A model generated the notes under the pieces. The model was not told the DNA's origin and searched no databases. It saw only the letters and a list, made by a program, of their open reading frames with translations. A stretch of 50,739 nt of DNA, from positions 1 through 50,739 of the forward strand of contig CASEFP010000176.1 in the NCBI GenBank assembly GCA_949287225.1, written 5' to 3'. This document shows, one piece after another, positions 1 through 50,739 of this stretch. The DNA is from an uncultured Lentisphaeria bacterium. GTDB lineage: Bacteria > Verrucomicrobiota > Lentisphaeria > Victivallales > UBA1829. Every line of letters starts with the position of its first letter. Within the stretch, counting starts at the first letter, position 1. The translations under genes and the position numbers were made by a program.

Positions 1-356
1 CGATTGTTGGGGCAGGCAAGGAAATTGATATTCGGTTTGTTTGTTCCGATATCCGGCAATTTGCAATTTAAAATATCCATGAGATAGGATAGTGCAATTC
101 TTTTCTGTTCGGCATTGTATGCAAATAAAAAATACTGATCATAACTGTCAAAGTAAAGTTGTGCCGCATTTCCAATTTGTTTTAAATGATTGACACAGGT
201 TATATTAACTGCTGCCTGACGTGCCTTGTTCAAGGCTGGCAAAAGCAATGAGACTAAAATGGCAATGATTGCAATGACAACTAGAAGTTCTATTAAAGTG
301 AAATAATCCGCATGCATTCTTCTCTCTTTTCCTGTGAGTCGTATTTTGTTCCACAT
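1..356 (-). CDS. Type II secretion pseudopilin-like protein, N-terminal part
   Basis: The protein begins [20 protein letters not shown] and runs straight into [20 protein letters not shown], the prepilin methylation and cleavage motif followed by the hydrophobic helix (about residues 19-41). The mature part starts with NKARQAA, as in the large families of pseudopilin-like surface proteins of Lentisphaerae and Planctomycetes. The start at 356 is set by AGGAGG at 364-369; the inner ATG at 317 lacks such a site. The gene runs off the window after about 118 codons. Its codons are AT-rich (ATA, TTA, AAA), unlike the GC-rich genes next door. It has its own consensus promoter and probably answers to the regulator just upstream. 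The fold is sure; the substrate or role is unknown. Confidence 0.88.
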
Positions 357-435
357 AAGCGTGCCTCCTGATGAAACTGTCTTTTTAACGTTGAAAAGGG
401 AGCCGGTTTTGAATAGTTCCACGTCTTTTCTGAAA

Positions 436-464
436 ATTATAACCGAAAGCCTGGCAGGTGTCAA
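436..464 (-). promoter_or_regulatory. Consensus sigma70-type promoter of the pseudopilin gene
   Basis: On the minus strand TTGACA (459-464) and TATAAT (436-441) are both perfect and exactly 17 bp apart. Transcription would start near 429, giving a leader of about 73 nt before the ATG at 356. Confidence 0.82.
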
Positions 465-490
465 CAGCCGGGCATGGAAAAGTCGGAAAT

Positions 491-510
491 AACTGTTTCA
501 AACTGTTTCA
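491..510. promoter_or_regulatory. Tandem operator-like repeat upstream of the pseudopilin promoter
   Basis: AACTGTTTCA occurs twice back to back, so the period is 10 bp, one helical turn. The junction forms the small palindrome GTTTCAAAC. It lies 27 bp upstream of the -35 box at 459-464. A related CTGTTCCAAAC occurs in the regulator's own promoter region (minus strand, 1613-1624). Binding by the adjacent GntR-type regulator is inferred. Confidence 0.5.
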
Positions 511-572
511 GAAAAAATTTTCCTGCGGCAGGTAACCGTATTGAGACAGTATGTGCCGGGAAAGAAATGATT

Positions 573-1583
573 TCATGGTTTTTCGACGCTGTTCCTGTAA
601 AGATGAAGTTTCGGAGTCAGATAGATCCGCCGCGCATTGGCGCCTCGTAAGTTCAGGCGCCTCCAACACTCTTCAGCAACTGCTTCCCCGGCACTCGGCC
701 AGTCGATGGCAATGGTGTTTGCAGGCTGGAAATCCGGAGCAATCAGATTTTTTCCGTCAATGCTCAGAACTGCCGGATTCTCCGCGAGAATCCGTTGTTC
801 CATACGGAAATATTCCTGGGCATAGATTTCATGATCCGTCCCGCTGACAAAAAGATACCCGCAGCCGGGAACGATCCGGCATTTCAGGAAGGCTCTGGCA
901 TCTATCACCTCATGGTCACTTCCCCATTCCTGCCGGAAAAGCATCGCCCGGATCCGATGAACAGGCATATCGGCGGAAATGATCTTCACATGCTGAAGCC
1001 CGAGGGAACGGAAATGATTTGCCGCAAGACAGGCCGCGTCAAAAGGATCCAGAGTCACAGTGGAAAACTGTCCGTCAAGGGACGTGTGCATTTCCAGTCC
1101 GACACCGGGCAGCTGCTTTGGAAGAAAACTCAAATCATAAGTGTCGTAGCAGCCGAGAAGCACCAGCGCGTCATGGTCCTTGTGCAAGGAGAGGTCAAAG
1201 TCGCTTTTCAGCCTTCCATAGGGATGGAAGTACAGATGAAGCTGCCAGCCGTATTCCGCGGCCATGCTCTGAAACCCGAGCATCGCATAGGAACAGTAGG
1301 TCGAACGGAAATTCTTTTCAAAAAGAATGACGGAAATATTACTGGCCTGCTTGTGCTGTTTCATCCTCGGCTTGACATATGTGCCGGAACCGTGCCGGAA
1401 TTCCAGAATGCCTCGTTCGCAGAGTTCCTGAAGACTTCTGCGCGCGGTGCTCAAGGTCAGATGGAACTGGCCTGCCAGTTTGCGCAGAGGGGGAAGCCGT
1501 TCCCCCTCGGTAAAATTTCCGCCTGCGATCATGGCTTCAATGTAACACGTCAGTTTGGAGGTCCGCAATTTATTGTCTGACAT
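573..1583 (-). CDS. GntR-type transcriptional regulator with LacI-like effector domain
   Basis: Residues about 5-70 form a GntR winged helix (GERLPPLRKLAGQFHL, STARRSLQEL, then GILEFRHGSGTYV). The remainder, about residues 85-330, resembles the sugar-binding fold of LacI regulators (YCSYAMLGFQSMAAEYGW, DHDALVLLGCYD, later LYRNSV at the C-terminus). The start at 1583 follows GGGAG; an upstream in-frame ATG at 1814 would add 77 residues of non-coding-looking sequence and was rejected. The gene is oriented toward the pseudopilin and diverges from kdgK. An operator-like site overlaps its own transcription start, which suggests autoregulation. The inducer is not predictable from sequence, but sugars are usual for this architecture. 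Confidence 0.87.
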   Translation of the reverse strand: MSDNKLRTSKLTCYIEAMIAGGNFTEGERLPPLRKLAGQFHLTLSTARRSLQELCERGILEFRHGSGTYVKPRMKQHKQASNISVILFEKNFRSTYCSYAMLGFQSMAAEYGWQLHLYFHPYGRLKSDFDLSLHKDHDALVLLGCYDTYDLSFLPKQLPGVGLEMHTSLDGQFSTVTLDPFDAACLAANHFRSLGLQHVKIISADMPVHRIRAMLFRQEWGSDHEVIDARAFLKCRIVPGCGYLFVSGTDHEIYAQEYFRMEQRILAENPAVLSIDGKNLIAPDFQPANTIAIDWPSAGEAVAEECWRRLNLRGANARRIYLTPKLHLYRNSVEKP

Positions 1584-1612
1584 GCCTGTTCTCCCGTTGA
1601 AGTGATTCAGAT

Positions 1613-1624
1613 TGTTTGGAACAG
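1613..1624 (-). promoter_or_regulatory. Operator-like site at the regulator's transcription start
   Basis: Minus strand CTGTTCCAAACA matches the CTGTTTCAAACT unit at 493-504 at 10 of 12 positions. It lies immediately downstream of the -10 box at 1630-1635, where a bound repressor would block initiation. The site was read by eye and is not tested. Confidence 0.4.
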
Positions 1625-1629
1625 ATTTT

Positions 1630-1658
1630 ATTATAATCGGGGAAAACCATGCTTTCAA
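1630..1658 (-). promoter_or_regulatory. Promoter of the GntR-type regulator
   Basis: Minus strand TTGAAA (1653-1658), a 17-bp spacer, then TATAAT (1630-1635). The predicted start near 1623 leaves a leader of about 40 nt before the ATG at 1583. Confidence 0.7.
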
Positions 1659-1808
1659 CAGAAAAACAGCTCGAAATATAGAAAAAATTGTTTCAGGATG
1701 TTTGATAATCAGTTCACGGGATCTGTCCCATGGAATCAATTGCGGTTTCGCCGCAAGAACCTGAATCACAGAGATCAGCAAAGGCTTAAGAGTGATGATT
1801 TTTCCAGT

Positions 1809-1836
1809 TTGCAAAACGGGAAAAGAGGTTTATATT
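1809..1836 (+). promoter_or_regulatory. Promoter of kdgK
   Basis: TTGCAA (1809-1814), a 16-bp spacer and TATATT (1831-1836). The leader that follows carries TTCAACTTTTGGAAAGG at 1852-1868, which recurs upstream of the BASS transporter at 27869-27885 and includes the ribosome binding site. Confidence 0.58.
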
Positions 1837-1877
1837 GTAATGTTTTTCAAATTCAACTTTTGGAAAGGGTAAAAGAA

Positions 1878-2969
1878 ATGGAAATCAAACCTGCCGACAA
1901 ATGCAAGTACGACATTCTCTCCCTCGGTGAAATCATGCTCCGTCTCGATCCGGGCCCCGGAAGAATCCACACGGCGCGCTCGTTCACGGCGTGGGAGGGC
2001 GGCGGTGAATACAACGTGGCGCGCGGCCTGCGCAGATGCTTCCGTCTCCGTGCGGGGGTGATCACGGCGTTTGCCGACAATCCGGTGGGGCGTCTCGTCG
2101 AGGATTTCATCATGCAGGGCGGCGTCGACACCTCGCTGATCCGGTGGGTTCCGTATGACGGAATCGGGCGCACGGTCCGGAACGGACTCAACTTCACCGA
2201 ACGCGGCTACGGCATCCGCGGCGCGGTCGGCTGTTCGGACCGCGGCAACACGGCGGTTTCCCAGCTGAAAAAAGGCGATATTGATTTTGATTACATCTTC
2301 GGCGAACTCGGAACGCGCTGGTTCCATACCGGCGGCATTTTCGCGGCGCTCTCGGATACGACGCCGGAGGTTGTGATCGAGGCGCTCAAGGCGGCGAAGA
2401 AATACGGCACGGTCACGAGCTACGACCTCAACTACCGTCCGTCCCTCTGGAAGGCGATCGGCGGGAAGGAGCGCGCGCAGGAGGTCAACAAGGAGATCGC
2501 CAAGTACGTTGACGTGATGATCGGAAACGAGGAGGATTTCACCGCCTGTCTCGGATTTGAAGTCGAGGGCACCGACGCGAATCTCAGCAAACTCAATACC
2601 GAGAGCTTCAAGAAGATGATCGAAAAAGTCGTCAAGGCGTATCCGAACTTCCAGGCGGTCGCCACGACGCTGCGCCAGGTGAAGACCGCGACCGTCAACG
2701 ACTGGAGCGCGATCGTCTGGCAGGGCGGACAGTTCTACAAGGCGGCGCAGCGCGACGGCCTGGAGATTTTCGACCGGGTCGGCGGCGGCGACAGTTTCGC
2801 TTCCGGCCTGATCTACGGACTGATGGTCAAGGGCGATCCCGCGCTTGCCGTTGAATACGGTGCGGCGCACGGCGCGCTTGCAATGACGACCCCCGGCGAC
2901 ACTTCGATGGCGCGTCTGGAGGAGGTCGAGAAGCTTGTCAAGGGCGGCGGCGCGCGCGTCGACCGCTGA
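1878..2969 (+). CDS. kdgK: PfkB-family sugar kinase, likely 2-keto-3-deoxygluconate kinase
   Basis: A 363-residue ribokinase-fold enzyme that would phosphorylate 2-keto-3-deoxygluconate in the cytoplasm, feeding uronate breakdown into the Entner-Doudoroff aldolase. The N-terminal GGGEYNVARGL (about 41-51) is the substrate-side signature, and RVGGGDSFASG (about 300-310) is the PfkB ATP/anion-hole motif with catalytic Asp305. The start at 1878 follows AAAGGG with 8 bp spacing; the longer open frame from 1602 covers the promoter and was rejected. The kinase fold is certain. Substrate choice rests on family resemblance, and a related hexose kinase is possible. A strong terminator follows, so it is probably monocistronic. 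Confidence 0.85.
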   Translation: MEIKPADKCKYDILSLGEIMLRLDPGPGRIHTARSFTAWEGGGEYNVARGLRRCFRLRAGVITAFADNPVGRLVEDFIMQGGVDTSLIRWVPYDGIGRTVRNGLNFTERGYGIRGAVGCSDRGNTAVSQLKKGDIDFDYIFGELGTRWFHTGGIFAALSDTTPEVVIEALKAAKKYGTVTSYDLNYRPSLWKAIGGKERAQEVNKEIAKYVDVMIGNEEDFTACLGFEVEGTDANLSKLNTESFKKMIEKVVKAYPNFQAVATTLRQVKTATVNDWSAIVWQGGQFYKAAQRDGLEIFDRVGGGDSFASGLIYGLMVKGDPALAVEYGAAHGALAMTTPGDTSMARLEEVEKLVKGGGARVDR

Positions 2970-2994
2970 TTTCCCGATCCTTGCGGAAAGCCAG

Positions 2995-3032
2995 AAGCAG
3001 TCTCCCGGAACCAGCAGGAGACTGCTTTTTTT
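2995..3032 (+). terminator. Rho-independent terminator after kdgK
   Basis: The 11-bp arms AAGCAGTCTCC (2995-3005) and GGAGACTGCTT (3017-3027) enclose an 11-nt loop and run into a T-tract ending at 3032. Confidence 0.9.
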
Positions 3033-3162
3033 CGTAAAGAGAGGGTTTTTTGATTCAAAAATGTCAATTGCGACTTGCGCTTACAGGATTATGGAGTAAA
3101 TTAAGGATTCTTGTCGTTTTATGGGAAAAAATTAAAGAAACTAACATATTGGAGAAACAGCA

Positions 3163-3582
3163 ATGCAGAATTTCCTCGTCACACTTGCCCAGCAGGCCGC
3201 ATCGGCGGCGGCAACAGCCGGAAATGCAGCCGGAAATGCCGCGGCAACTGCCGGAACCGCCGCGGGAACCGCTGCGGCACAGCAACCCCAGTCTTTCATG
3301 GGCTCGCTCGGCGGCATGGTTCCCATGATCGTCGTATTCGCCGTCATCATTTATCTGATGTACCGTTCGCAGAAGAAGGAACAGAAACGCCGCGCGGAAA
3401 TGATTGATGCGCTCAAGGCGGGAGATCAGGTGCTTCTGGTCGGCGGCATTTTCGGCGAGATTGTCGCGGTGAAGGAGGAGCAGTTCGTCATCAAGATTGC
3501 CGATAATGTCCGGATCAATGTCGTGAAGAACGCCGTCAGCAGTCCCGTTGGGAAAGACTCCGGCAAGGAAGAGAAAAAATGA
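3163..3582 (+). CDS. yajC: Sec translocase accessory subunit YajC
   Basis: A 139-residue inner-membrane protein that partners SecDF in protein export. One transmembrane helix lies at about residues 49-66 (GGMVPMIVVFAVIIYLMYRS), followed by the family signature KKEQKRRAEM and a small domain starting LKAGDQVLLVGGIFGEI. Unusually, the region before the helix is a low-complexity run of alanine with glycine, asparagine and threonine (about 10-41), much longer than in E. coli YajC. The start is fixed by GGAG eight bases upstream. Its stop overlaps the secDF start as ATGA, so the two are translationally coupled. Confidence 0.94.
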   Translation: MQNFLVTLAQQAASAAATAGNAAGNAAATAGTAAGTAAAQQPQSFMGSLGGMVPMIVVFAVIIYLMYRSQKKEQKRRAEMIDALKAGDQVLLVGGIFGEIVAVKEEQFVIKIADNVRINVVKNAVSSPVGKDSGKEEKK

Positions 3583-6155
3583 ACAAGAAACCGGTTATCC
3601 TGAGATCCCTGTTCGCCCTGCTGGTCCTGGGCGTGTTCATCTTCTCGATGTATCCGCTTCAGGAACGTGATTTCTACGATACCTTCAAGGAACTCCTTTC
3701 CGATCCGCAGAACAAGGAGGTGACCGAACTGATCGCCGCCGCAAAAGCGAAAAAGGCCAAAGATCCTTCCATGTACGACAGCACCGCTCTGGAGGATGCC
3801 GCTACGGAAAAAGGGGTTTCCCTCGACAAGTTCGTCAAACCCTCCATCGTCAAGTCGCAGAAGGTGACCGGTTCCCGTGACGTGATCTCGCTGATCCGCA
3901 AGAATTCCGCGGGCTCGATCCGGCGCGGCATCGACCTCAACGGCGGCGCGGAGTTCATCATCGAACTCATCCCCGATCCGAACGACAAGGACAAAATCGA
4001 AAAGAAGTTCAACGATTACCGCGACATCGCCATCGAAACACTGCGCAAGCGCCTGACTGCGAAGAATATCTACGAGGCGGACATCTCCCCCGCGGGCGGC
4101 CGTTACATCTCCATGCGTGTTCCCGTCGTGACCAAGGAGGAGAAGGCGATTCTTGAAAAACTCATCAAACTCAGCGCGAAACTCCAGTTCCGCCTGGTCC
4201 ATGTGAACAGCGATCAGGAGGTGTCAAAGTATCTGGCGGATCCGAAGAACTACGACCCGCCGGAAGGCTATGAAATCCTCGAAAGCGTCGAGACCAGGGA
4301 CGGCAAAGTCATCAAGAAACCCTATCTGGTCGAACGCGAGGCGCAGATGGACGGCAAGGAGATCGACGACGCCTATCCGACGATGGACCAGTTCGGACAG
4401 CGCGAGATCATCCTGAAGTTCAAACCCTCCGGCGCGGCGCAGTTCGGCAAGGTCACCGGCGACAATGTCGGCAGACTCCTTGCGATCGTGCTTGACGGCC
4501 AGCTCTATTCCGCGCCGCAGATCAAGACCGCCATCACGGGCGGCAATGCCTCGATCACCGGCAACTTCTCCCGCGAAGATGCCGAGAACATCTCCAACGC
4601 CCTTGTGAGCGGCAGCGTTCCGTTCTCCATGACGATCCAGGCGCAGTCCGACATCGACCCGACCATCGGCGAAGCAACCGTCCGCGACGGCCTATACAGC
4701 GGAATCGCCGGCATGGTGCTGGTCATGATCTTCATGGCGGTCTATTACATGCGCAGCGGTCTCATTGCGAATATTTCGCTTCTGGTCAACGCCGTGCTGA
4801 TTCTCGGTGCGCTGGCGGCGTTCGATGTGACGCTGACCCTGCCCGGCATCGCGGGTATCATCCTGACGATCGGTATGGCGGTTGACGCCAACGTCCTGAT
4901 CTATGAGCGCATCCGCGAGGAAATTGAAGCGAAAAAGACCGTTCTGAACGCGATCGACCTCGGTTTCGACCGCGCGTATTCGGCGATCTTCGACTCGAAC
5001 GTCACAACGCTGGTTGTCGCCGTGATCCTGCTCTGGCAGGGAACCGGCGCGATCAAGGGATTTGCGATCACGCTGGCGATCGGTGTGTTTACGACCCTGT
5101 TTACGGCGGTGTTCCTGACACGCCTTCTCTTCGACCTCATGACCCGCTTCACAACGGTCAAGTCGCTGAAGATGCACTCCTTCCTCGGGCGCGGAACCAA
5201 TATCGACTTCCTCGGACTCCGGAAATATGCGCTGGCATTTTCCGGCATCCTGATTCTTGCCTCCTTCATCTATGTGGGGGTCCGCGGCAAGGAGTGCCTC
5301 GGCATCGACTTCACCGGCGGCACGCAGGTGGAGCTGAGCTTCAAGGAGGCAATCCCGGCGGAGCAGATCTCCGGCTTCCTGAAGACGCAGGGCTTTGAGA
5401 ACAAGGTCACCTACAAGACCGGCAGCGCTGTGGACGCGCAGAAGAAGCTCGAGATCATCATCCGCGACACGAAGGGCGGGACGACCGAAAAAACGGCGGA
5501 AGCCGGCGCGGTCATCATGGAGAAGGTCACAAGCGCGCTGAACAGGCAGTTCCCGAATGCAAAGTTTGAAGGTGAGACGCAGTCCACACTGGGCGCGCTG
5601 ATCGGACAGGCGTTCATGAAGTCCGCGCTTGTTTCGCTGGTGCTTTCCTTCGTCGTGATGATCATCTACCTGACCTTCCGCTTCCAGTTCTCCTACTCGA
5701 TCGCCGGTTCGGTGGTGCTGATCCACGACGTGATCATCGGTGTCGGGCTTTACCTGATGTGCGGCGGGCAGATCACGCTGAACGTCGTCGCGGCCTCGCT
5801 GACGATCGTCGGTATTTCGATCAACGACACGATCGTGACATTCGACCGCGTCCGCGAGAACCTGACCCTCGTGAAGGACAAATCCTACTGGGATATCATC
5901 AATCTGAGCGTCAATCAGACCCTCGGAAGAACGATTCTGACGACGACCACGATCCTGCTGGTGCTGGTGATGCAGCTGATCTTCGGCGGTTCGGGCATCC
6001 GCGACTTTGTCAGCGTCATGCTGTTCGGCCTGCTCGCCGGAACCTATTCGTCGATCTTCATCACCAACCTGATCATTGCCTACTGGCACAAGCCGGTCAA
6101 GAATGTTGCGTCGGGACGTCCCGAGGCGAAAACGCCGGCAGTCACAAAGGTCTGA
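3579..6155 (+). CDS. secDF: Fused protein-export membrane protein SecDF
   Basis: An 858-residue fusion of SecD and SecF, the proton-driven motor that pulls secreted proteins across the inner membrane. The SecD half opens with a membrane anchor (about 5-25) and a large periplasmic part (GIDLNGGAEFIIEL, then SGAAQFGKVTGDNVGRLLAI). It continues into a helix bundle carrying GIAGIILTIGMAVDANVLIY, whose aspartate is the conserved proton-path residue. The SecF half begins near residue 560 with CLGIDFTGGTQVELSF and ends with VVAASLTIVGISINDTIVTF. The fusion is known from several phyla. The gene overlaps yajC by 4 bp and is followed by a strong terminator, making a two-gene operon. Confidence 0.96.
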   Translation: MNKKPVILRSLFALLVLGVFIFSMYPLQERDFYDTFKELLSDPQNKEVTELIAAAKAKKAKDPSMYDSTALEDAATEKGVSLDKFVKPSIVKSQKVTGSRDVISLIRKNSAGSIRRGIDLNGGAEFIIELIPDPNDKDKIEKKFNDYRDIAIETLRKRLTAKNIYEADISPAGGRYISMRVPVVTKEEKAILEKLIKLSAKLQFRLVHVNSDQEVSKYLADPKNYDPPEGYEILESVETRDGKVIKKPYLVEREAQMDGKEIDDAYPTMDQFGQREIILKFKPSGAAQFGKVTGDNVGRLLAIVLDGQLYSAPQIKTAITGGNASITGNFSREDAENISNALVSGSVPFSMTIQAQSDIDPTIGEATVRDGLYSGIAGMVLVMIFMAVYYMRSGLIANISLLVNAVLILGALAAFDVTLTLPGIAGIILTIGMAVDANVLIYERIREEIEAKKTVLNAIDLGFDRAYSAIFDSNVTTLVVAVILLWQGTGAIKGFAITLAIGVFTTLFTAVFLTRLLFDLMTRFTTVKSLKMHSFLGRGTNIDFLGLRKYALAFSGILILASFIYVGVRGKECLGIDFTGGTQVELSFKEAIPAEQISGFLKTQGFENKVTYKTGSAVDAQKKLEIIIRDTKGGTTEKTAEAGAVIMEKVTSALNRQFPNAKFEGETQSTLGALIGQAFMKSALVSLVLSFVVMIIYLTFRFQFSYSIAGSVVLIHDVIIGVGLYLMCGGQITLNVVAASLTIVGISINDTIVTFDRVRENLTLVKDKSYWDIINLSVNQTLGRTILTTTTILLVLVMQLIFGGSGIRDFVSVMLFGLLAGTYSSIFITNLIIAYWHKPVKNVASGRPEAKTPAVTKV

Positions 6156-6217
6156 TCCGTAAAATGAGTTCTCCGGTGCGGTCCGCACCGGAAGCTCCGG
6201 AAAAACCGTGTTTTTCA

Positions 6218-6254
6218 AGACGGATTCCCGAATTGCGGGGATCCGTCTTTTTTT
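6218..6254 (+). terminator. Rho-independent terminator after yajC-secDF
   Basis: Left arm 6218-6230 (AGACGGATTCCCG), loop AATTG, right arm 6236-6248 (CGGGGATCCGTCT): 13 pairs with one G-T wobble, then seven T. Confidence 0.92.
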
Positions 6255-6371
6255 ATCTGTGTGTCCGGAGAAATCAGAAAAGAGTACAAGCTTCCCCGGA
6301 AAATCGGCATTGAAAAATACAAGTTTTCAGTACAAGATGATAAGATTCTGAAAAAAAAGTTTCCGCATGAA

Positions 6372-6400
6372 TTGCAGCTCCGAAATACAGGCGCTAGATT
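6372..6400 (+). promoter_or_regulatory. Candidate promoter of the GH2-type glycosidase gene
   Basis: TTGCAG (6372-6377), a 17-bp spacer and TAGATT (6395-6400), about 59 bp before the chosen start at 6459. Read by eye; moderate match. Confidence 0.45.
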
Positions 6401-6458
6401 TCCTCTCCGGATTTCGTTCTGCACCCATGGAGGCATCAAAGAAGAAAGGAACCTCACC

Positions 6459-8861
6459 ATGTCCGTATACATTCGCTGTGAAACCGAAGCCAGAATCGTC
6501 ATTTTGGAGAGTGACGGAAAATTGACGGATCCACGGATCCTGACACTTTCCGGTGTCGCAACAGACTGCCGTCCGCTGAGTTGCATCGAAAAGGCAGGGA
6601 AGTTTCTCTACACATTTGACGCTTCCTCTCTGAAAATGTGGTCGCCGGATTCGCCGGTGCTTTATCTGCTCCAGGCAGGGCCCGTTTCCGAACGGTTCGG
6701 CTTCTGCGAACTGAAAACCTTCTCCAATACCGACGTTCTGCTCAACGGAGAGCGCTGCTATTTGCGCGGTTACATCCGCGGCATCGTCGCCCATGAACAT
6801 CCGAACATGACCGGCGGCACGCTCAAGGACGCGGCCGTCAAAAACATCCGTCAGGCGAAGAAATACGGATTCAATCTCGTGCGCTTCCACAGCACGATCC
6901 CGACGGAGGAGTTCGTCGAGGCCGCGGACGAGGAAGGCCTTCTGATCCACATGGAAATCGGATTTGCCTATGAATATGATTCCGAAGGCAGCAAGAAGAA
7001 ACTCTCGATGGACAATGAAGCCTGGCGTGAAACCATCCTCCGCTACCGGAACCATCCCTCCGTGGCGATCTTCTGCATCGGCAACGAGATGCACAATTCC
7101 GGGCACCAGCCCGAGGTTCACGCTCTCTACGCGCTCGGAAAGAAGCTGGCTCCGGCGAAACTCATTCTGGACAATTCCGGCTGGGGCGAATACGACCGCC
7201 CGACCGCGGACATCTATTCCCAGCACATCGCCTACTACTTCCCCTTCAAGCATCACGCGGAAATGTTTGAAACGGACGACTGCTGGCGCATCAACGGCTC
7301 CACATACGACGAAGCGCTGGAAAGCGACGTCAGGACGCCCGCCGTCACCGCGCACATCCGGCGCGAGGCCGTCCCGCTGAAGCCCGTTCTCGCGCACGAG
7401 GCGATCCACTACATCGAGGTTGCCGACTACGAGGCGCTGAACCGGAAGTTCGACGAGTTCTGCGCCCGCGTCGGAGAGGATTACCTCCGGAAAAACGACA
7501 TCCGGAAGCCCCGCTACATGACCGCGCTTCCCGAGCTGATCCGCAGAAAAGGGCTCGAAGGCAGAATGCCCGACTACATCAAAGGCTCCGAGTTCTTCAA
7601 GAAGAACGCGATCAAGGTCTATCTGGAGCGTCTGCGGCACTCCCGCCTCTGCGGATTCGAGATGCTCCAGTTTGCCGATACGCTCAAATATGAGAACAAA
7701 AACGGCATCGTGGACTGCTTCGACGACGACAAATACATTGATCCGGCGTGGATGCGCTCCATCAACGGCGATGCGGTCCTCCTTGCGGAGTTCGATACCG
7801 AGGTGTTCCGGCACAATTCGCCCGTGAACGTGGTTCTGCGCATCTCCAACTTCCTGCCTTCCCCGTATCTCCGCGGCACTTTGACCGTTGCCGTGAACGG
7901 TTCGGAAATCTGGCGCGGAAACAACATCGCGCTGGCGGGCGGGCTCCAGAAACTTGCGGAACTCTCGCTGCGTTTCCCGGATACCGGGAAAGCCGACCAG
8001 ATGGAGCTTGCGGCGGAATTCACGGCGCCGGGCGTCGAGTTGAAAAACGCGTGGAATTTCTGGCTCTATCCGGAAGCCGGAATCCGCGCCCTGCCGGAGA
8101 TGGCGCTTCACAACAAGGCTCTGGAACAGAAAATCCGGAACTCCTCCGGCGCGGAAAAATCCGATCTCTTCCTGACCGACGCGCTGGACGACAATCTCTT
8201 CCGTCAGCTGGAAAACGGCCGGACCGTCCTTCTGCTCTACCACCGCGACAATCCGTGGAACAGCTGTTACTGGCCGGGGGCGCTTGAACGCTTCAAGCCG
8301 TGCATCTGGGACCGCGGCAGCAATCTGGGCGGCATCATCGACTCGGACTATCTCCGGGAGAAGCTCGCTTCGGGCCGTTATTTCGATCTCAATATGCAAC
8401 CGCTTCTGGAGGGACAGTACAAGGTCTGTCTCGACGACTTCCCCGCCGGAGTCGAGGCGTTCCTTTCCGGCATTGACAAGCCGGTGCGCGACCGGATGAA
8501 GGGGCTGATCCACGGTGTGAAGGAGTTCATCCCCGAAGACACGCTGCGGAACTTCTCGCATCTTTTCAGCGTAAAAGTTGGAAACGGCACGCTGATCGTC
8601 TGCACGCTTCTATCCTCCGCTTCCGATCTCTCCAATCCCGTTACGGAAACGTTCCTTGCCGCGCTGCTCAACGGCGCGGCGGAGTTCCGCACGGACAAGG
8701 CGGTGGACCTCGAAGTGCTGAGACGCTATCTTGCCGACGCGACCGCGAAAGGACCGCGCCCGGAGGATGTGATGAACCACTTCTGGGAGATCGACAACAA
8801 GCCCGTCGAGGATACGCTCTTCTGGGAACAGACCGGAATCGACCTGAGCAAACTGCATTGA
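6459..8861 (+). CDS. Glycoside hydrolase family 2-type protein (beta-galactosidase/glucuronidase-like)
   Basis: An 800-residue protein with the GH2 core: an immunoglobulin-like domain ending WSPDSPVLYLL and ERFGF (about 60-82), then a TIM barrel starting near LLNGERCYLRGY. The acid/base glutamate is E210 in CIGNEMHNS and the likely nucleophile is E314 in VLAHEAIHY. The usual N-terminal sugar-binding jelly roll is missing, and the C-terminal 430 residues match nothing I recognise. There is no signal peptide, so it should act in the cytoplasm on imported oligosaccharides. The start at 6459 follows AAAGGA; an upstream in-frame ATG at 6261 lies directly behind the terminator and would add 66 residues of poor sequence. 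Substrate is unknown. Confidence 0.78.
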   Translation: MSVYIRCETEARIVILESDGKLTDPRILTLSGVATDCRPLSCIEKAGKFLYTFDASSLKMWSPDSPVLYLLQAGPVSERFGFCELKTFSNTDVLLNGERCYLRGYIRGIVAHEHPNMTGGTLKDAAVKNIRQAKKYGFNLVRFHSTIPTEEFVEAADEEGLLIHMEIGFAYEYDSEGSKKKLSMDNEAWRETILRYRNHPSVAIFCIGNEMHNSGHQPEVHALYALGKKLAPAKLILDNSGWGEYDRPTADIYSQHIAYYFPFKHHAEMFETDDCWRINGSTYDEALESDVRTPAVTAHIRREAVPLKPVLAHEAIHYIEVADYEALNRKFDEFCARVGEDYLRKNDIRKPRYMTALPELIRRKGLEGRMPDYIKGSEFFKKNAIKVYLERLRHSRLCGFEMLQFADTLKYENKNGIVDCFDDDKYIDPAWMRSINGDAVLLAEFDTEVFRHNSPVNVVLRISNFLPSPYLRGTLTVAVNGSEIWRGNNIALAGGLQKLAELSLRFPDTGKADQMELAAEFTAPGVELKNAWNFWLYPEAGIRALPEMALHNKALEQKIRNSSGAEKSDLFLTDALDDNLFRQLENGRTVLLLYHRDNPWNSCYWPGALERFKPCIWDRGSNLGGIIDSDYLREKLASGRYFDLNMQPLLEGQYKVCLDDFPAGVEAFLSGIDKPVRDRMKGLIHGVKEFIPEDTLRNFSHLFSVKVGNGTLIVCTLLSSASDLSNPVTETFLAALLNGAAEFRTDKAVDLEVLRRYLADATAKGPRPEDVMNHFWEIDNKPVEDTLFWEQTGIDLSKLH

Positions 8862-8915
8862 GCATTTCCCGCACCGATATTCTGAAAGTTTCTGCAATAT
8901 CTTTGCTTTGGGAAC

Positions 8916-8944
8916 TTGAAGAAACGCCGTCGAAAGTGTATCTT
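8916..8944 (+). promoter_or_regulatory. Candidate promoter of the DUF1015-kds-lpt operon
   Basis: TTGAAG (8916-8921), a 17-bp spacer and TATCTT (8939-8944). The predicted start near 8951 leaves a leader of about 34 nt. It is the only clear promoter before the long gene chain ending at 15120. Confidence 0.6.
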
Positions 8945-8984
8945 TCCCCCTGATGAAGTTTTTCAATCAGGAGAACAGTTTGTC

Positions 8985-10217
8985 ATGGCAAAATTTTTAC
9001 CGTTTCACGCGCTGATGCCGCTGCCGGAAAAGGTCGCGGCGGTGGCGGCCGTGCCCTATGATGTGGTGAATTCCGAGGAGGCCGCCGCGCTTGCGGAAGG
9101 CAATGCGCTGAGTTTTCTGCGTGTTTCGCGCCCGGAAATTGAACTTGCCCCCGGCGTCGACCTCTATTCCGACGAGGTCTATGCGAAGGCGGCGGCGAAT
9201 TTCAAGCGTCTCTGCAGAGAGGCGCCGCTCGCCGAGGACCCGGTGGCGAATCTTTATGTGTATTCCCTTAAAATGGGGGATCATACCCAGGTCGGCATCG
9301 CGGGAGCGGCTTCCGCCGCGGACTACGACGCGGGCGTCATCAAGAAACACGAAAAGACGCGGAAGGACAAGGAGGACGACCGCGCGCGCCATGTGATGGA
9401 GCTTCGCAATCACTCCGGCCCGGTCTTTCTGACCTACCGCGACTCCGCGGCGATTGACGCGATCGTCAATGAGATCATGAAGGCGGAACCGTATTTCAGC
9501 TTTACCGCGCCGGACGGGATCGAGCACAAGCTCTGGAAGGCAGGCGCGGAGAAGAGCCGTGAACTTTCCCGGATCTTCGATACGGAGGTTCCCTGCTTCT
9601 ACATTGCCGACGGACACCATCGCGCGGCGTCCGCCTCCCGCGCGGCGGCAACCTGCCGCGCCGCGAATCCGGCGCATCGCGGGGATGAGGATTACAACTA
9701 CTTCCTGGCGGTCACGTTCCCCGCGTCCCAGCTCCGCATCCTGCCCTACAACCGCGTCGTGCACGATCTCAACGGGCTTTCCGCAGAGGAATTTCTCCGG
9801 AAGGTCGGGGAGAAGTTCACAATCTGCGCGACGGACAATCCGTCTCCGGCAAAGAGCGGCGAATTCTGCATGTATCTCGGGGGAAAATGGAGTTTGCTGC
9901 GCCCGCGCTTCGATATCTCGAATCTGGGTGTGATCGAACAGCTCGATGTCAGCATTCTTCAGGACAACATCCTTGCACCGCTTCTTGGCATTGACGACCC
10001 CCGCACCAGCAAACGCATTGACTTCATCGGCGGGATCCGCGGCACGAAGGAACTGGAAAAACTGGTGGATGCGGGAAAAGGCGCGGTCGCATTCTCGATG
10101 TATCCGACGACGCTGCCGCAGCTGATGGCGATCGCCGACGCGGATGCGATCATGCCGCCGAAATCGACGTGGTTCGAACCGAAGCTGCGCGACGGCCTCG
10201 TCACTCACAACTTCTGA
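8985..10217 (+). CDS. DUF1015 family protein
   Basis: A 410-residue cytoplasmic protein with family hallmarks: PYDVVNSEEAAALAEGN (about 22-38), IKKHEKTRKDKEDDRARHV, FYIADGHHRAASASRAA and DYNYFLAVTFPASQLRILPY. The conserved ADGHHR resembles ParB-like nucleotide-using enzymes, and relatives often sit next to serine-pathway genes, so a kinase role has been suspected; I cannot assign a function. The start at 8985 follows AGGAG by 11 bp; an upstream ATG at 8916 sits inside the promoter. It ends 14 bp before kdsB, so it is the first gene of the Kdo/LPS-transport operon. Confidence 0.85.
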   Translation: MAKFLPFHALMPLPEKVAAVAAVPYDVVNSEEAAALAEGNALSFLRVSRPEIELAPGVDLYSDEVYAKAAANFKRLCREAPLAEDPVANLYVYSLKMGDHTQVGIAGAASAADYDAGVIKKHEKTRKDKEDDRARHVMELRNHSGPVFLTYRDSAAIDAIVNEIMKAEPYFSFTAPDGIEHKLWKAGAEKSRELSRIFDTEVPCFYIADGHHRAASASRAAATCRAANPAHRGDEDYNYFLAVTFPASQLRILPYNRVVHDLNGLSAEEFLRKVGEKFTICATDNPSPAKSGEFCMYLGGKWSLLRPRFDISNLGVIEQLDVSILQDNILAPLLGIDDPRTSKRIDFIGGIRGTKELEKLVDAGKGAVAFSMYPTTLPQLMAIADADAIMPPKSTWFEPKLRDGLVTHNF

Positions 10218-10231
10218 GGAGGGAGCGTGCG

Positions 10232-10984
10232 ATGGCAATGAAAAGCATAGCGGTGATTCCCGCACGCTACGCAAGCACGCGGTTTCCGGGCAAGGTTCTG
10301 GCGGATCTCGGCGGAAAACCGATTCTCCGGCATGTCTGGGAACGCACGAAACGCTCGAAAGCGGACGCGCTTCTGATTGCCGTCGACGATCCGAAGGTGT
10401 TTGAGGCGGCGCGCGCGTTCGGCGCGGACGTTGTGATGACCTCTCCGAACCATCCCTCCGGCTCCGACCGGATCTGGGAGGCGGTGCGTGAGCGCGACGC
10501 GGAGGTGATCATCAACGTGCAGGGGGATGAACCGTTCGTCAAGCCGCAGGTCATTGACGCCTTGATCGACGCGATGTCCGACGCGGGCGCGCCGGATATG
10601 GCGACCGTCGCGGTGCCGTGTCCGCGCGCGGAGTTTGCGGACAATCCGAACATGGTGAAGGTTGTCATGAGCGCGGACAATTACGCTCTTTATTTCAGCC
10701 GCTCGATGATCCCGTTCCTCCGGACCGGGGGCACGGAGATGGAAACGTTCCGGCACTGGGGAATTTACGCCTACCGGCGGGAAGCGCTCGCGCGTTTCGT
10801 CTCGCTGCCGGAGGGAAATCTGGAGAAGTGCGAGAAACTCGAACAGCTCCGCGCGCTGGAGAACGGCATGCGGATCAAGGTCATCAAAACGGTTTATCAG
10901 AGCGTCGGGATCGACACGCCCGAGGAGCTGGAAAAGGCGGAGCGTTTTCTGGCGGAGCTCAGAAGCAGGGGAGAGGAAGCATGA
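10232..10984 (+). CDS. kdsB: 3-deoxy-manno-octulosonate cytidylyltransferase (CMP-Kdo synthetase)
   Basis: A 250-residue enzyme that joins CTP and Kdo to give CMP-Kdo, the activated sugar for the LPS inner core. IPARYASTRFPGKVLADLGG at the N-terminus is the nucleotide-binding loop, and INVQGDEPFVKP (near residue 92) is the metal and sugar site. Later LRKTGG-like and HWGIYAYRREAL segments also match the family. The start at 10232 has GAGGAGGG nine bases upstream. The stop overlaps the kdsA start (ATGA). Confidence 0.96.
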   Translation: MAMKSIAVIPARYASTRFPGKVLADLGGKPILRHVWERTKRSKADALLIAVDDPKVFEAARAFGADVVMTSPNHPSGSDRIWEAVRERDAEVIINVQGDEPFVKPQVIDALIDAMSDAGAPDMATVAVPCPRAEFADNPNMVKVVMSADNYALYFSRSMIPFLRTGGTEMETFRHWGIYAYRREALARFVSLPEGNLEKCEKLEQLRALENGMRIKVIKTVYQSVGIDTPEELEKAERFLAELRSRGEEA

Positions 10985-11802
10985 AAACGGCGAAGGTTGG
11001 AAATTTTGAAGTCGGCGGAGAAAAGTTCACGCTGATCGGCGGCCCCTGTGTGGCGGAGAGTCCGGAAATCTGTTTCGAGATCGCTTCGTTCCTGAAGGAT
11101 CTCTGCATGTCCCGGGGCGTCTCCTACATCTTCAAGGCGTCGTTCGACAAGGCGAACCGCTCCTCGGGGACATCGTTCCGGGGAAGGGGAATGGAATACG
11201 GCCTTGAAATTCTTTCGGAGATCAAGTCGAAACTGCGCCTTCCCGTGCTGACCGATATTCATGAATCGGAACAGGCGCCGGCCGTTGCAAAAGTGGTGGA
11301 CGTGCTCCAGATTCCGGCGTTTCTCTGCCGGCAGACCGATCTTCTCGTCGCCGCCGCCCGCACCGGACTGCCGGTCAATGTGAAGAAGGGCCAGTTCATG
11401 GCGCCCGAGGACATGAAAGGAGCACTCGGCAAACTCGAAGGCGCGGGCTGCGCAAATATCATGCTGACCGAGCGCGGCTCTTCGTTCGGGTATCACAATC
11501 TTGTGGTGGACATGCGTTCGCTTCAGACGATGGGCTCGTTCGGGTATCCGGTGATCTTCGACGCGACGCACTCGGTGCAGCTTCCCGGCGGTCTCGGCAA
11601 TGCTTCCGGCGGACAGCGCGAATTCATTGCTTCCCTCTCTCGCGCGGCGGCGGCCGTCGGGATCAACGGAATCTTCATGGAGGTGCACCCGAATCCGGAG
11701 AAGGCGCTTTCGGACGGGCCGAACAGCCTCGATTTCGCAAGCGCGGAAAAAGTGCTTGACCAGGTGCTGGCAATTTATGAACTTACACGAAAAATGCGCT
11801 GA
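10981..11802 (+). CDS. kdsA: 3-deoxy-8-phosphooctulonate synthase (Kdo-8-phosphate synthase)
   Basis: A 273-residue TIM-barrel enzyme that condenses phosphoenolpyruvate with arabinose-5-phosphate. Family blocks seen are LIGGPCVAESPEICFEIA, FKASFDKANRSSGTSFRG, PVLTDIHESEQAPAVA, PVNVKKGQFMAPEDM, MLTERGSSFGYHNLVVDMR and FMEVHPNPEKALSDGPNS. Both start and stop overlap neighbours (kdsB by 4 bp, kdsC by 26 bp), so translation is probably coupled along the Kdo pathway. The residue at the usual metal-ligand position is not settled here, so metal dependence is left open. Confidence 0.97.
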   Translation: MKTAKVGNFEVGGEKFTLIGGPCVAESPEICFEIASFLKDLCMSRGVSYIFKASFDKANRSSGTSFRGRGMEYGLEILSEIKSKLRLPVLTDIHESEQAPAVAKVVDVLQIPAFLCRQTDLLVAAARTGLPVNVKKGQFMAPEDMKGALGKLEGAGCANIMLTERGSSFGYHNLVVDMRSLQTMGSFGYPVIFDATHSVQLPGGLGNASGGQREFIASLSRAAAAVGINGIFMEVHPNPEKALSDGPNSLDFASAEKVLDQVLAIYELTRKMR

Positions 11803-12301
11803 AATCAAGGCGATTGTCCTGGATGTGGACGGCGTCCTGACCGACGGGCGGATCGGCTACGGCGGCGACTCGGAGAATGAGATCAAGTTCTTTGATGTGC
11901 GCGACGGGCACGGAATCGTGCTTGCCCGGCGTGCCGGGCTTCTGGTCGGGATCCTCTCCGGGCGGCGGTCCGCGGCGAACCGGATCCGCGCAGCGGAGCT
12001 GAAACTTGATTTCCTGTATGAGAAGATTCTGGACAAGGATGCGGGATTCACAGCGCTTCTGCAGGACCGCGCTCTTGCGCCGGAGCAGTGCATGTATATC
12101 GGGGATGACATTGTGGATGCTCCACCGATGCGGCGGTGCGGTTTTGCCGTCGCCGTCGGGAACGCTGTTCCCGAACTGGACCGGGTCTGCGATATGCGGA
12201 CGAAACATGCGGGCGGCCGCGGCGCCGTGCGCGAAGCGATTGAATTTCTACTGAAAGAACAAGGCAAATGGGACGCTTTAATGGAACGATATTTCTCCTG
12301 A
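11777..12301 (+). CDS. kdsC: Kdo-8-phosphate phosphatase KdsC
   Basis: A 174-residue C0-type HAD phosphatase that releases Kdo from Kdo-8-phosphate. Motif I is DVDGVLTDG at residues 16-24; the later YIGDDIVDAPPMRRCGFAVAVGNAV carries motif IV. It lacks a cap domain, as is normal for KdsC tetramers. The ATG at 11777 lies inside the end of kdsA; no later in-frame start would keep motif I. Its end overlaps lptC by 34 bp. This places the three Kdo steps and the Lpt bridge genes in one transcript. Confidence 0.94.
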   Translation: MNLHEKCAEIKAIVLDVDGVLTDGRIGYGGDSENEIKFFDVRDGHGIVLARRAGLLVGILSGRRSAANRIRAAELKLDFLYEKILDKDAGFTALLQDRALAPEQCMYIGDDIVDAPPMRRCGFAVAVGNAVPELDRVCDMRTKHAGGRGAVREAIEFLLKEQGKWDALMERYFS

Positions 12302-12867
12302 TCGCCGGGCTGAGTGCTCTGGCGGCACTGCTGCCGGAATCTGTTTCCGCCGCGGAAGATACCGGCGCGGCGGTCTCGCTGACCAATTTCGCGCTGCCCG
12401 AATACCGGAAGAAGGACAACCGCCTTCAATTTATCATTTACGGCGACCGGGCGACGAATCTGGGCGCGTTCATCAATCTGGAGAATCCGCTGATGGACAT
12501 CATCAACGAAAACATCCGCAATATCAATGATGTGGTTCCGCTCGGCGGCGTGAAGCTCTACCCTCTGAACACGCCGGCCGCGGAGGTGAAGCAGTTCTGG
12601 GCGGACAAGAATCACAGCCGTGCCCTGATCTTCTCAACGGCGGCGGAATACAACAAGAACACGAAAGTGCTCCGTGGTGATACTCCGGCATTCTTCCGTT
12701 CCCGGGAAATGGATATTGACGGCGTGGGATTTGACGCCGATTATGAAAACAAGCTGATTCATATCCGCAGCAATGTCCGGATGGTGATCCGTCCGGAGTA
12801 CCGGCGCAGCGGAATGGGCGGAAGCATGACGACAACCAATCAAACAGCAAAGGATCAGGCAAAATGA
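12268..12867 (+). CDS. lptC: LptC-like periplasmic LPS transport protein
   Basis: A 199-residue protein at the usual lptC position between kdsC and lptA. The segments NFALPEYRKKDNRLQFIIYG (about 40-59) and FRSREMDIDGVGFDADYENK fit the LptC beta-jellyroll, which receives LPS from the inner-membrane permeases and passes it to LptA. Residues 1-28 look like a cleavable signal peptide (SVSAAED), not the single anchor helix of E. coli LptC, so it may be released into the periplasm. Sequence similarity is weak; the call leans on position and fold-like pattern. The gene overlaps kdsC by 34 bp and lptA by 4 bp. Confidence 0.72.
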   Translation: MGRFNGTIFLLIAGLSALAALLPESVSAAEDTGAAVSLTNFALPEYRKKDNRLQFIIYGDRATNLGAFINLENPLMDIINENIRNINDVVPLGGVKLYPLNTPAAEVKQFWADKNHSRALIFSTAAEYNKNTKVLRGDTPAFFRSREMDIDGVGFDADYENKLIHIRSNVRMVIRPEYRRSGMGGSMTTTNQTAKDQAK

Positions 12868-13487
12868 CTCGACACCTTTTTTCCCTGAAGAAAACGGCGC
12901 TTGCCCTGGCCGTCGTGCTGGCGGGCGTGTTCTGTGCGGAGACGCAGGCGCAGTTCTCCGAAATGATGAAAAACAGAACGAGAAAAAGCCGCGCGGAGAA
13001 ATCCAATATCCCGACGCGGGTGAAATCCGACGCCATGGACATTGATATCGGAAAGGATATGATCACCCTGCTCGGGAATGTGGAAGTGGACGACCCGGAA
13101 ATGAACATCAAGTGCCGGAAGATGACGATCTTCCTGGAAAACAAGGCGAAGGAACCGGATGCATCCGGAAAATCTCCTTTGAAGGACAATCCGATGGATC
13201 CCGCAGGAGGAAAACAGGTTTCGCGCATTGAGTGCGTTGGAGACGTTGTCATTACTCGAACCTCGGCGGATAAAATCGCCGGAAGCAATGTCCAGAAGGC
13301 GTTTGCGGGCAAAGCGGTTTACAACTTGCCGACGGATACGATTACGCTCACGGAAAATGATCCTGTTGTTGTCAGCGGAGCGAATCGTCTCGCCGGAGAG
13401 AAGATCGAAGTCAACATTAAAACCGAGCGCATCACCATTACCGGGCGGGCGACCGGACAGGCCGAAGGCGGACTTCTCAAGAAATAA
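12864..13487 (+). CDS. lptA: LptA/OstA-like periplasmic LPS transport protein
   Basis: A 207-residue secreted protein: signal peptide about 1-29 (ALAVVLAGVFCAETQAQ), then OstA-type repeats starting RVKSDAMDIDIGKDMITLLG (about 52-71) and later NLPTDTITLTENDPVV and GEKIEVNIKTERITITG. LptA forms the beta-jellyroll bridge carrying LPS across the periplasm. An insertion rich in charged residues (EPDASGKSPLKDNPMDPAGG) separates the repeats. The start overlaps the lptC stop as ATGA; lptB follows after 11 bp. Confidence 0.88.
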   Translation: MTRHLFSLKKTALALAVVLAGVFCAETQAQFSEMMKNRTRKSRAEKSNIPTRVKSDAMDIDIGKDMITLLGNVEVDDPEMNIKCRKMTIFLENKAKEPDASGKSPLKDNPMDPAGGKQVSRIECVGDVVITRTSADKIAGSNVQKAFAGKAVYNLPTDTITLTENDPVVVSGANRLAGEKIEVNIKTERITITGRATGQAEGGLLKK

Positions 13488-13498
13488 CACGGGGTATT

Positions 13499-14239
13499 AT
13501 GACTATGGCTGATGATGAACTGCTGCTGGATGCGCACGGGCTGATGAAAGCCTATTACGGGCGGCGCGTTGTCAATAATGTGAATATCAATGTGCGGCGC
13601 GGCGAGGTCGTCGGGCTCCTCGGCCCGAACGGTGCGGGGAAGACCACAAGCTTCTACATGATTACCGGGCTGATCAAGCCGGACGCGGGAACGATTTTCT
13701 TCAAGGGGATCGACGTCTCGCACCAGCCGATGTACGTCCGCGCGCGGATGGGTATGGGGTATCTTGCGCAGGACCCCTCGATCTTCCGCAAGCTGACCGT
13801 GGAACAGAACATCATGGCGATTCTCGAGACGCTGGCGATCTCCTCGAAGGAGCGCAAGGAGCGTCTGGAGCGTCTCCTGAACGAGCTGGAGCTGGCGCAT
13901 CTCGCCAAGCAGAAAGCGATGACGCTCAGCGGCGGGGAGCGCCGGCGTCTGGAAATCACCCGCGCGCTGGTGACGAATCCGGCGTTTATTCTGCTGGATG
14001 AACCGTTCAGCGGCGTCGACCCGATCGCGGTCTATGATGTGCAGCAGATCATCTCGCAGCTCAAGCAGCGCAACATGGGCATCCTGATCACCGACCACAA
14101 CGTGCGCGAGACCCTCTCGTGCGTGGACCGCGCGTATCTGATGGCGCAGGGAACCATCGTCTGCGAAGGCGACAGCAATTATCTTGTCAACGATCCCAAG
14201 GCCCGGGAGGTCTATCTCGGGCCGCAGTTTACCATGTAA
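13499..14239 (+). CDS. lptB: LPS export ABC transporter ATPase LptB
   Basis: A 246-residue ABC ATPase that powers LPS extraction by the LptF/G permeases. Walker A is GPNGAGKTT (42-50), the signature is LSGGERRRLE, Walker B is FILLDEPFSGVDP and the switch histidine is in ITDHNVRET. The segment GMGYLAQDPSIFRKLTVEQN is typical of LptB rather than other ABC ATPases. The start at 13499 has GGGG upstream; a second ATG lies two codons on. A candidate permease partner is at 45552. Confidence 0.97.
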   Translation: MTMADDELLLDAHGLMKAYYGRRVVNNVNINVRRGEVVGLLGPNGAGKTTSFYMITGLIKPDAGTIFFKGIDVSHQPMYVRARMGMGYLAQDPSIFRKLTVEQNIMAILETLAISSKERKERLERLLNELELAHLAKQKAMTLSGGERRRLEITRALVTNPAFILLDEPFSGVDPIAVYDVQQIISQLKQRNMGILITDHNVRETLSCVDRAYLMAQGTIVCEGDSNYLVNDPKAREVYLGPQFTM

Positions 14240-14259
14240 CACGAAAAACGGAGTGGAAA

Positions 14260-15120
14260 ATGGGTGCGAAAGAGTCTCTCAGGATTCTGACGATCGGAAA
14301 CAGTTTTACGGACAGTCTCACCTTCTGTTTTGCCGAGGTGGTCGCGTCCGCCGGATGCTCTCTTGTGTTCGACCGCGCCAATCACGGCGGATGCGAGCTG
14401 CGCCGTCATTGGAGCTACATTGATTTTGAGGAGCGTGACGGTGTGGTCAGAATGTATCAGGAACCGCGCGTCAAACTGCGCGACATCCTGCAGCGGGAGT
14501 CCTGGGATATCGTTACGATTCAGCAGGCGAGTCACGAAAGCTGGAATCCGGACACCTATCAGCCCTATGCGTCAAACATTTACGCGCATGTGAAGAAATA
14601 CGCGCCGCAGGCCGAGGTTGTGATCCAGCAGACCTGGGCCTACCGCGCGGATGATCCGCGCATTATGCCCGGCGGCGCATGGGGATTCGATCAGACCGGC
14701 ATGTATGAGCGTCTGACGGGAGCCTACCGCAAACTGGCTTCCGAACTCAATCTCCGCATGATCCCGACCGGATATGCCGTTCAGCTCGCAAGAAAGGAGC
14801 AGGCGTTCCACTTCGGGAATTACGATCCGGCGCTTCTCGAAACGCTCCGCTGGCCGGATCTGCCGTCTCAGGCCGGTTCGCTGGTCGGGCGGATGTGGTG
14901 GCGGAAAGATGAAAACGGCGCGTTGAAAATTGCCCGCGACACCATCCATCTCAATGCGCGCGGACAGTATCTTCAGGCGTGCGTCTGGTTCGCATTCCTT
15001 TACGGCCGTCCGGCATCCGATATCACATTTGTACCGGATGTGATTGATAATGCCGACGCTGCTTTCCTCCGCGGAATTGCGCAGAAGGCCGTCGATACTT
15101 TTGAACAGGTGGTGAAGTAA
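14260..15120 (+). CDS. SGNH/GDSL-type hydrolase, DUF4886-like
   Basis: A 286-residue protein with SGNH blocks: block I ILTIGNSFTDS with Ser15, a block III-like IVTIQQASHES, and block V DTIHLNARG with Asp227 and His230. The opening and the HGGCELRRHW segment match the DUF4886 family, often found near sugar-use genes in gut bacteria and presumed to deacylate glycans. There is no signal peptide, so the site is cytoplasmic. It begins 20 bp after lptB with a GGAG-like site (gagtgg), so it is likely read through from the LPS operon, although its job there is unclear. Confidence 0.82.
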   Translation: MGAKESLRILTIGNSFTDSLTFCFAEVVASAGCSLVFDRANHGGCELRRHWSYIDFEERDGVVRMYQEPRVKLRDILQRESWDIVTIQQASHESWNPDTYQPYASNIYAHVKKYAPQAEVVIQQTWAYRADDPRIMPGGAWGFDQTGMYERLTGAYRKLASELNLRMIPTGYAVQLARKEQAFHFGNYDPALLETLRWPDLPSQAGSLVGRMWWRKDENGALKIARDTIHLNARGQYLQACVWFAFLYGRPASDITFVPDVIDNADAAFLRGIAQKAVDTFEQVVK

Positions 15121-15216
15121 CTTTCCCGCAGTTGGTTCCGGAAACCGATCAATTCCGCAGAAAAATTTGGTTCGGAATATTCATTTAATCGTTTCAATAA
15201 AAACTGGAGAAAAGTG

Positions 15217-17895
15217 ATGAACAAGGAAGATATTCTGACATTTTCACAGATTCCGCAGCCGCCGCACGATTCGCTGGCCTTCGTTGACGATCTGAAACGT
15301 CCGCTCTCCTATCATTTTACAAAAGGCTCCGGGTGTCCGGCGGGTGTCGCACAGGATTGCATGAAGAACGGAGCGGAACTGGATATCGGCTTTCCGGACG
15401 GGGAAAAAATTCTGGAAACGGCGTTTGAATCGCTGCGGCGGGTGCTGAAGGCGAAAGGAATTGCGGAAAGGGCAGGGGGCTATCCGCTCCGGTTCCGGCA
15501 TGACGCGGGCTTCGGGCGCGAGGAGTATGCCGTGGAGATTTCCGCACACGCCTGTGTGGTGACGGCCGCCGACGCCGACGGCATGCGCCGGGGCATCTAT
15601 TTTCTGGAGGACCGGATCTGCGAGGCGGAAGGAGCCTCCGCGAGGGCGGGCGCATGGAGACGCAGACCCTTTGTCAGGCACCGCATTTCGCGCTGTTTCT
15701 TCGGACCGACCTATCGTCCGCCCTTCTTCATCGACGAACTGACCAACGACATCAATTATTATCCGGATGAATATCTGAACAAGCTCGCGCACGAGGGGAT
15801 CAACGGCTTGTGGCTCACGATGTATTTCCGGGATCTGCCGTCGGATATTTTCCCCGGGCGCGGGAAGGACGCGGAGAAACGTTTTGAAAAACTCCGTCAG
15901 ACCGTGAAGCGCTGCGCCCGTTTCGGCATCCGGATCTATGTCTTCTTCAGCGAACCGAAACTCTTCGGGAACACCGCTTATTCCGTTCCGAAGGAGGATG
16001 CTGCGGCGCATCCGGAACTGATCGGGGACTCCTATGACAAATTCGGCTTTTTCTGCACCTCGACACCGGTCGGGCGTCAATATCTTTCCGAATCCCTGAC
16101 GCGCCTTTTCTCCGCTGTTCCGGATCTGGGCGGCGTGATCAACATCATGTTCGGCGAAGACAACGGCGCGTGCGTCAGCCATATGCTGTATGACGAGTTG
16201 CACTGTCACTGTCCGCGCTGTTCCAGACGCGATCCCTCGGACATCTATCGCGAGCAGGCAGAAGTCATGTCGGAAGCAATTCACAAAGTCAGTCCGAACG
16301 CGGAATTCATCGGCTGGTTCTACGCACCGGGACAGCGCGACGGATCCTCTTTCATGAAGCGCCTTGAGAATGCCGCGTCCAAATGGCCGGACAACTGCGG
16401 AATCATGTTCAATTTCGAGTCCGGCGGAGTCGTCGAACAGCTCGGGAAGGGGCGGCATGTCTTTGACTATTCGCTCGCCTATTTGGGGCCCTCCGAACTC
16501 TTCCGGCATATTGCCTCGCACAACCGGAAAACAGGGGCGAAACTTCAGGTCGGCTGTTCGCACGAGGACGCTTCCGTGCCGTTCATTCCGGTTCCCGGCA
16601 ATCTGTATGAGAAGTACAAGACGATGCATGAACTTGGCGTCTATGCCGCGATGCAGTGCTGGTATTTCGGAAACTATCCCGGATTGATGAACAAGGCGGC
16701 GGGGGAACTCTCCTTCGAACCGTTCCCGCATTCCGAGGATGAATTCCTGACGATGCTGGCGCGTCCGGACTGGCGGAAAAACACGCCGAAGATAGTTGAG
16801 GCATGGAAATACTTTTCCGCCGGATACCGGCAGTTCCCCGGCAACATCGCGTTTGAATGGTTCGGCCCGCTCCATCACTCGATCGCGTGGCCGCTGCATC
16901 TCTTCCCCGTGGACGAGCCGATCTCCCCGAGCTGGATTCTGAAAAACTTCCCCGAAGTGAGCGGCGACCGGATCGGCGAATGCCTCTGTTATCAGCATAC
17001 GCTCCCGGAGGCTCTGACACTCTGCCGCGGCATGTATGAATCCTGGCAGAAAGGCGCCGATATTCTCGAGTCGCTGCGCGGAGAATATGCCGATGATCCC
17101 GCCAGGATTGCCGACATTGATTTAACTTCCGCGATCGCCCTCCAGATGCGGAGCACCGTGAATCTGCTCACCTTCTACTCCCTGCGCGAGGAGATGTTCT
17201 TTGAAGGCAGGGACAATCTGGAGGCCATGCGCCGGATCGTGCTGGATGAAATCCGCAACTCAGAAGCCATGAAACAGCTCTGCGAACACGATTCCCGGCT
17301 CGGGTATCACTCCGAGGCGGAAGGGTATCTCTTTTCTCCGGAAAAACTCACTGCGCGCATTGCCCTGCTCGAACAGCTCCTCAACGTCGATTTCCCGAAA
17401 TTCCGCATGGACGATCCGTTCATCGCCGAATATACCGGCAGAAATCCGACGGGAGCCAGAGCCGTCTGCGCCAAAGGCGCGCCGCGCGAAGCATGGGAAA
17501 AAGTCGGAGAAAGCACGCTTTCCTGGCGCGCTTTTTATGATGACAGGATGCTGAGCATTCAGATTTCCGGAAGCGAAGGAAAGGCATTTTCCGTGGAGAT
17601 TGAACCCTGCCGTCTCTGGCCGCCGGTGCGCATTGACTTTGACTCGAACGGGAATCCAACCCTCTATTCCTTTATCTTCCGGGAAATTCCGGTACTGGAA
17701 TATGTCCGGGAAAACGGTATTCTGACGATCCGGATCCCGATGGCGGTGTTTGACGGTTACCGCCGGAAGAATTTCCCGATGCGGATCAATGTCTGGAGCG
17801 GGAACGACGGCTGGGTAAAGCGCGAACCGTGGCCGAGCCGCCTTCTGCATCGCGATTACAACCCGAAATGCGCGGGCTGGCTGATTTTCGGGTGA
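15217..17895 (+). CDS. Glycoside hydrolase-like protein (GH20/DUF4838-like architecture)
   Basis: An 892-residue protein without signal peptide. Residues about 85-145 resemble the small N-terminal domain of GH20 and GH67 enzymes (YAVEISAHACVVTAADADGM, RRGIYFLEDRI). A TIM barrel follows: NKLAHEGINGLWLTMYFRDL, FGIRIYVFFSEPKLFG, and INIMFGEDNGACVSHMLYDE, whose acidic pairs are the best catalytic candidates. Next is HCHCPRCSRRDPSDIYREQA, like the cysteine motif of DUF4838 proteins. The C-terminus has a helical part and a beta-domain. The ATG at 15217 has GGAG seven bases upstream; the overlapping GTG at 15214 is less well spaced. The substrate is unknown, and the family call is tentative. Confidence 0.66.
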   Translation: MNKEDILTFSQIPQPPHDSLAFVDDLKRPLSYHFTKGSGCPAGVAQDCMKNGAELDIGFPDGEKILETAFESLRRVLKAKGIAERAGGYPLRFRHDAGFGREEYAVEISAHACVVTAADADGMRRGIYFLEDRICEAEGASARAGAWRRRPFVRHRISRCFFGPTYRPPFFIDELTNDINYYPDEYLNKLAHEGINGLWLTMYFRDLPSDIFPGRGKDAEKRFEKLRQTVKRCARFGIRIYVFFSEPKLFGNTAYSVPKEDAAAHPELIGDSYDKFGFFCTSTPVGRQYLSESLTRLFSAVPDLGGVINIMFGEDNGACVSHMLYDELHCHCPRCSRRDPSDIYREQAEVMSEAIHKVSPNAEFIGWFYAPGQRDGSSFMKRLENAASKWPDNCGIMFNFESGGVVEQLGKGRHVFDYSLAYLGPSELFRHIASHNRKTGAKLQVGCSHEDASVPFIPVPGNLYEKYKTMHELGVYAAMQCWYFGNYPGLMNKAAGELSFEPFPHSEDEFLTMLARPDWRKNTPKIVEAWKYFSAGYRQFPGNIAFEWFGPLHHSIAWPLHLFPVDEPISPSWILKNFPEVSGDRIGECLCYQHTLPEALTLCRGMYESWQKGADILESLRGEYADDPARIADIDLTSAIALQMRSTVNLLTFYSLREEMFFEGRDNLEAMRRIVLDEIRNSEAMKQLCEHDSRLGYHSEAEGYLFSPEKLTARIALLEQLLNVDFPKFRMDDPFIAEYTGRNPTGARAVCAKGAPREAWEKVGESTLSWRAFYDDRMLSIQISGSEGKAFSVEIEPCRLWPPVRIDFDSNGNPTLYSFIFREIPVLEYVRENGILTIRIPMAVFDGYRRKNFPMRINVWSGNDGWVKREPWPSRLLHRDYNPKCAGWLIFG

Positions 17896-17907
17896 CAAAA
17901 GAGACAA

Positions 17908-18756
17908 TCACGCTTCCGATTCGCGGTACGCCGCAAGGAAACGCGCCACGCCATACTGATCGGGCAGGATTTCCGCTTTTGTGAAAAATCCTGTCCGCAT
18001 GGCGCAGTCCTGCGCGCGTTTTCCCTGCGTCTCTCCGATCTCAAAAAAGAGTCCGCTCCTCTCCCTGAGATGGCGGGGCGCTTCCAGGATGGCGCGTTCG
18101 ATCAGCGCAAAGCCGTCGTCCGGTGCAAAAAGGGCCTCGGCTGGTTCGTAATTGCGGACATTTTCCGGCAGAGCATCACGCTCGGCGGGAGAGATGTAAG
18201 GGAGATTGGCGGCAACGGCGTCGAACTTCTCCTCTCCGAACGGTTCAAAGAGCGAACCATGGAAAAAATGCACATTCGGGAGCGCCAGCGCCGTGCGGTT
18301 GCGCTCGGACCAGAAGAATGCTTCCGGAGAGAGCTCCGAACCCCATACGTCGAGATCGGGCCGTTCCGAAGCCAGCGCAAGGGAGATCGCGCCGGAGCCG
18401 GTGCCCAGTTCGCATACACGGGCATTGACAGGCAGATATTTGAGAAGCAGATCGGGAAGCAGTTCCGTTTCCGGGCGCGGAATCAGTGCGCCGGGCCCTA
18501 TTTTTAAATTGAGAAAGCGGAACTGCGTCCAGCCGAAGATATACTGAAACGGCTCATTCTTCAGTCTGCGTGCCAGGAAACCGCGCCCTTTCCGGAGTTC
18601 ATCCTCCGTCAGGAGCCGATTCCGGGCAAGCGGCAGTTCGACATACGCTACATTGGTGATTTCGGAAACGATATAGGCGCTTTCCAGCTCCGGCGACTCG
18701 AATCCGGCATTCCGGAAGGTATCCTCCAGTTCCTTTTGAAAAACAGCCAGCTTCAT
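17908..18756 (-). CDS. prmC: Release factor glutamine methyltransferase PrmC, variant catalytic motif
   Basis: A 282-residue SAM-dependent enzyme that methylates the GGQ glutamine of peptide release factors. The helical N-terminal domain is followed by FQYIFGWTQFRFLNLKIGPG and ALIPRPETELL, then motif I VCELGTGSGAISLAL (about 114-128). The substrate-binding motif, NPPY in nearly all PrmC, is NLPY here (184-187, AAT CTC CCT TAC), one base change from proline and the same as in RsmA. It converges with the preceding glycosidase-like gene, 12 bp apart. The start is supported by AGAGAA upstream. Orthology is sure from the remaining motifs; effect of the change is not. Confidence 0.92.
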   Translation of the reverse strand: MKLAVFQKELEDTFRNAGFESPELESAYIVSEITNVAYVELPLARNRLLTEDELRKGRGFLARRLKNEPFQYIFGWTQFRFLNLKIGPGALIPRPETELLPDLLLKYLPVNARVCELGTGSGAISLALASERPDLDVWGSELSPEAFFWSERNRTALALPNVHFFHGSLFEPFGEEKFDAVAANLPYISPAERDALPENVRNYEPAEALFAPDDGFALIERAILEAPRHLRERSGLFFEIGETQGKRAQDCAMRTGFFTKAEILPDQYGVARFLAAYRESEA

Positions 18757-18783
18757 ATTGACTTATTCTCTTTTTCCAGGCAT

Positions 18784-18820
18784 AAAAAAACGGGCGCGGC
18801 CGTGACAGCCGTCCCGTTTT
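18784..18820 (-). terminator. Rho-independent terminator of the TRL lipoprotein gene
   Basis: Read on the minus strand: AAACGGG pairs with CCCGTTT, with an inner CGGC/GCCG stem, followed by a run of T (18784-18790 on the complement). Confidence 0.85.
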
Positions 18821-18842
18821 CTTCCCTGCGGTTGCAGCGGAA

Positions 18843-19166
18843 TCAGTCGCCGTAAACCGTGGTTGTGTAGGTGGCATAGGCGCCGAGGAAGTTGTTGACG
18901 CTATAGCTGACCCAGGAAACCTTCGTGATGCCGCCGTTCTTGCAGGCCGCGTTGATGGAAGCATCACCGCTTGCAAAACAGCCGATGACGCTGTAGCAAC
19001 GTGCTGTTCCGGTCTTGGAATACTGCAGCTCACTGTTGCCGACCGCGCCGGGGAGTACGACCTTCGTGTAGATCACGCCGAGCGGAAGCGGTGTGGCACA
19101 GCCGGTAATAACCGCGGTTGTCAGGATTGATGCGGCGAAAACGAGCGCTTTTTTCCATACTTTCAT
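18843..19166 (-). CDS. TRL-like family lipoprotein
   Basis: A 107-residue predicted lipoprotein: signal peptide with lipobox ITGC and Cys23. The body carries the TRL signature FASGDASINAACKNGGITKV and ends YATYTTTVYG. TRL proteins are small envelope lipoproteins named after a tRNA-linked locus; their role is unknown. AAGGAG lies seven bases upstream of the ATG at 19166; an adjoining ATG at 19169 is four bases away and also possible, while an upstream ATG at 19196 has no site. The gene has its own terminator and diverges from argH. Confidence 0.85.
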   Translation of the reverse strand: MKVWKKALVFAASILTTAVITGCATPLPLGVIYTKVVLPGAVGNSELQYSKTGTARCYSVIGCFASGDASINAACKNGGITKVSWVSYSVNNFLGAYATYTTTVYGD

Positions 19167-19290
19167 CATAAGTCTCCTTATTTTGCAGTTTTTCATACTT
19201 TATTCGATAAAATATAGCAGTTTCTTTGATGAAAGCAAGGAGGTGCTCCGAAAAAAAAATTCTTTTGTCGACTTTTTTCATATCCGCACC

Positions 19291-19319
19291 TTTCAGGAAA
19301 GCGTTTTGCATGCTATATT
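19291..19319 (+). promoter_or_regulatory. Possible argH promoter
   Basis: TATATT (19314-19319) is a good -10 box, but the element 17 bp upstream (TTTCAG, 19291-19296) is a poor -35. It lies 35 bp before the argH start. Confidence 0.35.
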
Positions 19320-19353
19320 TCCAGTTGCAAACCAATCAGGGAAAGGAAATGCC

Positions 19354-20748
19354 ATGGCACTCTGGGGCGGAAGATTCGCACAGGACGCGGAACAATGCGT
19401 CCGCGATTTCACTCAATCCATATCTTATGACAAACGCCTGTATCGTTACGATATCGAAGGCAGCAAGGCGCATGCGCGCATGCTCGGGGCGACGGGAATC
19501 ATCCCGCAGACATCCGCCGAGGCGATCTGCGCGAAACTCGACGAGATATGCAAAAGGATCGAAGCCGGGGATTTTCAGTACCGTGTCGAACTTGAAGATA
19601 TCCATATGCATATTGAGTCCGAACTTATCAAACTCCTTGGCGACGAGGGGGCGCGTGTTCACACCGCCAGAAGCCGCAACGACCAGGTGAATCTGGATAT
19701 CCGGCTCTATCTGCGCGATGTGACACTCCATCTGGCGGACGGGATCCGGACACTCCAGAAGGCGCTTGTCGCGCAGGCGGAGGCGAATAAACGGACGATC
19801 CTTCCCGGTTTTACGCATCTCCAGCACGCACAGCCGGTGCTGTTCGCCCACCATCTTCTGGCCTATGTTGAAATGTTTGAACGCGACCGGGGACGGCTTC
19901 TCGACGCGCGCAGACGCCTGAACGTGCTTCCGCTCGGTTCCGGGGCAATTGCCGGAACGACGCTGCCGATCGACCGCGAATTTGTGCGGAAACAGCTGGA
20001 TTTCCCCGCGATGACGCGGAACAGCATGGATGCCGTCGCTTCGCGCGACTTCACCTGCGAGGTGCTTGCCGCGCTTGCGATTTTCGCAATGAACATTTCG
20101 CGCCTTTCCGAGGACATCATCCTCTGGATGTCGCAGGAATTCTCGTTTGTCATGCTTTCCGACGCCTTCTGCACGGGTTCGAGTCTGATGCCGCAGAAGA
20201 AAAATCCGGATATTGCCGAAATTTCGCGCGGCAAGACCGGACGCGTCTACGGGGCGCTGATGTCTATCCTGACCGTCTGCAAGGGACTCCCGCTGACCTA
20301 CAACCGCGATCTGCAGGAGGACAAGGAAGGGTTGTTTGACGCGATTGACACGGTTGAAGCGATCCTTTCCGTCTATCCGCACATGATTGAAACGATGAAG
20401 GTGAATTCCGATCGCATGGCGCAGGCGGCGTCCGACCCCGGGCTCATGGCGACTGATCTTGCTGAAATGCTTGTCCGGAAAGGGGTGCCCTTCCGCCACG
20501 CCCATCACAAGGTCGGTGCGCTGGTCCGCTTCGCCGTCGAGCACGGCAAGGCGCTCAACGAAGTGACCCTTGAGGAGATGAAAAGTGTCTTTCCCGAGGC
20601 GGATGAATCCATGCTTTCCGTTTTTTCCGCGGAAAACGCGGTTGCCGGGCGCGAGGTATTCGGGGGAACCGGTTTCGGCCAGGTCGCCGCGCAGCTCGCA
20701 TTCTGGAACAGGGAATTTTCTCAAGCCGAAATGGTAAAAGGAAAATGA
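19354..20748 (+). CDS. argH: Argininosuccinate lyase
   Basis: A 464-residue enzyme of the fumarase/aspartase superfamily, cleaving argininosuccinate to arginine and fumarate in the last step of arginine synthesis. MALWGGRFAQ at the N-terminus, the HTARSRNDQVNLD motif (about 103-115) and the superfamily signature GSSLMPQKKNPD (275-286, mobile loop with the catalytic serine) are intact. The length matches the family. The start at 19354 follows a purine-rich GGGAAAGGAA; the long frame upstream covers the promoter and divergent TRL gene. The stop overlaps the next gene (ATGA). argC lies 1.7 kb away on the other strand. Confidence 0.97.
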   Translation: MALWGGRFAQDAEQCVRDFTQSISYDKRLYRYDIEGSKAHARMLGATGIIPQTSAEAICAKLDEICKRIEAGDFQYRVELEDIHMHIESELIKLLGDEGARVHTARSRNDQVNLDIRLYLRDVTLHLADGIRTLQKALVAQAEANKRTILPGFTHLQHAQPVLFAHHLLAYVEMFERDRGRLLDARRRLNVLPLGSGAIAGTTLPIDREFVRKQLDFPAMTRNSMDAVASRDFTCEVLAALAIFAMNISRLSEDIILWMSQEFSFVMLSDAFCTGSSLMPQKKNPDIAEISRGKTGRVYGALMSILTVCKGLPLTYNRDLQEDKEGLFDAIDTVEAILSVYPHMIETMKVNSDRMAQAASDPGLMATDLAEMLVRKGVPFRHAHHKVGALVRFAVEHGKALNEVTLEEMKSVFPEADESMLSVFSAENAVAGREVFGGTGFGQVAAQLAFWNREFSQAEMVKGK

Positions 20749-21386
20749 AAACAGGGCTTCCACTCTGGATATCGCTGATTTTCTTCGTCATGGTATGTTC
20801 CGTTGCAGCGCAGGATGTTGTGAGTCTGCCGAAGAATACGTCTTATGCGGATGACGAAACGGGTGGTGTTTTTCCCCCCCGGATCGGCAATTTTACAAAA
20901 ACCAGCGTCACAAAAAATCTGAATCCTTATTATGGAACGAGGGTTCGTTATGCAAATGACTATGGGGCATCCGCCGATGTTTATATTTATTCATTGGATT
21001 TGAAAACCGTGAAACTGTCTCAGGAACAGTGGCAAAGGCATTACGACGAAGTCAAAAACAATATCTCCCATCTCACCGGAAAGAGTGCGCCGCTTGGAGA
21101 AGTTTCCAAGCTTGAGGAGTTTACGCTCACCGTTCCTCTGGAAACCGTGAAAAAACTGGCTCTGGACTCTACTGTTGTCGGGAAGCGCTGCACCTTTGCC
21201 TTTTCCATTGGCGAGGATCCGTTTTTTTCCGAACTGGTGATCTTTTCTGTCGGTTCGAAGATCGTGAAATTGCGTGTGACTTTTTCGCGGGAGATTACTG
21301 CGGAAATGGAAAACGCTTTGCTTTTCCTGAATACTGTCTGCCGGGATTTTTTTGCAAACGCGCAGTTTATTCCAATACCAAAGTGA
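20745..21386 (+). CDS. Hypothetical secreted protein
   Basis: A 213-residue protein with a clear signal peptide (LWISLIFFVMVCSVAAQ, cleavage near residue 23). The mature part mixes beta-strands and polar loops (YYGTRVRYANDYGASADVYI; RCTFAFSIGEDPFFSELVIF) and has no cysteine pairs, repeats or motifs I recognise. Codon use is a little more AT-rich than argH. It overlaps argH by four bases, so it is co-translated with it, though no functional link to arginine synthesis is apparent. The hairpin cluster starts at its stop codon. Confidence 0.75.
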   Translation: MKTGLPLWISLIFFVMVCSVAAQDVVSLPKNTSYADDETGGVFPPRIGNFTKTSVTKNLNPYYGTRVRYANDYGASADVYIYSLDLKTVKLSQEQWQRHYDEVKNNISHLTGKSAPLGEVSKLEEFTLTVPLETVKKLALDSTVVGKRCTFAFSIGEDPFFSELVIFSVGSKIVKLRVTFSREITAEMENALLFLNTVCRDFFANAQFIPIPK

Positions 21387-21490
21387 CGGAAGAATGCGGG
21401 AGCATTCTTCTCGGGGTCAAGGGTCTTTGACCCTTGTCGTGATCCAGCGGCGAAACGCTGGTCGCGCACAGCGCGAATTCCCCGCCCGGA
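21386..21490 (+). repeat. Four-hairpin element, copy 1
   Basis: Hairpins A-B-C-D (arms GAAGAATGC, CAAGGGTC, CCAGCG, TCGCGC) followed by TTCCCCGCCCGGA. The first 79 bases (21386-21464) are identical to 21508-21586 in copy 2. It starts at the last base of the preceding gene's stop codon. Confidence 0.85.
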
Positions 21491-21507
21491 TAGGTGACTG
21501 ACCGGAA

Positions 21508-21612
21508 ACGGAAGAATGCGGGAGCATTCTTCTCGGGGTCAAGGGTCTTTGACCCTTGTCGTGATCCAGCGGCGAAACGCTGGTCGTGCGGAGCACGAAA
21601 TCCCCGCCCGGA
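21508..21612 (+). repeat. Four-hairpin element, copy 2
   Basis: Direct repeat of copy 1 with a period of 122 bp. Hairpin D differs: TCGTGC GGA GCACGA (21584-21598) replaces TCGCGC ACA GCGCGA. The base change in one arm is matched in the other, and the tail ATCCCCGCCCGGA is kept. Confidence 0.85.
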
Positions 21613-21678
21613 GCGGTTCAGACCGCTCAGTGACGAGAACTTTTCCACAGGAAAAGTTCGAGAGCTCCGGGCGTATTC

Positions 21679-21718
21679 ATTGAGACGGAAAAATGCGCAG
21701 GCATTTTTTCGTCTCAAT
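21679..21718. repeat. Long inverted repeat, 18-bp stem with 4-nt loop
   Basis: Arms ATTGAGACGGAAAAATGC (21679-21696) and GCATTTTTTCGTCTCAAT (21701-21718) pair throughout with a single G-T wobble around loop GCAG. There is no T-tract, so it is not a standard terminator. Confidence 0.85.
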
Positions 21719-21870
21719 AATATTCAATAATCACGAGAGCACCGGACTTTTCCTCGGAGTCAAAGGTTTCCCACATGCTTATCAGCGAGAGCTTCGGGAG
21801 TGTCCCTGAGGTCATGCGCTGTACCGGCGGCTCTCGAAGCTTCGCTTCTCGTCCTTGAGCATTTGGAACC

Positions 21871-21973
21871 GCCGCCGGGGAGATTTCGCGCTATGCGCGA
21901 CCAGCTTACGCAGCTGGACCGCGGCAGGACTGAAAGTCCTGCACGAATCAAAATTGCTGTCGCAATTTTTTTT
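21871..21973 (-). repeat. Four-hairpin element, diverged inverted copy
   Basis: Read on the minus strand it shows the order A-B-C-D: AAAATTGC/GCAATTTT, GCAGGACT/AGTCCTGC, CCAGCT/AGCTGG, TCGCGC/GCGCGA, then AAATCTCCCCGG. Blocks TCCAGC, GCTGGTCG and CGAAATxCCCC match copies 1 and 2 while the arms of hairpins A and B have changed and still pair. Confidence 0.7.
21950..21973 (+). terminator. Terminator-like hairpin on the plus strand
   Basis: AAAATTGC (21950-21957), loop TGTC, GCAATTTT (21962-21969) with T continuing to 21973. It could end transcripts from argH and the secreted-protein gene; it is also hairpin A of the inverted element. Confidence 0.55.
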
Positions 21974-21978
21974 AAACT

Positions 21979-22034
21979 GCGCAGCTTCGCGCGCAAAATT
22001 TATTTATAGCGCAGCTTCGCGCGCAGAATTTATT
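21979..22034. repeat. Tandem 26-bp repeat, two copies
   Basis: GCGCAGCTTCGCGCGCA, one variable base, AATTTATT: 21979-22004 and 22009-22034, 30-bp period, one mismatch (A/G). Each contains a small GCGC stem. Confidence 0.8.
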
Positions 22035-22037
22035 AAT

Positions 22038-22346
22038 TCAGTTTTTCGCCAGCTCTGCTGCGACGGCAACACAACGGGAGCACGGAGTTCCGCACTGTGT
22101 TTTGATGGTTCTGCAATCCGGTGCGCCGATCAGACGGATGAATTCGGCTTTTGCTTCCGCTCGTTTCTCTTCCGGAAGCATCCGGAGCGCCGCATGCAAT
22201 GCGCCGCACAAGCCGCCGGGAGCACGTCCGCCGCCACAATTTTTCAATTCTTCCAGAAGTTCGTCATGGCCGCATCCCGCCGCCACAGACTGGGCACAAT
22301 TATGCGTTTTGGGAACGCGTGCAAAAATTTCCTCTGCAATGGACAT
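22038..22346 (-). CDS. C_GCAxxG_C_C-type redox-active cysteine protein
   Basis: A 102-residue protein with cysteines in the family pattern: HNCAQSVAAGC (Cys17, Cys25), then NCGGGRAPGGLCGALHAAL, matching the GG...CGA core, then GAPDCRT and the C-terminal CGTPCSRCVAVAAELA. Members are small, mostly anaerobe-linked proteins thought to carry a metal cluster or redox-active thiols; they often lie by transport or iron genes. No signal peptide or membrane segment. GGGAG lies nine bases before the ATG. It follows argC by 95 bp on the same strand and may be read from its transcript. The exact role is unknown. Confidence 0.78.
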   Translation of the reverse strand: MSIAEEIFARVPKTHNCAQSVAAGCGHDELLEELKNCGGGRAPGGLCGALHAALRMLPEEKRAEAKAEFIRLIGAPDCRTIKTQCGTPCSRCVAVAAELAKN

Positions 22347-22441
22347 CGTTACAGTCTCCCTTTTTCATGTTCCGATTTTGCCCGGTGAAGGAGGAGATAT
22401 TATGAAAGGTAAAACTGTACTCCCCTCCACCGGGATCGGAT

Positions 22442-23470
22442 TCAGAGCAGCCCGGCCGTTTCGTCAAGCCCGAAGCGGATATTCAGATTCTGAACTGCCT
22501 GTCCGGAAGCACCCTTTGTCAGATTGTCGATCACGGAGCAGAGAATCAGATTGCCGGTATGATCGTCGAGAACAAAACCGATTTCACAGGAGTTCGTCAT
22601 CGTGACATGTTTAGTGTCCGGCAGTTTTCCCTTCGGCAGCACACGCACGAAACGCTCGTTTCCATAGGCTTTTTCATAAACTTCGGCAACGGCGTCCATC
22701 GAGCAGGCACCCGTCGCCTTGAGGATGATCGTTGAAAAGATACCCCGGTTCACCGGGACAAGATGCGGAATGAAATTCATCGCAAGCTCCGGAACACCTG
22801 CCGCGACAGCCAGTTCCTGCTCAATTTCAGGCAGATGGCGGTGGCGCACGATTCCATAGGCGCGGACGCTTTCATTGCATTCCGGGAATATGTAGGGCAG
22901 ATCGACCTTTCTGCCCGCTCCCGTCACGCCGCTGTCCGTGGAGACGATGATATTGTCATGGGAGGCCAGCCCCGCCGCCAGTATGGGCGCCGTCGGCAGA
23001 ATGATACTGGTCGGATAGCAGCCGGGACATGCAATCAGATCGGCAGTGCGGATCTGTTCGCGGTAACGCTCGGGCAGCCCGTAAACGGCTTTTTTCAGGA
23101 ATTCGGGCGCAGGATGATCAACCCCGTAGTATTCCTTGTATTTTGCAGTGGAGCGGATACGGAAGTCCGCACTGATGTCGATCACCTTCACACCGGCTTC
23201 GACCAGCGGCGCCGCATACTCCGCGGCAAGACCATGGGGCAGGGCGAGAAAGGCGACATCGCAGCTTTCGGAAATCGCCTTGACATCGGGCGCGGAAAAT
23301 TTGAGTTCATAATCGCTGAAGCGCGGGAAAATGTCGGAAATATTCTTTCCCGCCTCTTTTCTGGATGTAATGACGCGCAGATCAACCTCTGGATGCCGGA
23401 TCAGAAGCCGGATGAGTTCCTCTCCCGCATACCCCGAAGCTCCGATGATGGCCGCACGAACCTTAGACAT
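22442..23470 (-). CDS. argC: N-acetyl-gamma-glutamyl-phosphate reductase
   Basis: A 342-residue NADPH-dependent enzyme for the third step of arginine synthesis. The nucleotide-binding GASGYAGEELIRLL (10-23) and the active-site ACPGCYPTS with Cys151 are intact, as are STDSGVTGAGRK and the C-terminal DNLTKGASGQAVQNLN. The length is typical of the type 1 enzyme. A GGGAG site lies upstream of the ATG at 23470. The gene starts 72 bp after the rpsI terminator, so it probably has its own promoter; TACAAT on the minus strand (near 23525) is a possible -10, but no clear -35 is visible. Confidence 0.97.
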   Translation of the reverse strand: MSKVRAAIIGASGYAGEELIRLLIRHPEVDLRVITSRKEAGKNISDIFPRFSDYELKFSAPDVKAISESCDVAFLALPHGLAAEYAAPLVEAGVKVIDISADFRIRSTAKYKEYYGVDHPAPEFLKKAVYGLPERYREQIRTADLIACPGCYPTSIILPTAPILAAGLASHDNIIVSTDSGVTGAGRKVDLPYIFPECNESVRAYGIVRHRHLPEIEQELAVAAGVPELAMNFIPHLVPVNRGIFSTIILKATGACSMDAVAEVYEKAYGNERFVRVLPKGKLPDTKHVTMTNSCEIGFVLDDHTGNLILCSVIDNLTKGASGQAVQNLNIRFGLDETAGLL

Positions 23471-23542
23471 GATGACACCCCACTCCCGCCGGGCATTTCA
23501 GCCCGCGTCTTTCAGATGAAATTGTAAACAGTCGTAAAAAAG

Positions 23543-23572
23543 AAAAAAGGGGAAAGAACTTCTTCTTTCCCC
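23543..23572 (-). terminator. Rho-independent terminator after rpsI
   Basis: Perfect 10-bp stem GGGGAAAGAA/TTCTTTCCCC with a 4-nt loop (GAAG on the minus strand), followed by a run of T on the minus strand. Confidence 0.92.
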
Positions 23573-23591
23573 CGAATCGCCGTAAAAACGA

Positions 23592-23996
23592 TCAGCGCTT
23601 GGAGAACTGGAAGCGCTTTCTGGCGCCGGGCTGACCGGCTTTCTTGCGCTCTTTCTCTCTGGAGTCGCGCGTCAGCATCCCGCTGTTCTTGAGAACCGGG
23701 CGGAGAGACTCGTCAAACTTGATGAGGGCTCTGGCGATGCCGTGGCGGAGTGCGCCCGCCTGTCCGGTCTTGCCGCCGCCGGTGATGGTCGCGCTGACGT
23801 CAAGCGTATTGCCGAGTCCGGTCAGCGTAAGAGGCTGGAGGATGAATCCGCGGATCGCTTCGACGTTGAAATATTTGTCGAAGTTTTCACCGTTGACTTT
23901 AATTTTGCCGGAACCCTGGCAGACGCGAACTCTCGCGCTCGCGGTTTTTCTGCGTCCGGTGGCACCGATTTCAGATTTGGACATAGCTGCGTTCAT
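23592..23996 (-). CDS. rpsI: 30S ribosomal protein S9
   Basis: A 134-residue S9: GATGRRKTASARVRVCQGSG (12-31), then KVNGENFDKYF, and GGGKTGQAGALRHGIARAL, ending RKRFQFSKR, whose conserved basic C-terminal tail reaches the ribosomal P site. GGAG lies eight bases before the ATG at 23996; an ATG four codons later is the alternative. The order rplM-rpsI, 13 bp apart, is the universal bacterial arrangement. Confidence 0.98.
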   Translation of the reverse strand: MNAAMSKSEIGATGRRKTASARVRVCQGSGKIKVNGENFDKYFNVEAIRGFILQPLTLTGLGNTLDVSATITGGGKTGQAGALRHGIARALIKFDESLRPVLKNSGMLTRDSREKERKKAGQPGARKRFQFSKR

Positions 23997-24009
23997 TCAA
24001 AAATCTCCA

Positions 24010-24438
24010 TCAAAGTTTTACCGCTTCGGGATTCTGCGCCGCATGCGGATGCTCCGCACCGGCATAAACTTTCAGCTTGGCATACTGCGCCCGGCCGAGA
24101 CGGCCCTTGGGAAGCATGCCCCAGACGGCTTCGCGAATCATCAGTTCGGGTTTCTTCGCCCGGATCTCGCTGGCTTTTTTGAGCTTGTGCCCGCTGCGGT
24201 ATCCCGAGAAGGACTCATACATTTTCTTTTCATCCTTGGCGCCGGTCAGGAGGACTTTCTCCGCGTTGATCACGATCACGAAACAGCCGGTGTCAACATG
24301 CGGCGTATAGGTGGGACGGTCTTTGCCGCGAAGGGAATTCGCGATTTTCACTGCAAGACGGCCCAGGGGAACATCCGCCGCGTCGAAAAGGACGAACTTG
24401 CGCTCGATTTCGCCGGCTTTTGCCAGATACGTCTTCAT
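24010..24438 (-). CDS. rplM: 50S ribosomal protein L13
   Basis: A 142-residue L13, exactly the family length: KFVLFDAADVPLGRLAVKIA, LRGKDRPTYTPHVDTGCFVI and AVWGMLPKGRLGRAQYAKLK are all present. The start at 24438 has GGAGAAG upstream; an upstream in-frame ATG at 24528 would add 30 non-homologous residues. About 220 bp lie between it and the upstream terminator at 24660. That stretch has no gene and holds AT-rich promoter-like sequence near 24575-24600 and a leader of perhaps 130 nt, as expected for a ribosomal protein operon. Confidence 0.97.
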   Translation of the reverse strand: MKTYLAKAGEIERKFVLFDAADVPLGRLAVKIANSLRGKDRPTYTPHVDTGCFVIVINAEKVLLTGAKDEKKMYESFSGYRSGHKLKKASEIRAKKPELMIREAVWGMLPKGRLGRAQYAKLKVYAGAEHPHAAQNPEAVKL

Positions 24439-24659
24439 TTTTTCTTCTCCGCTTTCCAAAATTGCTTGAATTGAAGCTCTGTCTCTAAAAAAACACCTGC
24501 AACTCCGGAATTCATGCTGCCAGGCCATGAACGCCGGAACACCGGGCCGCGATCGGGAAATGCAGCCACGGAAATATATAATGTAACATCCGATTTGATT
24601 TTTTCAAGACACAGGAAAAGGAAAAGAGGATTTTTTCATCTGGAATTGTGCAGTTCAAT

Positions 24660-24690
24660 AAAAAAAGGTGAAGGCCTCTCGACCTCCACC
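24660..24690 (-). terminator. Terminator of the candidate small RNA
   Basis: On the minus strand GGTGGAGG (24683-24690) pairs with CCTTCACC (24667-24674), one mismatch, 8-nt loop, then seven T. Confidence 0.75.
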
Positions 24691-24798
24691 CCCACTTTTT
24701 TGATCTCCTTTTAGAGTCAGGAGAAGACTGTTCCGCCGACAGGCTCTCTCTAAAACCCGGCAACGGCCGCCGACCGGACCTCTCACAATCCAGTCTGC
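24660..24798 (-). ncRNA. Candidate small non-coding RNA, unnamed
   Basis: A segment of about 139 nt with its own promoter (24806-24833) and terminator (24660-24690) and no supported reading frame. The minus-strand transcript would contain a GC-rich hairpin CGGC/GCCG (about 24757-24771). TTTTAGAG and CTCTAAAA then form an 8-bp stem enclosing GAG/CTC and a CTGT/ACAG stem-loop. A purine-rich single-stranded stretch (AAAAAAGTGGGGG) and the terminator hairpin follow. It does not match 6S, SRP, RNase P or tmRNA by eye. It could be a regulatory RNA; sequence alone does not give a target. Confidence 0.5.
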
Positions 24799-24805
24799 AG
24801 TCAAC

Positions 24806-24833
24806 AATCTACATGTAAAAGCCCAAATGTCAA
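24806..24833 (-). promoter_or_regulatory. Promoter of the candidate small RNA
   Basis: Perfect TTGACA (24828-24833), a 16-bp spacer and TAGATT (24806-24811) on the minus strand. The predicted start is near 24798. It is downstream of tRNA-Gln and would not serve the tRNA. Confidence 0.6.
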
Positions 24834-25015
24834 ATCGCAGGAGGATCTTTTTTTCAATAATGTCACGAAAACAGAAAGCTTTCAGTGTATGCCGCCAGTC
24901 CGGAATCGCACCATCCCATGTTCAGTGTCTGACCAATGGAAAATTGAAGCGGCTCTTCAAATTCACGCCCCGTATCTTCAGAAACAACAGAGGTTTGACC
25001 GAGGAGAAAGAAAAG

Positions 25016-25089
25016 TGGCTGCCCGACCTGGACTCGAACCAAGACAAACTGAACCAGAATCAGTTGTGCTACCATTACACCATCGGGCA
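25016..25089 (-). tRNA. tRNA-Gln (anticodon CUG)
   Basis: The 74-nt cloverleaf has the acceptor stem TGCCCGA/TCGGGCA, a D-arm with AATGGTAGC, the anticodon stem ACTGA/TCAGT with loop TTCTGGT (anticodon CTG, reading CAG), and a T-arm containing GGTTCGAGTCC. CCA is encoded (25016-25018). It reads CAG, a frequent glutamine codon in these GC-rich genes. Confidence 0.96.
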
Positions 25090-25109
25090 AGGATTTTTAT
25101 GTTCCCTTT

Positions 25110-25137
25110 AATTTATTCAGTTTTTATTTTTTTTCAA
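25110..25137 (-). promoter_or_regulatory. Candidate promoter of tRNA-Gln
   Basis: Minus strand TTGAAA (25132-25137), a 16-bp spacer and TAAATT (25110-25115), about 20 bp before the tRNA's 5' end. Confidence 0.5.
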
Positions 25138-25140
25138 ATT

Positions 25141-25471
25141 GAAATCTGAAAAAAAACCTTTTTTTCTTTCCGTTTCCTCATGCCAGTCCCCGTTATCAAC
25201 GAAAATGAAATGAGAATTCATGGCGGATTTTCAATATACACTCTGCGCTGCGGGAAGTGTCCTGGAAGAAACGTTTCTGACCGAAAGCAGCCGCAGGAGT
25301 TCAGGAGAGCCGTCTCGGGTTAAAGACAACGTTTATGACCGCTTTGCAGGAACTGCGGGAAGACAGAAAAAAGAATTTCCGCCGGAACCGGATTCCACAA
25401 CCTGAAGCACAACATCTTCCGGAATTTCGTTGAAGGAAGGAAATATCCACCGCTTTGCTGCGGCATTCCGC
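25141..25471. other. Intergenic stretch without a supportable gene
   Basis: Short open frames exist here (for example from 25220, 61 codons) but lack ribosome binding sites and family resemblance. The one notable item is the perfect 12-bp palindrome AGAAACGTTTCT at 25267-25278, the kind of site LacI-type repressors use; no such regulator gene is adjacent. Confidence 0.6.
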
Positions 25472-25499
25472 TTGAAAAAAAGGTTTCCCGGAGTAATTT
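25472..25499 (+). promoter_or_regulatory. Promoter of the MFS transporter gene
   Basis: TTGAAA (25472-25477), a 16-bp spacer and TAATTT (25494-25499), with a predicted start near 25506 and a leader of about 30 nt. Confidence 0.55.
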
Positions 25500-25535
25500 A
25501 TCCGGAGTTTCAAACCATCCGGAACAGGAACTCTG

Positions 25536-26732
25536 ATGCGAATCATTTTTTATCTGCTGCCCTGTGTGATGAATATCATCATGGGACTTTTCTTCTTTAT
25601 CACGATGCGGCGCCTCGCAATCAGCGGAGCGGACTCTTTCGCCATTGCCGGAACAATGGCGGTCTGGGCGTTCATCTATGCGATTGTCTCGGCTCTGCTT
25701 GGCATTGTCCAGCGGAAGCACAACGCGACGAAATTCATTCTGGCCGGAGAGGGGATTCTGGCGCTTTCCATGCTCGGATTCCTGTTGTTCCCCGGTATGA
25801 ACGCGCAGTATTTATGGCTGTTCGGTTCAGGTATCGGCACCGCGATGTTTTTTGCGCCGTTCCAGGTGATTGTGAAAATGCTCGACCGGAATGAAAACGC
25901 GCCCGGATCCGTGGCGAAGACGGCGGCGTTCTATACCTTTTCGTGGAGTTTCGGCTTTGCCTCCGGACCGTTTATCGCCGCGATGATCTGGGGAATGCTC
26001 TCGCCTGAAAGCGGCTGGCGCACCTGCTACAAAATCAACCTTGCACTGATTCTGATTGTGAGCGCTTTTGTCTGGCTTCTCCACTGTTTTATCCGCAGAA
26101 AAAATGCCGGGGAAGAGTCTCCGATGGCATCCTTGTCCACTGCCGAGACGGAGAACAGCGGTTCCGGAGCACAGGAAAAACTGCCTGATCTGGCCATGCT
26201 CGGCTGGATCGTGGCGGGAACGGGATTCATCACCATCGCAATGCTGCGCACACAAATTCCCTACCGCTGCAATCTGCTGGAAATGTCAACCGCACAGCAG
26301 GGGATCATTCTTGCTGCGGTGAGCTACGTTCAGGCGTTTCTTGCGCTGAGTTTCTGGAAAAGCCGCCGCTGGATGTATCATCCGCTCCCGATTGCGCTTG
26401 CGGCCTGCTGCGGACTGGCTGCGCTGCTGCTTTTCGCCTTTACGCAATCCTATGGCGTTTATGTTTTCGCCGGGCTGCTTTACGGCTGCTATTCCGGCGG
26501 ATTCTGCTTCTTCTTTGCCTATCACTCTCTGGCGAATCCCGAAAAGAGCCACCGCTATGTTGCGGTCAACGAGGTGATCGTCGGGAGCACATCGGTCTTT
26601 GCTCCGCTCGGTTCCGGGCTTCTGGCGGATGCCGCCGGCAACAGCGCCGTGCCTTTTTTCGTCGGCGCATGTCTGATTGTTCTCGCCGTTCTTTACCAGA
26701 TTGCGGCGATGTGGCGTTACCGCAGTCTCTGA
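25536..26732 (+). CDS. MFS-type membrane transporter
   Basis: A 398-residue protein with about twelve transmembrane helices in two halves, split by a polar cytoplasmic loop near residues 185-218 (RRKNAGEESPMASLSTAETE). The first half has the MFS-like GIVQRKHNATK loop between helices 2 and 3 and SWSFGFASGPFIAAMIWGML. The second half has YGCYSGGFCFFFAYHSLANP. The substrate is not predictable; sugars are plausible given its glycan-using surroundings. AGGA precedes the ATG by seven bases. It has its own promoter and no co-directional partner. Confidence 0.85.
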   Translation: MRIIFYLLPCVMNIIMGLFFFITMRRLAISGADSFAIAGTMAVWAFIYAIVSALLGIVQRKHNATKFILAGEGILALSMLGFLLFPGMNAQYLWLFGSGIGTAMFFAPFQVIVKMLDRNENAPGSVAKTAAFYTFSWSFGFASGPFIAAMIWGMLSPESGWRTCYKINLALILIVSAFVWLLHCFIRRKNAGEESPMASLSTAETENSGSGAQEKLPDLAMLGWIVAGTGFITIAMLRTQIPYRCNLLEMSTAQQGIILAAVSYVQAFLALSFWKSRRWMYHPLPIALAACCGLAALLLFAFTQSYGVYVFAGLLYGCYSGGFCFFFAYHSLANPEKSHRYVAVNEVIVGSTSVFAPLGSGLLADAAGNSAVPFFVGACLIVLAVLYQIAAMWRYRSL

Positions 26733-26740
26733 TTCCTGAT

Positions 26741-26778
26741 AAAAAAAGACGGCCCCGCGGGAGGAGTCCGCGGAACCG
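26741..26778 (-). terminator. Rho-independent terminator after the sugar isomerase/epimerase gene
   Basis: Minus strand: 11-bp stem CGGTTCCGCGG/CCGCGGGGCCG with two G-T pairs, loop ACTCCTC, then TCTTTTTTT. Confidence 0.85.
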
Positions 26779-26815
26779 CCGAAAGGGGTCTGTATCTTTG
26801 ACGCGGAAGGAAGTG

Positions 26816-27682
26816 TCAGCCGATGTTGTGCGCCTTGAGGAAATCGACTGCCATCGTGATGTCCGCTTTCGGATTGTCTCCGACTTCGCGTTCAATCGTC
26901 AGGAAACCGTCATAGCCGATTGCCTTCAAAGCTGCGATGTATTCCGTCCAGTTGACCTGGCCCTGACCGAGAGCGACTTCACGGAACACCGGGCCGTCGC
27001 CCTTGCTCTGCTGTTCGGGCGGCGTCAGATCGTAGGTGTCCATGGAGCCGTAGACATCGGAAGGATTGCAGTCACGGAGATGAAGCCCGTCCTTCGCATG
27101 CGTATGAACAATATATTCCGCCAGCACGGGAACCGCTTCCGCGGGATTGATGTTCAGAACCATCGCCAGGTTTGCGGGGTCGAAATTCACGCCGATTCCT
27201 TTGCCGCCGGCGTTTTCAATAAACTTTTTGAGCCGGTCCGCCGGTTCCGGGCCGGTTTCGATCGCCAGTGTCACGTCATGCGCGGCGGCATAGGCGGCCA
27301 CTTCCCGTGCGGCGGCAAGCATCGTCTGATAGACGGGAGACTCTTCCCGGGTCGGGACAACGCCGATGTGAGTCGTCATGACATGGGTGTCGAAATCCGC
27401 GCAGATGTCGATGATCTGTTTGCTGAGGCGGATCCGCTCGGGATTGTCGGCGGCATCCTGAAAGCCATGCCCGCCGAGATCTCCGCAGATTGCGGAAACC
27501 TTGAGTCCGAGTTCGTCCAGGCGCTTTTTCAGTGCCGCGCGCTCTTCCTTCGTCATCGTGATCAGATTATGATCCTTGCAGACAGCATACATCTGAACAC
27601 CCTGCGCCCCGATTTTCGCGGCGGATTCAAAGGCGGTATACAACGGTTCGCGGAACGATTCGACAATGACACCGATTTTCAT
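26816..27682 (-). CDS. Sugar phosphate isomerase/epimerase (xylose isomerase-like TIM barrel)
   Basis: A 288-residue AP-endonuclease-2-type TIM barrel. Strand motifs include GAQGVQMYAV, KVSAICGDLGGHGF, DFDTHVMTTHIG, VTLAIETGPEPADRL with the metal-ligand Glu, GVNFDPANLAMV, IVHTHAKDG and GFLTIEREVGD with the second metal-ligand Glu. This is the pattern of divalent-metal sugar or inositol epimerases and isomerases; the specific substrate is unknown. AAGGAG lies eight bases before the ATG. A candidate promoter TTGCAA-17-TACTGT lies about 50 bp upstream of the start (weak -10). A terminator follows, so it is probably monocistronic. Confidence 0.88.
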   Translation of the reverse strand: MKIGVIVESFREPLYTAFESAAKIGAQGVQMYAVCKDHNLITMTKEERAALKKRLDELGLKVSAICGDLGGHGFQDAADNPERIRLSKQIIDICADFDTHVMTTHIGVVPTREESPVYQTMLAAAREVAAYAAAHDVTLAIETGPEPADRLKKFIENAGGKGIGVNFDPANLAMVLNINPAEAVPVLAEYIVHTHAKDGLHLRDCNPSDVYGSMDTYDLTPPEQQSKGDGPVFREVALGQGQVNWTEYIAALKAIGYDGFLTIEREVGDNPKADITMAVDFLKAHNIG

Positions 27683-27832
27683 GCGGGAAACTCCTTGTTC
27701 AATTTCAATTTGCTCTTACAGTAGTCTTACTAAACGGCTTTTGCAAGTCATTTTCCTGAAAAATCATGAAGAAAAAAACGCGGACATGAGAGATAGGAAA
27801 AAATGTTTTTTGCAACAGCAGTTTTCCGCAGA

Positions 27833-27861
27833 TTGATTTTATCCGATACCGGGATTATATT
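27833..27861 (+). promoter_or_regulatory. Promoter of the BASS transporter gene
   Basis: TTGATT (27833-27838), a 17-bp spacer and TATATT (27856-27861). The 17-mer TTCAACTTTTGGAAAGG at 27869-27885 just downstream is shared with the kdgK leader. Confidence 0.68.
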
Positions 27862-27899
27862 TTCTGTTTTCAACTTTTGGAAAGGAATGTGTTTCTGCC

Positions 27900-28868
27900 A
27901 TGATGAAATCGCTGATCCGTCCGCTGATGATCGCTGTCGCCTTTCTCGCGGGTTATTTCTGCCCCTGGGCACATGAATACAACTGGATGATCCGCATTCT
28001 CCTGATCATCATGCTCTATCTGGTCTGTCTCCAGGTGAAATTCAAACAGCTCCGGCCTCATTCCAGCCATTGGAAGATTCTTGCCTTCAATATTCTTGTC
28101 CCGTTGATTCTGTGGGGAATCCTGAAGCTCTGCGGGCAGGATGATTTCGCAAAAATCGCCTTTTTCACCGCGATCACGCCGACGGCGAACGCCGCGCCCG
28201 TCATCATCCGTTTTCTCGGCGGGAGTGTGAGTTATGTCGTGGCGGCCTTCATCATCACCAATCTCGGTGTAAGTATTGCTCTTCTCGGACTGCTTCCGCT
28301 GGTCACGGGGAATTTTTCGCTGGTGTTTTTCACGAACGTCGCCGTCAACCTGGCAGTCATCATCGGTGTTCCGATTGCCGCGGCGACGATTACGCGGATG
28401 TTCTTCCGAAACGCGAAGGAATGGCCTGCAAAACTTGCGAATTTCTCCTTTTTCCTCTGGGTGGTCACGCTGTTCATCATTGCCGGATCAGCTTCCTTTT
28501 TTATTCATCACAATCCGGAAATTTCACCGCTGGTTCTCCTTGAAATCGCTCTGACAAGTGCCTTTATCTGTGCGCTCAATTTTATCGGCGGACGGTTCAT
28601 GGGAGAGAAGCGCTACCGCCGGGAATCGAGCCAGTCGCTCGGGCAGAAGAATACAACCTTCACGATGTTTCTCGCGCTTCATTTCGCCAATCCCCTTGTC
28701 GCCATGGGGCCGACGTTCTACGTGCTCTGGCACAATCTCTGGAATGCCCTCCAGATGCTCCTGCATGACCGCCGGCATGTGAAAAAGATGCGGATGCGGC
28801 ACTTTTCGCAGAAGCCGTCTCCTCTCCGCAGTGTCGTTTCCGGCAATGGTGAATCCGGAGGAAAATAA
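27900..28868 (+). CDS. Bile acid:sodium symporter-family (BASS) transporter
   Basis: A 322-residue inner-membrane protein with about nine or ten helices. The crossover motifs are ITPTANAAPVIIRFLGGSVS (about 91-110) and, in the second half, SLGQKNTTFTMFLALHFANP followed by GPTFYVLWHNLWNA, characteristic of BASS and related sodium-coupled carriers of organic acids. The C-terminus is a basic cytosolic tail. There are two adjacent ATGs (27900, 27903) and the nearest purine-rich site (GGAAAGG) is about 14 bases away, longer than usual. ybaK follows after 4 bp. A shared leader with kdgK hints at a sugar-acid substrate, which is speculation. Confidence 0.82.
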   Translation: MMKSLIRPLMIAVAFLAGYFCPWAHEYNWMIRILLIIMLYLVCLQVKFKQLRPHSSHWKILAFNILVPLILWGILKLCGQDDFAKIAFFTAITPTANAAPVIIRFLGGSVSYVVAAFIITNLGVSIALLGLLPLVTGNFSLVFFTNVAVNLAVIIGVPIAAATITRMFFRNAKEWPAKLANFSFFLWVVTLFIIAGSASFFIHHNPEISPLVLLEIALTSAFICALNFIGGRFMGEKRYRRESSQSLGQKNTTFTMFLALHFANPLVAMGPTFYVLWHNLWNALQMLLHDRRHVKKMRMRHFSQKPSPLRSVVSGNGESGGK

Positions 28869-28872
28869 AGCA

Positions 28873-29352
28873 ATGAATGCCAAAAAAACCAATGCAATGC
28901 GTCTGCTGGACAATGCAAAGATCCCATACCGCCTGTTTGAATATCCCGTGGACGACGGATTGATCGACGCTCTTTCCATCGCCCGCAAGATCGGACAAAA
29001 TGCCGAGCAGGTTTTCAAGACGCTGGTGACGCAGTCCCCCTCGCAGGAACATTTCGTTTTTGTCGTTCCGGCGGGAACGGAACTGGATCTCAAGAAGGCC
29101 GCGAAAGTTTCCGGACAGAAGAGTATTGAAATGCTTCCCTCCCGTCAGCTCCTTCCTCTGACAGGCTATGTGCACGGCGGCTGTTCTCCCGTCGGCATGA
29201 AAAAGCCGTTCCGGACTTTCATCGACGAAACGGCAGTTCTCTACGATTATATTTGTGTCAGCGGCGGGAAAATCGGCACCAATCTTGCCGTGAATCCGGA
29301 AACGCTTGCAGCTTTCCTCCCTGCGGAGTTCGCCGATCTGACGAAAGAGTGA
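28873..29352 (+). CDS. ybaK: YbaK/EbsC-type Cys-tRNA(Pro) deacylase
   Basis: A 159-residue free-standing editing enzyme that hydrolyses cysteine wrongly attached to tRNA-Pro. Family segments: AKIPYRLFEYP near the start, IGQNAEQVFKTLVTQ with the catalytic lysine region, FVVPAGTELDLKKAAKVSGQ, LTGYVHGGCSPVGMKK and CVSGGKIGTNLAVNPE. The start at 28873 follows GGAGG by about 12 bases and keeps the expected length; the earlier frame overlaps the BASS gene end. It probably shares the BASS transcript and converges with lptE. Confidence 0.94.
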   Translation: MNAKKTNAMRLLDNAKIPYRLFEYPVDDGLIDALSIARKIGQNAEQVFKTLVTQSPSQEHFVFVVPAGTELDLKKAAKVSGQKSIEMLPSRQLLPLTGYVHGGCSPVGMKKPFRTFIDETAVLYDYICVSGGKIGTNLAVNPETLAAFLPAEFADLTKE

Positions 29353-29387
29353 TTCCTTCCGCCCTGTTCACGGGGGGAAACGGTTTC

Positions 29388-29915
29388 CTACCACGCCTCA
29401 GTTGTATATTCCACGATCAGATTCGCCATATTATAACAGGCCTGTGTCAGGCCGTTTTCCCGTCCGATGGCAGGGTCGGCGGTGAACTGATAGGTTGATG
29501 CTCCGGAGACTTTCCGCATCGGCACCAGCGGCTCGGCGGAACCGGGGATTGTTACCGTAAATTCCGCGTTGACCGTGATCTGGAATTCGGACGGGCGGAA
29601 GGTCATATCCTCATCGGTGCTCCGCCAGACAACGCCGGCATTTTTGATGCTCAGAATACGGCACTGCACAATGCAGTCCGCTTTTTCGGGGGTGGTGATT
29701 TTCAGACTGTTGTCAAACTGGAAGCGCTCGGCGATCTGTTTGCGCATGATGGCCGACGCCAGCACTTCACGCGTTTCGTTACGGACCTCGGCGATTGCCA
29801 CGGTTTTGATCTGCGGGTGCATCATCGAACCCATGTGATAACCGCAGGAGGACAGGAGCATCAACAGGAGAAATCCGGTAAAAGGGAGGAAAAATCTTTT
29901 CAGTTTTGCAGTCAT
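29388..29915 (-). CDS. lptE: LptE-like LPS-assembly lipoprotein
   Basis: A 175-residue lipoprotein: signal peptide with lipobox LSSC and Cys24, then CGYHMGS. This opening, followed by IKTVAIAEVRNETREVLASA and the late TQACYNMANLIVEY, fits the LptE/RlpB family that plugs the LptD barrel at the outer membrane. The start at 29915 keeps the signal peptide at the N-terminus; an upstream ATG at 29966 adds 17 residues from the bamD end. It follows bamD by 25 bp. LptD is not in the window. Confidence 0.82.
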   Translation of the reverse strand: MTAKLKRFFLPFTGFLLLMLLSSCGYHMGSMMHPQIKTVAIAEVRNETREVLASAIMRKQIAERFQFDNSLKITTPEKADCIVQCRILSIKNAGVVWRSTDEDMTFRPSEFQITVNAEFTVTIPGSAEPLVPMRKVSGASTYQFTADPAIGRENGLTQACYNMANLIVEYTTEAW

Positions 29916-29940
29916 TGTTGTTCCGCATTCCTTGGTTGAT

Positions 29941-31020
29941 TCAGTTGGTGCCCGGCTCGCGGACAACGCTCTTTTTCAGATCACGCACCGGAAGAAGCCA
30001 GCGGTTGCCGCTGTTCTCCGGCACGACCATGATCGGCGCCGCGTCCTCGGGAGTCGGCCCGCGCCTGTATTCCACCTTGTAAGGAGTGAAACGTTTGTCC
30101 CGGTTCGGCGGGATCTCATATTCCTTATTGATTTTTGCAAGAAGATCTTCGGATTTGTTTGCCTGTTCCGTATTGGAATAGTTCTTCACCACTTCCGCAA
30201 GATAACGTTCCGCAATCTCGTTCTGGCCGGTCCTGTGATAATAGACCCCGACGGCATGAATGCGCTTTGCCATCAGGTTCAACACTTTTTCCCGGGCTTT
30301 TTTCACCCAGGGAACCTCGGGAGAGTTCGGATAGGTCTTGAGATAATTGTCAAAGGCTTCGAGTGCCTGTCTGCTGTAGGAGTTGTCGCCGTCGCCGCGC
30401 TCCGCCATCTGAAGCAGGAGACTGCTCAGTTCCAGGGACGCATACTGGGCCGACTCGCTTCCGGGGAAAAGTTTCGCGGTTTCATTTAGATGCCGGATTG
30501 CGTCATCGGGTTTCTGCTCGTCGATGTACAGACGCGCAAGGCGGAGCCGGGCTTCTCCAGCCTGTGCCGAGCAGGGGGCGTTTTTCAATGCCGCCTCGTA
30601 GATCTCCATTGTCCGGTCCTCCTTTTTTATGAAGGGAAGCCAGGAGACGGCGACATCACGGTGTCCTTTGAAGAATTCATCGGCGATCTTGTATTCCCGG
30701 TCGACAACCGTTGTGAAATCAATTCCGCCGAGATGCTCTTTCATCAGCTTCTCCAGACAATCAAATTCATCCCCATACAGCTTTGCATTGCGGTAGGCGC
30801 GGGCGGCGGCGATCAGCGCGTTTCCCTTGAGCACGGTATCGTCCGCCATCAGGCGCGCGTCCATGTATTTGCCTGCCGCGCGGCGGAATTTTTCTTCTTT
30901 TTCCAGTGTGCGCCCTTCGGTGAACAGCGCGTTTGCTTCCGCATCGTCCGCCGGACAGGGCAGGTGGAGAAGAACGACCGCGGCGACCGCGCACAAAAGT
31001 CCCAGAATCCGATCTGTCAT
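29941..31020 (-). CDS. bamD: BamD/YfiO-like outer-membrane assembly TPR protein
   Basis: A 359-residue exported protein with a hydrophobic N-terminal signal (about 5-22, ending LHLPCPADDA, so Cys22 could be lipidated). It is built of TPR units: NALFTEGRTLEKEEKFRRAAGKY, AQAGEARLRLARLYIDEQKPDD, YSRQALEAFDNYLKTYPNSP and AERYLAEVVKNYSNTEQAN. YPNSPEVPW is a typical BamD block. BamD is the essential lipoprotein of the barrel-assembly machine, but other TPR proteins look alike. It has about 90 extra residues compared with E. coli BamD. Pairing with lptE supports an outer-membrane role. Confidence 0.75.
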   Translation of the reverse strand: MTDRILGLLCAVAAVVLLHLPCPADDAEANALFTEGRTLEKEEKFRRAAGKYMDARLMADDTVLKGNALIAAARAYRNAKLYGDEFDCLEKLMKEHLGGIDFTTVVDREYKIADEFFKGHRDVAVSWLPFIKKEDRTMEIYEAALKNAPCSAQAGEARLRLARLYIDEQKPDDAIRHLNETAKLFPGSESAQYASLELSSLLLQMAERGDGDNSYSRQALEAFDNYLKTYPNSPEVPWVKKAREKVLNLMAKRIHAVGVYYHRTGQNEIAERYLAEVVKNYSNTEQANKSEDLLAKINKEYEIPPNRDKRFTPYKVEYRRGPTPEDAAPIMVVPENSGNRWLLPVRDLKKSVVREPGTN

Positions 31021-31064
31021 AGAATTTTTTCCCGTTTAAGTCATCGCAGAAACTTCAACGCGAT

Positions 31065-31092
31065 ACATTAGCACATTTCACGGAAATGGCAA
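31065..31092 (-). promoter_or_regulatory. Candidate promoter of bamD-lptE
   Basis: Minus strand TTGCCA (31087-31092), a 16-bp spacer and TAATGT (31065-31070). The -10 is imperfect. It lies within the 98 bp between bamD and the RND pump gene. Confidence 0.42.
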
Positions 31093-31118
31093 ATCCCGAA
31101 AAGCGTCTTCGCCCTGAT

Positions 31119-34100
31119 TTATTCCGTTTTCTTGCAGCATGCCTCGATGATGCGCTGGATCACGGCATAAAACACCGGGATCAGAAGCGTGCCGACAAGA
31201 ACGGAAAGAAGCATTCCGCCGAATACCGCGGTCCCGAGTGAACGGCGGCTGACCGCTCCCGCACCGAGCGCCACCACCAGCGGGAACGTGCCGAGAATGA
31301 AGGAGACCGCCGTCATCAGAACCGCGCGGAAACGCAGGCGCGCCGCAAACTCCGCCGCTTCCGGAATCCCCAGGCCCTTTTCGTGCTGTTCCTTGGCGAA
31401 CTCCACAATCAGGATCGCCGTCTTGCAGGCGATGCCGAAAAGGAGCACGAATCCGACCTGCGTGTAGATGTTGTTGTCGATCCCGAGAAAATAAAGCGAC
31501 AGCACCGCGCCCAGAAACGCCACCGGCACCGACAGCAGGACCGAGAACGGAATCATCCAGCTCTCATACTGCGCCACGAGGAAGAGATAGATGAACAGCA
31601 GCGCAAGGGCGAACACGATTACGATCTGATTTCCCGCGAGCTTCTCCTGATAGGACATGTCCGTCCATTCAAACGAGAGCGACGGATCGACCTCCTTGAC
31701 AATTTTCTCCATTTCGTTCATCGCCTGTCCGGAACTGTATCCGGGCGCCGCCGAACCGTTGATCAGGATCGACTGGAACATGTTGTAGCGCGTCAGATAC
31801 TGCGGGACGAAGTTGTATTTGATGTCGACCAGCGTGCCGAGCGGCACCATTTCACCCCTGTCGTTGCGGACATAGGCTTTGGAGAGATCGCGGACGTCGT
31901 CGCGGAACAGCTTGTCGCCCTGGAGCTTGACCTTGTAGGATTTTCCGTATTTGTTGAAGTCGTTCACGTAGGTGGAGCCGAAGATTCCTTGGAGCGCGCT
32001 GTTGATGCTGTCCGGCGTCACGCCGAGACGGATTGCCTTTTCCCGGTCGATGTCCAGATACACCTGCGGGAACGAGGCGCGGAAGGTCGAATAGACGTTC
32101 GAAAAGACCGGCGAATTGTTGGCCTCCACCAGGATTTTGTTCAGAATTTTCTGAAATTCCTGCGGTTTCAGGTTGCCGGAGGTGTCCTGAAGCATCAGAG
32201 AGAAGCCGCCGGTCGTGCCGAGTCCCGGGATCGAGGGAACACCGAACGGAACAATTGATGCGTCGGGGATCTGCTGTGCCTTCGCGTAGAATTTCGCAAG
32301 GACCGCGTCCTGTCCCTGAGCGGCTTCCTGACGCTCGGACCAGTCTTTCAGGATCACGATGCCGAATGCGCAGTTGGAGGCGTTGATCCCGTTCAGGATG
32401 TTGAAGCCGGACGCGAAGATGAAGTCCTGCACCTCCGGAATGCCGCGCAGCAGCGCCGTCACTTTTTCCGTCACTTTCGCCGTGCGCGCAAGCGACGCGC
32501 CGTCGGGCAGCTGGACGCTCACGAAAAACGCCCCCTGATCCTCGTTCGGAACAAAGCCGGTCGGGAGGATCGTATAGAGCTTGAGCGCACCCGCCCCCAT
32601 CGCCGCATAGAGCAGAATCACGAGAACGGATTTCCGCAGAAGCGATTTTACAACACAGGAGTAGCCGCGCGTGAGCTTTTCAAAGCCCGTGTCGAACCAG
32701 CGGAAAAAGAAGAACTTCCTCCGGTTCGGGTCCACGGGCTTGAGAATCAGGGCGCAGAGCGCCGGACTGAGCGTCAGCGCGTTGATCATCGAAAGGAAAA
32801 CCGCAACGGAGATCGTGACGCCGAACTGGCGGTACATCTCTCCCGTGATCCCCGGCAGAAAACAGACGGGAACGAACATGGCGAGCAATACCGAAGTCGT
32901 CGCGATGATCGGTGCGGTCACCTGGCGCATGGACTTGAGCGCGGCCTCCTTCGGCGGCAGATGCTCCTCCTCCATCAGGCGGCTGACGTTTTCGATTACG
33001 ACGATGGCGTCGTCCACCACGATGCCGATGGCGAGAATCAGCCCGAAGAGCGTCGTCATATTGATGCTGTACCCGACTGCAAGCATGACCGCGAACGTGC
33101 CGACCAGAGAAACCGGAATCGCGATCGTCGGCACCAGGGTCGAGCGCCAGTCCTGGAGGAAGAGAAACGTGACGAGAACGACCAGAAGCACTGCCTCGAA
33201 CAAGGTGTCCTTCACCTCGTTGATGGACGATGTGATGAAACGGGTCGTGTCATACTGCACGCCGTATTCGAGATCCTCGGGGAAACTGGTGGTTTTGAGC
33301 CGTTCCATGCGTTTCTTTATCTCTTTGGCGATTTCCAGGCCGTTGGCCTCGTTCAGCTGATAGACGGCAAGCATTGCGGCGGGTCTCCCGTTGAGGGTTG
33401 TCACGCCGCTGTAGGTTTCCGCGCCCATTTCGACGCGTGCGACGTCGCGGATGCGCAGCTGGGAACCGTCCGGATTGGAGCGGATCACGATCGCGCCGAA
33501 CTCCTCCGGATTCGCCAGACGCCCCTGCGCGGCAATGGAAAGGCGTTCCGTCTGCGCGGGATCGGAGGGCGCGTCGCCGAGCGCTCCTGCCGAAACCTGC
33601 ACGTTCTGCGCCGTGATTGCATTTTTGACATCCTCCACCGTGATCTTCAGCGAGGCCATGCGCATTGTATCCAGCCAGACGCGCATCGCGTAGGTCATTT
33701 CGCCGAACGCCATCACGTCGCCGACTCCCGGGATCCGCGCGATTTCGTCCTTTACCGAGATCGACATGAAGTTGCTCAGCGCCAGTTCGTCATAGGTGCC
33801 TTTCGGCGAATAGAGCGTGATGACCGCGAGAATGTTGCTTGACGCCTCTTTGGTGATCACTCCCTGGCGCTGGACCTCCTGCGGAAGCTGCGCGGTTGCC
33901 CAGTTGACGCGGTTCTGCGTGTTGACCGTGTTCGTGTCGCCGTCGGTGCCGATGTCGAATGTCACTTTGATCGAGGCGGAACCGTCGTCCGTCGCCGTCG
34001 AGGACATGTAGATCATCTTCTTGACGCCGTTGATCTGCGATTCGATCGGCTGGATCACGGTGTCGAGCACCGTCTGCGCATCGGCGCCGGGATAGCGGGC

Positions 34101-34241
34101 GGAAACCGTGATCACCGACGGCGTGATGTTCGGGTAGAGCGTGACCGGAAGCGTGAAGACGGCGATCAGTCCGCTGAGCAGAAAGAGAATCGCCAGCACG
34201 ATGGCGAAGCGGGGCCGCCGGATGAAAAATTCACTGATCAT
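31119..34241 (-). CDS. RND-type multidrug efflux transporter (HAE1 family, AcrB-like)
   Basis: A 1040-residue inner-membrane proton/drug antiporter. MISEFFIRRPRFAIVLAIL opens the first helix. The proton relay is GIVVDDAIVVIENV in helix 4 (two adjacent Asp) with the partner Lys in GIACKTAILIVEFAKE (helix 10). The porter domain segments AITAQNVQVSAG and the hairpin GFVPNEDQGAFFVSVQLPDG are typical. Its length matches AcrB. The start has AAGGAA upstream. It is downstream of the membrane-fusion gene, separated by 115 bp that hold a hairpin element; no TolC-type channel is in the window. Confidence 0.96.
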   Translation of the reverse strand: MISEFFIRRPRFAIVLAILFLLSGLIAVFTLPVTLYPNITPSVITVSARYPGADAQTVLDTVIQPIESQINGVKKMIYMSSTATDDGSASIKVTFDIGTDGDTNTVNTQNRVNWATAQLPQEVQRQGVITKEASSNILAVITLYSPKGTYDELALSNFMSISVKDEIARIPGVGDVMAFGEMTYAMRVWLDTMRMASLKITVEDVKNAITAQNVQVSAGALGDAPSDPAQTERLSIAAQGRLANPEEFGAIVIRSNPDGSQLRIRDVARVEMGAETYSGVTTLNGRPAAMLAVYQLNEANGLEIAKEIKKRMERLKTTSFPEDLEYGVQYDTTRFITSSINEVKDTLFEAVLLVVLVTFLFLQDWRSTLVPTIAIPVSLVGTFAVMLAVGYSINMTTLFGLILAIGIVVDDAIVVIENVSRLMEEEHLPPKEAALKSMRQVTAPIIATTSVLLAMFVPVCFLPGITGEMYRQFGVTISVAVFLSMINALTLSPALCALILKPVDPNRRKFFFFRWFDTGFEKLTRGYSCVVKSLLRKSVLVILLYAAMGAGALKLYTILPTGFVPNEDQGAFFVSVQLPDGASLARTAKVTEKVTALLRGIPEVQDFIFASGFNILNGINASNCAFGIVILKDWSERQEAAQGQDAVLAKFYAKAQQIPDASIVPFGVPSIPGLGTTGGFSLMLQDTSGNLKPQEFQKILNKILVEANNSPVFSNVYSTFRASFPQVYLDIDREKAIRLGVTPDSINSALQGIFGSTYVNDFNKYGKSYKVKLQGDKLFRDDVRDLSKAYVRNDRGEMVPLGTLVDIKYNFVPQYLTRYNMFQSILINGSAAPGYSSGQAMNEMEKIVKEVDPSLSFEWTDMSYQEKLAGNQIVIVFALALLFIYLFLVAQYESWMIPFSVLLSVPVAFLGAVLSLYFLGIDNNIYTQVGFVLLFGIACKTAILIVEFAKEQHEKGLGIPEAAEFAARLRFRAVLMTAVSFILGTFPLVVALGAGAVSRRSLGTAVFGGMLLSVLVGTLLIPVFYAVIQRIIEACCKKTE

Positions 34242-34270
34242 AAAATAGATTCCTTCTCGTTTGAAAAAGC

Positions 34271-34349
34271 GGAGAAATGCGGGAGCACTTTTCCCGGAAC
34301 GTCAGGGACAGTGCCCCTGATGCCGGCTGTGCGGAGCGCGAAATCCCGT
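34271..34349 (+). repeat. Degenerate copy of the multi-hairpin element between the two pump genes
   Basis: The segment reads AAATGC GGGA GCACTTTT, then TCAGGG with partner CCCTGA, then TGTGC GGA GCGCG and AAATCCCG. Order and several words match copies 1 and 2 (GGGAGCA, TGCGGAGC, CGAAATCCC), but hairpin C is nearly lost. It occupies most of the untranslated gap between the pump gene and the fusion-protein gene, which are transcribed from the minus strand. Confidence 0.6.
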
Positions 34350-34356
34350 ATTCTCC

Positions 34357-35502
34357 TCATTTCGCTGCTCCGGCGGGCGGCTGCTCCTTGTTCATGATCG
34401 ACGTTACGCTGCTTCCCGACTGCGCCTTCTGGAGTCCGGAGATCACGACCCGTTCCCCTTTTTTGAGTCCCTCCTTCACCGCGTAGAACTCCCCGTTCTT
34501 TCCACCGAGAGAGACTTTGCGCCGTTCCACTTTGTTTTCCCTGTTCACAACGTAGACGAAGTCGCCGAGCTGTTCGCGCAGGATCGCCTCGCTCCGGACC
34601 ATGATCTGCTTCGAATAGGGCTCCACGCGGAGTTTCACGCGGACATACATGCCGGGGAAGAGCTTGCGGTCGGGATTCTTCACCTGCGCCTTGAGACGGA
34701 AGGTTCCTGTCCCTTCGCCGATGGCATTGTCCCACGCGCTGATCGTGCCGCTGTGCTCGTATTTCACGCCGTCCTGAAAGTAAATTTCCACTTCGGGTTT
34801 TTTGGCCTTGTCGCTCCGGTCCGCGCCGGGATACGCGCGCAGGAGATGCAGCATATCCATTTCGCTGATGGAGAAATACACGTTGACGTCGCCGTTCCTC
34901 ACGATGGTCGCCAGAACGCCCGAGGAGGGGCCGACCATGTTGCCTTTGCTGTATTTCTTGAAGCTGATCCAGCCGTCGAACGGGGCGAGGACGCGCGTAT
35001 AGGAAAGATTGATCTTCGCCTGTTCCAGCCCCGCCTCCGCGGCAAGCACATTGGCTTCCGCAGTCATTTTATTCATCTCGGCAATATCGAAATTGCGTCT
35101 TGCCGTGGCATCGCTCCGAACCAGTTTCTGCTGTCGTTCGAATTCAATTTTTGCATTCTTCTGATCCGCCTGCGCCTTCTGGAGATCGGCGGTCGCCTTC
35201 TTCACGGCGGCGTCATAGACGGCCGGATCAATCTGAAAGAGCTTTGTGCCCTCCTTCACCAGCGTGCCCTCCTTGAAATTCACCTCGGTCAGGAAACCCG
35301 AGACATTGGCGACGAGATTCACGGTATCGGAAGCTGAAACACTTCCAACCTCCTCACAGGTGTCCGCATAATTGAGTTCGGTAACCTCTTCGACGACGAC
35401 CGACGGCGGAGGCGGCATTTTCTTTTCCTCCTCCCGGCAGCCGGGCAAGGCCGTCCCGAGAACGGCTCCGGCCAGTGCGGCAAATACAAATGATGATTTC
35501 AT
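34357..35502 (-). CDS. Membrane-fusion protein of RND efflux system (AcrA-like)
   Basis: A 381-residue periplasmic adaptor, predicted lipoprotein with lipobox LPGC and Cys22. The family layout is visible: first biotinyl-lipoyl half VNLVANVSGFLTEVNFKEGT, long alpha-hairpin (about 90-150, DAAVKKATADLQKAQADQKN onward), second lipoyl half INLSYTRVLAPFDGWI, then a beta-barrel (GTGTFRLKAQVKNPDRKLFP) and the membrane-proximal domain. The start at 35502 follows AAGGA; an upstream ATG at 35574 lies in the promoter. It is the first gene of the pump operon. Confidence 0.95.
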   Translation of the reverse strand: MKSSFVFAALAGAVLGTALPGCREEEKKMPPPPSVVVEEVTELNYADTCEEVGSVSASDTVNLVANVSGFLTEVNFKEGTLVKEGTKLFQIDPAVYDAAVKKATADLQKAQADQKNAKIEFERQQKLVRSDATARRNFDIAEMNKMTAEANVLAAEAGLEQAKINLSYTRVLAPFDGWISFKKYSKGNMVGPSSGVLATIVRNGDVNVYFSISEMDMLHLLRAYPGADRSDKAKKPEVEIYFQDGVKYEHSGTISAWDNAIGEGTGTFRLKAQVKNPDRKLFPGMYVRVKLRVEPYSKQIMVRSEAILREQLGDFVYVVNRENKVERRKVSLGGKNGEFYAVKEGLKKGERVVISGLQKAQSGSSVTSIMNKEQPPAGAAK

Positions 35503-35564
35503 GAAAGATCCTTTTTTGCGTGATTGGTCCGCAATAGAACACGCGGATGTTTTGTCGAAACAAT

Positions 35565-35593
35565 AAAATACCACAAAAAAAAACTTTTTTCAA
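35565..35593 (-). promoter_or_regulatory. Promoter of the efflux operon
   Basis: Minus strand TTGAAA (35588-35593), a 17-bp spacer and TATTTT (35565-35570), giving a leader of about 55 nt. No clear palindromic operator is visible nearby. Confidence 0.65.
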
Positions 35594-35615
35594 TCAAATT
35601 CCTGAATCCGGAAGA

Positions 35616-35643
35616 TTGATTTTATGTTTTTTCTGTCTATCTT
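35616..35643 (+). promoter_or_regulatory. Promoter of the NAD(P)HX repair gene
   Basis: TTGATT (35616-35621), a 16-bp spacer and TATCTT (35638-35643). It diverges from the efflux promoter with 22 bp between the two -35 boxes. Confidence 0.55.
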
Positions 35644-35687
35644 ACCTTTGAAACACACTGCCATTCGCAGAAAGGATGTACGGAACT

Positions 35688-37241
35688 ATGAAAGCTGTCA
35701 GCGGAATTGAAATGCACAATCTGGACCGCCGCGCGGTTGAGGAGGGCGGAATCCCCGGAGAACGCCTGATGCGGATCGCGGGCGCGCTCGCAGCGTCGTC
35801 GGTGATGGAATACATTGCAAGGCTGATGAAGTTCGACGTGTTCCCGCGCAACATCATCGTGCTTGCCGGAAAGGGCAACAACGCGGGCGACGCATTCGTT
35901 GTCGCAAAACTGCTGGCGAATCTTGGTGAATACAACGTGTTTCTGCACTGCACGGCAAAAGAGGAGGAGCTTCAGGGTGACGCGCTCACGATGTTCCGCG
36001 AACTGCCGGACAAGATCAGGGGGAGAATCACCTATGGGCTTCAGAAATCCGATCTGGAAATCCCGAACGTCCTGATTGTGGACGGACTGCTCGGCACCGG
36101 CTGCCATGGCCCCCTGCGTGAACCGTTTGATTCGTGGATCCGGACCGTCAACGAGTCCGGCCATCCGGTCGTTTCGCTCGACATCCCCTCCGGGCTTGAC
36201 GCCGACACAGGAGAAGTCGTCACCGACGCGATCACCGCCGATCTCACGCTCACGATGGCGCTTCCGAAACGCGGCATGCTCTCGGAGGAAGGCATCCGGC
36301 GCTGCGGCAGGATCAAGGTGCTCGACATCGGAATTCCGGCGCGCTTCGTGGACGATGTGGCCGAATGCACCGAATGCACGACGGCGGCGGACATTGTGAA
36401 ATATTTCCCGCGCGAACCCTTTGACATCCACAAGAACTCGCGCGGACACCTTCTCGTGATCGGCGGAAGCAGACTCTACTCCGGTGCGCCGGCTCTTGCC
36501 GGAGAGGCCGCGCTGCGCACTTCGGCGGGCCTCGTCACCGTGGCGATTCCGGAGAGCGCGCATCTCTTTGCCGATCCGCCCAAGGCGATGATGATCCGGA
36601 AGATTCCGGATTCCTGTCTCGGATTTTTCTGCGAGGACTCGAAAGCCGGAATCACCGAACTCATGGAAAAGGCCGATGCCGTTGTGATCGGCCCCGGCAT
36701 GGGAACGGATCCCAATTCGCTCTCCGTGCTGGAACTGGTGCTTGCTTCCGGGAAAAAAGTGCTTGCCGATGCCGATGCGCTGAATCTTCTTGCGCAGAAT
36801 CCGTCGCTGGCGGAAAAGATTCAGTCGGATATCGTTTTTACACCGCATCCCGGGGAGATGAAGCGTCTGGCTGCGGCATTCGGCATTGACACGGGGCTTT
36901 CCCGGATTGAACAGGCGAAGGCGCTTGCTTCAAAACTCCGCTCCACGGTGGTTCTGAAAGGGGCGCATACGGTTGTCGCCTCATGCGACGGACGATACGC
37001 GGTCAATCTGAGCGGCTGTCCCGTGCTCGCCACGGCGGGGAGCGGCGACATTCTCTCCGGAATCATCGGCGCCCTGCTTGCCAACGGACAGTTTTCCGCT
37101 TTTGAATGTGCGCGGGCTGCTGTCTTTCTCCACGGGTTCACGGCGGAACTGGCCGTCCCGCTCGGATCGCGCGGACTGATTGCCGACGATCTGATCTGCT
37201 ATATCCCGCAGGCGATCCGGAAAGTGTCGGTGACCGCATGA
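35688..37241 (+). CDS. nnr: Bifunctional NAD(P)HX epimerase/dehydratase
   Basis: A 517-residue two-domain repair enzyme. The N-terminal YjeF-N epimerase domain (about 1-220) has IVLAGKGNNAGDAFVVAKLL and VSLDIPSGLDADTG. The C-terminal ADP/ATP-dependent dehydratase (about 235-510) has HKNSRGHLLVIGGSRLYSGA, VIGPGMGTDP, FTPHPGEMKRL and the ribokinase-like ATAGSGDILSGIIGALL. Together they restore hydrated NADH and NADPH. The start at 35688 is placed beyond AAAGGA; an ATG at 35676 sits inside that site. The stop overlaps the next gene by 4 bp. Confidence 0.95.
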   Translation: MKAVSGIEMHNLDRRAVEEGGIPGERLMRIAGALAASSVMEYIARLMKFDVFPRNIIVLAGKGNNAGDAFVVAKLLANLGEYNVFLHCTAKEEELQGDALTMFRELPDKIRGRITYGLQKSDLEIPNVLIVDGLLGTGCHGPLREPFDSWIRTVNESGHPVVSLDIPSGLDADTGEVVTDAITADLTLTMALPKRGMLSEEGIRRCGRIKVLDIGIPARFVDDVAECTECTTAADIVKYFPREPFDIHKNSRGHLLVIGGSRLYSGAPALAGEAALRTSAGLVTVAIPESAHLFADPPKAMMIRKIPDSCLGFFCEDSKAGITELMEKADAVVIGPGMGTDPNSLSVLELVLASGKKVLADADALNLLAQNPSLAEKIQSDIVFTPHPGEMKRLAAAFGIDTGLSRIEQAKALASKLRSTVVLKGAHTVVASCDGRYAVNLSGCPVLATAGSGDILSGIIGALLANGQFSAFECARAAVFLHGFTAELAVPLGSRGLIADDLICYIPQAIRKVSVTA

Positions 37242-38056
37242 ACACCGATCCGGAAGTGAAAACGCGGACGACCGCCTTTCTGGTGCTTCTTGCGGCGCTG
37301 CTGGTCGTATGCGCGGGATTCCTCGGCTTTTTCCGGGATTATCCGGATTTCTTCTCCGAAAGGAAAGAACCGGCTGTCGAGGTGTCGCGCGATATTGTCG
37401 AGAAATGGCGCAATGCCGTCCTCGCCGGGGATCGGAAAAACGCTTTTCTTTATGCCTCCCAGATCGTTCCGGAGCAGGAATTCGAACTGCCGGACGCGGT
37501 TTACACCGAATTTTTCGAAAGCTGCGGACAGCCGCCTGCCGTGCTGACGAGCACATGGACAGCCGACGATTTCCGTCGCTGGAAATCGTGGCTTACGCAG
37601 GCGGCGCGGATTCCCCGGGAGGCGGAGGATTTTGACAGCGAACTGGCCGCACTCCAGAAGGCGGAGCCGGGCGATCTCTTTGATCTGGCGGCGCTTTCGG
37701 GATTCGACGTATTTGTCGTGCACATGCTGAACGGCGATCCGCCGCAAGATCTCTTTGAATTCCGCAAAGACGGGCAAGTCTGCACAATGTCCCCGTCCGA
37801 CCGCAAGTTCATCAGGGGCGCGGCGAAGGAAATTCTGCCTGCCGGCGCGGAAGTGATCCACCTGTATCCCGCTCCGCTTGCGGACTACAGGAGGCTCAAT
37901 CAGAAACTCTACCGTCGTGTGGAACCCTATCTCGGGAAAATGCCTGCTGCTCCTGCGGAAGTCCTTGTGGAACGCAAGGGTAAGTATCCGGACATCGGTG
38001 CAATCGCCTTCTGGCCGGATCCGGTCCGGCCGGTTGCGAAAATCACAGTGAAATGA
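37238..38056 (+). CDS. Hypothetical membrane-anchored protein
   Basis: A 272-residue protein with one N-terminal transmembrane helix (about 12-32, TAFLVLLAALLVVCAGFLGF) and a soluble, probably periplasmic part. There are no recognised motifs; segments such as VEKWRNAVLAGDRKNAFLYA suggest an alpha-rich start, and KKILPAGAEVIHLYPAPL-like strands come later. It begins with ATGA overlap on the NAD(P)HX repair gene, so both are translated from one mRNA, though no shared function is evident. Confidence 0.7.
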   Translation: MNTDPEVKTRTTAFLVLLAALLVVCAGFLGFFRDYPDFFSERKEPAVEVSRDIVEKWRNAVLAGDRKNAFLYASQIVPEQEFELPDAVYTEFFESCGQPPAVLTSTWTADDFRRWKSWLTQAARIPREAEDFDSELAALQKAEPGDLFDLAALSGFDVFVVHMLNGDPPQDLFEFRKDGQVCTMSPSDRKFIRGAAKEILPAGAEVIHLYPAPLADYRRLNQKLYRRVEPYLGKMPAAPAEVLVERKGKYPDIGAIAFWPDPVRPVAKITVK

Positions 38057-38210
38057 GCTCTTTTTTCCGGCGGACGGGAGGTTTTCTGCACGAATCAGCA
38101 ATTCCGTATGTCATTCGTCCATGAATGAACCCATCCGCCCGTGGAGGAGGGAATGACTCCATCCGTTGCAGGAGCATACACGCATACCGGAATAAAACAT
38201 TTCCTGTTAT

Positions 38211-38230
38211 CTCCGCTGCAGGCAGCGGAG
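38211..38230. terminator. Hairpin downstream of the EF-G-like gene
   Basis: CTCCGCTG and CAGCGGAG pair perfectly around CAGG. No T-tract follows on either strand, so termination is uncertain; it may protect the 3' end of the mRNA. Confidence 0.4.
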
Positions 38231-38239
38231 GGAAGAATC

Positions 38240-40267
38240 TCAGTCTTCTTCCTCGGTGTGTTCCGCCTTGAACTTGGCGATGATTTCGTTTGCCACGTTC
38301 GTCGGAACCATTTCATAGCGTGCGAAGGCCATTTCGAATGTGCCCTGGCCCTGTGTCATCGAACGCAGTTCTGTCGCGTATTTCGCCAGTTCCGCCTGCG
38401 GGATTTCGGCGAGAAGCACCTGCATGCCGTCCTCGCTGTCCATGCCGAGAATGCGTCCGCGCTTGTGGTTCAGATGGCCCGTGATGTCGCCCATGTATTC
38501 GCCGGGAATGATGATCTTCACGGACATGACCGGTTCGAGAAGCACGGGATTGGCTTTCGCCATCGCGTCGTTGAATGCGCGGCGCGCGGCGATCTTGAAT
38601 GCCATTTCGGAGGAATCCACGTCATGGAACTTGCCGTCGTAGACCGTCACTTTGACATTTTCGACTACGCATCCGGCGAGCGGGCCGCGCTCCATCGCCT
38701 CGAGAACGCCCTTTTCAACGGCGGGGATGAAGTTCTTCGGAATCGCGCCGCCGACGACCTCGTTGGCGAACTGGAATTTCTCCTCGCAGGGTTCGATCCG
38801 CAGATAAACCTCGGCGAACTGCCCGTGCCCGCCGGACTGTTTCTTGTGGCGGTAGTGTCCTTCGGCCCTGCCGTTGATCGCTTCGCGGTACGGCACCTTC
38901 GGCGTGGAGACGACCACATCGGTTTTGGTCAGTTCCTTGAGGCGGCGCAGCGCGATCTGCAAATGCTGTTCGCCCATGCCGCTGAAGATCGCCTCGTGGG
39001 TCTCATGGTTCGTCGTGATGTGGAGTGTCGGATCGCATTCGCAGAGCTTCTGAAGTCCGGACATGATCTTTTCCTCGTCGCCGCTCTTGGCCGCCGTGAT
39101 CGCGTAGGAGATCACCGGTGCGGGGAATTCCATCTGGGACATCACATGGCACTGGTTGTTTTCTCCGAGGGTGTCGCCGGTCTTGGTCGCGCGCAGCTTG
39201 GCGACGCCGCAGATGCAGCCTGGACATGCCTCCTCGATCGGAATCTGGTTCTTGCCGTTGAGGAAGATCAGGTGGCCGAGACGTTCCTTTGTGCCGTTGT
39301 TCAAATTCAGCATATCGCAGTTTTCCTTGATCTTTCCGGTCAGGACGCGGAAGAAGGCGAACTGTCCGACATGCGGATCAATCACTGTCTTGAAGACGAA
39401 GGCGGCGGCGGGACCGTCCTCGGCGGGTTTCACGATTGTTCCGTCGCTGGCGACGCGCGTGCGTTCCAGCGGACTCTGGCTGATGTTGATGATCCCGTTC
39501 ATGACCTCCTCGATGCCGATGTCCTTTGCCGTGCTGCCCGCGAAGATCGGAATCAGCGCGCCGCTCTTGAGCGCGTCATGCAGTCCGCGCAGAATTTCGG
39601 CCTCGGTCAGGGTCTCTCCTCCGAGATAGCGTTCCATCAGCGCCTCGTCGGCCTCGGCGACGGTGTCAAGAAGGATTTCCTTGCACTTCGCGGCGTAATC
39701 CTTCAGATCGTCCGGGATCTGGGAAGCATCGCCGAGCACGCTCACGACGCGCTCGAATTTCGCGCCGCTGCCGACGGGAAGCGTCATCGGGACTGCGACA
39801 TTCTTGCCGTAGGCGTCCTGAAGCTGCTGGACCACCTTGAAGAAATCCGCGTTGTCGCGGTCCATGCGGTTCACGAGTGCCAGTTTCGGAATGTCGAACG
39901 CCTTGCCGAGCTTGAACGCGCGGACCGCGCCGATTTCAAGGCCGTTTGCCGCGTCAAGGACGACCAGCGCCGCACCGCTTGCGCGATAGGCGGGAATCAC
40001 TTCGCCGATGAACGGGCCGTATCCGGGCGTATCGGAGAAGAAGAAACGGAAGCCGTTCCATTCGCAGCTCATATAGGACGTATAGATGCTTGAACCTTTT
40101 TCCTGTTCGTCCGGCGTGAAATCCGATACACTTGTCTTGGTATCGACGGAACCCAGGCGCTCGACGGCTTTCGCCTTGTAGAGCATCAGGTCGCAGAGAG
40201 AGGTTTTACCGCTGCCGCTGTGGCCGGCCACAACGAAATTTCTGATTTTGTTTGGTTCAAACTTCAT
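38240..40267 (-). CDS. Elongation factor G-like GTPase (EF-G paralog)
   Basis: A 675-residue translation-factor GTPase with all EF-G domains but altered motifs: P-loop GHSGSGKT (15-22), switch I EQEKGSSI instead of RGITI, G3 DTPGYGPF with Tyr83 where EF-G has the catalytic histidine, and G4 NRMD (133-136). Domains III-V follow (SGMGEQHLQIALRRLKELTK; QSGGHGQFAEVYLRIEP; GHLNHKRGRILGMD). This matches the EF-G-like subgroup seen in Thermotoga and Actinobacteria whose role is unsettled, not the main fusA. The start at 40267 has GGGAG upstream; an in-frame ATG at 40435 lies beyond the promoter. It appears to be monocistronic. Confidence 0.9.
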   Translation of the reverse strand: MKFEPNKIRNFVVAGHSGSGKTSLCDLMLYKAKAVERLGSVDTKTSVSDFTPDEQEKGSSIYTSYMSCEWNGFRFFFSDTPGYGPFIGEVIPAYRASGAALVVLDAANGLEIGAVRAFKLGKAFDIPKLALVNRMDRDNADFFKVVQQLQDAYGKNVAVPMTLPVGSGAKFERVVSVLGDASQIPDDLKDYAAKCKEILLDTVAEADEALMERYLGGETLTEAEILRGLHDALKSGALIPIFAGSTAKDIGIEEVMNGIINISQSPLERTRVASDGTIVKPAEDGPAAAFVFKTVIDPHVGQFAFFRVLTGKIKENCDMLNLNNGTKERLGHLIFLNGKNQIPIEEACPGCICGVAKLRATKTGDTLGENNQCHVMSQMEFPAPVISYAITAAKSGDEEKIMSGLQKLCECDPTLHITTNHETHEAIFSGMGEQHLQIALRRLKELTKTDVVVSTPKVPYREAINGRAEGHYRHKKQSGGHGQFAEVYLRIEPCEEKFQFANEVVGGAIPKNFIPAVEKGVLEAMERGPLAGCVVENVKVTVYDGKFHDVDSSEMAFKIAARRAFNDAMAKANPVLLEPVMSVKIIIPGEYMGDITGHLNHKRGRILGMDSEDGMQVLLAEIPQAELAKYATELRSMTQGQGTFEMAFARYEMVPTNVANEIIAKFKAEHTEEED

Positions 40268-40382
40268 ACTTGTCTCCCGTTTATTTCTGGTTAAGAAAAT
40301 TCCTTTGGAAATACAGAGACATCCGCCGGAATTTTCCAAAAAAATCAACCGTAAAACACGGTTTCCGAGCCGTTCGATTTTG

Positions 40383-40411
40383 ACTATAGCATCATTGAAA
40401 CTTGATGTCAA
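40383..40411 (-). promoter_or_regulatory. Promoter of the EF-G-like gene
   Basis: Minus strand TTGACA (40406-40411), a 17-bp spacer and TATAGT (40383-40388). The leader of about 110 nt contains the hairpin AACCGT/ACGGTT. Confidence 0.75.
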
Positions 40412-40516
40412 ATCCCTTTTCCTCCGGAATTTCAATTTTTATCTGCCCAGAGGCCGTTTTTGTATTGAAATCCGTCCGGAACGGAGGGAAATCCACCGGA
40501 ATTATCATTTTTTTTC

Positions 40517-40545
40517 TTGAAAAGCACCTGATGCGACTGTATTTT
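40517..40545 (+). promoter_or_regulatory. Promoter of the surface repeat protein gene
   Basis: TTGAAA (40517-40522), a 17-bp spacer and TATTTT (40540-40545), identical in both boxes and spacing to the efflux promoter at 35565-35593. Confidence 0.65.
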
Positions 40546-40579
40546 CCCGCTATCGCCATAAACAGAAACGGAGGGACCC

Positions 40580-41401
40580 ATGCTCAGCCGGAAGTTCATC
40601 TGCGCCGCTGCCGCTTTTTTGCTGATTTCTCCTCTCTTTGCCGACAACAAAGGAAATGCTGAACCGGCACAGTCTCCCGCCATCCGGGCGGAGGAGGCGT
40701 CCGCCTCTTATTCGCTGCGCTGTTCTCTGATTCCGGAAATCGCCCTGGCATTTCCCGTGACGCTGGAAACGCGCAAAGGCGGACGGGTGTGGAAAACAAC
40801 GCGCGGCGCGATCGGCGCACAGCTCTGCGGGGAACCGCGGAACGACTTCCTCGCCGGCTGGGCAAACGCTTTTCTGCTGGAATTATACCGAGACAAGGCT
40901 TTTTACGGGATTTTCACCGGCTGGTCGTGTTTCATCGACCATGGCGGCGGCATTCTGGTTTCGGTCCTGCTGAACGAACCTTCCGCGTTCGCGGGAATTC
41001 AGATCGCGGGAATCGGCAACAGCATCGGACAGCATGGCGCGGGGTTGCAGATTGCCCCTCTGCGGAATGCCGCCGCGGGATATCAGGGCATGCAGATTGC
41101 GCTTTGGAACAGCATCTGTGATACATCCTCCCCTTCGGGCGTGATGCAGATCGGTGTGGTCAATACCGCAAAATCGGCGCGATCAGCTTCTTTCCAGATC
41201 GGATTGTTCAATACGAGTGACGGCGGCGTATTGCAGATCGGCTTGCTGAATCATGCGGAAAACGCGTGGATTCCGTGGATTCCGTTCCTCAATTTTTCTT
41301 CTGTTCCGGACAGGAAAAGCGTGATTGCTCCTGCGAGAACACCCTCTGAATCCGGCGCGGCTGCGGAAAAAACTTCTTCCGCTACGGCGACCACTCCATG
41401 A
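40580..41401 (+). CDS. LA_2272-type surface repeat-containing protein
   Basis: A 273-residue exported protein: signal peptide about 1-21 (ICAAAAFLLISPLFA). The second half holds short repeats of the form GxQIGLxNxA, each about 20-25 residues: AGIQIAGIGNSIG, AGLQIAPLRNAA, GMQIALWNSI, GVMQIGVVNTA, SFQIGLFNTS and GVLQIGLLNHAEN, ending WIPWIPFLNF. This is the pattern of the Leptospira LA_2272-type family, probably a stacked beta-structure on the cell surface. Function unknown. GGAGG lies upstream of the ATG. Its 3' end overlaps the convergent next gene by 20 bp. Confidence 0.82.
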   Translation: MLSRKFICAAAAFLLISPLFADNKGNAEPAQSPAIRAEEASASYSLRCSLIPEIALAFPVTLETRKGGRVWKTTRGAIGAQLCGEPRNDFLAGWANAFLLELYRDKAFYGIFTGWSCFIDHGGGILVSVLLNEPSAFAGIQIAGIGNSIGQHGAGLQIAPLRNAAAGYQGMQIALWNSICDTSSPSGVMQIGVVNTAKSARSASFQIGLFNTSDGGVLQIGLLNHAENAWIPWIPFLNFSSVPDRKSVIAPARTPSESGAAAEKTSSATATTP

Positions 41402-42095
41402 TGCCTTCAACCGGATGGGTTCTGCGCCAGGCGCGGAACTCTTCCGGAGTGGTCACGCCGCCTTCGAGCACCGCGCGGCAGTATTCGATTCCCATCACAT
41501 GTTCCGTTTCGTCCGCGGCGTATTTCAGATGCAGGATGGTCCGGCGCGTTTCCGGCGTGAGAACGGCTTCGATCCGTTCCGCGATTTTCTCGAACACGCC
41601 GTCGTAACGGGAGCCCTTGCGGATCTGGATCATGTCGAGCGTCCAGAGTGTGCCGTCTTCCGCGCGGTAATCCGCGTGCCATTCGAGACATTCTTCGGGG
41701 GTGCCGGCAAGATTGCGGTATGTCATCTGCGTCACGGCGGGATTCTCCGCGAAGCGCCCCATTGCGCGGAAACTCTCCGCAGGATTGAGTTCCAGTGTGT
41801 AGACATGCAGATCAATGTCCCTGTGTTTTGCCAGAAGTCCTGTCCGGAGGGAGCCGACGAGGTGAATTTCCGCGCCGATGCTCTCCCATGCCTGAAGCAC
41901 GCCGCTTGTCCGGAGAAGATGCCACGCCGCGCGCTGATTTCCCGCCGCGGGTTCATCCGTTCCCGGCGGCGGTTCGAATTGCTGAGGAGGCTCTGTTGCA
42001 CACCGAGATGTCCGGGACCGGGAAAGATTCGTGTCAGCCTCCTTCGCGGCGCGGGATTTTTCCATCTCTTTCCCCTGTGTGACGTTGTCAGACAT
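41382..42095 (-). CDS. Nucleotidyltransferase-fold protein
   Basis: A 237-residue protein with the polymerase-beta-like nucleotidyltransferase signature: GSLRTGLLAKHRDIDLHVYT (81-100), with GS and the two metal-binding aspartates Asp93 and Asp95. The C-terminal half (QIRKGSRYDGVFEKIAERIE; ILHLKYAADETEHVMGIEYC) is conserved in gut Bacteroidetes homologs often misnamed as phosphoglycerate mutases. The first 50 residues are polar and probably disordered. The substrate is unknown. It is the last gene of the corA-fmdB-rsmA operon, 34 bp after rsmA. Confidence 0.75.
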   Translation of the reverse strand: MSDNVTQGKEMEKSRAAKEADTNLSRSRTSRCATEPPQQFEPPPGTDEPAAGNQRAAWHLLRTSGVLQAWESIGAEIHLVGSLRTGLLAKHRDIDLHVYTLELNPAESFRAMGRFAENPAVTQMTYRNLAGTPEECLEWHADYRAEDGTLWTLDMIQIRKGSRYDGVFEKIAERIEAVLTPETRRTILHLKYAADETEHVMGIEYCRAVLEGGVTTPEEFRAWRRTHPVEGIMEWSP

Positions 42096-42129
42096 GGCGG
42101 TTCCTTACCTATTAAAAAAATCCGGGGAA

Positions 42130-42984
42130 TTACTTTTCCCGGGGAGACGGAGTGACCGTGCCGGAAGCACCGAGAAGATCCGCCATGCGGAGGAATTGCG
42201 CGGCACTCACCTTTTCCGCCCGGATGTCCGGATCAATGCCGAGTGTGCGCATGGCATTTTCCACCTGCGCGAGACCGAAAACAGCCCCCGCCTGTTTGAG
42301 CATCTTTTTCCGGCGGTGGGCAAAGGAGGCGTTCACAAGGCGCGTCAGATTGCGGAAGCGCGGAGCATCGGGAGCGTCGGGGCGGAGTGTCAGGCGCAGC
42401 ACGCTCGAATCCACCTCGGGGCGCGGGTGGAACATCTGCGGCGGCGCCGTCTTGACAAGTTCCACCGTATACATCGACTGGATGCGGATCGACAGCGCGC
42501 CGTACTCGTCGGTATCCTCCTTCGCGGCAAAGCGCATCGCCACCTCCTTCTGAAGCATGATGAACATCTCGGAAGGCGGCGTTTTCAAGGCGAGCATGTT
42601 CGCGACGATCACTGTCCCCGCCGAATACGGGAGATTCGAAATCAGGCGGAACGGCGTGTCAATGCCGTAGATGCTCGCGATGTCCACCCGGCATGCGTCG
42701 CCTTCGATCAGACAGAGTCCGCGGTTTGCGTAGGTCATGCGGAGCCATGCCGCCAGTTTGCGGTCGAACTCGATGGCGGCGACCGAAGCACCGGTTTTCA
42801 GCAGACGCGAAGTCAGCGCGCCGAAGCCGGGACCGACCTCGATGATCCGGTCCCCGGGTTTGACATCGGCAAGTCGGATGAGGGCATCCAGAAAATTGTC
42901 GTCAATCAGGAAATTCTGCCCGAGCTTCCGGTTCGGGGCGATCCCGAGCGACTTCATCAGCTGATCCAGTTCGCTTTTTTTCAT
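42130..42984 (-). CDS. rsmA: 16S rRNA dimethyladenosine transferase RsmA (KsgA)
   Basis: A 284-residue enzyme that dimethylates two adjacent adenines near the 3' end of 16S rRNA, a late step of 30S assembly. APNRKLGQNFLIDDN (16-30) starts the family core; motif I is EVGPGFG (49-55), the catalytic motif is NLPY (117-120), and FHPRPEVDSSVLRL is the C-domain hallmark. The start at 42984 has only a weak ribosome binding site and lies 10 bp after fmdB, so translation may be coupled. Confidence 0.96.
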   Translation of the reverse strand: MKKSELDQLMKSLGIAPNRKLGQNFLIDDNFLDALIRLADVKPGDRIIEVGPGFGALTSRLLKTGASVAAIEFDRKLAAWLRMTYANRGLCLIEGDACRVDIASIYGIDTPFRLISNLPYSAGTVIVANMLALKTPPSEMFIMLQKEVAMRFAAKEDTDEYGALSIRIQSMYTVELVKTAPPQMFHPRPEVDSSVLRLTLRPDAPDAPRFRNLTRLVNASFAHRRKKMLKQAGAVFGLAQVENAMRTLGIDPDIRAEKVSAAQFLRMADLLGASGTVTPSPREK

Positions 42985-42994
42985 GGAAAAACCG

Positions 42995-43228
42995 TCAGTG
43001 TCTGTGTCCGCAGCAGCCGCCGCAGCCGCAGGAGGAGGACGCGGAGGGGCATGATTCCGCCGCGGGACATCTCCCGGAGGAGGACGGCACCGAAGGCGAG
43101 AATGTGGAGAGACGGCGTTTCAGATTCCGGGATTCGCATTTCGGGCATGAAGGCTTCGATTCGGAATTCCGGACCAGCGCCTCGAAGGCGTTCCCGCAGT
43201 CTGCGCAGATGTATTCGTAGATCGGCAT
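42995..43228 (-). CDS. FmdB-type zinc ribbon protein
   Basis: A 77-residue protein with a single zinc ribbon: MPIYEYICADCGNAFE and SKPSCPKCESRNLKRRLSTF give the CxxC pairs. A cysteine- and histidine-rich tail (SSCGCGGCCGHRH) may bind a second metal. Such FmdB-like proteins are common and functionally unassigned; regulation of an amide gene is the historical name only. AAGGAG lies eight bases upstream. It is sandwiched between corA (12 bp) and rsmA (10 bp). Confidence 0.88.
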   Translation of the reverse strand: MPIYEYICADCGNAFEALVRNSESKPSCPKCESRNLKRRLSTFSPSVPSSSGRCPAAESCPSASSSCGCGGCCGHRH

Positions 43229-43240
43229 AACGTTAACTCC

Positions 43241-44173
43241 TTATGAATTTCTGTCGGACCGGGTGATGAGCCAGTAGATGAACAGCCCGAGCAGAAGCAT
43301 CACGACGAGGAAGACCGGGTATCCGACATACCATTTCGATCCGGTCAGCAGTTCGGTGAATTCCGACATGCCGAACACGCCGGTGAAAAACGTCGGAACG
43401 GAGATCGCGATCACGATCGCGTTCATGTTCTTCATCATGATGTTGAGGTTGTTGTTGATGATCGAGGCACGCGCGTCCATCAGTCCGGAGAGCACCTGGG
43501 AATAAACCTCCGCCTGATCCAGGAACTGGCGGTTTTCAATGGCGAGATCGTCGAGAAGCTCGATGTTCTCCTCGGTGAAGTTGAACTTCTGGGCGTTGAC
43601 CTTCATGCGTTCGATTACGCGGCGGTTGCCGTTGAGCGCGTTGACATAGTAGACCAGTCCCTTCTCCAGCGTGAACATGTTGAGGAGGTTCTTGTTTTCG
43701 CAGGATTTGTTGATTTCATGCTCGATCTCGTCGCTGCACATGTTGATGACGCGCAGATGGGTCTCGAAATGGCGGATGGTCTGGAGAAGCGTTTTGAGCA
43801 GGACATCCTGCGCGGCCTTGACATTCGAGGCGAGACGGCCGGTGAAAAGCGGGACGCTGTCGTCCAGCACGATCACGATCCGCTCCGGCGGAAAGAGAAA
43901 GATGCCCATGGACTTGACCTTGAAGAGGAAATTGTCCTCCGCGGAGTAGTTCTTGGGATACTTGAGGATGATCGCGGTATGGTTGTCCTCGAACTCGATA
44001 CGGGGGGTCTCGTCGGGGTCGGTGGAAGAGAGAAGCGTATGCTCGTCAATGCCGTAATCGTTGATCAGACGGCTGCGTTCGGTCTCATCGGGCAGGATGT
44101 AGACTTCAATCTGCGGAAAACCTTCCGTACCCTTCGCGATTCTTCCATTTACAACTGAATAACTCTGAAGCAC
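43241..44173 (-). CDS. corA: CorA-like divalent metal transporter with GMS variant motif
   Basis: A 310-residue member of the CorA family: a soluble alpha/beta N-domain, a long helix (about 200-255, with NNNLNIMMKNMNAIVIAISV entering TM1), TM1 and TM2 (about 250-305). The signature after TM1, normally GMN and needed for magnesium selection, reads GMS here (268-270; FGMSEFTE). It may transport another cation or none. The gene starts with GTG at 44173, supported by AAGGAG seven bases before; no in-frame ATG fits as well. First gene of the fmdB-rsmA operon. Confidence 0.88.
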   Translation of the reverse strand: MLQSYSVVNGRIAKGTEGFPQIEVYILPDETERSRLINDYGIDEHTLLSSTDPDETPRIEFEDNHTAIILKYPKNYSAEDNFLFKVKSMGIFLFPPERIVIVLDDSVPLFTGRLASNVKAAQDVLLKTLLQTIRHFETHLRVINMCSDEIEHEINKSCENKNLLNMFTLEKGLVYYVNALNGNRRVIERMKVNAQKFNFTEENIELLDDLAIENRQFLDQAEVYSQVLSGLMDARASIINNNLNIMMKNMNAIVIAISVPTFFTGVFGMSEFTELLTGSKWYVGYPVFLVVMLLLGLFIYWLITRSDRNS

Positions 44174-44205
44174 AGTGCGGCTCCTTTCCTCTTCGCGACA
44201 GATTG

Positions 44206-44240
44206 AAAAACGGACGGAGGAGGCCGGTGAACCTCCTCCG
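44206..44240 (-). terminator. Terminator-like hairpin between serC and corA
   Basis: Minus strand: CGGAGGAGG pairs with CCTCCTCCG (9 bp, 8-nt loop), then TCCGTTTTTC. The T-run starts three bases late, so strength may be moderate. Confidence 0.7.
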
Positions 44241-44271
44241 CCGCATACGGGCGTTCAGAAACAACCGGAAA

Positions 44272-45345
44272 TCAGTTGTTCTTTCTGAACTCGTTCATGA
44301 GGGTGACGAGCTTTTCGACACCCTCCATCGGCATGGCGTTGTAGATGCTTGCGCGCATGCCGCCGACGGAACGGTGGCCCTTGAGCCCGATCATGCCGTT
44401 GGCCTTGACCAGTTCGAGGAACTTCGCCTCAAGCTCCTCGGTCGGAAGCCGGAAGACGACGTTCATTTTCGAACGGCTGCACTTCTTGACCGGGGTGCTG
44501 TAGAAGCCGTTGGAATCGTCGATCGCCTGATAGAGAAGCGCGGCTTTCGCGTCGTTGACCTTTTCCAGTTCGGCAAGTCCGCCGACTTCCTTGATCCAGT
44601 CGGTCACGAGTCCGATCATGTAGATGCCGAAGGTCGGAGGCGTGTTGTAAAGGGAGTTGTTCTCCGTGTAGGTGGCGTATTTGAGCATCGTGGGAACCTT
44701 TTCCGGCGTGCGGGCCACGAGATCCCTGCGGATGATCACAAGGGCCAGGCCGCTGGGGCCGAGGTTCTTCTGGGCGCCGGCGTAGATCATGCCGAACTTG
44801 GAAACGTCAACGCGGCGGGACATGATGTCGCTGGACATGTCGGCGATCAGCGGAGCCTTGGTCGTCGGGAAATCCTGATACTGGGTTCCGTAGATCGTGT
44901 TGTTGCTCGTGATGTGGACGTAGGAGGCGTCATCGGACAGCTTCCAGGTGTCGAACGCCGGGATGTGATCGTATTTGGTGTCCTTGCTCTGGGCGGCGAC
45001 GCGGACTTCTCCGAAGAGTTTCGCCTCCTTCATCGCCTTGCTGGACCATGTGCCGGTATCGACGTAGTCGGCTGCGCCGGTATTCATGAGATTCATCGGG
45101 ATCATGGCGAACTGCATGCTGGCGCCGCCCTGGATGTAGACAATGTCGTAGGCGTCGGAAACACCGAAGACGTCGCGGATGTTCTGATTGGTGTGGTCGA
45201 GAACGGCCTGGAAGTCCTTGCCGCGATGGGAGTGCTCGAGAATACCGCATCCCGTGCCGTGGTAGTCGCAGAATTCCTTTTGTGCCCGTTCCATCACGGA
45301 TGTCGGCAGCATGGCCGGCCCGGCATTGAAGTTGAATACCTTCAT
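44272..45345 (-). CDS. serC: Phosphoserine aminotransferase
   Basis: A 357-residue PLP enzyme that converts phosphohydroxypyruvate to phosphoserine, and can also act in pyridoxal synthesis. FNFNAGPAMLP opens the family; HRGKDFQAVL, LQGGASMQF-like IQGGASMQFAMIPMNL and the PLP lysine Lys193 in YAGAQKNLGPSG are present, ending GGMRASIYNAMPMEGVEKLV. AAAGGAG lies eight bases before the ATG. It is probably monocistronic between its promoter and the hairpin at 44206. Confidence 0.97.
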   Translation of the reverse strand: MKVFNFNAGPAMLPTSVMERAQKEFCDYHGTGCGILEHSHRGKDFQAVLDHTNQNIRDVFGVSDAYDIVYIQGGASMQFAMIPMNLMNTGAADYVDTGTWSSKAMKEAKLFGEVRVAAQSKDTKYDHIPAFDTWKLSDDASYVHITSNNTIYGTQYQDFPTTKAPLIADMSSDIMSRRVDVSKFGMIYAGAQKNLGPSGLALVIIRRDLVARTPEKVPTMLKYATYTENNSLYNTPPTFGIYMIGLVTDWIKEVGGLAELEKVNDAKAALLYQAIDDSNGFYSTPVKKCSRSKMNVVFRLPTEELEAKFLELVKANGMIGLKGHRSVGGMRASIYNAMPMEGVEKLVTLMNEFRKNN

Positions 45346-45385
45346 AGCGTGTTCTCCTTTTGTTCAAGTTTATCCGGAAGCATAT

Positions 45386-45414
45386 AAGATACCACGTTTT
45401 CCGCATTTTGCCAG
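45386..45414 (-). promoter_or_regulatory. Promoter of serC
   Basis: Minus strand CTGGCA (45409-45414), a 17-bp spacer and TATCTT (45386-45391), giving a leader of about 35 nt. Confidence 0.5.
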
Positions 45415-45478
45415 AGGGAAACGGAAGAATCGGAAAACAAAAAAGCAACTTTTTCTTGAAAAACATTGCTTTGCATGC

Positions 45479-45507
45479 TTTCCATTCCGCGCTTCGCGTG
45501 CTAAATT
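45479..45507 (+). promoter_or_regulatory. Candidate promoter of the LptF/G permease-thrC operon
   Basis: TTTCCA (45479-45484), a 17-bp spacer holding the hairpin GCGCTTCGCG, and TAAATT (45502-45507). Confidence 0.42.
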
Positions 45508-45551
45508 GACGTGTGTACTTCGGCAAAAAATCTCTAACACGCGGTAACCGA

Positions 45552-46646
45552 ATGAAAATACTGAATCTTTACGTGATCCGGAACTTCATGGGAACCTTTC
45601 TCATGGCGATCGGGATTCTCACCTTCGGCATGACAGGCTCGCATCTGATGAAGGTGTTTGAATACATCTCCAGCGGCGTGCCGATCCGGAACGCCTTCAT
45701 TTTCCTGCTTTACGTGCTGCCGATCGTGCTGGCGTTCACGATTCCCTGGGCGGCACTGGTCTCGGTGATGCTCGTCTTCGGACGGCTCTCGGCGGACAAC
45801 GAGATCACCGCGATGCGCGCCTGCGGCGTTTCGATCCTGCAGATCGTCGCGCCGATCATCGTAATCGCGTTCCTCCTGACCTGCACGTGTCTTTATCTCC
45901 AGCTTCAGGTGGGGCCGCACTATCTGGGCGAGGCGCGCAATCTCGTCAAAAACGTCATCGTCGAACAGCCGACCGCCATCTTCGAACCCGGAATTCCGGT
46001 GCGTTACAGCGATCTCTACATCTACATCGGCTCCAAGGACGACAACCGCATTCACGACATTCAGGTCTACCGGATGGGAAAGAACGGCAAGTGGGAGCAG
46101 GACGTCACGGCGGCAAGCGGCATCGTCGAAGTGGACAAGGAAAAACAGATGCTCAACGTGATTCTGGAAAATGCGACCGTGGCCGCCTACGAGGGCGGCA
46201 GAAACAGCAAAACCATGCGCCGCACCTTCAGCAAAGAGCTTACCTTCCAGATCGACTACGGGCGCGGATTCAATGCCGCGCGCGTCTCCCGGAAAGACAA
46301 ATATCTCACCGCAATGGAGCTTCTCGCCAGAATGAGCCTGGACAAGAAGCGCGGCGAAGATACCACCCAGCTTGAGGTGGAACTCAATCAGCGCGTCGCC
46401 CTTGCGCTTGCACCGATCGCCTTCCTGCTGCTGGGAATGCCGCTCGCCGTCCGGACCTCCCGGCGCGAGACATCCATCGGACTCTTTCTGAGCGTCCTGC
46501 TTGCCGGACTCTACTTCGGCGCGGTGCTCGTTTCCGACACACTGCGGGAATCTCCGAAACTCTTCCCGCAGTACATCGTCTGGATTCCGCCCGCACTCTA
46601 CCAGATCTTCGGAGCCTTCTACATCTTCAAAATCGCAAAACGCTGA
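45552..46646 (+). CDS. LptF/LptG-family LPS export permease
   Basis: A 364-residue YjgP/YjgQ-type permease. Three N-terminal helices (about 10-35, 55-80, 95-125) include FTIPWAALVSVMLVFGRLSA and the family block DNEITAMRACGVS. A periplasmic beta-jellyroll (about 140-265) is followed by three C-terminal helices, with FLLLGMPLAVRTSRRETSIG. It would extract LPS from the inner membrane with LptB. Whether it is LptF or LptG cannot be decided here, and its partner permease is not in the window. The start at 45552 has only a weak upstream site; an ATG at 45513 overlaps the promoter. Confidence 0.9.
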   Translation: MKILNLYVIRNFMGTFLMAIGILTFGMTGSHLMKVFEYISSGVPIRNAFIFLLYVLPIVLAFTIPWAALVSVMLVFGRLSADNEITAMRACGVSILQIVAPIIVIAFLLTCTCLYLQLQVGPHYLGEARNLVKNVIVEQPTAIFEPGIPVRYSDLYIYIGSKDDNRIHDIQVYRMGKNGKWEQDVTAASGIVEVDKEKQMLNVILENATVAAYEGGRNSKTMRRTFSKELTFQIDYGRGFNAARVSRKDKYLTAMELLARMSLDKKRGEDTTQLEVELNQRVALALAPIAFLLLGMPLAVRTSRRETSIGLFLSVLLAGLYFGAVLVSDTLRESPKLFPQYIVWIPPALYQIFGAFYIFKIAKR

Positions 46647-46696
46647 ATCTTTCCGCGGAACATTTGATTTCCAATACAAACCTACGGAATGAAAAA

Positions 46697-47986
46697 ATGA
46701 TTAAAACCGAATCCTATCTGCAATGCGTCCGGTGCGGCAAGACCTACGACATCGGGGAACTCCGCTACAACTGCGAATGCGGCGGCATTCTGGACGTGAA
46801 GCGCGATTTAAGCAAACTTGACGGAGGGGAGCTCAAGGCGCTCTGGGAAAAGCGCTGGGGAATGAAGCGCGGCATCGAATCCTCCGGCGTCTGGCGCTAC
46901 CGGGAACTTATTCTTGATGCCCCTGATGATAAAATAGTCACAAGGCAGGAGGGCAATACGAGACTCTATCCGGCGGGCTCTGCCGGAAAATGGGCGGGAC
47001 TTTCCAATCTTTATTTCAAACATGAGGGCGAGAATCCGACCGGCAGCTTCAAGGACCGCGGCATGACCTGCGGCGCCAGCGCGGCGAAACTTTTCAACGC
47101 GAAAACTGTCGCCTGCGCCTCGACCGGCAACACCAGCGCGAGCATGGCCTCCTACGCCGCCGTCAGCGGCATGAAATCCGTGATCTTCATTCCCGAGGGG
47201 AAAATCGCTTACGGAAAGCTGGCGCAGGCGCTCGCCTATGGCGGAATCACGCTTCAGATCTCCGGAAACTTCGATGATGCGATGAGTCTGGTGCAGGACG
47301 TCTGCCGGGAACTGGGCATCTATCTGCTCAACTCGATCAACCCCTTCCGCATCGAAGGCCAGAAGGCCATTACCTTTGAGACGCTCCAGCAGCTCGACTG
47401 GGAGGCCCCCGACTGGTTCGTGATCCCCGGCGGCAACCTCGGAAACAGCAGTGCGATGGGCAAGGCGCTGATGGAGCTTCACGAACTCGGGATTCTTTCC
47501 AAAATCCCGAAAATAGCCGTAATCCAGGCGGCGGGCGCGAATCCGCTCTACAGGATGTGGACACAGCATACCCCGTATGAGGCGGTGAAGAATCCCGAAA
47601 CGATCGCGACCGCGATCAAGATCGGCAATCCGGTTTCGTGGGAAAAATCCCTCCGCGCGGTCAAATGGAGCGGCGGCACCGTCGAACAGGTCACCGAGCA
47701 GGAGATCATGGACGCGAAGGCGAAGCTCGACGCGGCGGGAATCGGTGCGGAACCGGCCTCCTGCTGTTCGCTTGCCGGAGCGAAAAAACTGGCGGACGCG
47801 GGCATCATCCGTCCGGACGAAAAGGTCGTCGGCATCCTGACCGGGAACATCCTCAAGGACCCCGACGCCGTGATCGGGTATCATCAGGACCAGCTCGGAA
47901 AACTGGGGATCCGGGGCACCTTCGCGAACCGGCCCGTCCAGATTCCGCCGACGCTTGAAGCGGTCCGGAACGCGCTAGGGTGCTGA
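46697..47986 (+). CDS. thrC: Threonine synthase
   Basis: A 429-residue PLP enzyme converting O-phosphohomoserine to threonine. A small N-terminal zinc-ribbon-like segment carries Cys10, Cys13, Cys26 and Cys28. The PLP lysine is Lys119 in NPTGSFKDRGM, followed by STGNTSASMASYAA and PGGNLGNSSAMGKAL, the phosphate loop. This is the short fold type common in archaea and PVC bacteria. It lies 50 bp after the permease gene and 3 bp before the next gene. Confidence 0.94.
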   Translation: MIKTESYLQCVRCGKTYDIGELRYNCECGGILDVKRDLSKLDGGELKALWEKRWGMKRGIESSGVWRYRELILDAPDDKIVTRQEGNTRLYPAGSAGKWAGLSNLYFKHEGENPTGSFKDRGMTCGASAAKLFNAKTVACASTGNTSASMASYAAVSGMKSVIFIPEGKIAYGKLAQALAYGGITLQISGNFDDAMSLVQDVCRELGIYLLNSINPFRIEGQKAITFETLQQLDWEAPDWFVIPGGNLGNSSAMGKALMELHELGILSKIPKIAVIQAAGANPLYRMWTQHTPYEAVKNPETIATAIKIGNPVSWEKSLRAVKWSGGTVEQVTEQEIMDAKAKLDAAGIGAEPASCCSLAGAKKLADAGIIRPDEKVVGILTGNILKDPDAVIGYHQDQLGKLGIRGTFANRPVQIPPTLEAVRNALGC

Positions 47987-47989
47987 ATC

Positions 47990-49177
47990 ATGCCGACGCC
48001 GAAACCATTTCCCGGAATTGAAAAGGTTCCGTTCCTGAAAAACGCCTACATCGAAAAATATTCGAAGATGGCGGGACTTGAGGAAACGGACATCCGGAAA
48101 ATCATCGCCGTCAAGGACGCGCTGCTTACACGCGATTCGTTCATGCGTCTCCTCTGGGATCTGCACGACCTGCTCTACCGGCAGGAACTGAAGTTCTCCG
48201 AGGTACTCCCGGAGGATCCCAAGCTGGAGCGGATTCTCGGCGAGGAGCAGTGCGGCGTCTTTTATTTTCTGCTGGTGCTTTCAGGCTTTCCCTTCGGTAT
48301 CCGGAACTACGAAAAACGCGGCTGGGACAATGAAATGCGTGATTCGGCGTTCCGCGACATGGCGGTCTGGGTGGCGCACTACAAACGGAATTTCGGAACG
48401 CCCGGTATCGCATGGATGATTCTCGTCTGGCTGCAGGGACATCTGAACTGCACGCTTCTGAGCTTCGGGCGCCTCCAGTTCAATCTCCGCTATAACTTCC
48501 AGTCACGGACGTTTGTCTTCCGGAACAATCTCAGCAGGGAAATCACAGTCCTTTCCGACGCGGGATTCCGCTATACGGAGGACGGCATCCGGGACGATCT
48601 CTCCCAGACGCCCTCTCCCGGAAGCTGGGTCAGCATCTACCGTGAAAACGAAAGCTCCTACACGGGCAATCGGATCACGCCCGACGGCCGCGCGGAACGC
48701 GATCCGATCTCCCTGCCGAAAACCGACTGGGATCTCGTCCTTTCCTTCGGCGATCCTGTCCTGAACATCCACATTCCGGAGGGCGGCGCGCTGACCCATT
48801 CGCTCTGCGTCGATTCCATGCGGCGCGCAATGGATTTCTTCCGCCGTTACGAGCCGGATTATCATTGGAAGGCCTTTTTCTGCATTACGTGGCTTCTGGA
48901 TCCCAGCCTCCAGAAAATTCTGCCTCCGACATCCAACATTCTCGCGTTTCAGCGGGCAGGTTATCTGATCCCTTATCCGGGGAAAGCCGATACGGTGTTC
49001 CGTGTCTTCGGGATCAAGGCGGACCGCGACGGCGTCGAAACCGTGCCGATTCACACCTCGCTCCAGCGGGCCCTTGTGAAATTCATCCGCGACGGCGGGG
49101 AATTCCATAAAGGCGCAATGTTCCTGCTCCGCGAAGACGCCGACGGCAGGGAAAACCCCTATGGGCAGCGTTTCTGA
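47990..49177 (+). CDS. Acyltransferase-domain protein (NAT_N/GNAT_C-like)
   Basis: A 395-residue cytoplasmic protein. The C-terminal half carries the GNAT_C-like pattern: LSFGRLQFNLRYNFQSRTFV, DPVLNIHIPEGGALTHSLCV, DSMRRAMDFFRRYEPDYHWK, FFCITWLLDPSLQKILPPTS and SNILAFQRAGYLIPYP. The N-terminal 140 residues are helical. Homologs are annotated as acyltransferase-domain proteins; the acyl donor and acceptor are unknown. Its position 3 bp behind thrC suggests a link with amino acid metabolism by co-expression only. Confidence 0.74.
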   Translation: MPTPKPFPGIEKVPFLKNAYIEKYSKMAGLEETDIRKIIAVKDALLTRDSFMRLLWDLHDLLYRQELKFSEVLPEDPKLERILGEEQCGVFYFLLVLSGFPFGIRNYEKRGWDNEMRDSAFRDMAVWVAHYKRNFGTPGIAWMILVWLQGHLNCTLLSFGRLQFNLRYNFQSRTFVFRNNLSREITVLSDAGFRYTEDGIRDDLSQTPSPGSWVSIYRENESSYTGNRITPDGRAERDPISLPKTDWDLVLSFGDPVLNIHIPEGGALTHSLCVDSMRRAMDFFRRYEPDYHWKAFFCITWLLDPSLQKILPPTSNILAFQRAGYLIPYPGKADTVFRVFGIKADRDGVETVPIHTSLQRALVKFIRDGGEFHKGAMFLLREDADGRENPYGQRF

Positions 49178-49195
49178 ACGGCGGGGAGCGGCGCA

Positions 49196-49720
49196 ATGAA
49201 ACGTATGGCGCTTTTCCTGCTTATTCTTCCCGGAATTGCCATGCTTTGCGCGGACGATCTGGTCACGCGGAAAGGGAAAGTGTTTTCCGATTACAAAATT
49301 GTCGAGGTCGCGCCCATCGGTATACGGATCACCTATCAGAAGGAGAAGAAGACCCGCACGGCCACCATTCTCTTCAAGGAGCTCACCGACGAGTTCCTGG
49401 AACATTATCCCGGGAAAGACCCCGTCGAACGCGAGATCTTTGCGGCGAGTCTTGACAAACGGAAAAAAATCCGTGTTCTGGAGGAAAAACGCGATGCAAG
49501 GCTGGAAGCGCTCGAGGAGAGCGAGGAAAGTTTGAAGGAGCGGAAACTCTCTCCTGAACGGAGAAAACAGCTCCGGAGCCGCATTCGCGAGGAAAAGAAA
49601 AAAACCGTCCGCAGTTTTCATCAGGCGTGCGCAAAACTGGATGCGGAGGAACGCGCCCGTGTCGAGAACGCAAGAAAAAAAGCCGAACCGCAGAACGACG
49701 TTCCGAAACCAGGAAAATGA
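49196..49720 (+). CDS. Hypothetical exported coiled-coil protein
   Basis: A 174-residue protein: signal peptide about 1-19 (MALFLLILPGIAMLCA), a short domain (DLVTRKGKVFSDYKIVEVAP to about 65, SH3-like by pattern), then a long charged helix rich in Glu, Lys and Arg (about 75-160), probably a coiled coil. The tail is low complexity. GGGAG lies seven bases before the ATG and the gene follows the acyltransferase by 18 bp, so it ends the lptF/G-thrC operon. No function can be given. Confidence 0.72.
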   Translation: MKRMALFLLILPGIAMLCADDLVTRKGKVFSDYKIVEVAPIGIRITYQKEKKTRTATILFKELTDEFLEHYPGKDPVEREIFAASLDKRKKIRVLEEKRDARLEALEESEESLKERKLSPERRKQLRSRIREEKKKTVRSFHQACAKLDAEERARVENARKKAEPQNDVPKPGK

Positions 49721-49941
49721 ACTGCCCCGGTGCAGAGCATGATGCGGGAAATCGGGGATTTCGCCGCCGCAGAGGTTTTACCCGCGTCCCGAGGTGGATT
49801 CAAGCGTGCTGCGTCTGACGCTCCGTGCTTCCGCTTTCCGGATTGCGGTATTATCCTTTGACCGCCGGCATCAAGTTCTGAAATCGGATTTCGGAAGGGT
49901 GCATTCTGCAGGAACGGGAGCTCTCTTTCCTGATTGTTCCG

Positions 49942-49971
49942 AAAACGGCAGGCCAAGTGACCGGCCTGCCG
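49942..49971 (-). terminator. Terminator-like hairpin after the truncated gene
   Basis: Perfect 9-bp stem CGGCAGGCC/GGCCTGCCG with an 8-nt loop. On the minus strand it is followed by TTTTC; on the plus strand a T-run comes 13 bases later, so it may act both ways. The remaining bases between 49721 and 50007 show no gene. Confidence 0.6.
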
Positions 49972-50007
49972 CAATTAAGATCTTTTTTTGTCAGACAGTT
50001 CTGCTTT

Positions 50008-50560
50008 TCAGAAGGGCAGTTTGAGTTCAGGCGGCGGGGTGTCCCCCTTCGGGATCGTGAAGCGCCAGATCGGACGGCCCGTCGTTTCGCCGGCCTCGGC
50101 TGCGAGCGTCTGGAAGAATCCGGTCCATGCGCCGGGCTTCACCGCCGCGGACGAGTCGCCGAACGGCTGGACCGCCGAAACGATCAACGTCCCTCTTCCG
50201 TGTCTGAGCCGGATCATTGCAGCTTTTCCGTCCGGATAGGTGGCGAGGACGGACGCGCCCTGCGGGATCTGACTGTAATCCCATGCGTCGAACATCCCGT
50301 TTTCCCCGTCCGTGAGGTTCCTCACTTTCGAGAGGGGAAGTTTTCCGCCGTCCGCCGTATTCAGGCAGTCGCTTTCCGGTTTTTTCCGGATCAGGCGCGC
50401 GCCGCCGAGCCACTGTTCCCGCTCGGGAAATGAGCTTCCGTCGATATGATGACGCAGGAATCCGGGATCAAGGATGACAACTGTTCCTCCTTTGTCGCGG
50501 CAACAAACTTCGTCATTTTCGAGAAACTCCTTTCGGCTGACTGCTACGCCAAACCTTTGT
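50008..50560 (-). pseudogene. 3' remnant of a glycosidase-like gene cut by an IS element
   Basis: The minus-strand frame is open for about 184 codons with host-like GC-rich codon use, ending PKGDTPPPELKLPF at 50008. It reads SRKEFLENDEVCCRDKGGTV, then VILDPGFLRHHIDGSSF, RNLTDGENGMFDAWDYSQIP and RLRHGRGTLIVSAVQPFGDS. This resembles the C-terminal Rossmann-like and beta-domains of large glycosidases, in which a KGGTVVI block is common. No start codon with a binding site exists; a GTG at 50325 is internal to the conserved part. Upstream the frame stops at about 50563, where the composition turns AT-rich. The family is uncertain. Confidence 0.62.
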
Positions 50561-50614
50561 GTCTCTCATAATATCTATTTAGGGATATATCCTAAGAGTT
50601 TATCAACTAATAAA

Positions 50615-50643
50615 TTGATTTTAATAGCTCCTTGTGCTATATT
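50615..50643 (+). promoter_or_regulatory. Transposase promoter inside the IS element
   Basis: TTGATT (50615-50620), a 17-bp spacer and TATATT (50638-50643), about 30 bp before the transposase ATG. Confidence 0.6.
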
Positions 50644-50672
50644 ATCTTCACGCAAAAACAATGGAGGTAAAC

Positions 50673-50739
50673 ATGGCAACGACAAGGCTGAGAACATGGG
50701 AAATAACGGATGAATTTTGGGCAAAAGTTGAAACATATA
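50673..50739 (+). CDS. IS5-family transposase, N-terminal fragment
   Basis: Only 22 codons are present (MATTRLRTWEITDEFWAKVE, then TY). The WEITDEFWxKVE opening is typical of IS5-family DDE transposases of the IS427/IS1031 kind. GGAGG lies five bases before the ATG. The catalytic residues are beyond the window. Confidence 0.72.
   Translation, partial: MATTRLRTWEITDEFWAKVETY

Follow-up and report, generated by a model that had tools for sequence, protein, structure and literature searches.

A hairpin-rich array that is probably a composite copy of a dispersed palindromic repeat family of Victivallales

A dense run of small hairpins downstream of argH in an uncultured Lentisphaeria bacterium consists largely of a unit of about 95 bp that recurs in its own genome and in other genomes of the order Victivallales. 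With moderate confidence, we interpret the array as a composite copy of a palindromic repeat family, dispersed and non-autonomous, which would work in the manner of REP/BIME elements and be moved as a folded strand. The array was recognized in a stretch of 50,739 nucleotides (GenBank assembly GCA_949287225.1, contig CASEFP010000176.1), which we refer to as the window.

The array occupies positions 21386-22036. Its left edge is the final base of the TGA stop of an open reading frame downstream of argH (20745-21386, 213 aa), and its right edge adjoins the stop of a convergent open reading frame (22038-22346, 102 aa), so the boundaries given in the original prediction were accurate. That prediction spoke of about fifteen short inverted repeats. 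Counting non-overlapping perfect hairpins with arms of at least 6 bp and loops of 3-8 nt, we found exactly 15, containing 280 of the 651 bases, while 500 dinucleotide-preserving shuffles of the same sequence gave a mean of 1.1 hairpins and a maximum of 4, a density far above that expected by chance. The folding energy was likewise extreme at -323.5 kcal/mol; shuffles gave -230.9 +/- 5.1, so that z = -18 whichever strand is folded. The three 651-bp stretches of the window that contain the most hairpins all overlap the array. A search of the window against Rfam 15 returned one tRNA at the gathering score and no credible match in the array region, and a terminator scan found 3 candidates versus 1.3 expected.

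Repeat analysis resolved the array into two direct units, one inverted unit and extra hairpin modules. Each unit has the order hp1-hp2-linker-hp3-hp4-CGAAAT, and the two direct units share 94% identity over 110 nt with a period of 122. The parts of the array, together with a further unit elsewhere in the window, are as follows; bit scores are from covariance model R1, which was built on 67 copies (alignment A1).

21386-21483, plus strand: unit A copy 1 (115.7 bits), with hp1 at 21389-21410, hp2 at 21418-21436, hp3 at 21444-21461 and hp4 at 21462-21476; linker TCGTGAT between hp2 and hp3, and tail CGAATTCCCC after hp4
21508-21605, plus strand: unit A copy 2 (119.6 bits), with hp1 at 21511-21532, hp2 at 21540-21558, hp3 at 21566-21583 and hp4 at 21584-21598; candidate pseudoknot between linker CGT and hp3 loop GCG, and tail CGAAATCCCC after hp4
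21605-21673: accessory module seen from its inverted repeats, an outer stem CGCCCGGAGC/GCTCCGGGCG enclosing hairpins at 21611-21628 and 21637-21659
21679-21718: long hairpin seen from inverted and direct repeats, with 18-nt arms (94% complementary), a 4-nt loop and an hp1-like core
21719-21878: less regular spacer, found again in other genomic copies, in which 21846-21872 pairs with 21613-21639 (27 nt, 78%)
21879-21973, minus strand: unit A', inverted and diverged (69.5 bits), with hp4 at 21886-21900, hp3 at 21901-21917, hp2 at 21924-21942 and hp1 at 21950-21969
21979-22037: right end, two 29-nt tandem repeats, 93% alike, GCGCAGCTTCGCGCGC plus an A/T-rich spacer
34269-34348, plus strand: lone degenerate unit A (33.0 bits, E 1.1e-4), between two RND efflux genes

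The three units and the lone fourth that had been proposed from the sequence are therefore real. The description of the array as a mixture of different hairpins holds insofar as it corresponds to no standard REP class, but what recurs is a single unit in both orientations, accompanied by accessory modules.

The original prediction also implied further copies in the genome, and these are present. The array as a whole matches approximately 40 places in its own genome (4.27 Mb in 254 contigs), many of them at contig ends, which suggests that the repeats probably break the assembly and that all such counts are lower bounds. The single unit has at least 64 matches, with 40 of 104 candidate places scored. 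Covariance-model searching, a check that had been suggested from the sequence, placed the unit across the order: model R1 found it in 36 of 137 Victivallales genomes, several of which carry at least 30 matches, and the copies fall into lineage-specific subfamilies. Among 388 genomes of the phylum, model R2 found it in 35, all Victivallales and belonging to five families (f1, f2, f3, f4 and f7), and the unit was not found in the sampled genomes outside the order. The phylum assumed in the original prediction was thus correct. Within f1, most genera do not have it. A pattern scan of named records also returned nearly exclusively Lentisphaeria/Victivallales, including Victivallis vadensis DSM 14823. 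These results demonstrate that the unit has multiplied separately in several lineages. A database search for a phage or plasmid origin returned no match, and a search of open-licence papers turned up no description of such a repeat family, which thus appears to be undescribed.

Similar hairpin strings around the same core were seen in the Alphaproteobacteria Stella vacuolata, Roseospirillum parvum and Roseococcus (L228 2067-2158, L240 2202-2280 and L269 6173-6252), with one or zero model matches per genome; this likeness may reflect convergence, transfer or a wider superfamily. The core pattern was also seen in five IMG/VR contigs (L334-L338), which may be phage or host contamination, and three of the five matched R1 at E < 0.01.

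What is most telling about the unit could only be read from its relatives: every helix shows compensatory change, and a pseudoknot is likely. In an order-wide alignment of 142 distinct rows (A3), 95.1% of cells form standard pairs, both sides have changed in 30 of the 32 pairs, and there are 766 double-change cells, versus 175 +/- 10 after shuffling; sliding the partners gives no more than 157. The A3 rows were aligned to the model and are therefore biased towards it. A1 was aligned by plain MAFFT without the model, and it gives the same answer on less diverged sequences: 98.4% of cells are paired and 97 carry double changes, while slid partners reach about 40%. Pairing is kept in hp1 and hp2 while their sequence is almost free to vary; the sequence itself is mostly retained throughout the order in hp3, the linker and TCG...CGAAAT. 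Comparison of the sequences thus shows that the predicted fold has been preserved across Victivallales by compensatory change while the sequence diverged. In the genus set, G-U and A-C departures from pairing are about equally frequent (14 versus 12), so neither strand appears to be favoured in the hairpins.

In addition to the hairpins, the linker CGY before hp3 is complementary to the first bases of the hp3 loop, and the two covary by subfamily as CGC/GCG, TGC/GCA, TTC/GAA, CGA/TCG and CGG/CCG. The TGC/GCA subtype occurs in the window's genus, plus one G002 copy, and TTC/GAA in the A' copies of genus g10. Counted alone, this helix is 93.9% paired (at most 38.5% with slid partners) and has 18 double-change cells versus 2.7 +/- 1.5 in shuffles. 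Support is good for its first two pairs, whereas the third is broken in 20 of 142 rows, V. vadensis copies among them. With a first loop of 3 nt, a second stem of 6 bp and an A-rich third loop, the geometry is one that we take to fit a classic H-type pseudoknot. We consider such a pseudoknot likely rather than proven, given that the independent change events are few (about three, as read from the subfamilies).

Where the units lie was assessed with a simple codon-usage gene caller that had been checked on the window. In G001, G003 and G012 they are intergenic and usually a few dozen bases from the 3' end of a gene. Across forty regions of up to 20 kb each, 4 of 28 units in g10 and 6 of 62 in g1 overlapped called genes, and the median distance to the nearest 3' end was 45 bp and 69 bp, respectively. 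Gaps between divergent genes were used below expectation, though not significantly so (p = 0.09 in g10 and 0.8 in g1). Relative to tandem genes, orientation was mixed (3 same and 13 opposite in g10; 14 and 10 in g1).

Orthologous sites of sister species differ by entire units, and their comparison shows that many copies are old and vertically inherited and that units come and go. At site 184b, G002 has no unit, G001 has one (from AAACGG to CGAAAT) and G003 has two. Site 178 has no unit in G002, one A' in G000 and A'-A-A' in G001 and G003, and site 184a has two units in G003 and one in G000; gain, or loss by recombination between direct copies, may account for both sites. At site 174 the unit is common to G000, G001 and G003 and has decayed in G002. 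Among the sister-species sites that we compared, none showed a solitary unit gained in one clean step opposite an intact empty site. In the genus mates G001, G002 and G003 (L137, L138 and L139), the gene after the argC-linked small open reading frame differs from that in the window (20745-22346), so synteny changes where the array sits. Because the neighbour differs, G001 and G003 cannot supply an empty site to match the copy in the window. A search for flanks in g10, run without a control, placed them on different contigs wherever both were found, and for one Victivallis copy the upstream synteny was not shared. In two g10 species, a seemingly equivalent stretch of approximately 15 kb has inverted units at its two ends that score equally with the model (L221 3150-3245 and 17973-18068; L222 10-105 and 15234-15329), which is possibly an invertible segment or a case of gene conversion.

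Victivallis vadensis carries a longer version. The copies that we read are mostly near-palindromes of about 710 bp at gene 3' ends (L339 and L342-L347), approximately 83-92% alike, with terminal inverted repeats and defined ends, GGGATTTCG...CGAAATCCC. One of them splits a terminator-like palindrome (L346) and another lies within an arm of such a palindrome (L344). No target duplication was visible in seven copies.

Our search for a mobilizing enzyme covered Y1_Tnp (IS200/RAYT) genes and found none that could be assigned to the unit. Six carriers, among them the 99%-complete G052, have no such gene, while others have one or retain it in decayed form; at the six loci we read, from five carriers, no unit lay near a Y1_Tnp gene, and the genomes richest in these genes (G056, G059 and G051) have zero or one weak unit. 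A RAYT link of the unit is therefore rejected on present data, and the window itself contains no REP-associated transposase, as had been noted from its sequence. Partial or stop-containing Y1_Tnp genes occur in G001 (L206), G003 (L207) and G002 (L208), and these may be what is left of a RAYT or IS200 that the genus once had.

We also considered a bias in replication strand as a signature of single-stranded DNA transposition, using 20-kb GC skew as a proxy for the strand. In g10, 33 of 40 clusters lay on the C-rich strand (p = 4e-5; weaker but present, 33 of 45, after correction for the coding strand), while g1 showed no bias (11 of 20). A bias predicted beforehand for f4 failed, with 6 of 16 regions in agreement at |skew| >= 0.01 (G125 for, G119 against), and we therefore do not use strand bias as support. 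Orientation relative to GC skew was opposite in the two groups, favouring the C-rich strand in g10 (loci in G012, G019 and G026) and the G-rich strand in G119 (7 of 8; L466-L473).

Several known systems resemble the Victivallales unit in part. As with REP, BIME and REPIN elements, palindromic copies are numerous and scattered, lie mainly between genes and close to 3' ends, form alternating arrays and fall into lineage subfamilies, and no target duplication was seen. GTAG REPs are single imperfect palindromes of 20-40 bp with an unpaired GTAG 5' of the hairpin foot, and they are mobilized by RAYTs (PMC3733652, PMC6006769, PMC3116915). The Victivallales unit, in contrast, is about 95 nt long with four hairpins and a likely pseudoknot, has ACGG, GGGGT and GRT rather than GTAG before its hairpins, and has no RAYT beside it and none at all in several carriers. 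Since it differs in size, tag and RAYT, we describe it as working like REP/BIME without filing it as a member, and the earlier judgement that the array differs from a standard REP pair is borne out. CGTC-tagged REPs are also palindromic, dispersed and apparently without a dedicated transposase, and have a terminal CGTC and a CCA-like tail (PMC3733652). Our unit shares the first three properties, no dedicated transposase having been seen, and its hp1 combines a 9-bp stem with a 4-nt loop; however, most copies read AACGG where GACGG precedes hp1 in others, the CCA tail is absent, and hp1 is one of four hairpins. In IS200/IS605 elements, TnpA-IS200 uses subterminal hairpins together with pairing between guide and cleavage sequences (PMC6006769). 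A parallel would be the recognition of a hairpin combined with pairing to an adjacent short segment, and insertion that leaves no duplication, although our unit has no internal gene, pairs its linker with a loop rather than a guide with a cleavage site, and shows no general strand bias. Among MITEs and other small mobile sequences (PMC2229807), MITEs offer a likeness in being non-autonomous, and in V. vadensis the repeat is a near-palindrome of 0.7 kb whose ends are defined; unlike MITEs, the repeat showed no target duplication in the seven V. vadensis copies and no partner transposase in the Y1_Tnp search, and it has hairpins along its whole length.

The BIME-like alternating arrays and REP-like positions, along with the broken Y1_Tnp genes of the genus mates, would fit a REP/BIME in the strict sense whose RAYT was lost or lies in an assembly gap. 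Given the missing GTAG, the distance from Y1_Tnp genes in five carriers, their absence from six carriers and the nearly unit-free Y1-rich genomes, we regard this as quite improbable. It is possible, if doubtful, that the unit represents a separate class of non-autonomous mobile element, maintained in one order, whose tag is the pseudoknotted fold itself (hp2, the H-type pseudoknot and hp4) and whose enzyme, not a RAYT, reads mainly shape plus a few fixed bases.

Two further explanations were considered. The units could be structured RNA elements, such as a 3'-UTR signal, a terminator or stabilizer, or a small RNA, selected on the transcript and multiplied because they are useful. Conservation of the pseudoknot and of single-stranded bases would suit this, as would the positions beside gene 3' ends. 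Also in its favour, 38 cells of the third pseudoknot pair are U-G; read from the opposite strand, they would be A-C mismatches. Yet the mixed orientation relative to tandem genes and the even G-U and A-C counts in the hairpins argue against a transcript-level role, most genera of the same family lack the unit, copies vary by site and species, and there is no Rfam family, so we think this explanation unlikely. Template-switching correction of quasi-palindromes could instead keep the arms perfect in the absence of selection or an enzyme, with spread by recombination and rearrangement. The strikingly perfect arms, which change in pairs, and the altered synteny next to the window's copy in sister species speak for it. 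Arm-to-arm correction does not, however, predict covariation between linker and loop; across the order the linker, the loop and the CGAAAT tail are also conserved in sequence, and dispersal to many sites requires a mover. We give this explanation very little weight.

Under the reading that we prefer, that of a composite copy of a REP/BIME-like family, the unit would be recognized as a folded single strand, either as single-stranded DNA at replication or transcription or, less likely, as RNA. An enzyme encoded elsewhere would copy or move it without target duplication, and recombination between copies would lengthen or shorten arrays. Speaking against this reading are the lack of a mobilizing enzyme in the Y1_Tnp search, the lack of a clean one-step insertion among the sites compared, the strand bias that failed as a prediction in f4, and the many old copies passed on by vertical descent. 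Once placed, the hairpins would serve as passive 3'-end structures, perhaps as a terminator or mRNA stabilizer, and would be tolerated there.

Such repeats affect how genes end, interrupt assemblies and can give rise to rearrangements, and they have been studied mostly as GTAG REPs with RAYTs. Victivallales present a different unit, with a fold defined by covariation that probably includes a pseudoknot, and with no RAYT adjacent. With this combination of strong covariation and no adjacent RAYT, the question of what moves palindromic repeats that lack a RAYT can be put to a direct test, and a cultured strain, Victivallis vadensis DSM 14823, is among the carriers.

Follow-up and report, generated by a model that had tools for sequence, protein, structure and literature searches.

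What does the interval between tRNA-Gln and rplM encode in the window (the whole stretch of 50,739 nucleotides analyzed here, from an uncultured Lentisphaeria bacterium): a small RNA with a gene of its own or part of a neighbor's transcript, and, if the former, how might such an RNA act? Read along the minus strand, tRNA-Gln (25089-25016) comes first, then the small-RNA element (24833-24660), rplM (24438-24010), rpsI (23996-23592) and a gene that we take, from its Pfam domains, to be argC (23470-22442). At 21386-21612 a 122-bp unit is duplicated almost perfectly (1.9 copies, 95% matches). The element was found in six genomes, comprising the whole of the window's genus (four genomes: G000, the window's own, and G001-G003) and two of the three in a second genus of the same family (G005 and G020).

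The locus and its conserved parts

24828-24833, minus: -35 hexamer TTGACA of the putative small-RNA promoter; TTGACA in 4/4 genomes of the genus, TTGACT in the second genus's two
24806-24811, minus: -10 hexamer TAGATT after a 16-nt spacer; position conserved in relatives
24660-24799, minus: predicted small RNA, about 140 nt long, its 5' end placed by the promoter and its 3' end by the T-run
24767-24800, minus: hairpin 1, sequence variable, structure conserved
24733-24766, minus: hairpin 2 with a GAGAG-type loop, from fold prediction and alignment
24704-24724, minus: hairpin 3, a UCUCCU...AGGAGA stem with one compensatory change (U-A to G-C)
24687-24707, minus: invariant 21-nt core GAGATCAAAAAAGTGGGGGTG, identical in 6/6 homologs, with an unpaired AUCAAAAAAGU stretch inside
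24660-24693, minus: intrinsic terminator hairpin and T7 tail; 13/13 pairs kept in 6/6 homologs, one compensatory change (G-C to A-U)
24578-24607, minus: rplM's own promoter-like site, which follows the small-RNA terminator and is conserved in the genus
24010-24438, minus: rplM (ribosomal protein L13; Pfam PF00572), the only conserved neighbor

A sequence-only reading of this DNA had reported a perfect TTGACA, a fair -10, about 140 nt and a terminator hairpin with seven T. All of these were located, and promoter, hairpins and terminator are kept in all six homologs. The promoter (TTGACA-16-TAGATT) agrees with the consensus at 10 of 12 positions and would place the start of the RNA at about 24799-24798; the terminator comprises a hairpin at 24693-24664 (13 pairs, 4-nt loop) and T7 at 24666-24660. 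Within 1.6 kb there are four promoter-like sites against 0.9 expected and five terminator-like sites against 2.4 expected, and such pattern matches, modestly above shuffles, are by themselves weak support for a gene. What sets the element above chance is its fold energy together with its conservation in five other genomes. The 142-nt fold has an energy of -63.3 kcal/mol (z -4.4), which none of 200 shuffles equaled. With the terminator left out, z is -3.6 in G000, -4.1 in both G002 and G003 and -4.5 in G020, and the folds of G001 (-1.6) and G005 (-1.95) are unexceptional.

The predicted transcripts measure 141 nt (G000), 139 nt (G001 and G003), 138 nt (G002), 142 nt (G020) and 170 nt (G005), and five of the six homologs fold as hairpins 1, 2 and 3 followed by the terminator. 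In G001 hairpin 3 appears once the terminator part is omitted from folding; in G005 the 5' part carries additional stem sequence and its fold there differs from the others. An 8-bp TTTTAGAG/CTCTAAAA stem (24755-24748 with 24716-24709), which the sequence-only reading had named, exists as sequence and is not the favored fold: forcing it costs 12.2 kcal/mol in the window, where its pairs have a mean probability below 1e-6; in the three congeners that mean is at most about 2e-4.

The expectation that relatives would conserve the structure through compensatory changes was borne out, with some in each of the four hairpins. In an alignment of five sequences (A5), from which G005 was left out because its 5' part is unalignable, 93.2% of cells pair; both sides have changed in 5 of 39 pairs, as many as are reached in 15 of 500 shuffles, and the covariation score is equaled in 63 of 500. 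For the 3' part of all six sequences 98.2% of cells pair, both sides have changed in 2 of 19 pairs (as many in 22 of 500 shuffles) and the score is equaled in 22 of 500. Each of the four hairpins, the terminator included, shows one or more double-changed pairs in one of the two alignments, and sliding the partner, as a control, lowers pairing to 45-65% in both. The alignments suggest, at moderate strength for six sequences, that the predicted secondary structure is conserved, and the apparent covariation is modest. Between the genera, identity is 0.77-0.88 in the 3' core, 0.48-0.58 at third codon positions of rplM and 0.44-0.61 in the 5' half of the RNA.

Known RNA classes, range and neighbors

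A comparison with Rfam, which the sequence-only reading had proposed as a check, came back empty for the element and for the homologous loci. Cmscan of the element returned nothing at the gathering threshold and nothing credible at E ≤10, where the best non-tRNA match, at 15.4 bits, fell short of the gathering score of 45. The same reading had judged by eye that the element is none of 6S, SRP, RNase P or tmRNA, and the covariance models likewise gave no match to any of them. SRP RNA (RF00169) lies elsewhere in this genome, at G000:C177:16236-16333, and was found elsewhere in 9 of 10 genomes searched. For RNase P RNA and tmRNA there was neither a covariance-model match nor an ARAGORN call at the element. 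6S RNA (RF00013) is of comparable size and also a stand-alone gene. It forms a closed rod with a central bubble and paired ends, whereas the predicted small RNA is a series of hairpins with free ends and occurs in only 6 of 36 family genomes. The Rfam 6S model matched in 0 of the 36 family genomes, a model that detects just 5 of 14 controls; the 6S RNA of this lineage is either absent or too diverged for it.

Among described elements, Acido-Lenti-1 (RF01687), which PMC2864571 lists for Lentisphaerae, is also a candidate non-cis structured RNA from the same phylum, but cmscan of our element gave no match to it. The general kind to which the element belongs is a familiar one. Intergenic trans-acting small RNAs, such as the families counted in PMC9029176, likewise have their own promoter, a length of about 140 nt, no reading frame, an intrinsic terminator, a narrow range and a conserved stretch among variable hairpins. 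The element is unlike them in that Hfq and ProQ were not found in the tested genomes, that its 3' end is the most conserved part, that it matches no Rfam family and that its phylum has very few described small RNAs. The literature on Lentisphaerae and Victivallis small RNAs, covered except for subscription journals, yielded no description of this RNA. It is a new family of intergenic small RNA, and probably a regulatory RNA.

The window's genome and 60 relatives, 61 in all, were searched at the DNA level; the element was recovered in G001, G002 and G003, and its 3' part was also recovered in both G005 and G020. Among the 36 genomes of the family, 6 contain the 21-mer GAGATCAAAAAAGTGGGGGTG without a mismatch, one copy each; five more family matches carry three mismatches and lie in genomes with no match to R1, a model of 69 positions from hairpin 3 to the terminator. 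Run on 137 genomes of the order, R1 matched 11 at E ≤0.05: the six known ones at E ≤9.4e-17 and five weakly, the best of these at E 0.0016 (L058, in G085). A scan of a contig database with the 21-mer returned five contigs, which agree in length with those of the five relatives, all Lentisphaerae, Lentisphaeria or Victivallales. An 18-nt pattern with one mismatch, searched in 197 genomes of the class, hit 10 further genomes against 4 for a reversed control, and among the seven of these ten examined (G088, G097 and G116 were left out) a terminator follows the pattern only in L058. There, at L058:1501-1580, a terminator behind a gene carries a ATCAAAAAAATGGGGGTG stretch close to the core of the small RNA; since it lies directly behind the gene and lacks a good hairpin 3, we judged it a chance terminator.

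Viral contigs gave no match to the 21-mer, and 12 matches to a looser 17-mer, all inspected, were unrelated by eye; the phages and plasmids searched held no match to the small RNA. The third genome of the second genus, G013 (assembly 78% complete), lacks the element and also any match to the rplM leader described below, so the locus may be missing from its assembly. Other genomes offered 13 rplM loci whose upstream DNA could be read, and the element was recognizable in none of them; R1 scored at best 16 bits on L027-L040. The putative RNA is of narrow phylogenetic range among the genomes searched: two genera of one Lentisphaerota family.

Its neighbors were expected to be conserved, and here the expectation held in part: rplM adjoins the gene in all six carriers, in either orientation, and tRNA-Gln, which adjoins it in the window, stands beside none of the other five. 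The far-side neighbor is an FAD protein in G001 and G003, a LacI-like regulator (by eye) in G002, a DUF4838 protein in G005 and, in G020, a gene without assignment before argH. In G000-G003 the element precedes rplM and shares its strand, at a distance of about 220 nt in the window. In the second genus the entire block, from promoter through hairpins to terminator, is intact and turned around relative to rplM. In G020, where the minus strand carries rplM (start at L024:2027), the RNA occupies 2260-2401 of the plus strand; in G005, where the plus strand carries rplM (start at L025:2712), the RNA occupies 2471-2302 of the minus strand. It follows from this inversion that the unit is not a leader of rplM. 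Taken with the element's own promoter and terminator and with rplM's separate promoter-like site and leader, the inversion argues, from sequence, that the RNA would be its own transcription unit. The stand-alone layout first read from the window alone is in agreement with this inversion and with the conserved structure. We consider it very probable that the element is a stand-alone gene for a small RNA, new to Rfam and equipped with a promoter and a terminator.

Candidate modes of action

Neither Hfq nor ProQ was found in any of ten genomes (the six carriers and four others; assemblies 78-98% complete), and CsrA was found in one of them, G004, which is without the RNA. Since none of the three was found in the carriers, the best mechanism would be base-pairing in trans without them. 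We propose that a gene with a sigma-70-type promoter, hairpins 1-3, an invariant and partly unpaired stretch and an intrinsic terminator is transcribed, and that the RNA acts as a trans-acting antisense regulator through its conserved 3' part. Contact could be made by the UUCUCC stretch of hairpin 3, which is complementary to Shine-Dalgarno sequences, by the unpaired AUCAAAAAAGUGGGG, or by both, and hairpins 1 and 2 may shield and present the contact stretch. In the predicted fold the anti-Shine-Dalgarno stretch is paired within hairpin 3, and in G001 it is altered (CCGCUCC). No target emerged consistently when duplexes with start regions of the six genomes were scanned; the scans used partial genomes and crude gene calls, with 54, 144, 145 and 148 start regions in G000-G003, 49 in G020 and 31 in G005. 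A screen for orthologous targets comprised just six groups, some from wrong-strand frames. We give this helper-free antisense mechanism about an even chance, and the whole explanation, a stand-alone RNA gene acting by that mechanism, a probability of roughly 0.5.

A tentative alternative, which we regard as somewhat unlikely, is that the stand-alone RNA binds a protein, either as a sponge or as a modulator of polymerase or of an RNA-binding protein, with the invariant AAAAAAGUGGGGG and the GAGAG loops as its site. The invariant part would then be a fixed single-stranded stretch plus a stem, GAGAG recurs by eye in the 5' hairpins of all six homologs, and an Hfq-type chaperone was not found. Against it, CsrA was not found in the carriers, and the RNA is without the long rod of 6S RNA.

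The constant presence of rplM next to the gene, though inverted in two carriers, raises another possibility, that the RNA regulates rplM in trans. Hairpin 3 would open and pair with the ribosome-binding site of rplM (UCUUCUCC with GGAGAAGA) and with a site about 40 nt upstream (CUCUAAAA with UUUUAGAG; in G020, ACUCAAAU with AUUUGAGU). Predicted duplexes between the core and the rplM start reach -24.7 kcal/mol in both G000 and G001, -27.3 in G020 and -21.9 in G005, each matched by at most 0.5% of 200 shuffled cores, and among start regions with GGAG, rplM ranks 1 of 24, 8 of 58, 1 of 21 and 3 of 13 in these genomes, respectively. The pairing fails in G002 (-12.9, rank 53 of 58) and G003 (-17.0, rank 42 of 67). 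The cognate pair of core and rplM tops its row in just three of six cases, rplM is unremarkable in all six genomes when the whole 5' part is included, and the background gene calls are crude. The GCGGAGAA ribosome-binding site also stands before rplM in L027 and L029, from relatives without the RNA. With four species for and two against, rplM as a target is suggestive, and we hold this reading to be unlikely.

The rplM leader and the remaining alternatives

Upstream of rplM lies a second structured element (24574-24505, minus), with two hairpins and invariant CCCGA and CUGGC-G loops. A model (R2) built from ten rplM-leader loci and run on 197 genomes of the class matched 26 of 36 family genomes at E <1e-9, many of them the model's own sequences or close relatives; outside the family it found nothing better than 5.7e-6 among the 197. 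The homologous leaders are L076-L101. In 17 aligned matches (16 distinct), both sides have changed in 10 of 12 pairs in an alignment fitted to the structure, and in the same fitted alignment 35 double-changed cells compare with 13.7 in shuffles (0 of 500 as many); helix 2 pairs in just 45% of cells. The leader in the window has no Rfam match. Three structurally distinct L13 leaders are published, from E. coli, Firmicutes and Bacteroidetes, and the accessible text of PMC7247131 on them is without mention of Lentisphaerae. We regard the leader as a candidate new L13 ribosomal leader; it would be a further apparent solution for L13 autoregulation. The published leaders (of Bacteroidia in the third case) resemble the small RNA in lying upstream of rplM, according to the same part of PMC7247131, but the small RNA does not appear to act in cis on rplM, and the leader candidate is a separate element.

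Could the two elements act together? An L13-binding leader of a new type and a small RNA that pairs with that leader and with the ribosome-binding site would amount to two-RNA control of rplM-rpsI without Hfq or ProQ. We consider this improbable; if true, a protein signal and an RNA signal would jointly set the supply of L13.

A simpler link to rplM would be that the small-RNA element is itself a leader or attenuator of rplM-rpsI, with transcription from the promoter at 24833 halted or passed at the terminator. Its position in the window and in the three congeners, upstream of rplM on the same strand, suits this. For the second genus the reading is refuted by the inverted block with its promoter and terminator intact. 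In addition, a promoter-like site and a conserved leader that belong to rplM itself follow the terminator, and other family members carry that leader without the small RNA. All this makes an attenuator highly unlikely.

Equally remote in our estimation is a short coding gene or dual-function RNA, in which GGAG, 9 nt and GUG GGG GUG in the invariant core would serve as ribosome-binding site and start. GGAG-AUCAAAAAA-GUG is the same in all six homologs and the frame runs open through the terminator, but past the terminator it continues into unrelated sequence, and where codons differ, most changes are non-synonymous and the stem pairs are preserved. The original remark that the interval has no supported frame stands: no frame is open in all six homologs without stops or shifts, one-base indels occur inside the core, and upstream frames are broken by one-base indels and stops. 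That the element is the 3' trailer or processed end of a tRNA-Gln transcript, as the upstream, same-strand tRNA-Gln of the window might suggest, is least credible of all, given that five homologs are without an adjoining tRNA (in G001, G002 and G003 the tRNA matches of the DNA search are on contigs other than the element's) and that the element has its own conserved promoter.

Very few small RNAs have been described from this part of the tree: a survey from 2022 (PMC9029176) has 8 annotated ones for the whole PVC group against 345 in Proteobacteria. With Hfq, ProQ and CsrA not found in the genomes that carry it, this probable small-RNA gene offers a concrete object for studying how a small RNA could work when such helpers are lacking.
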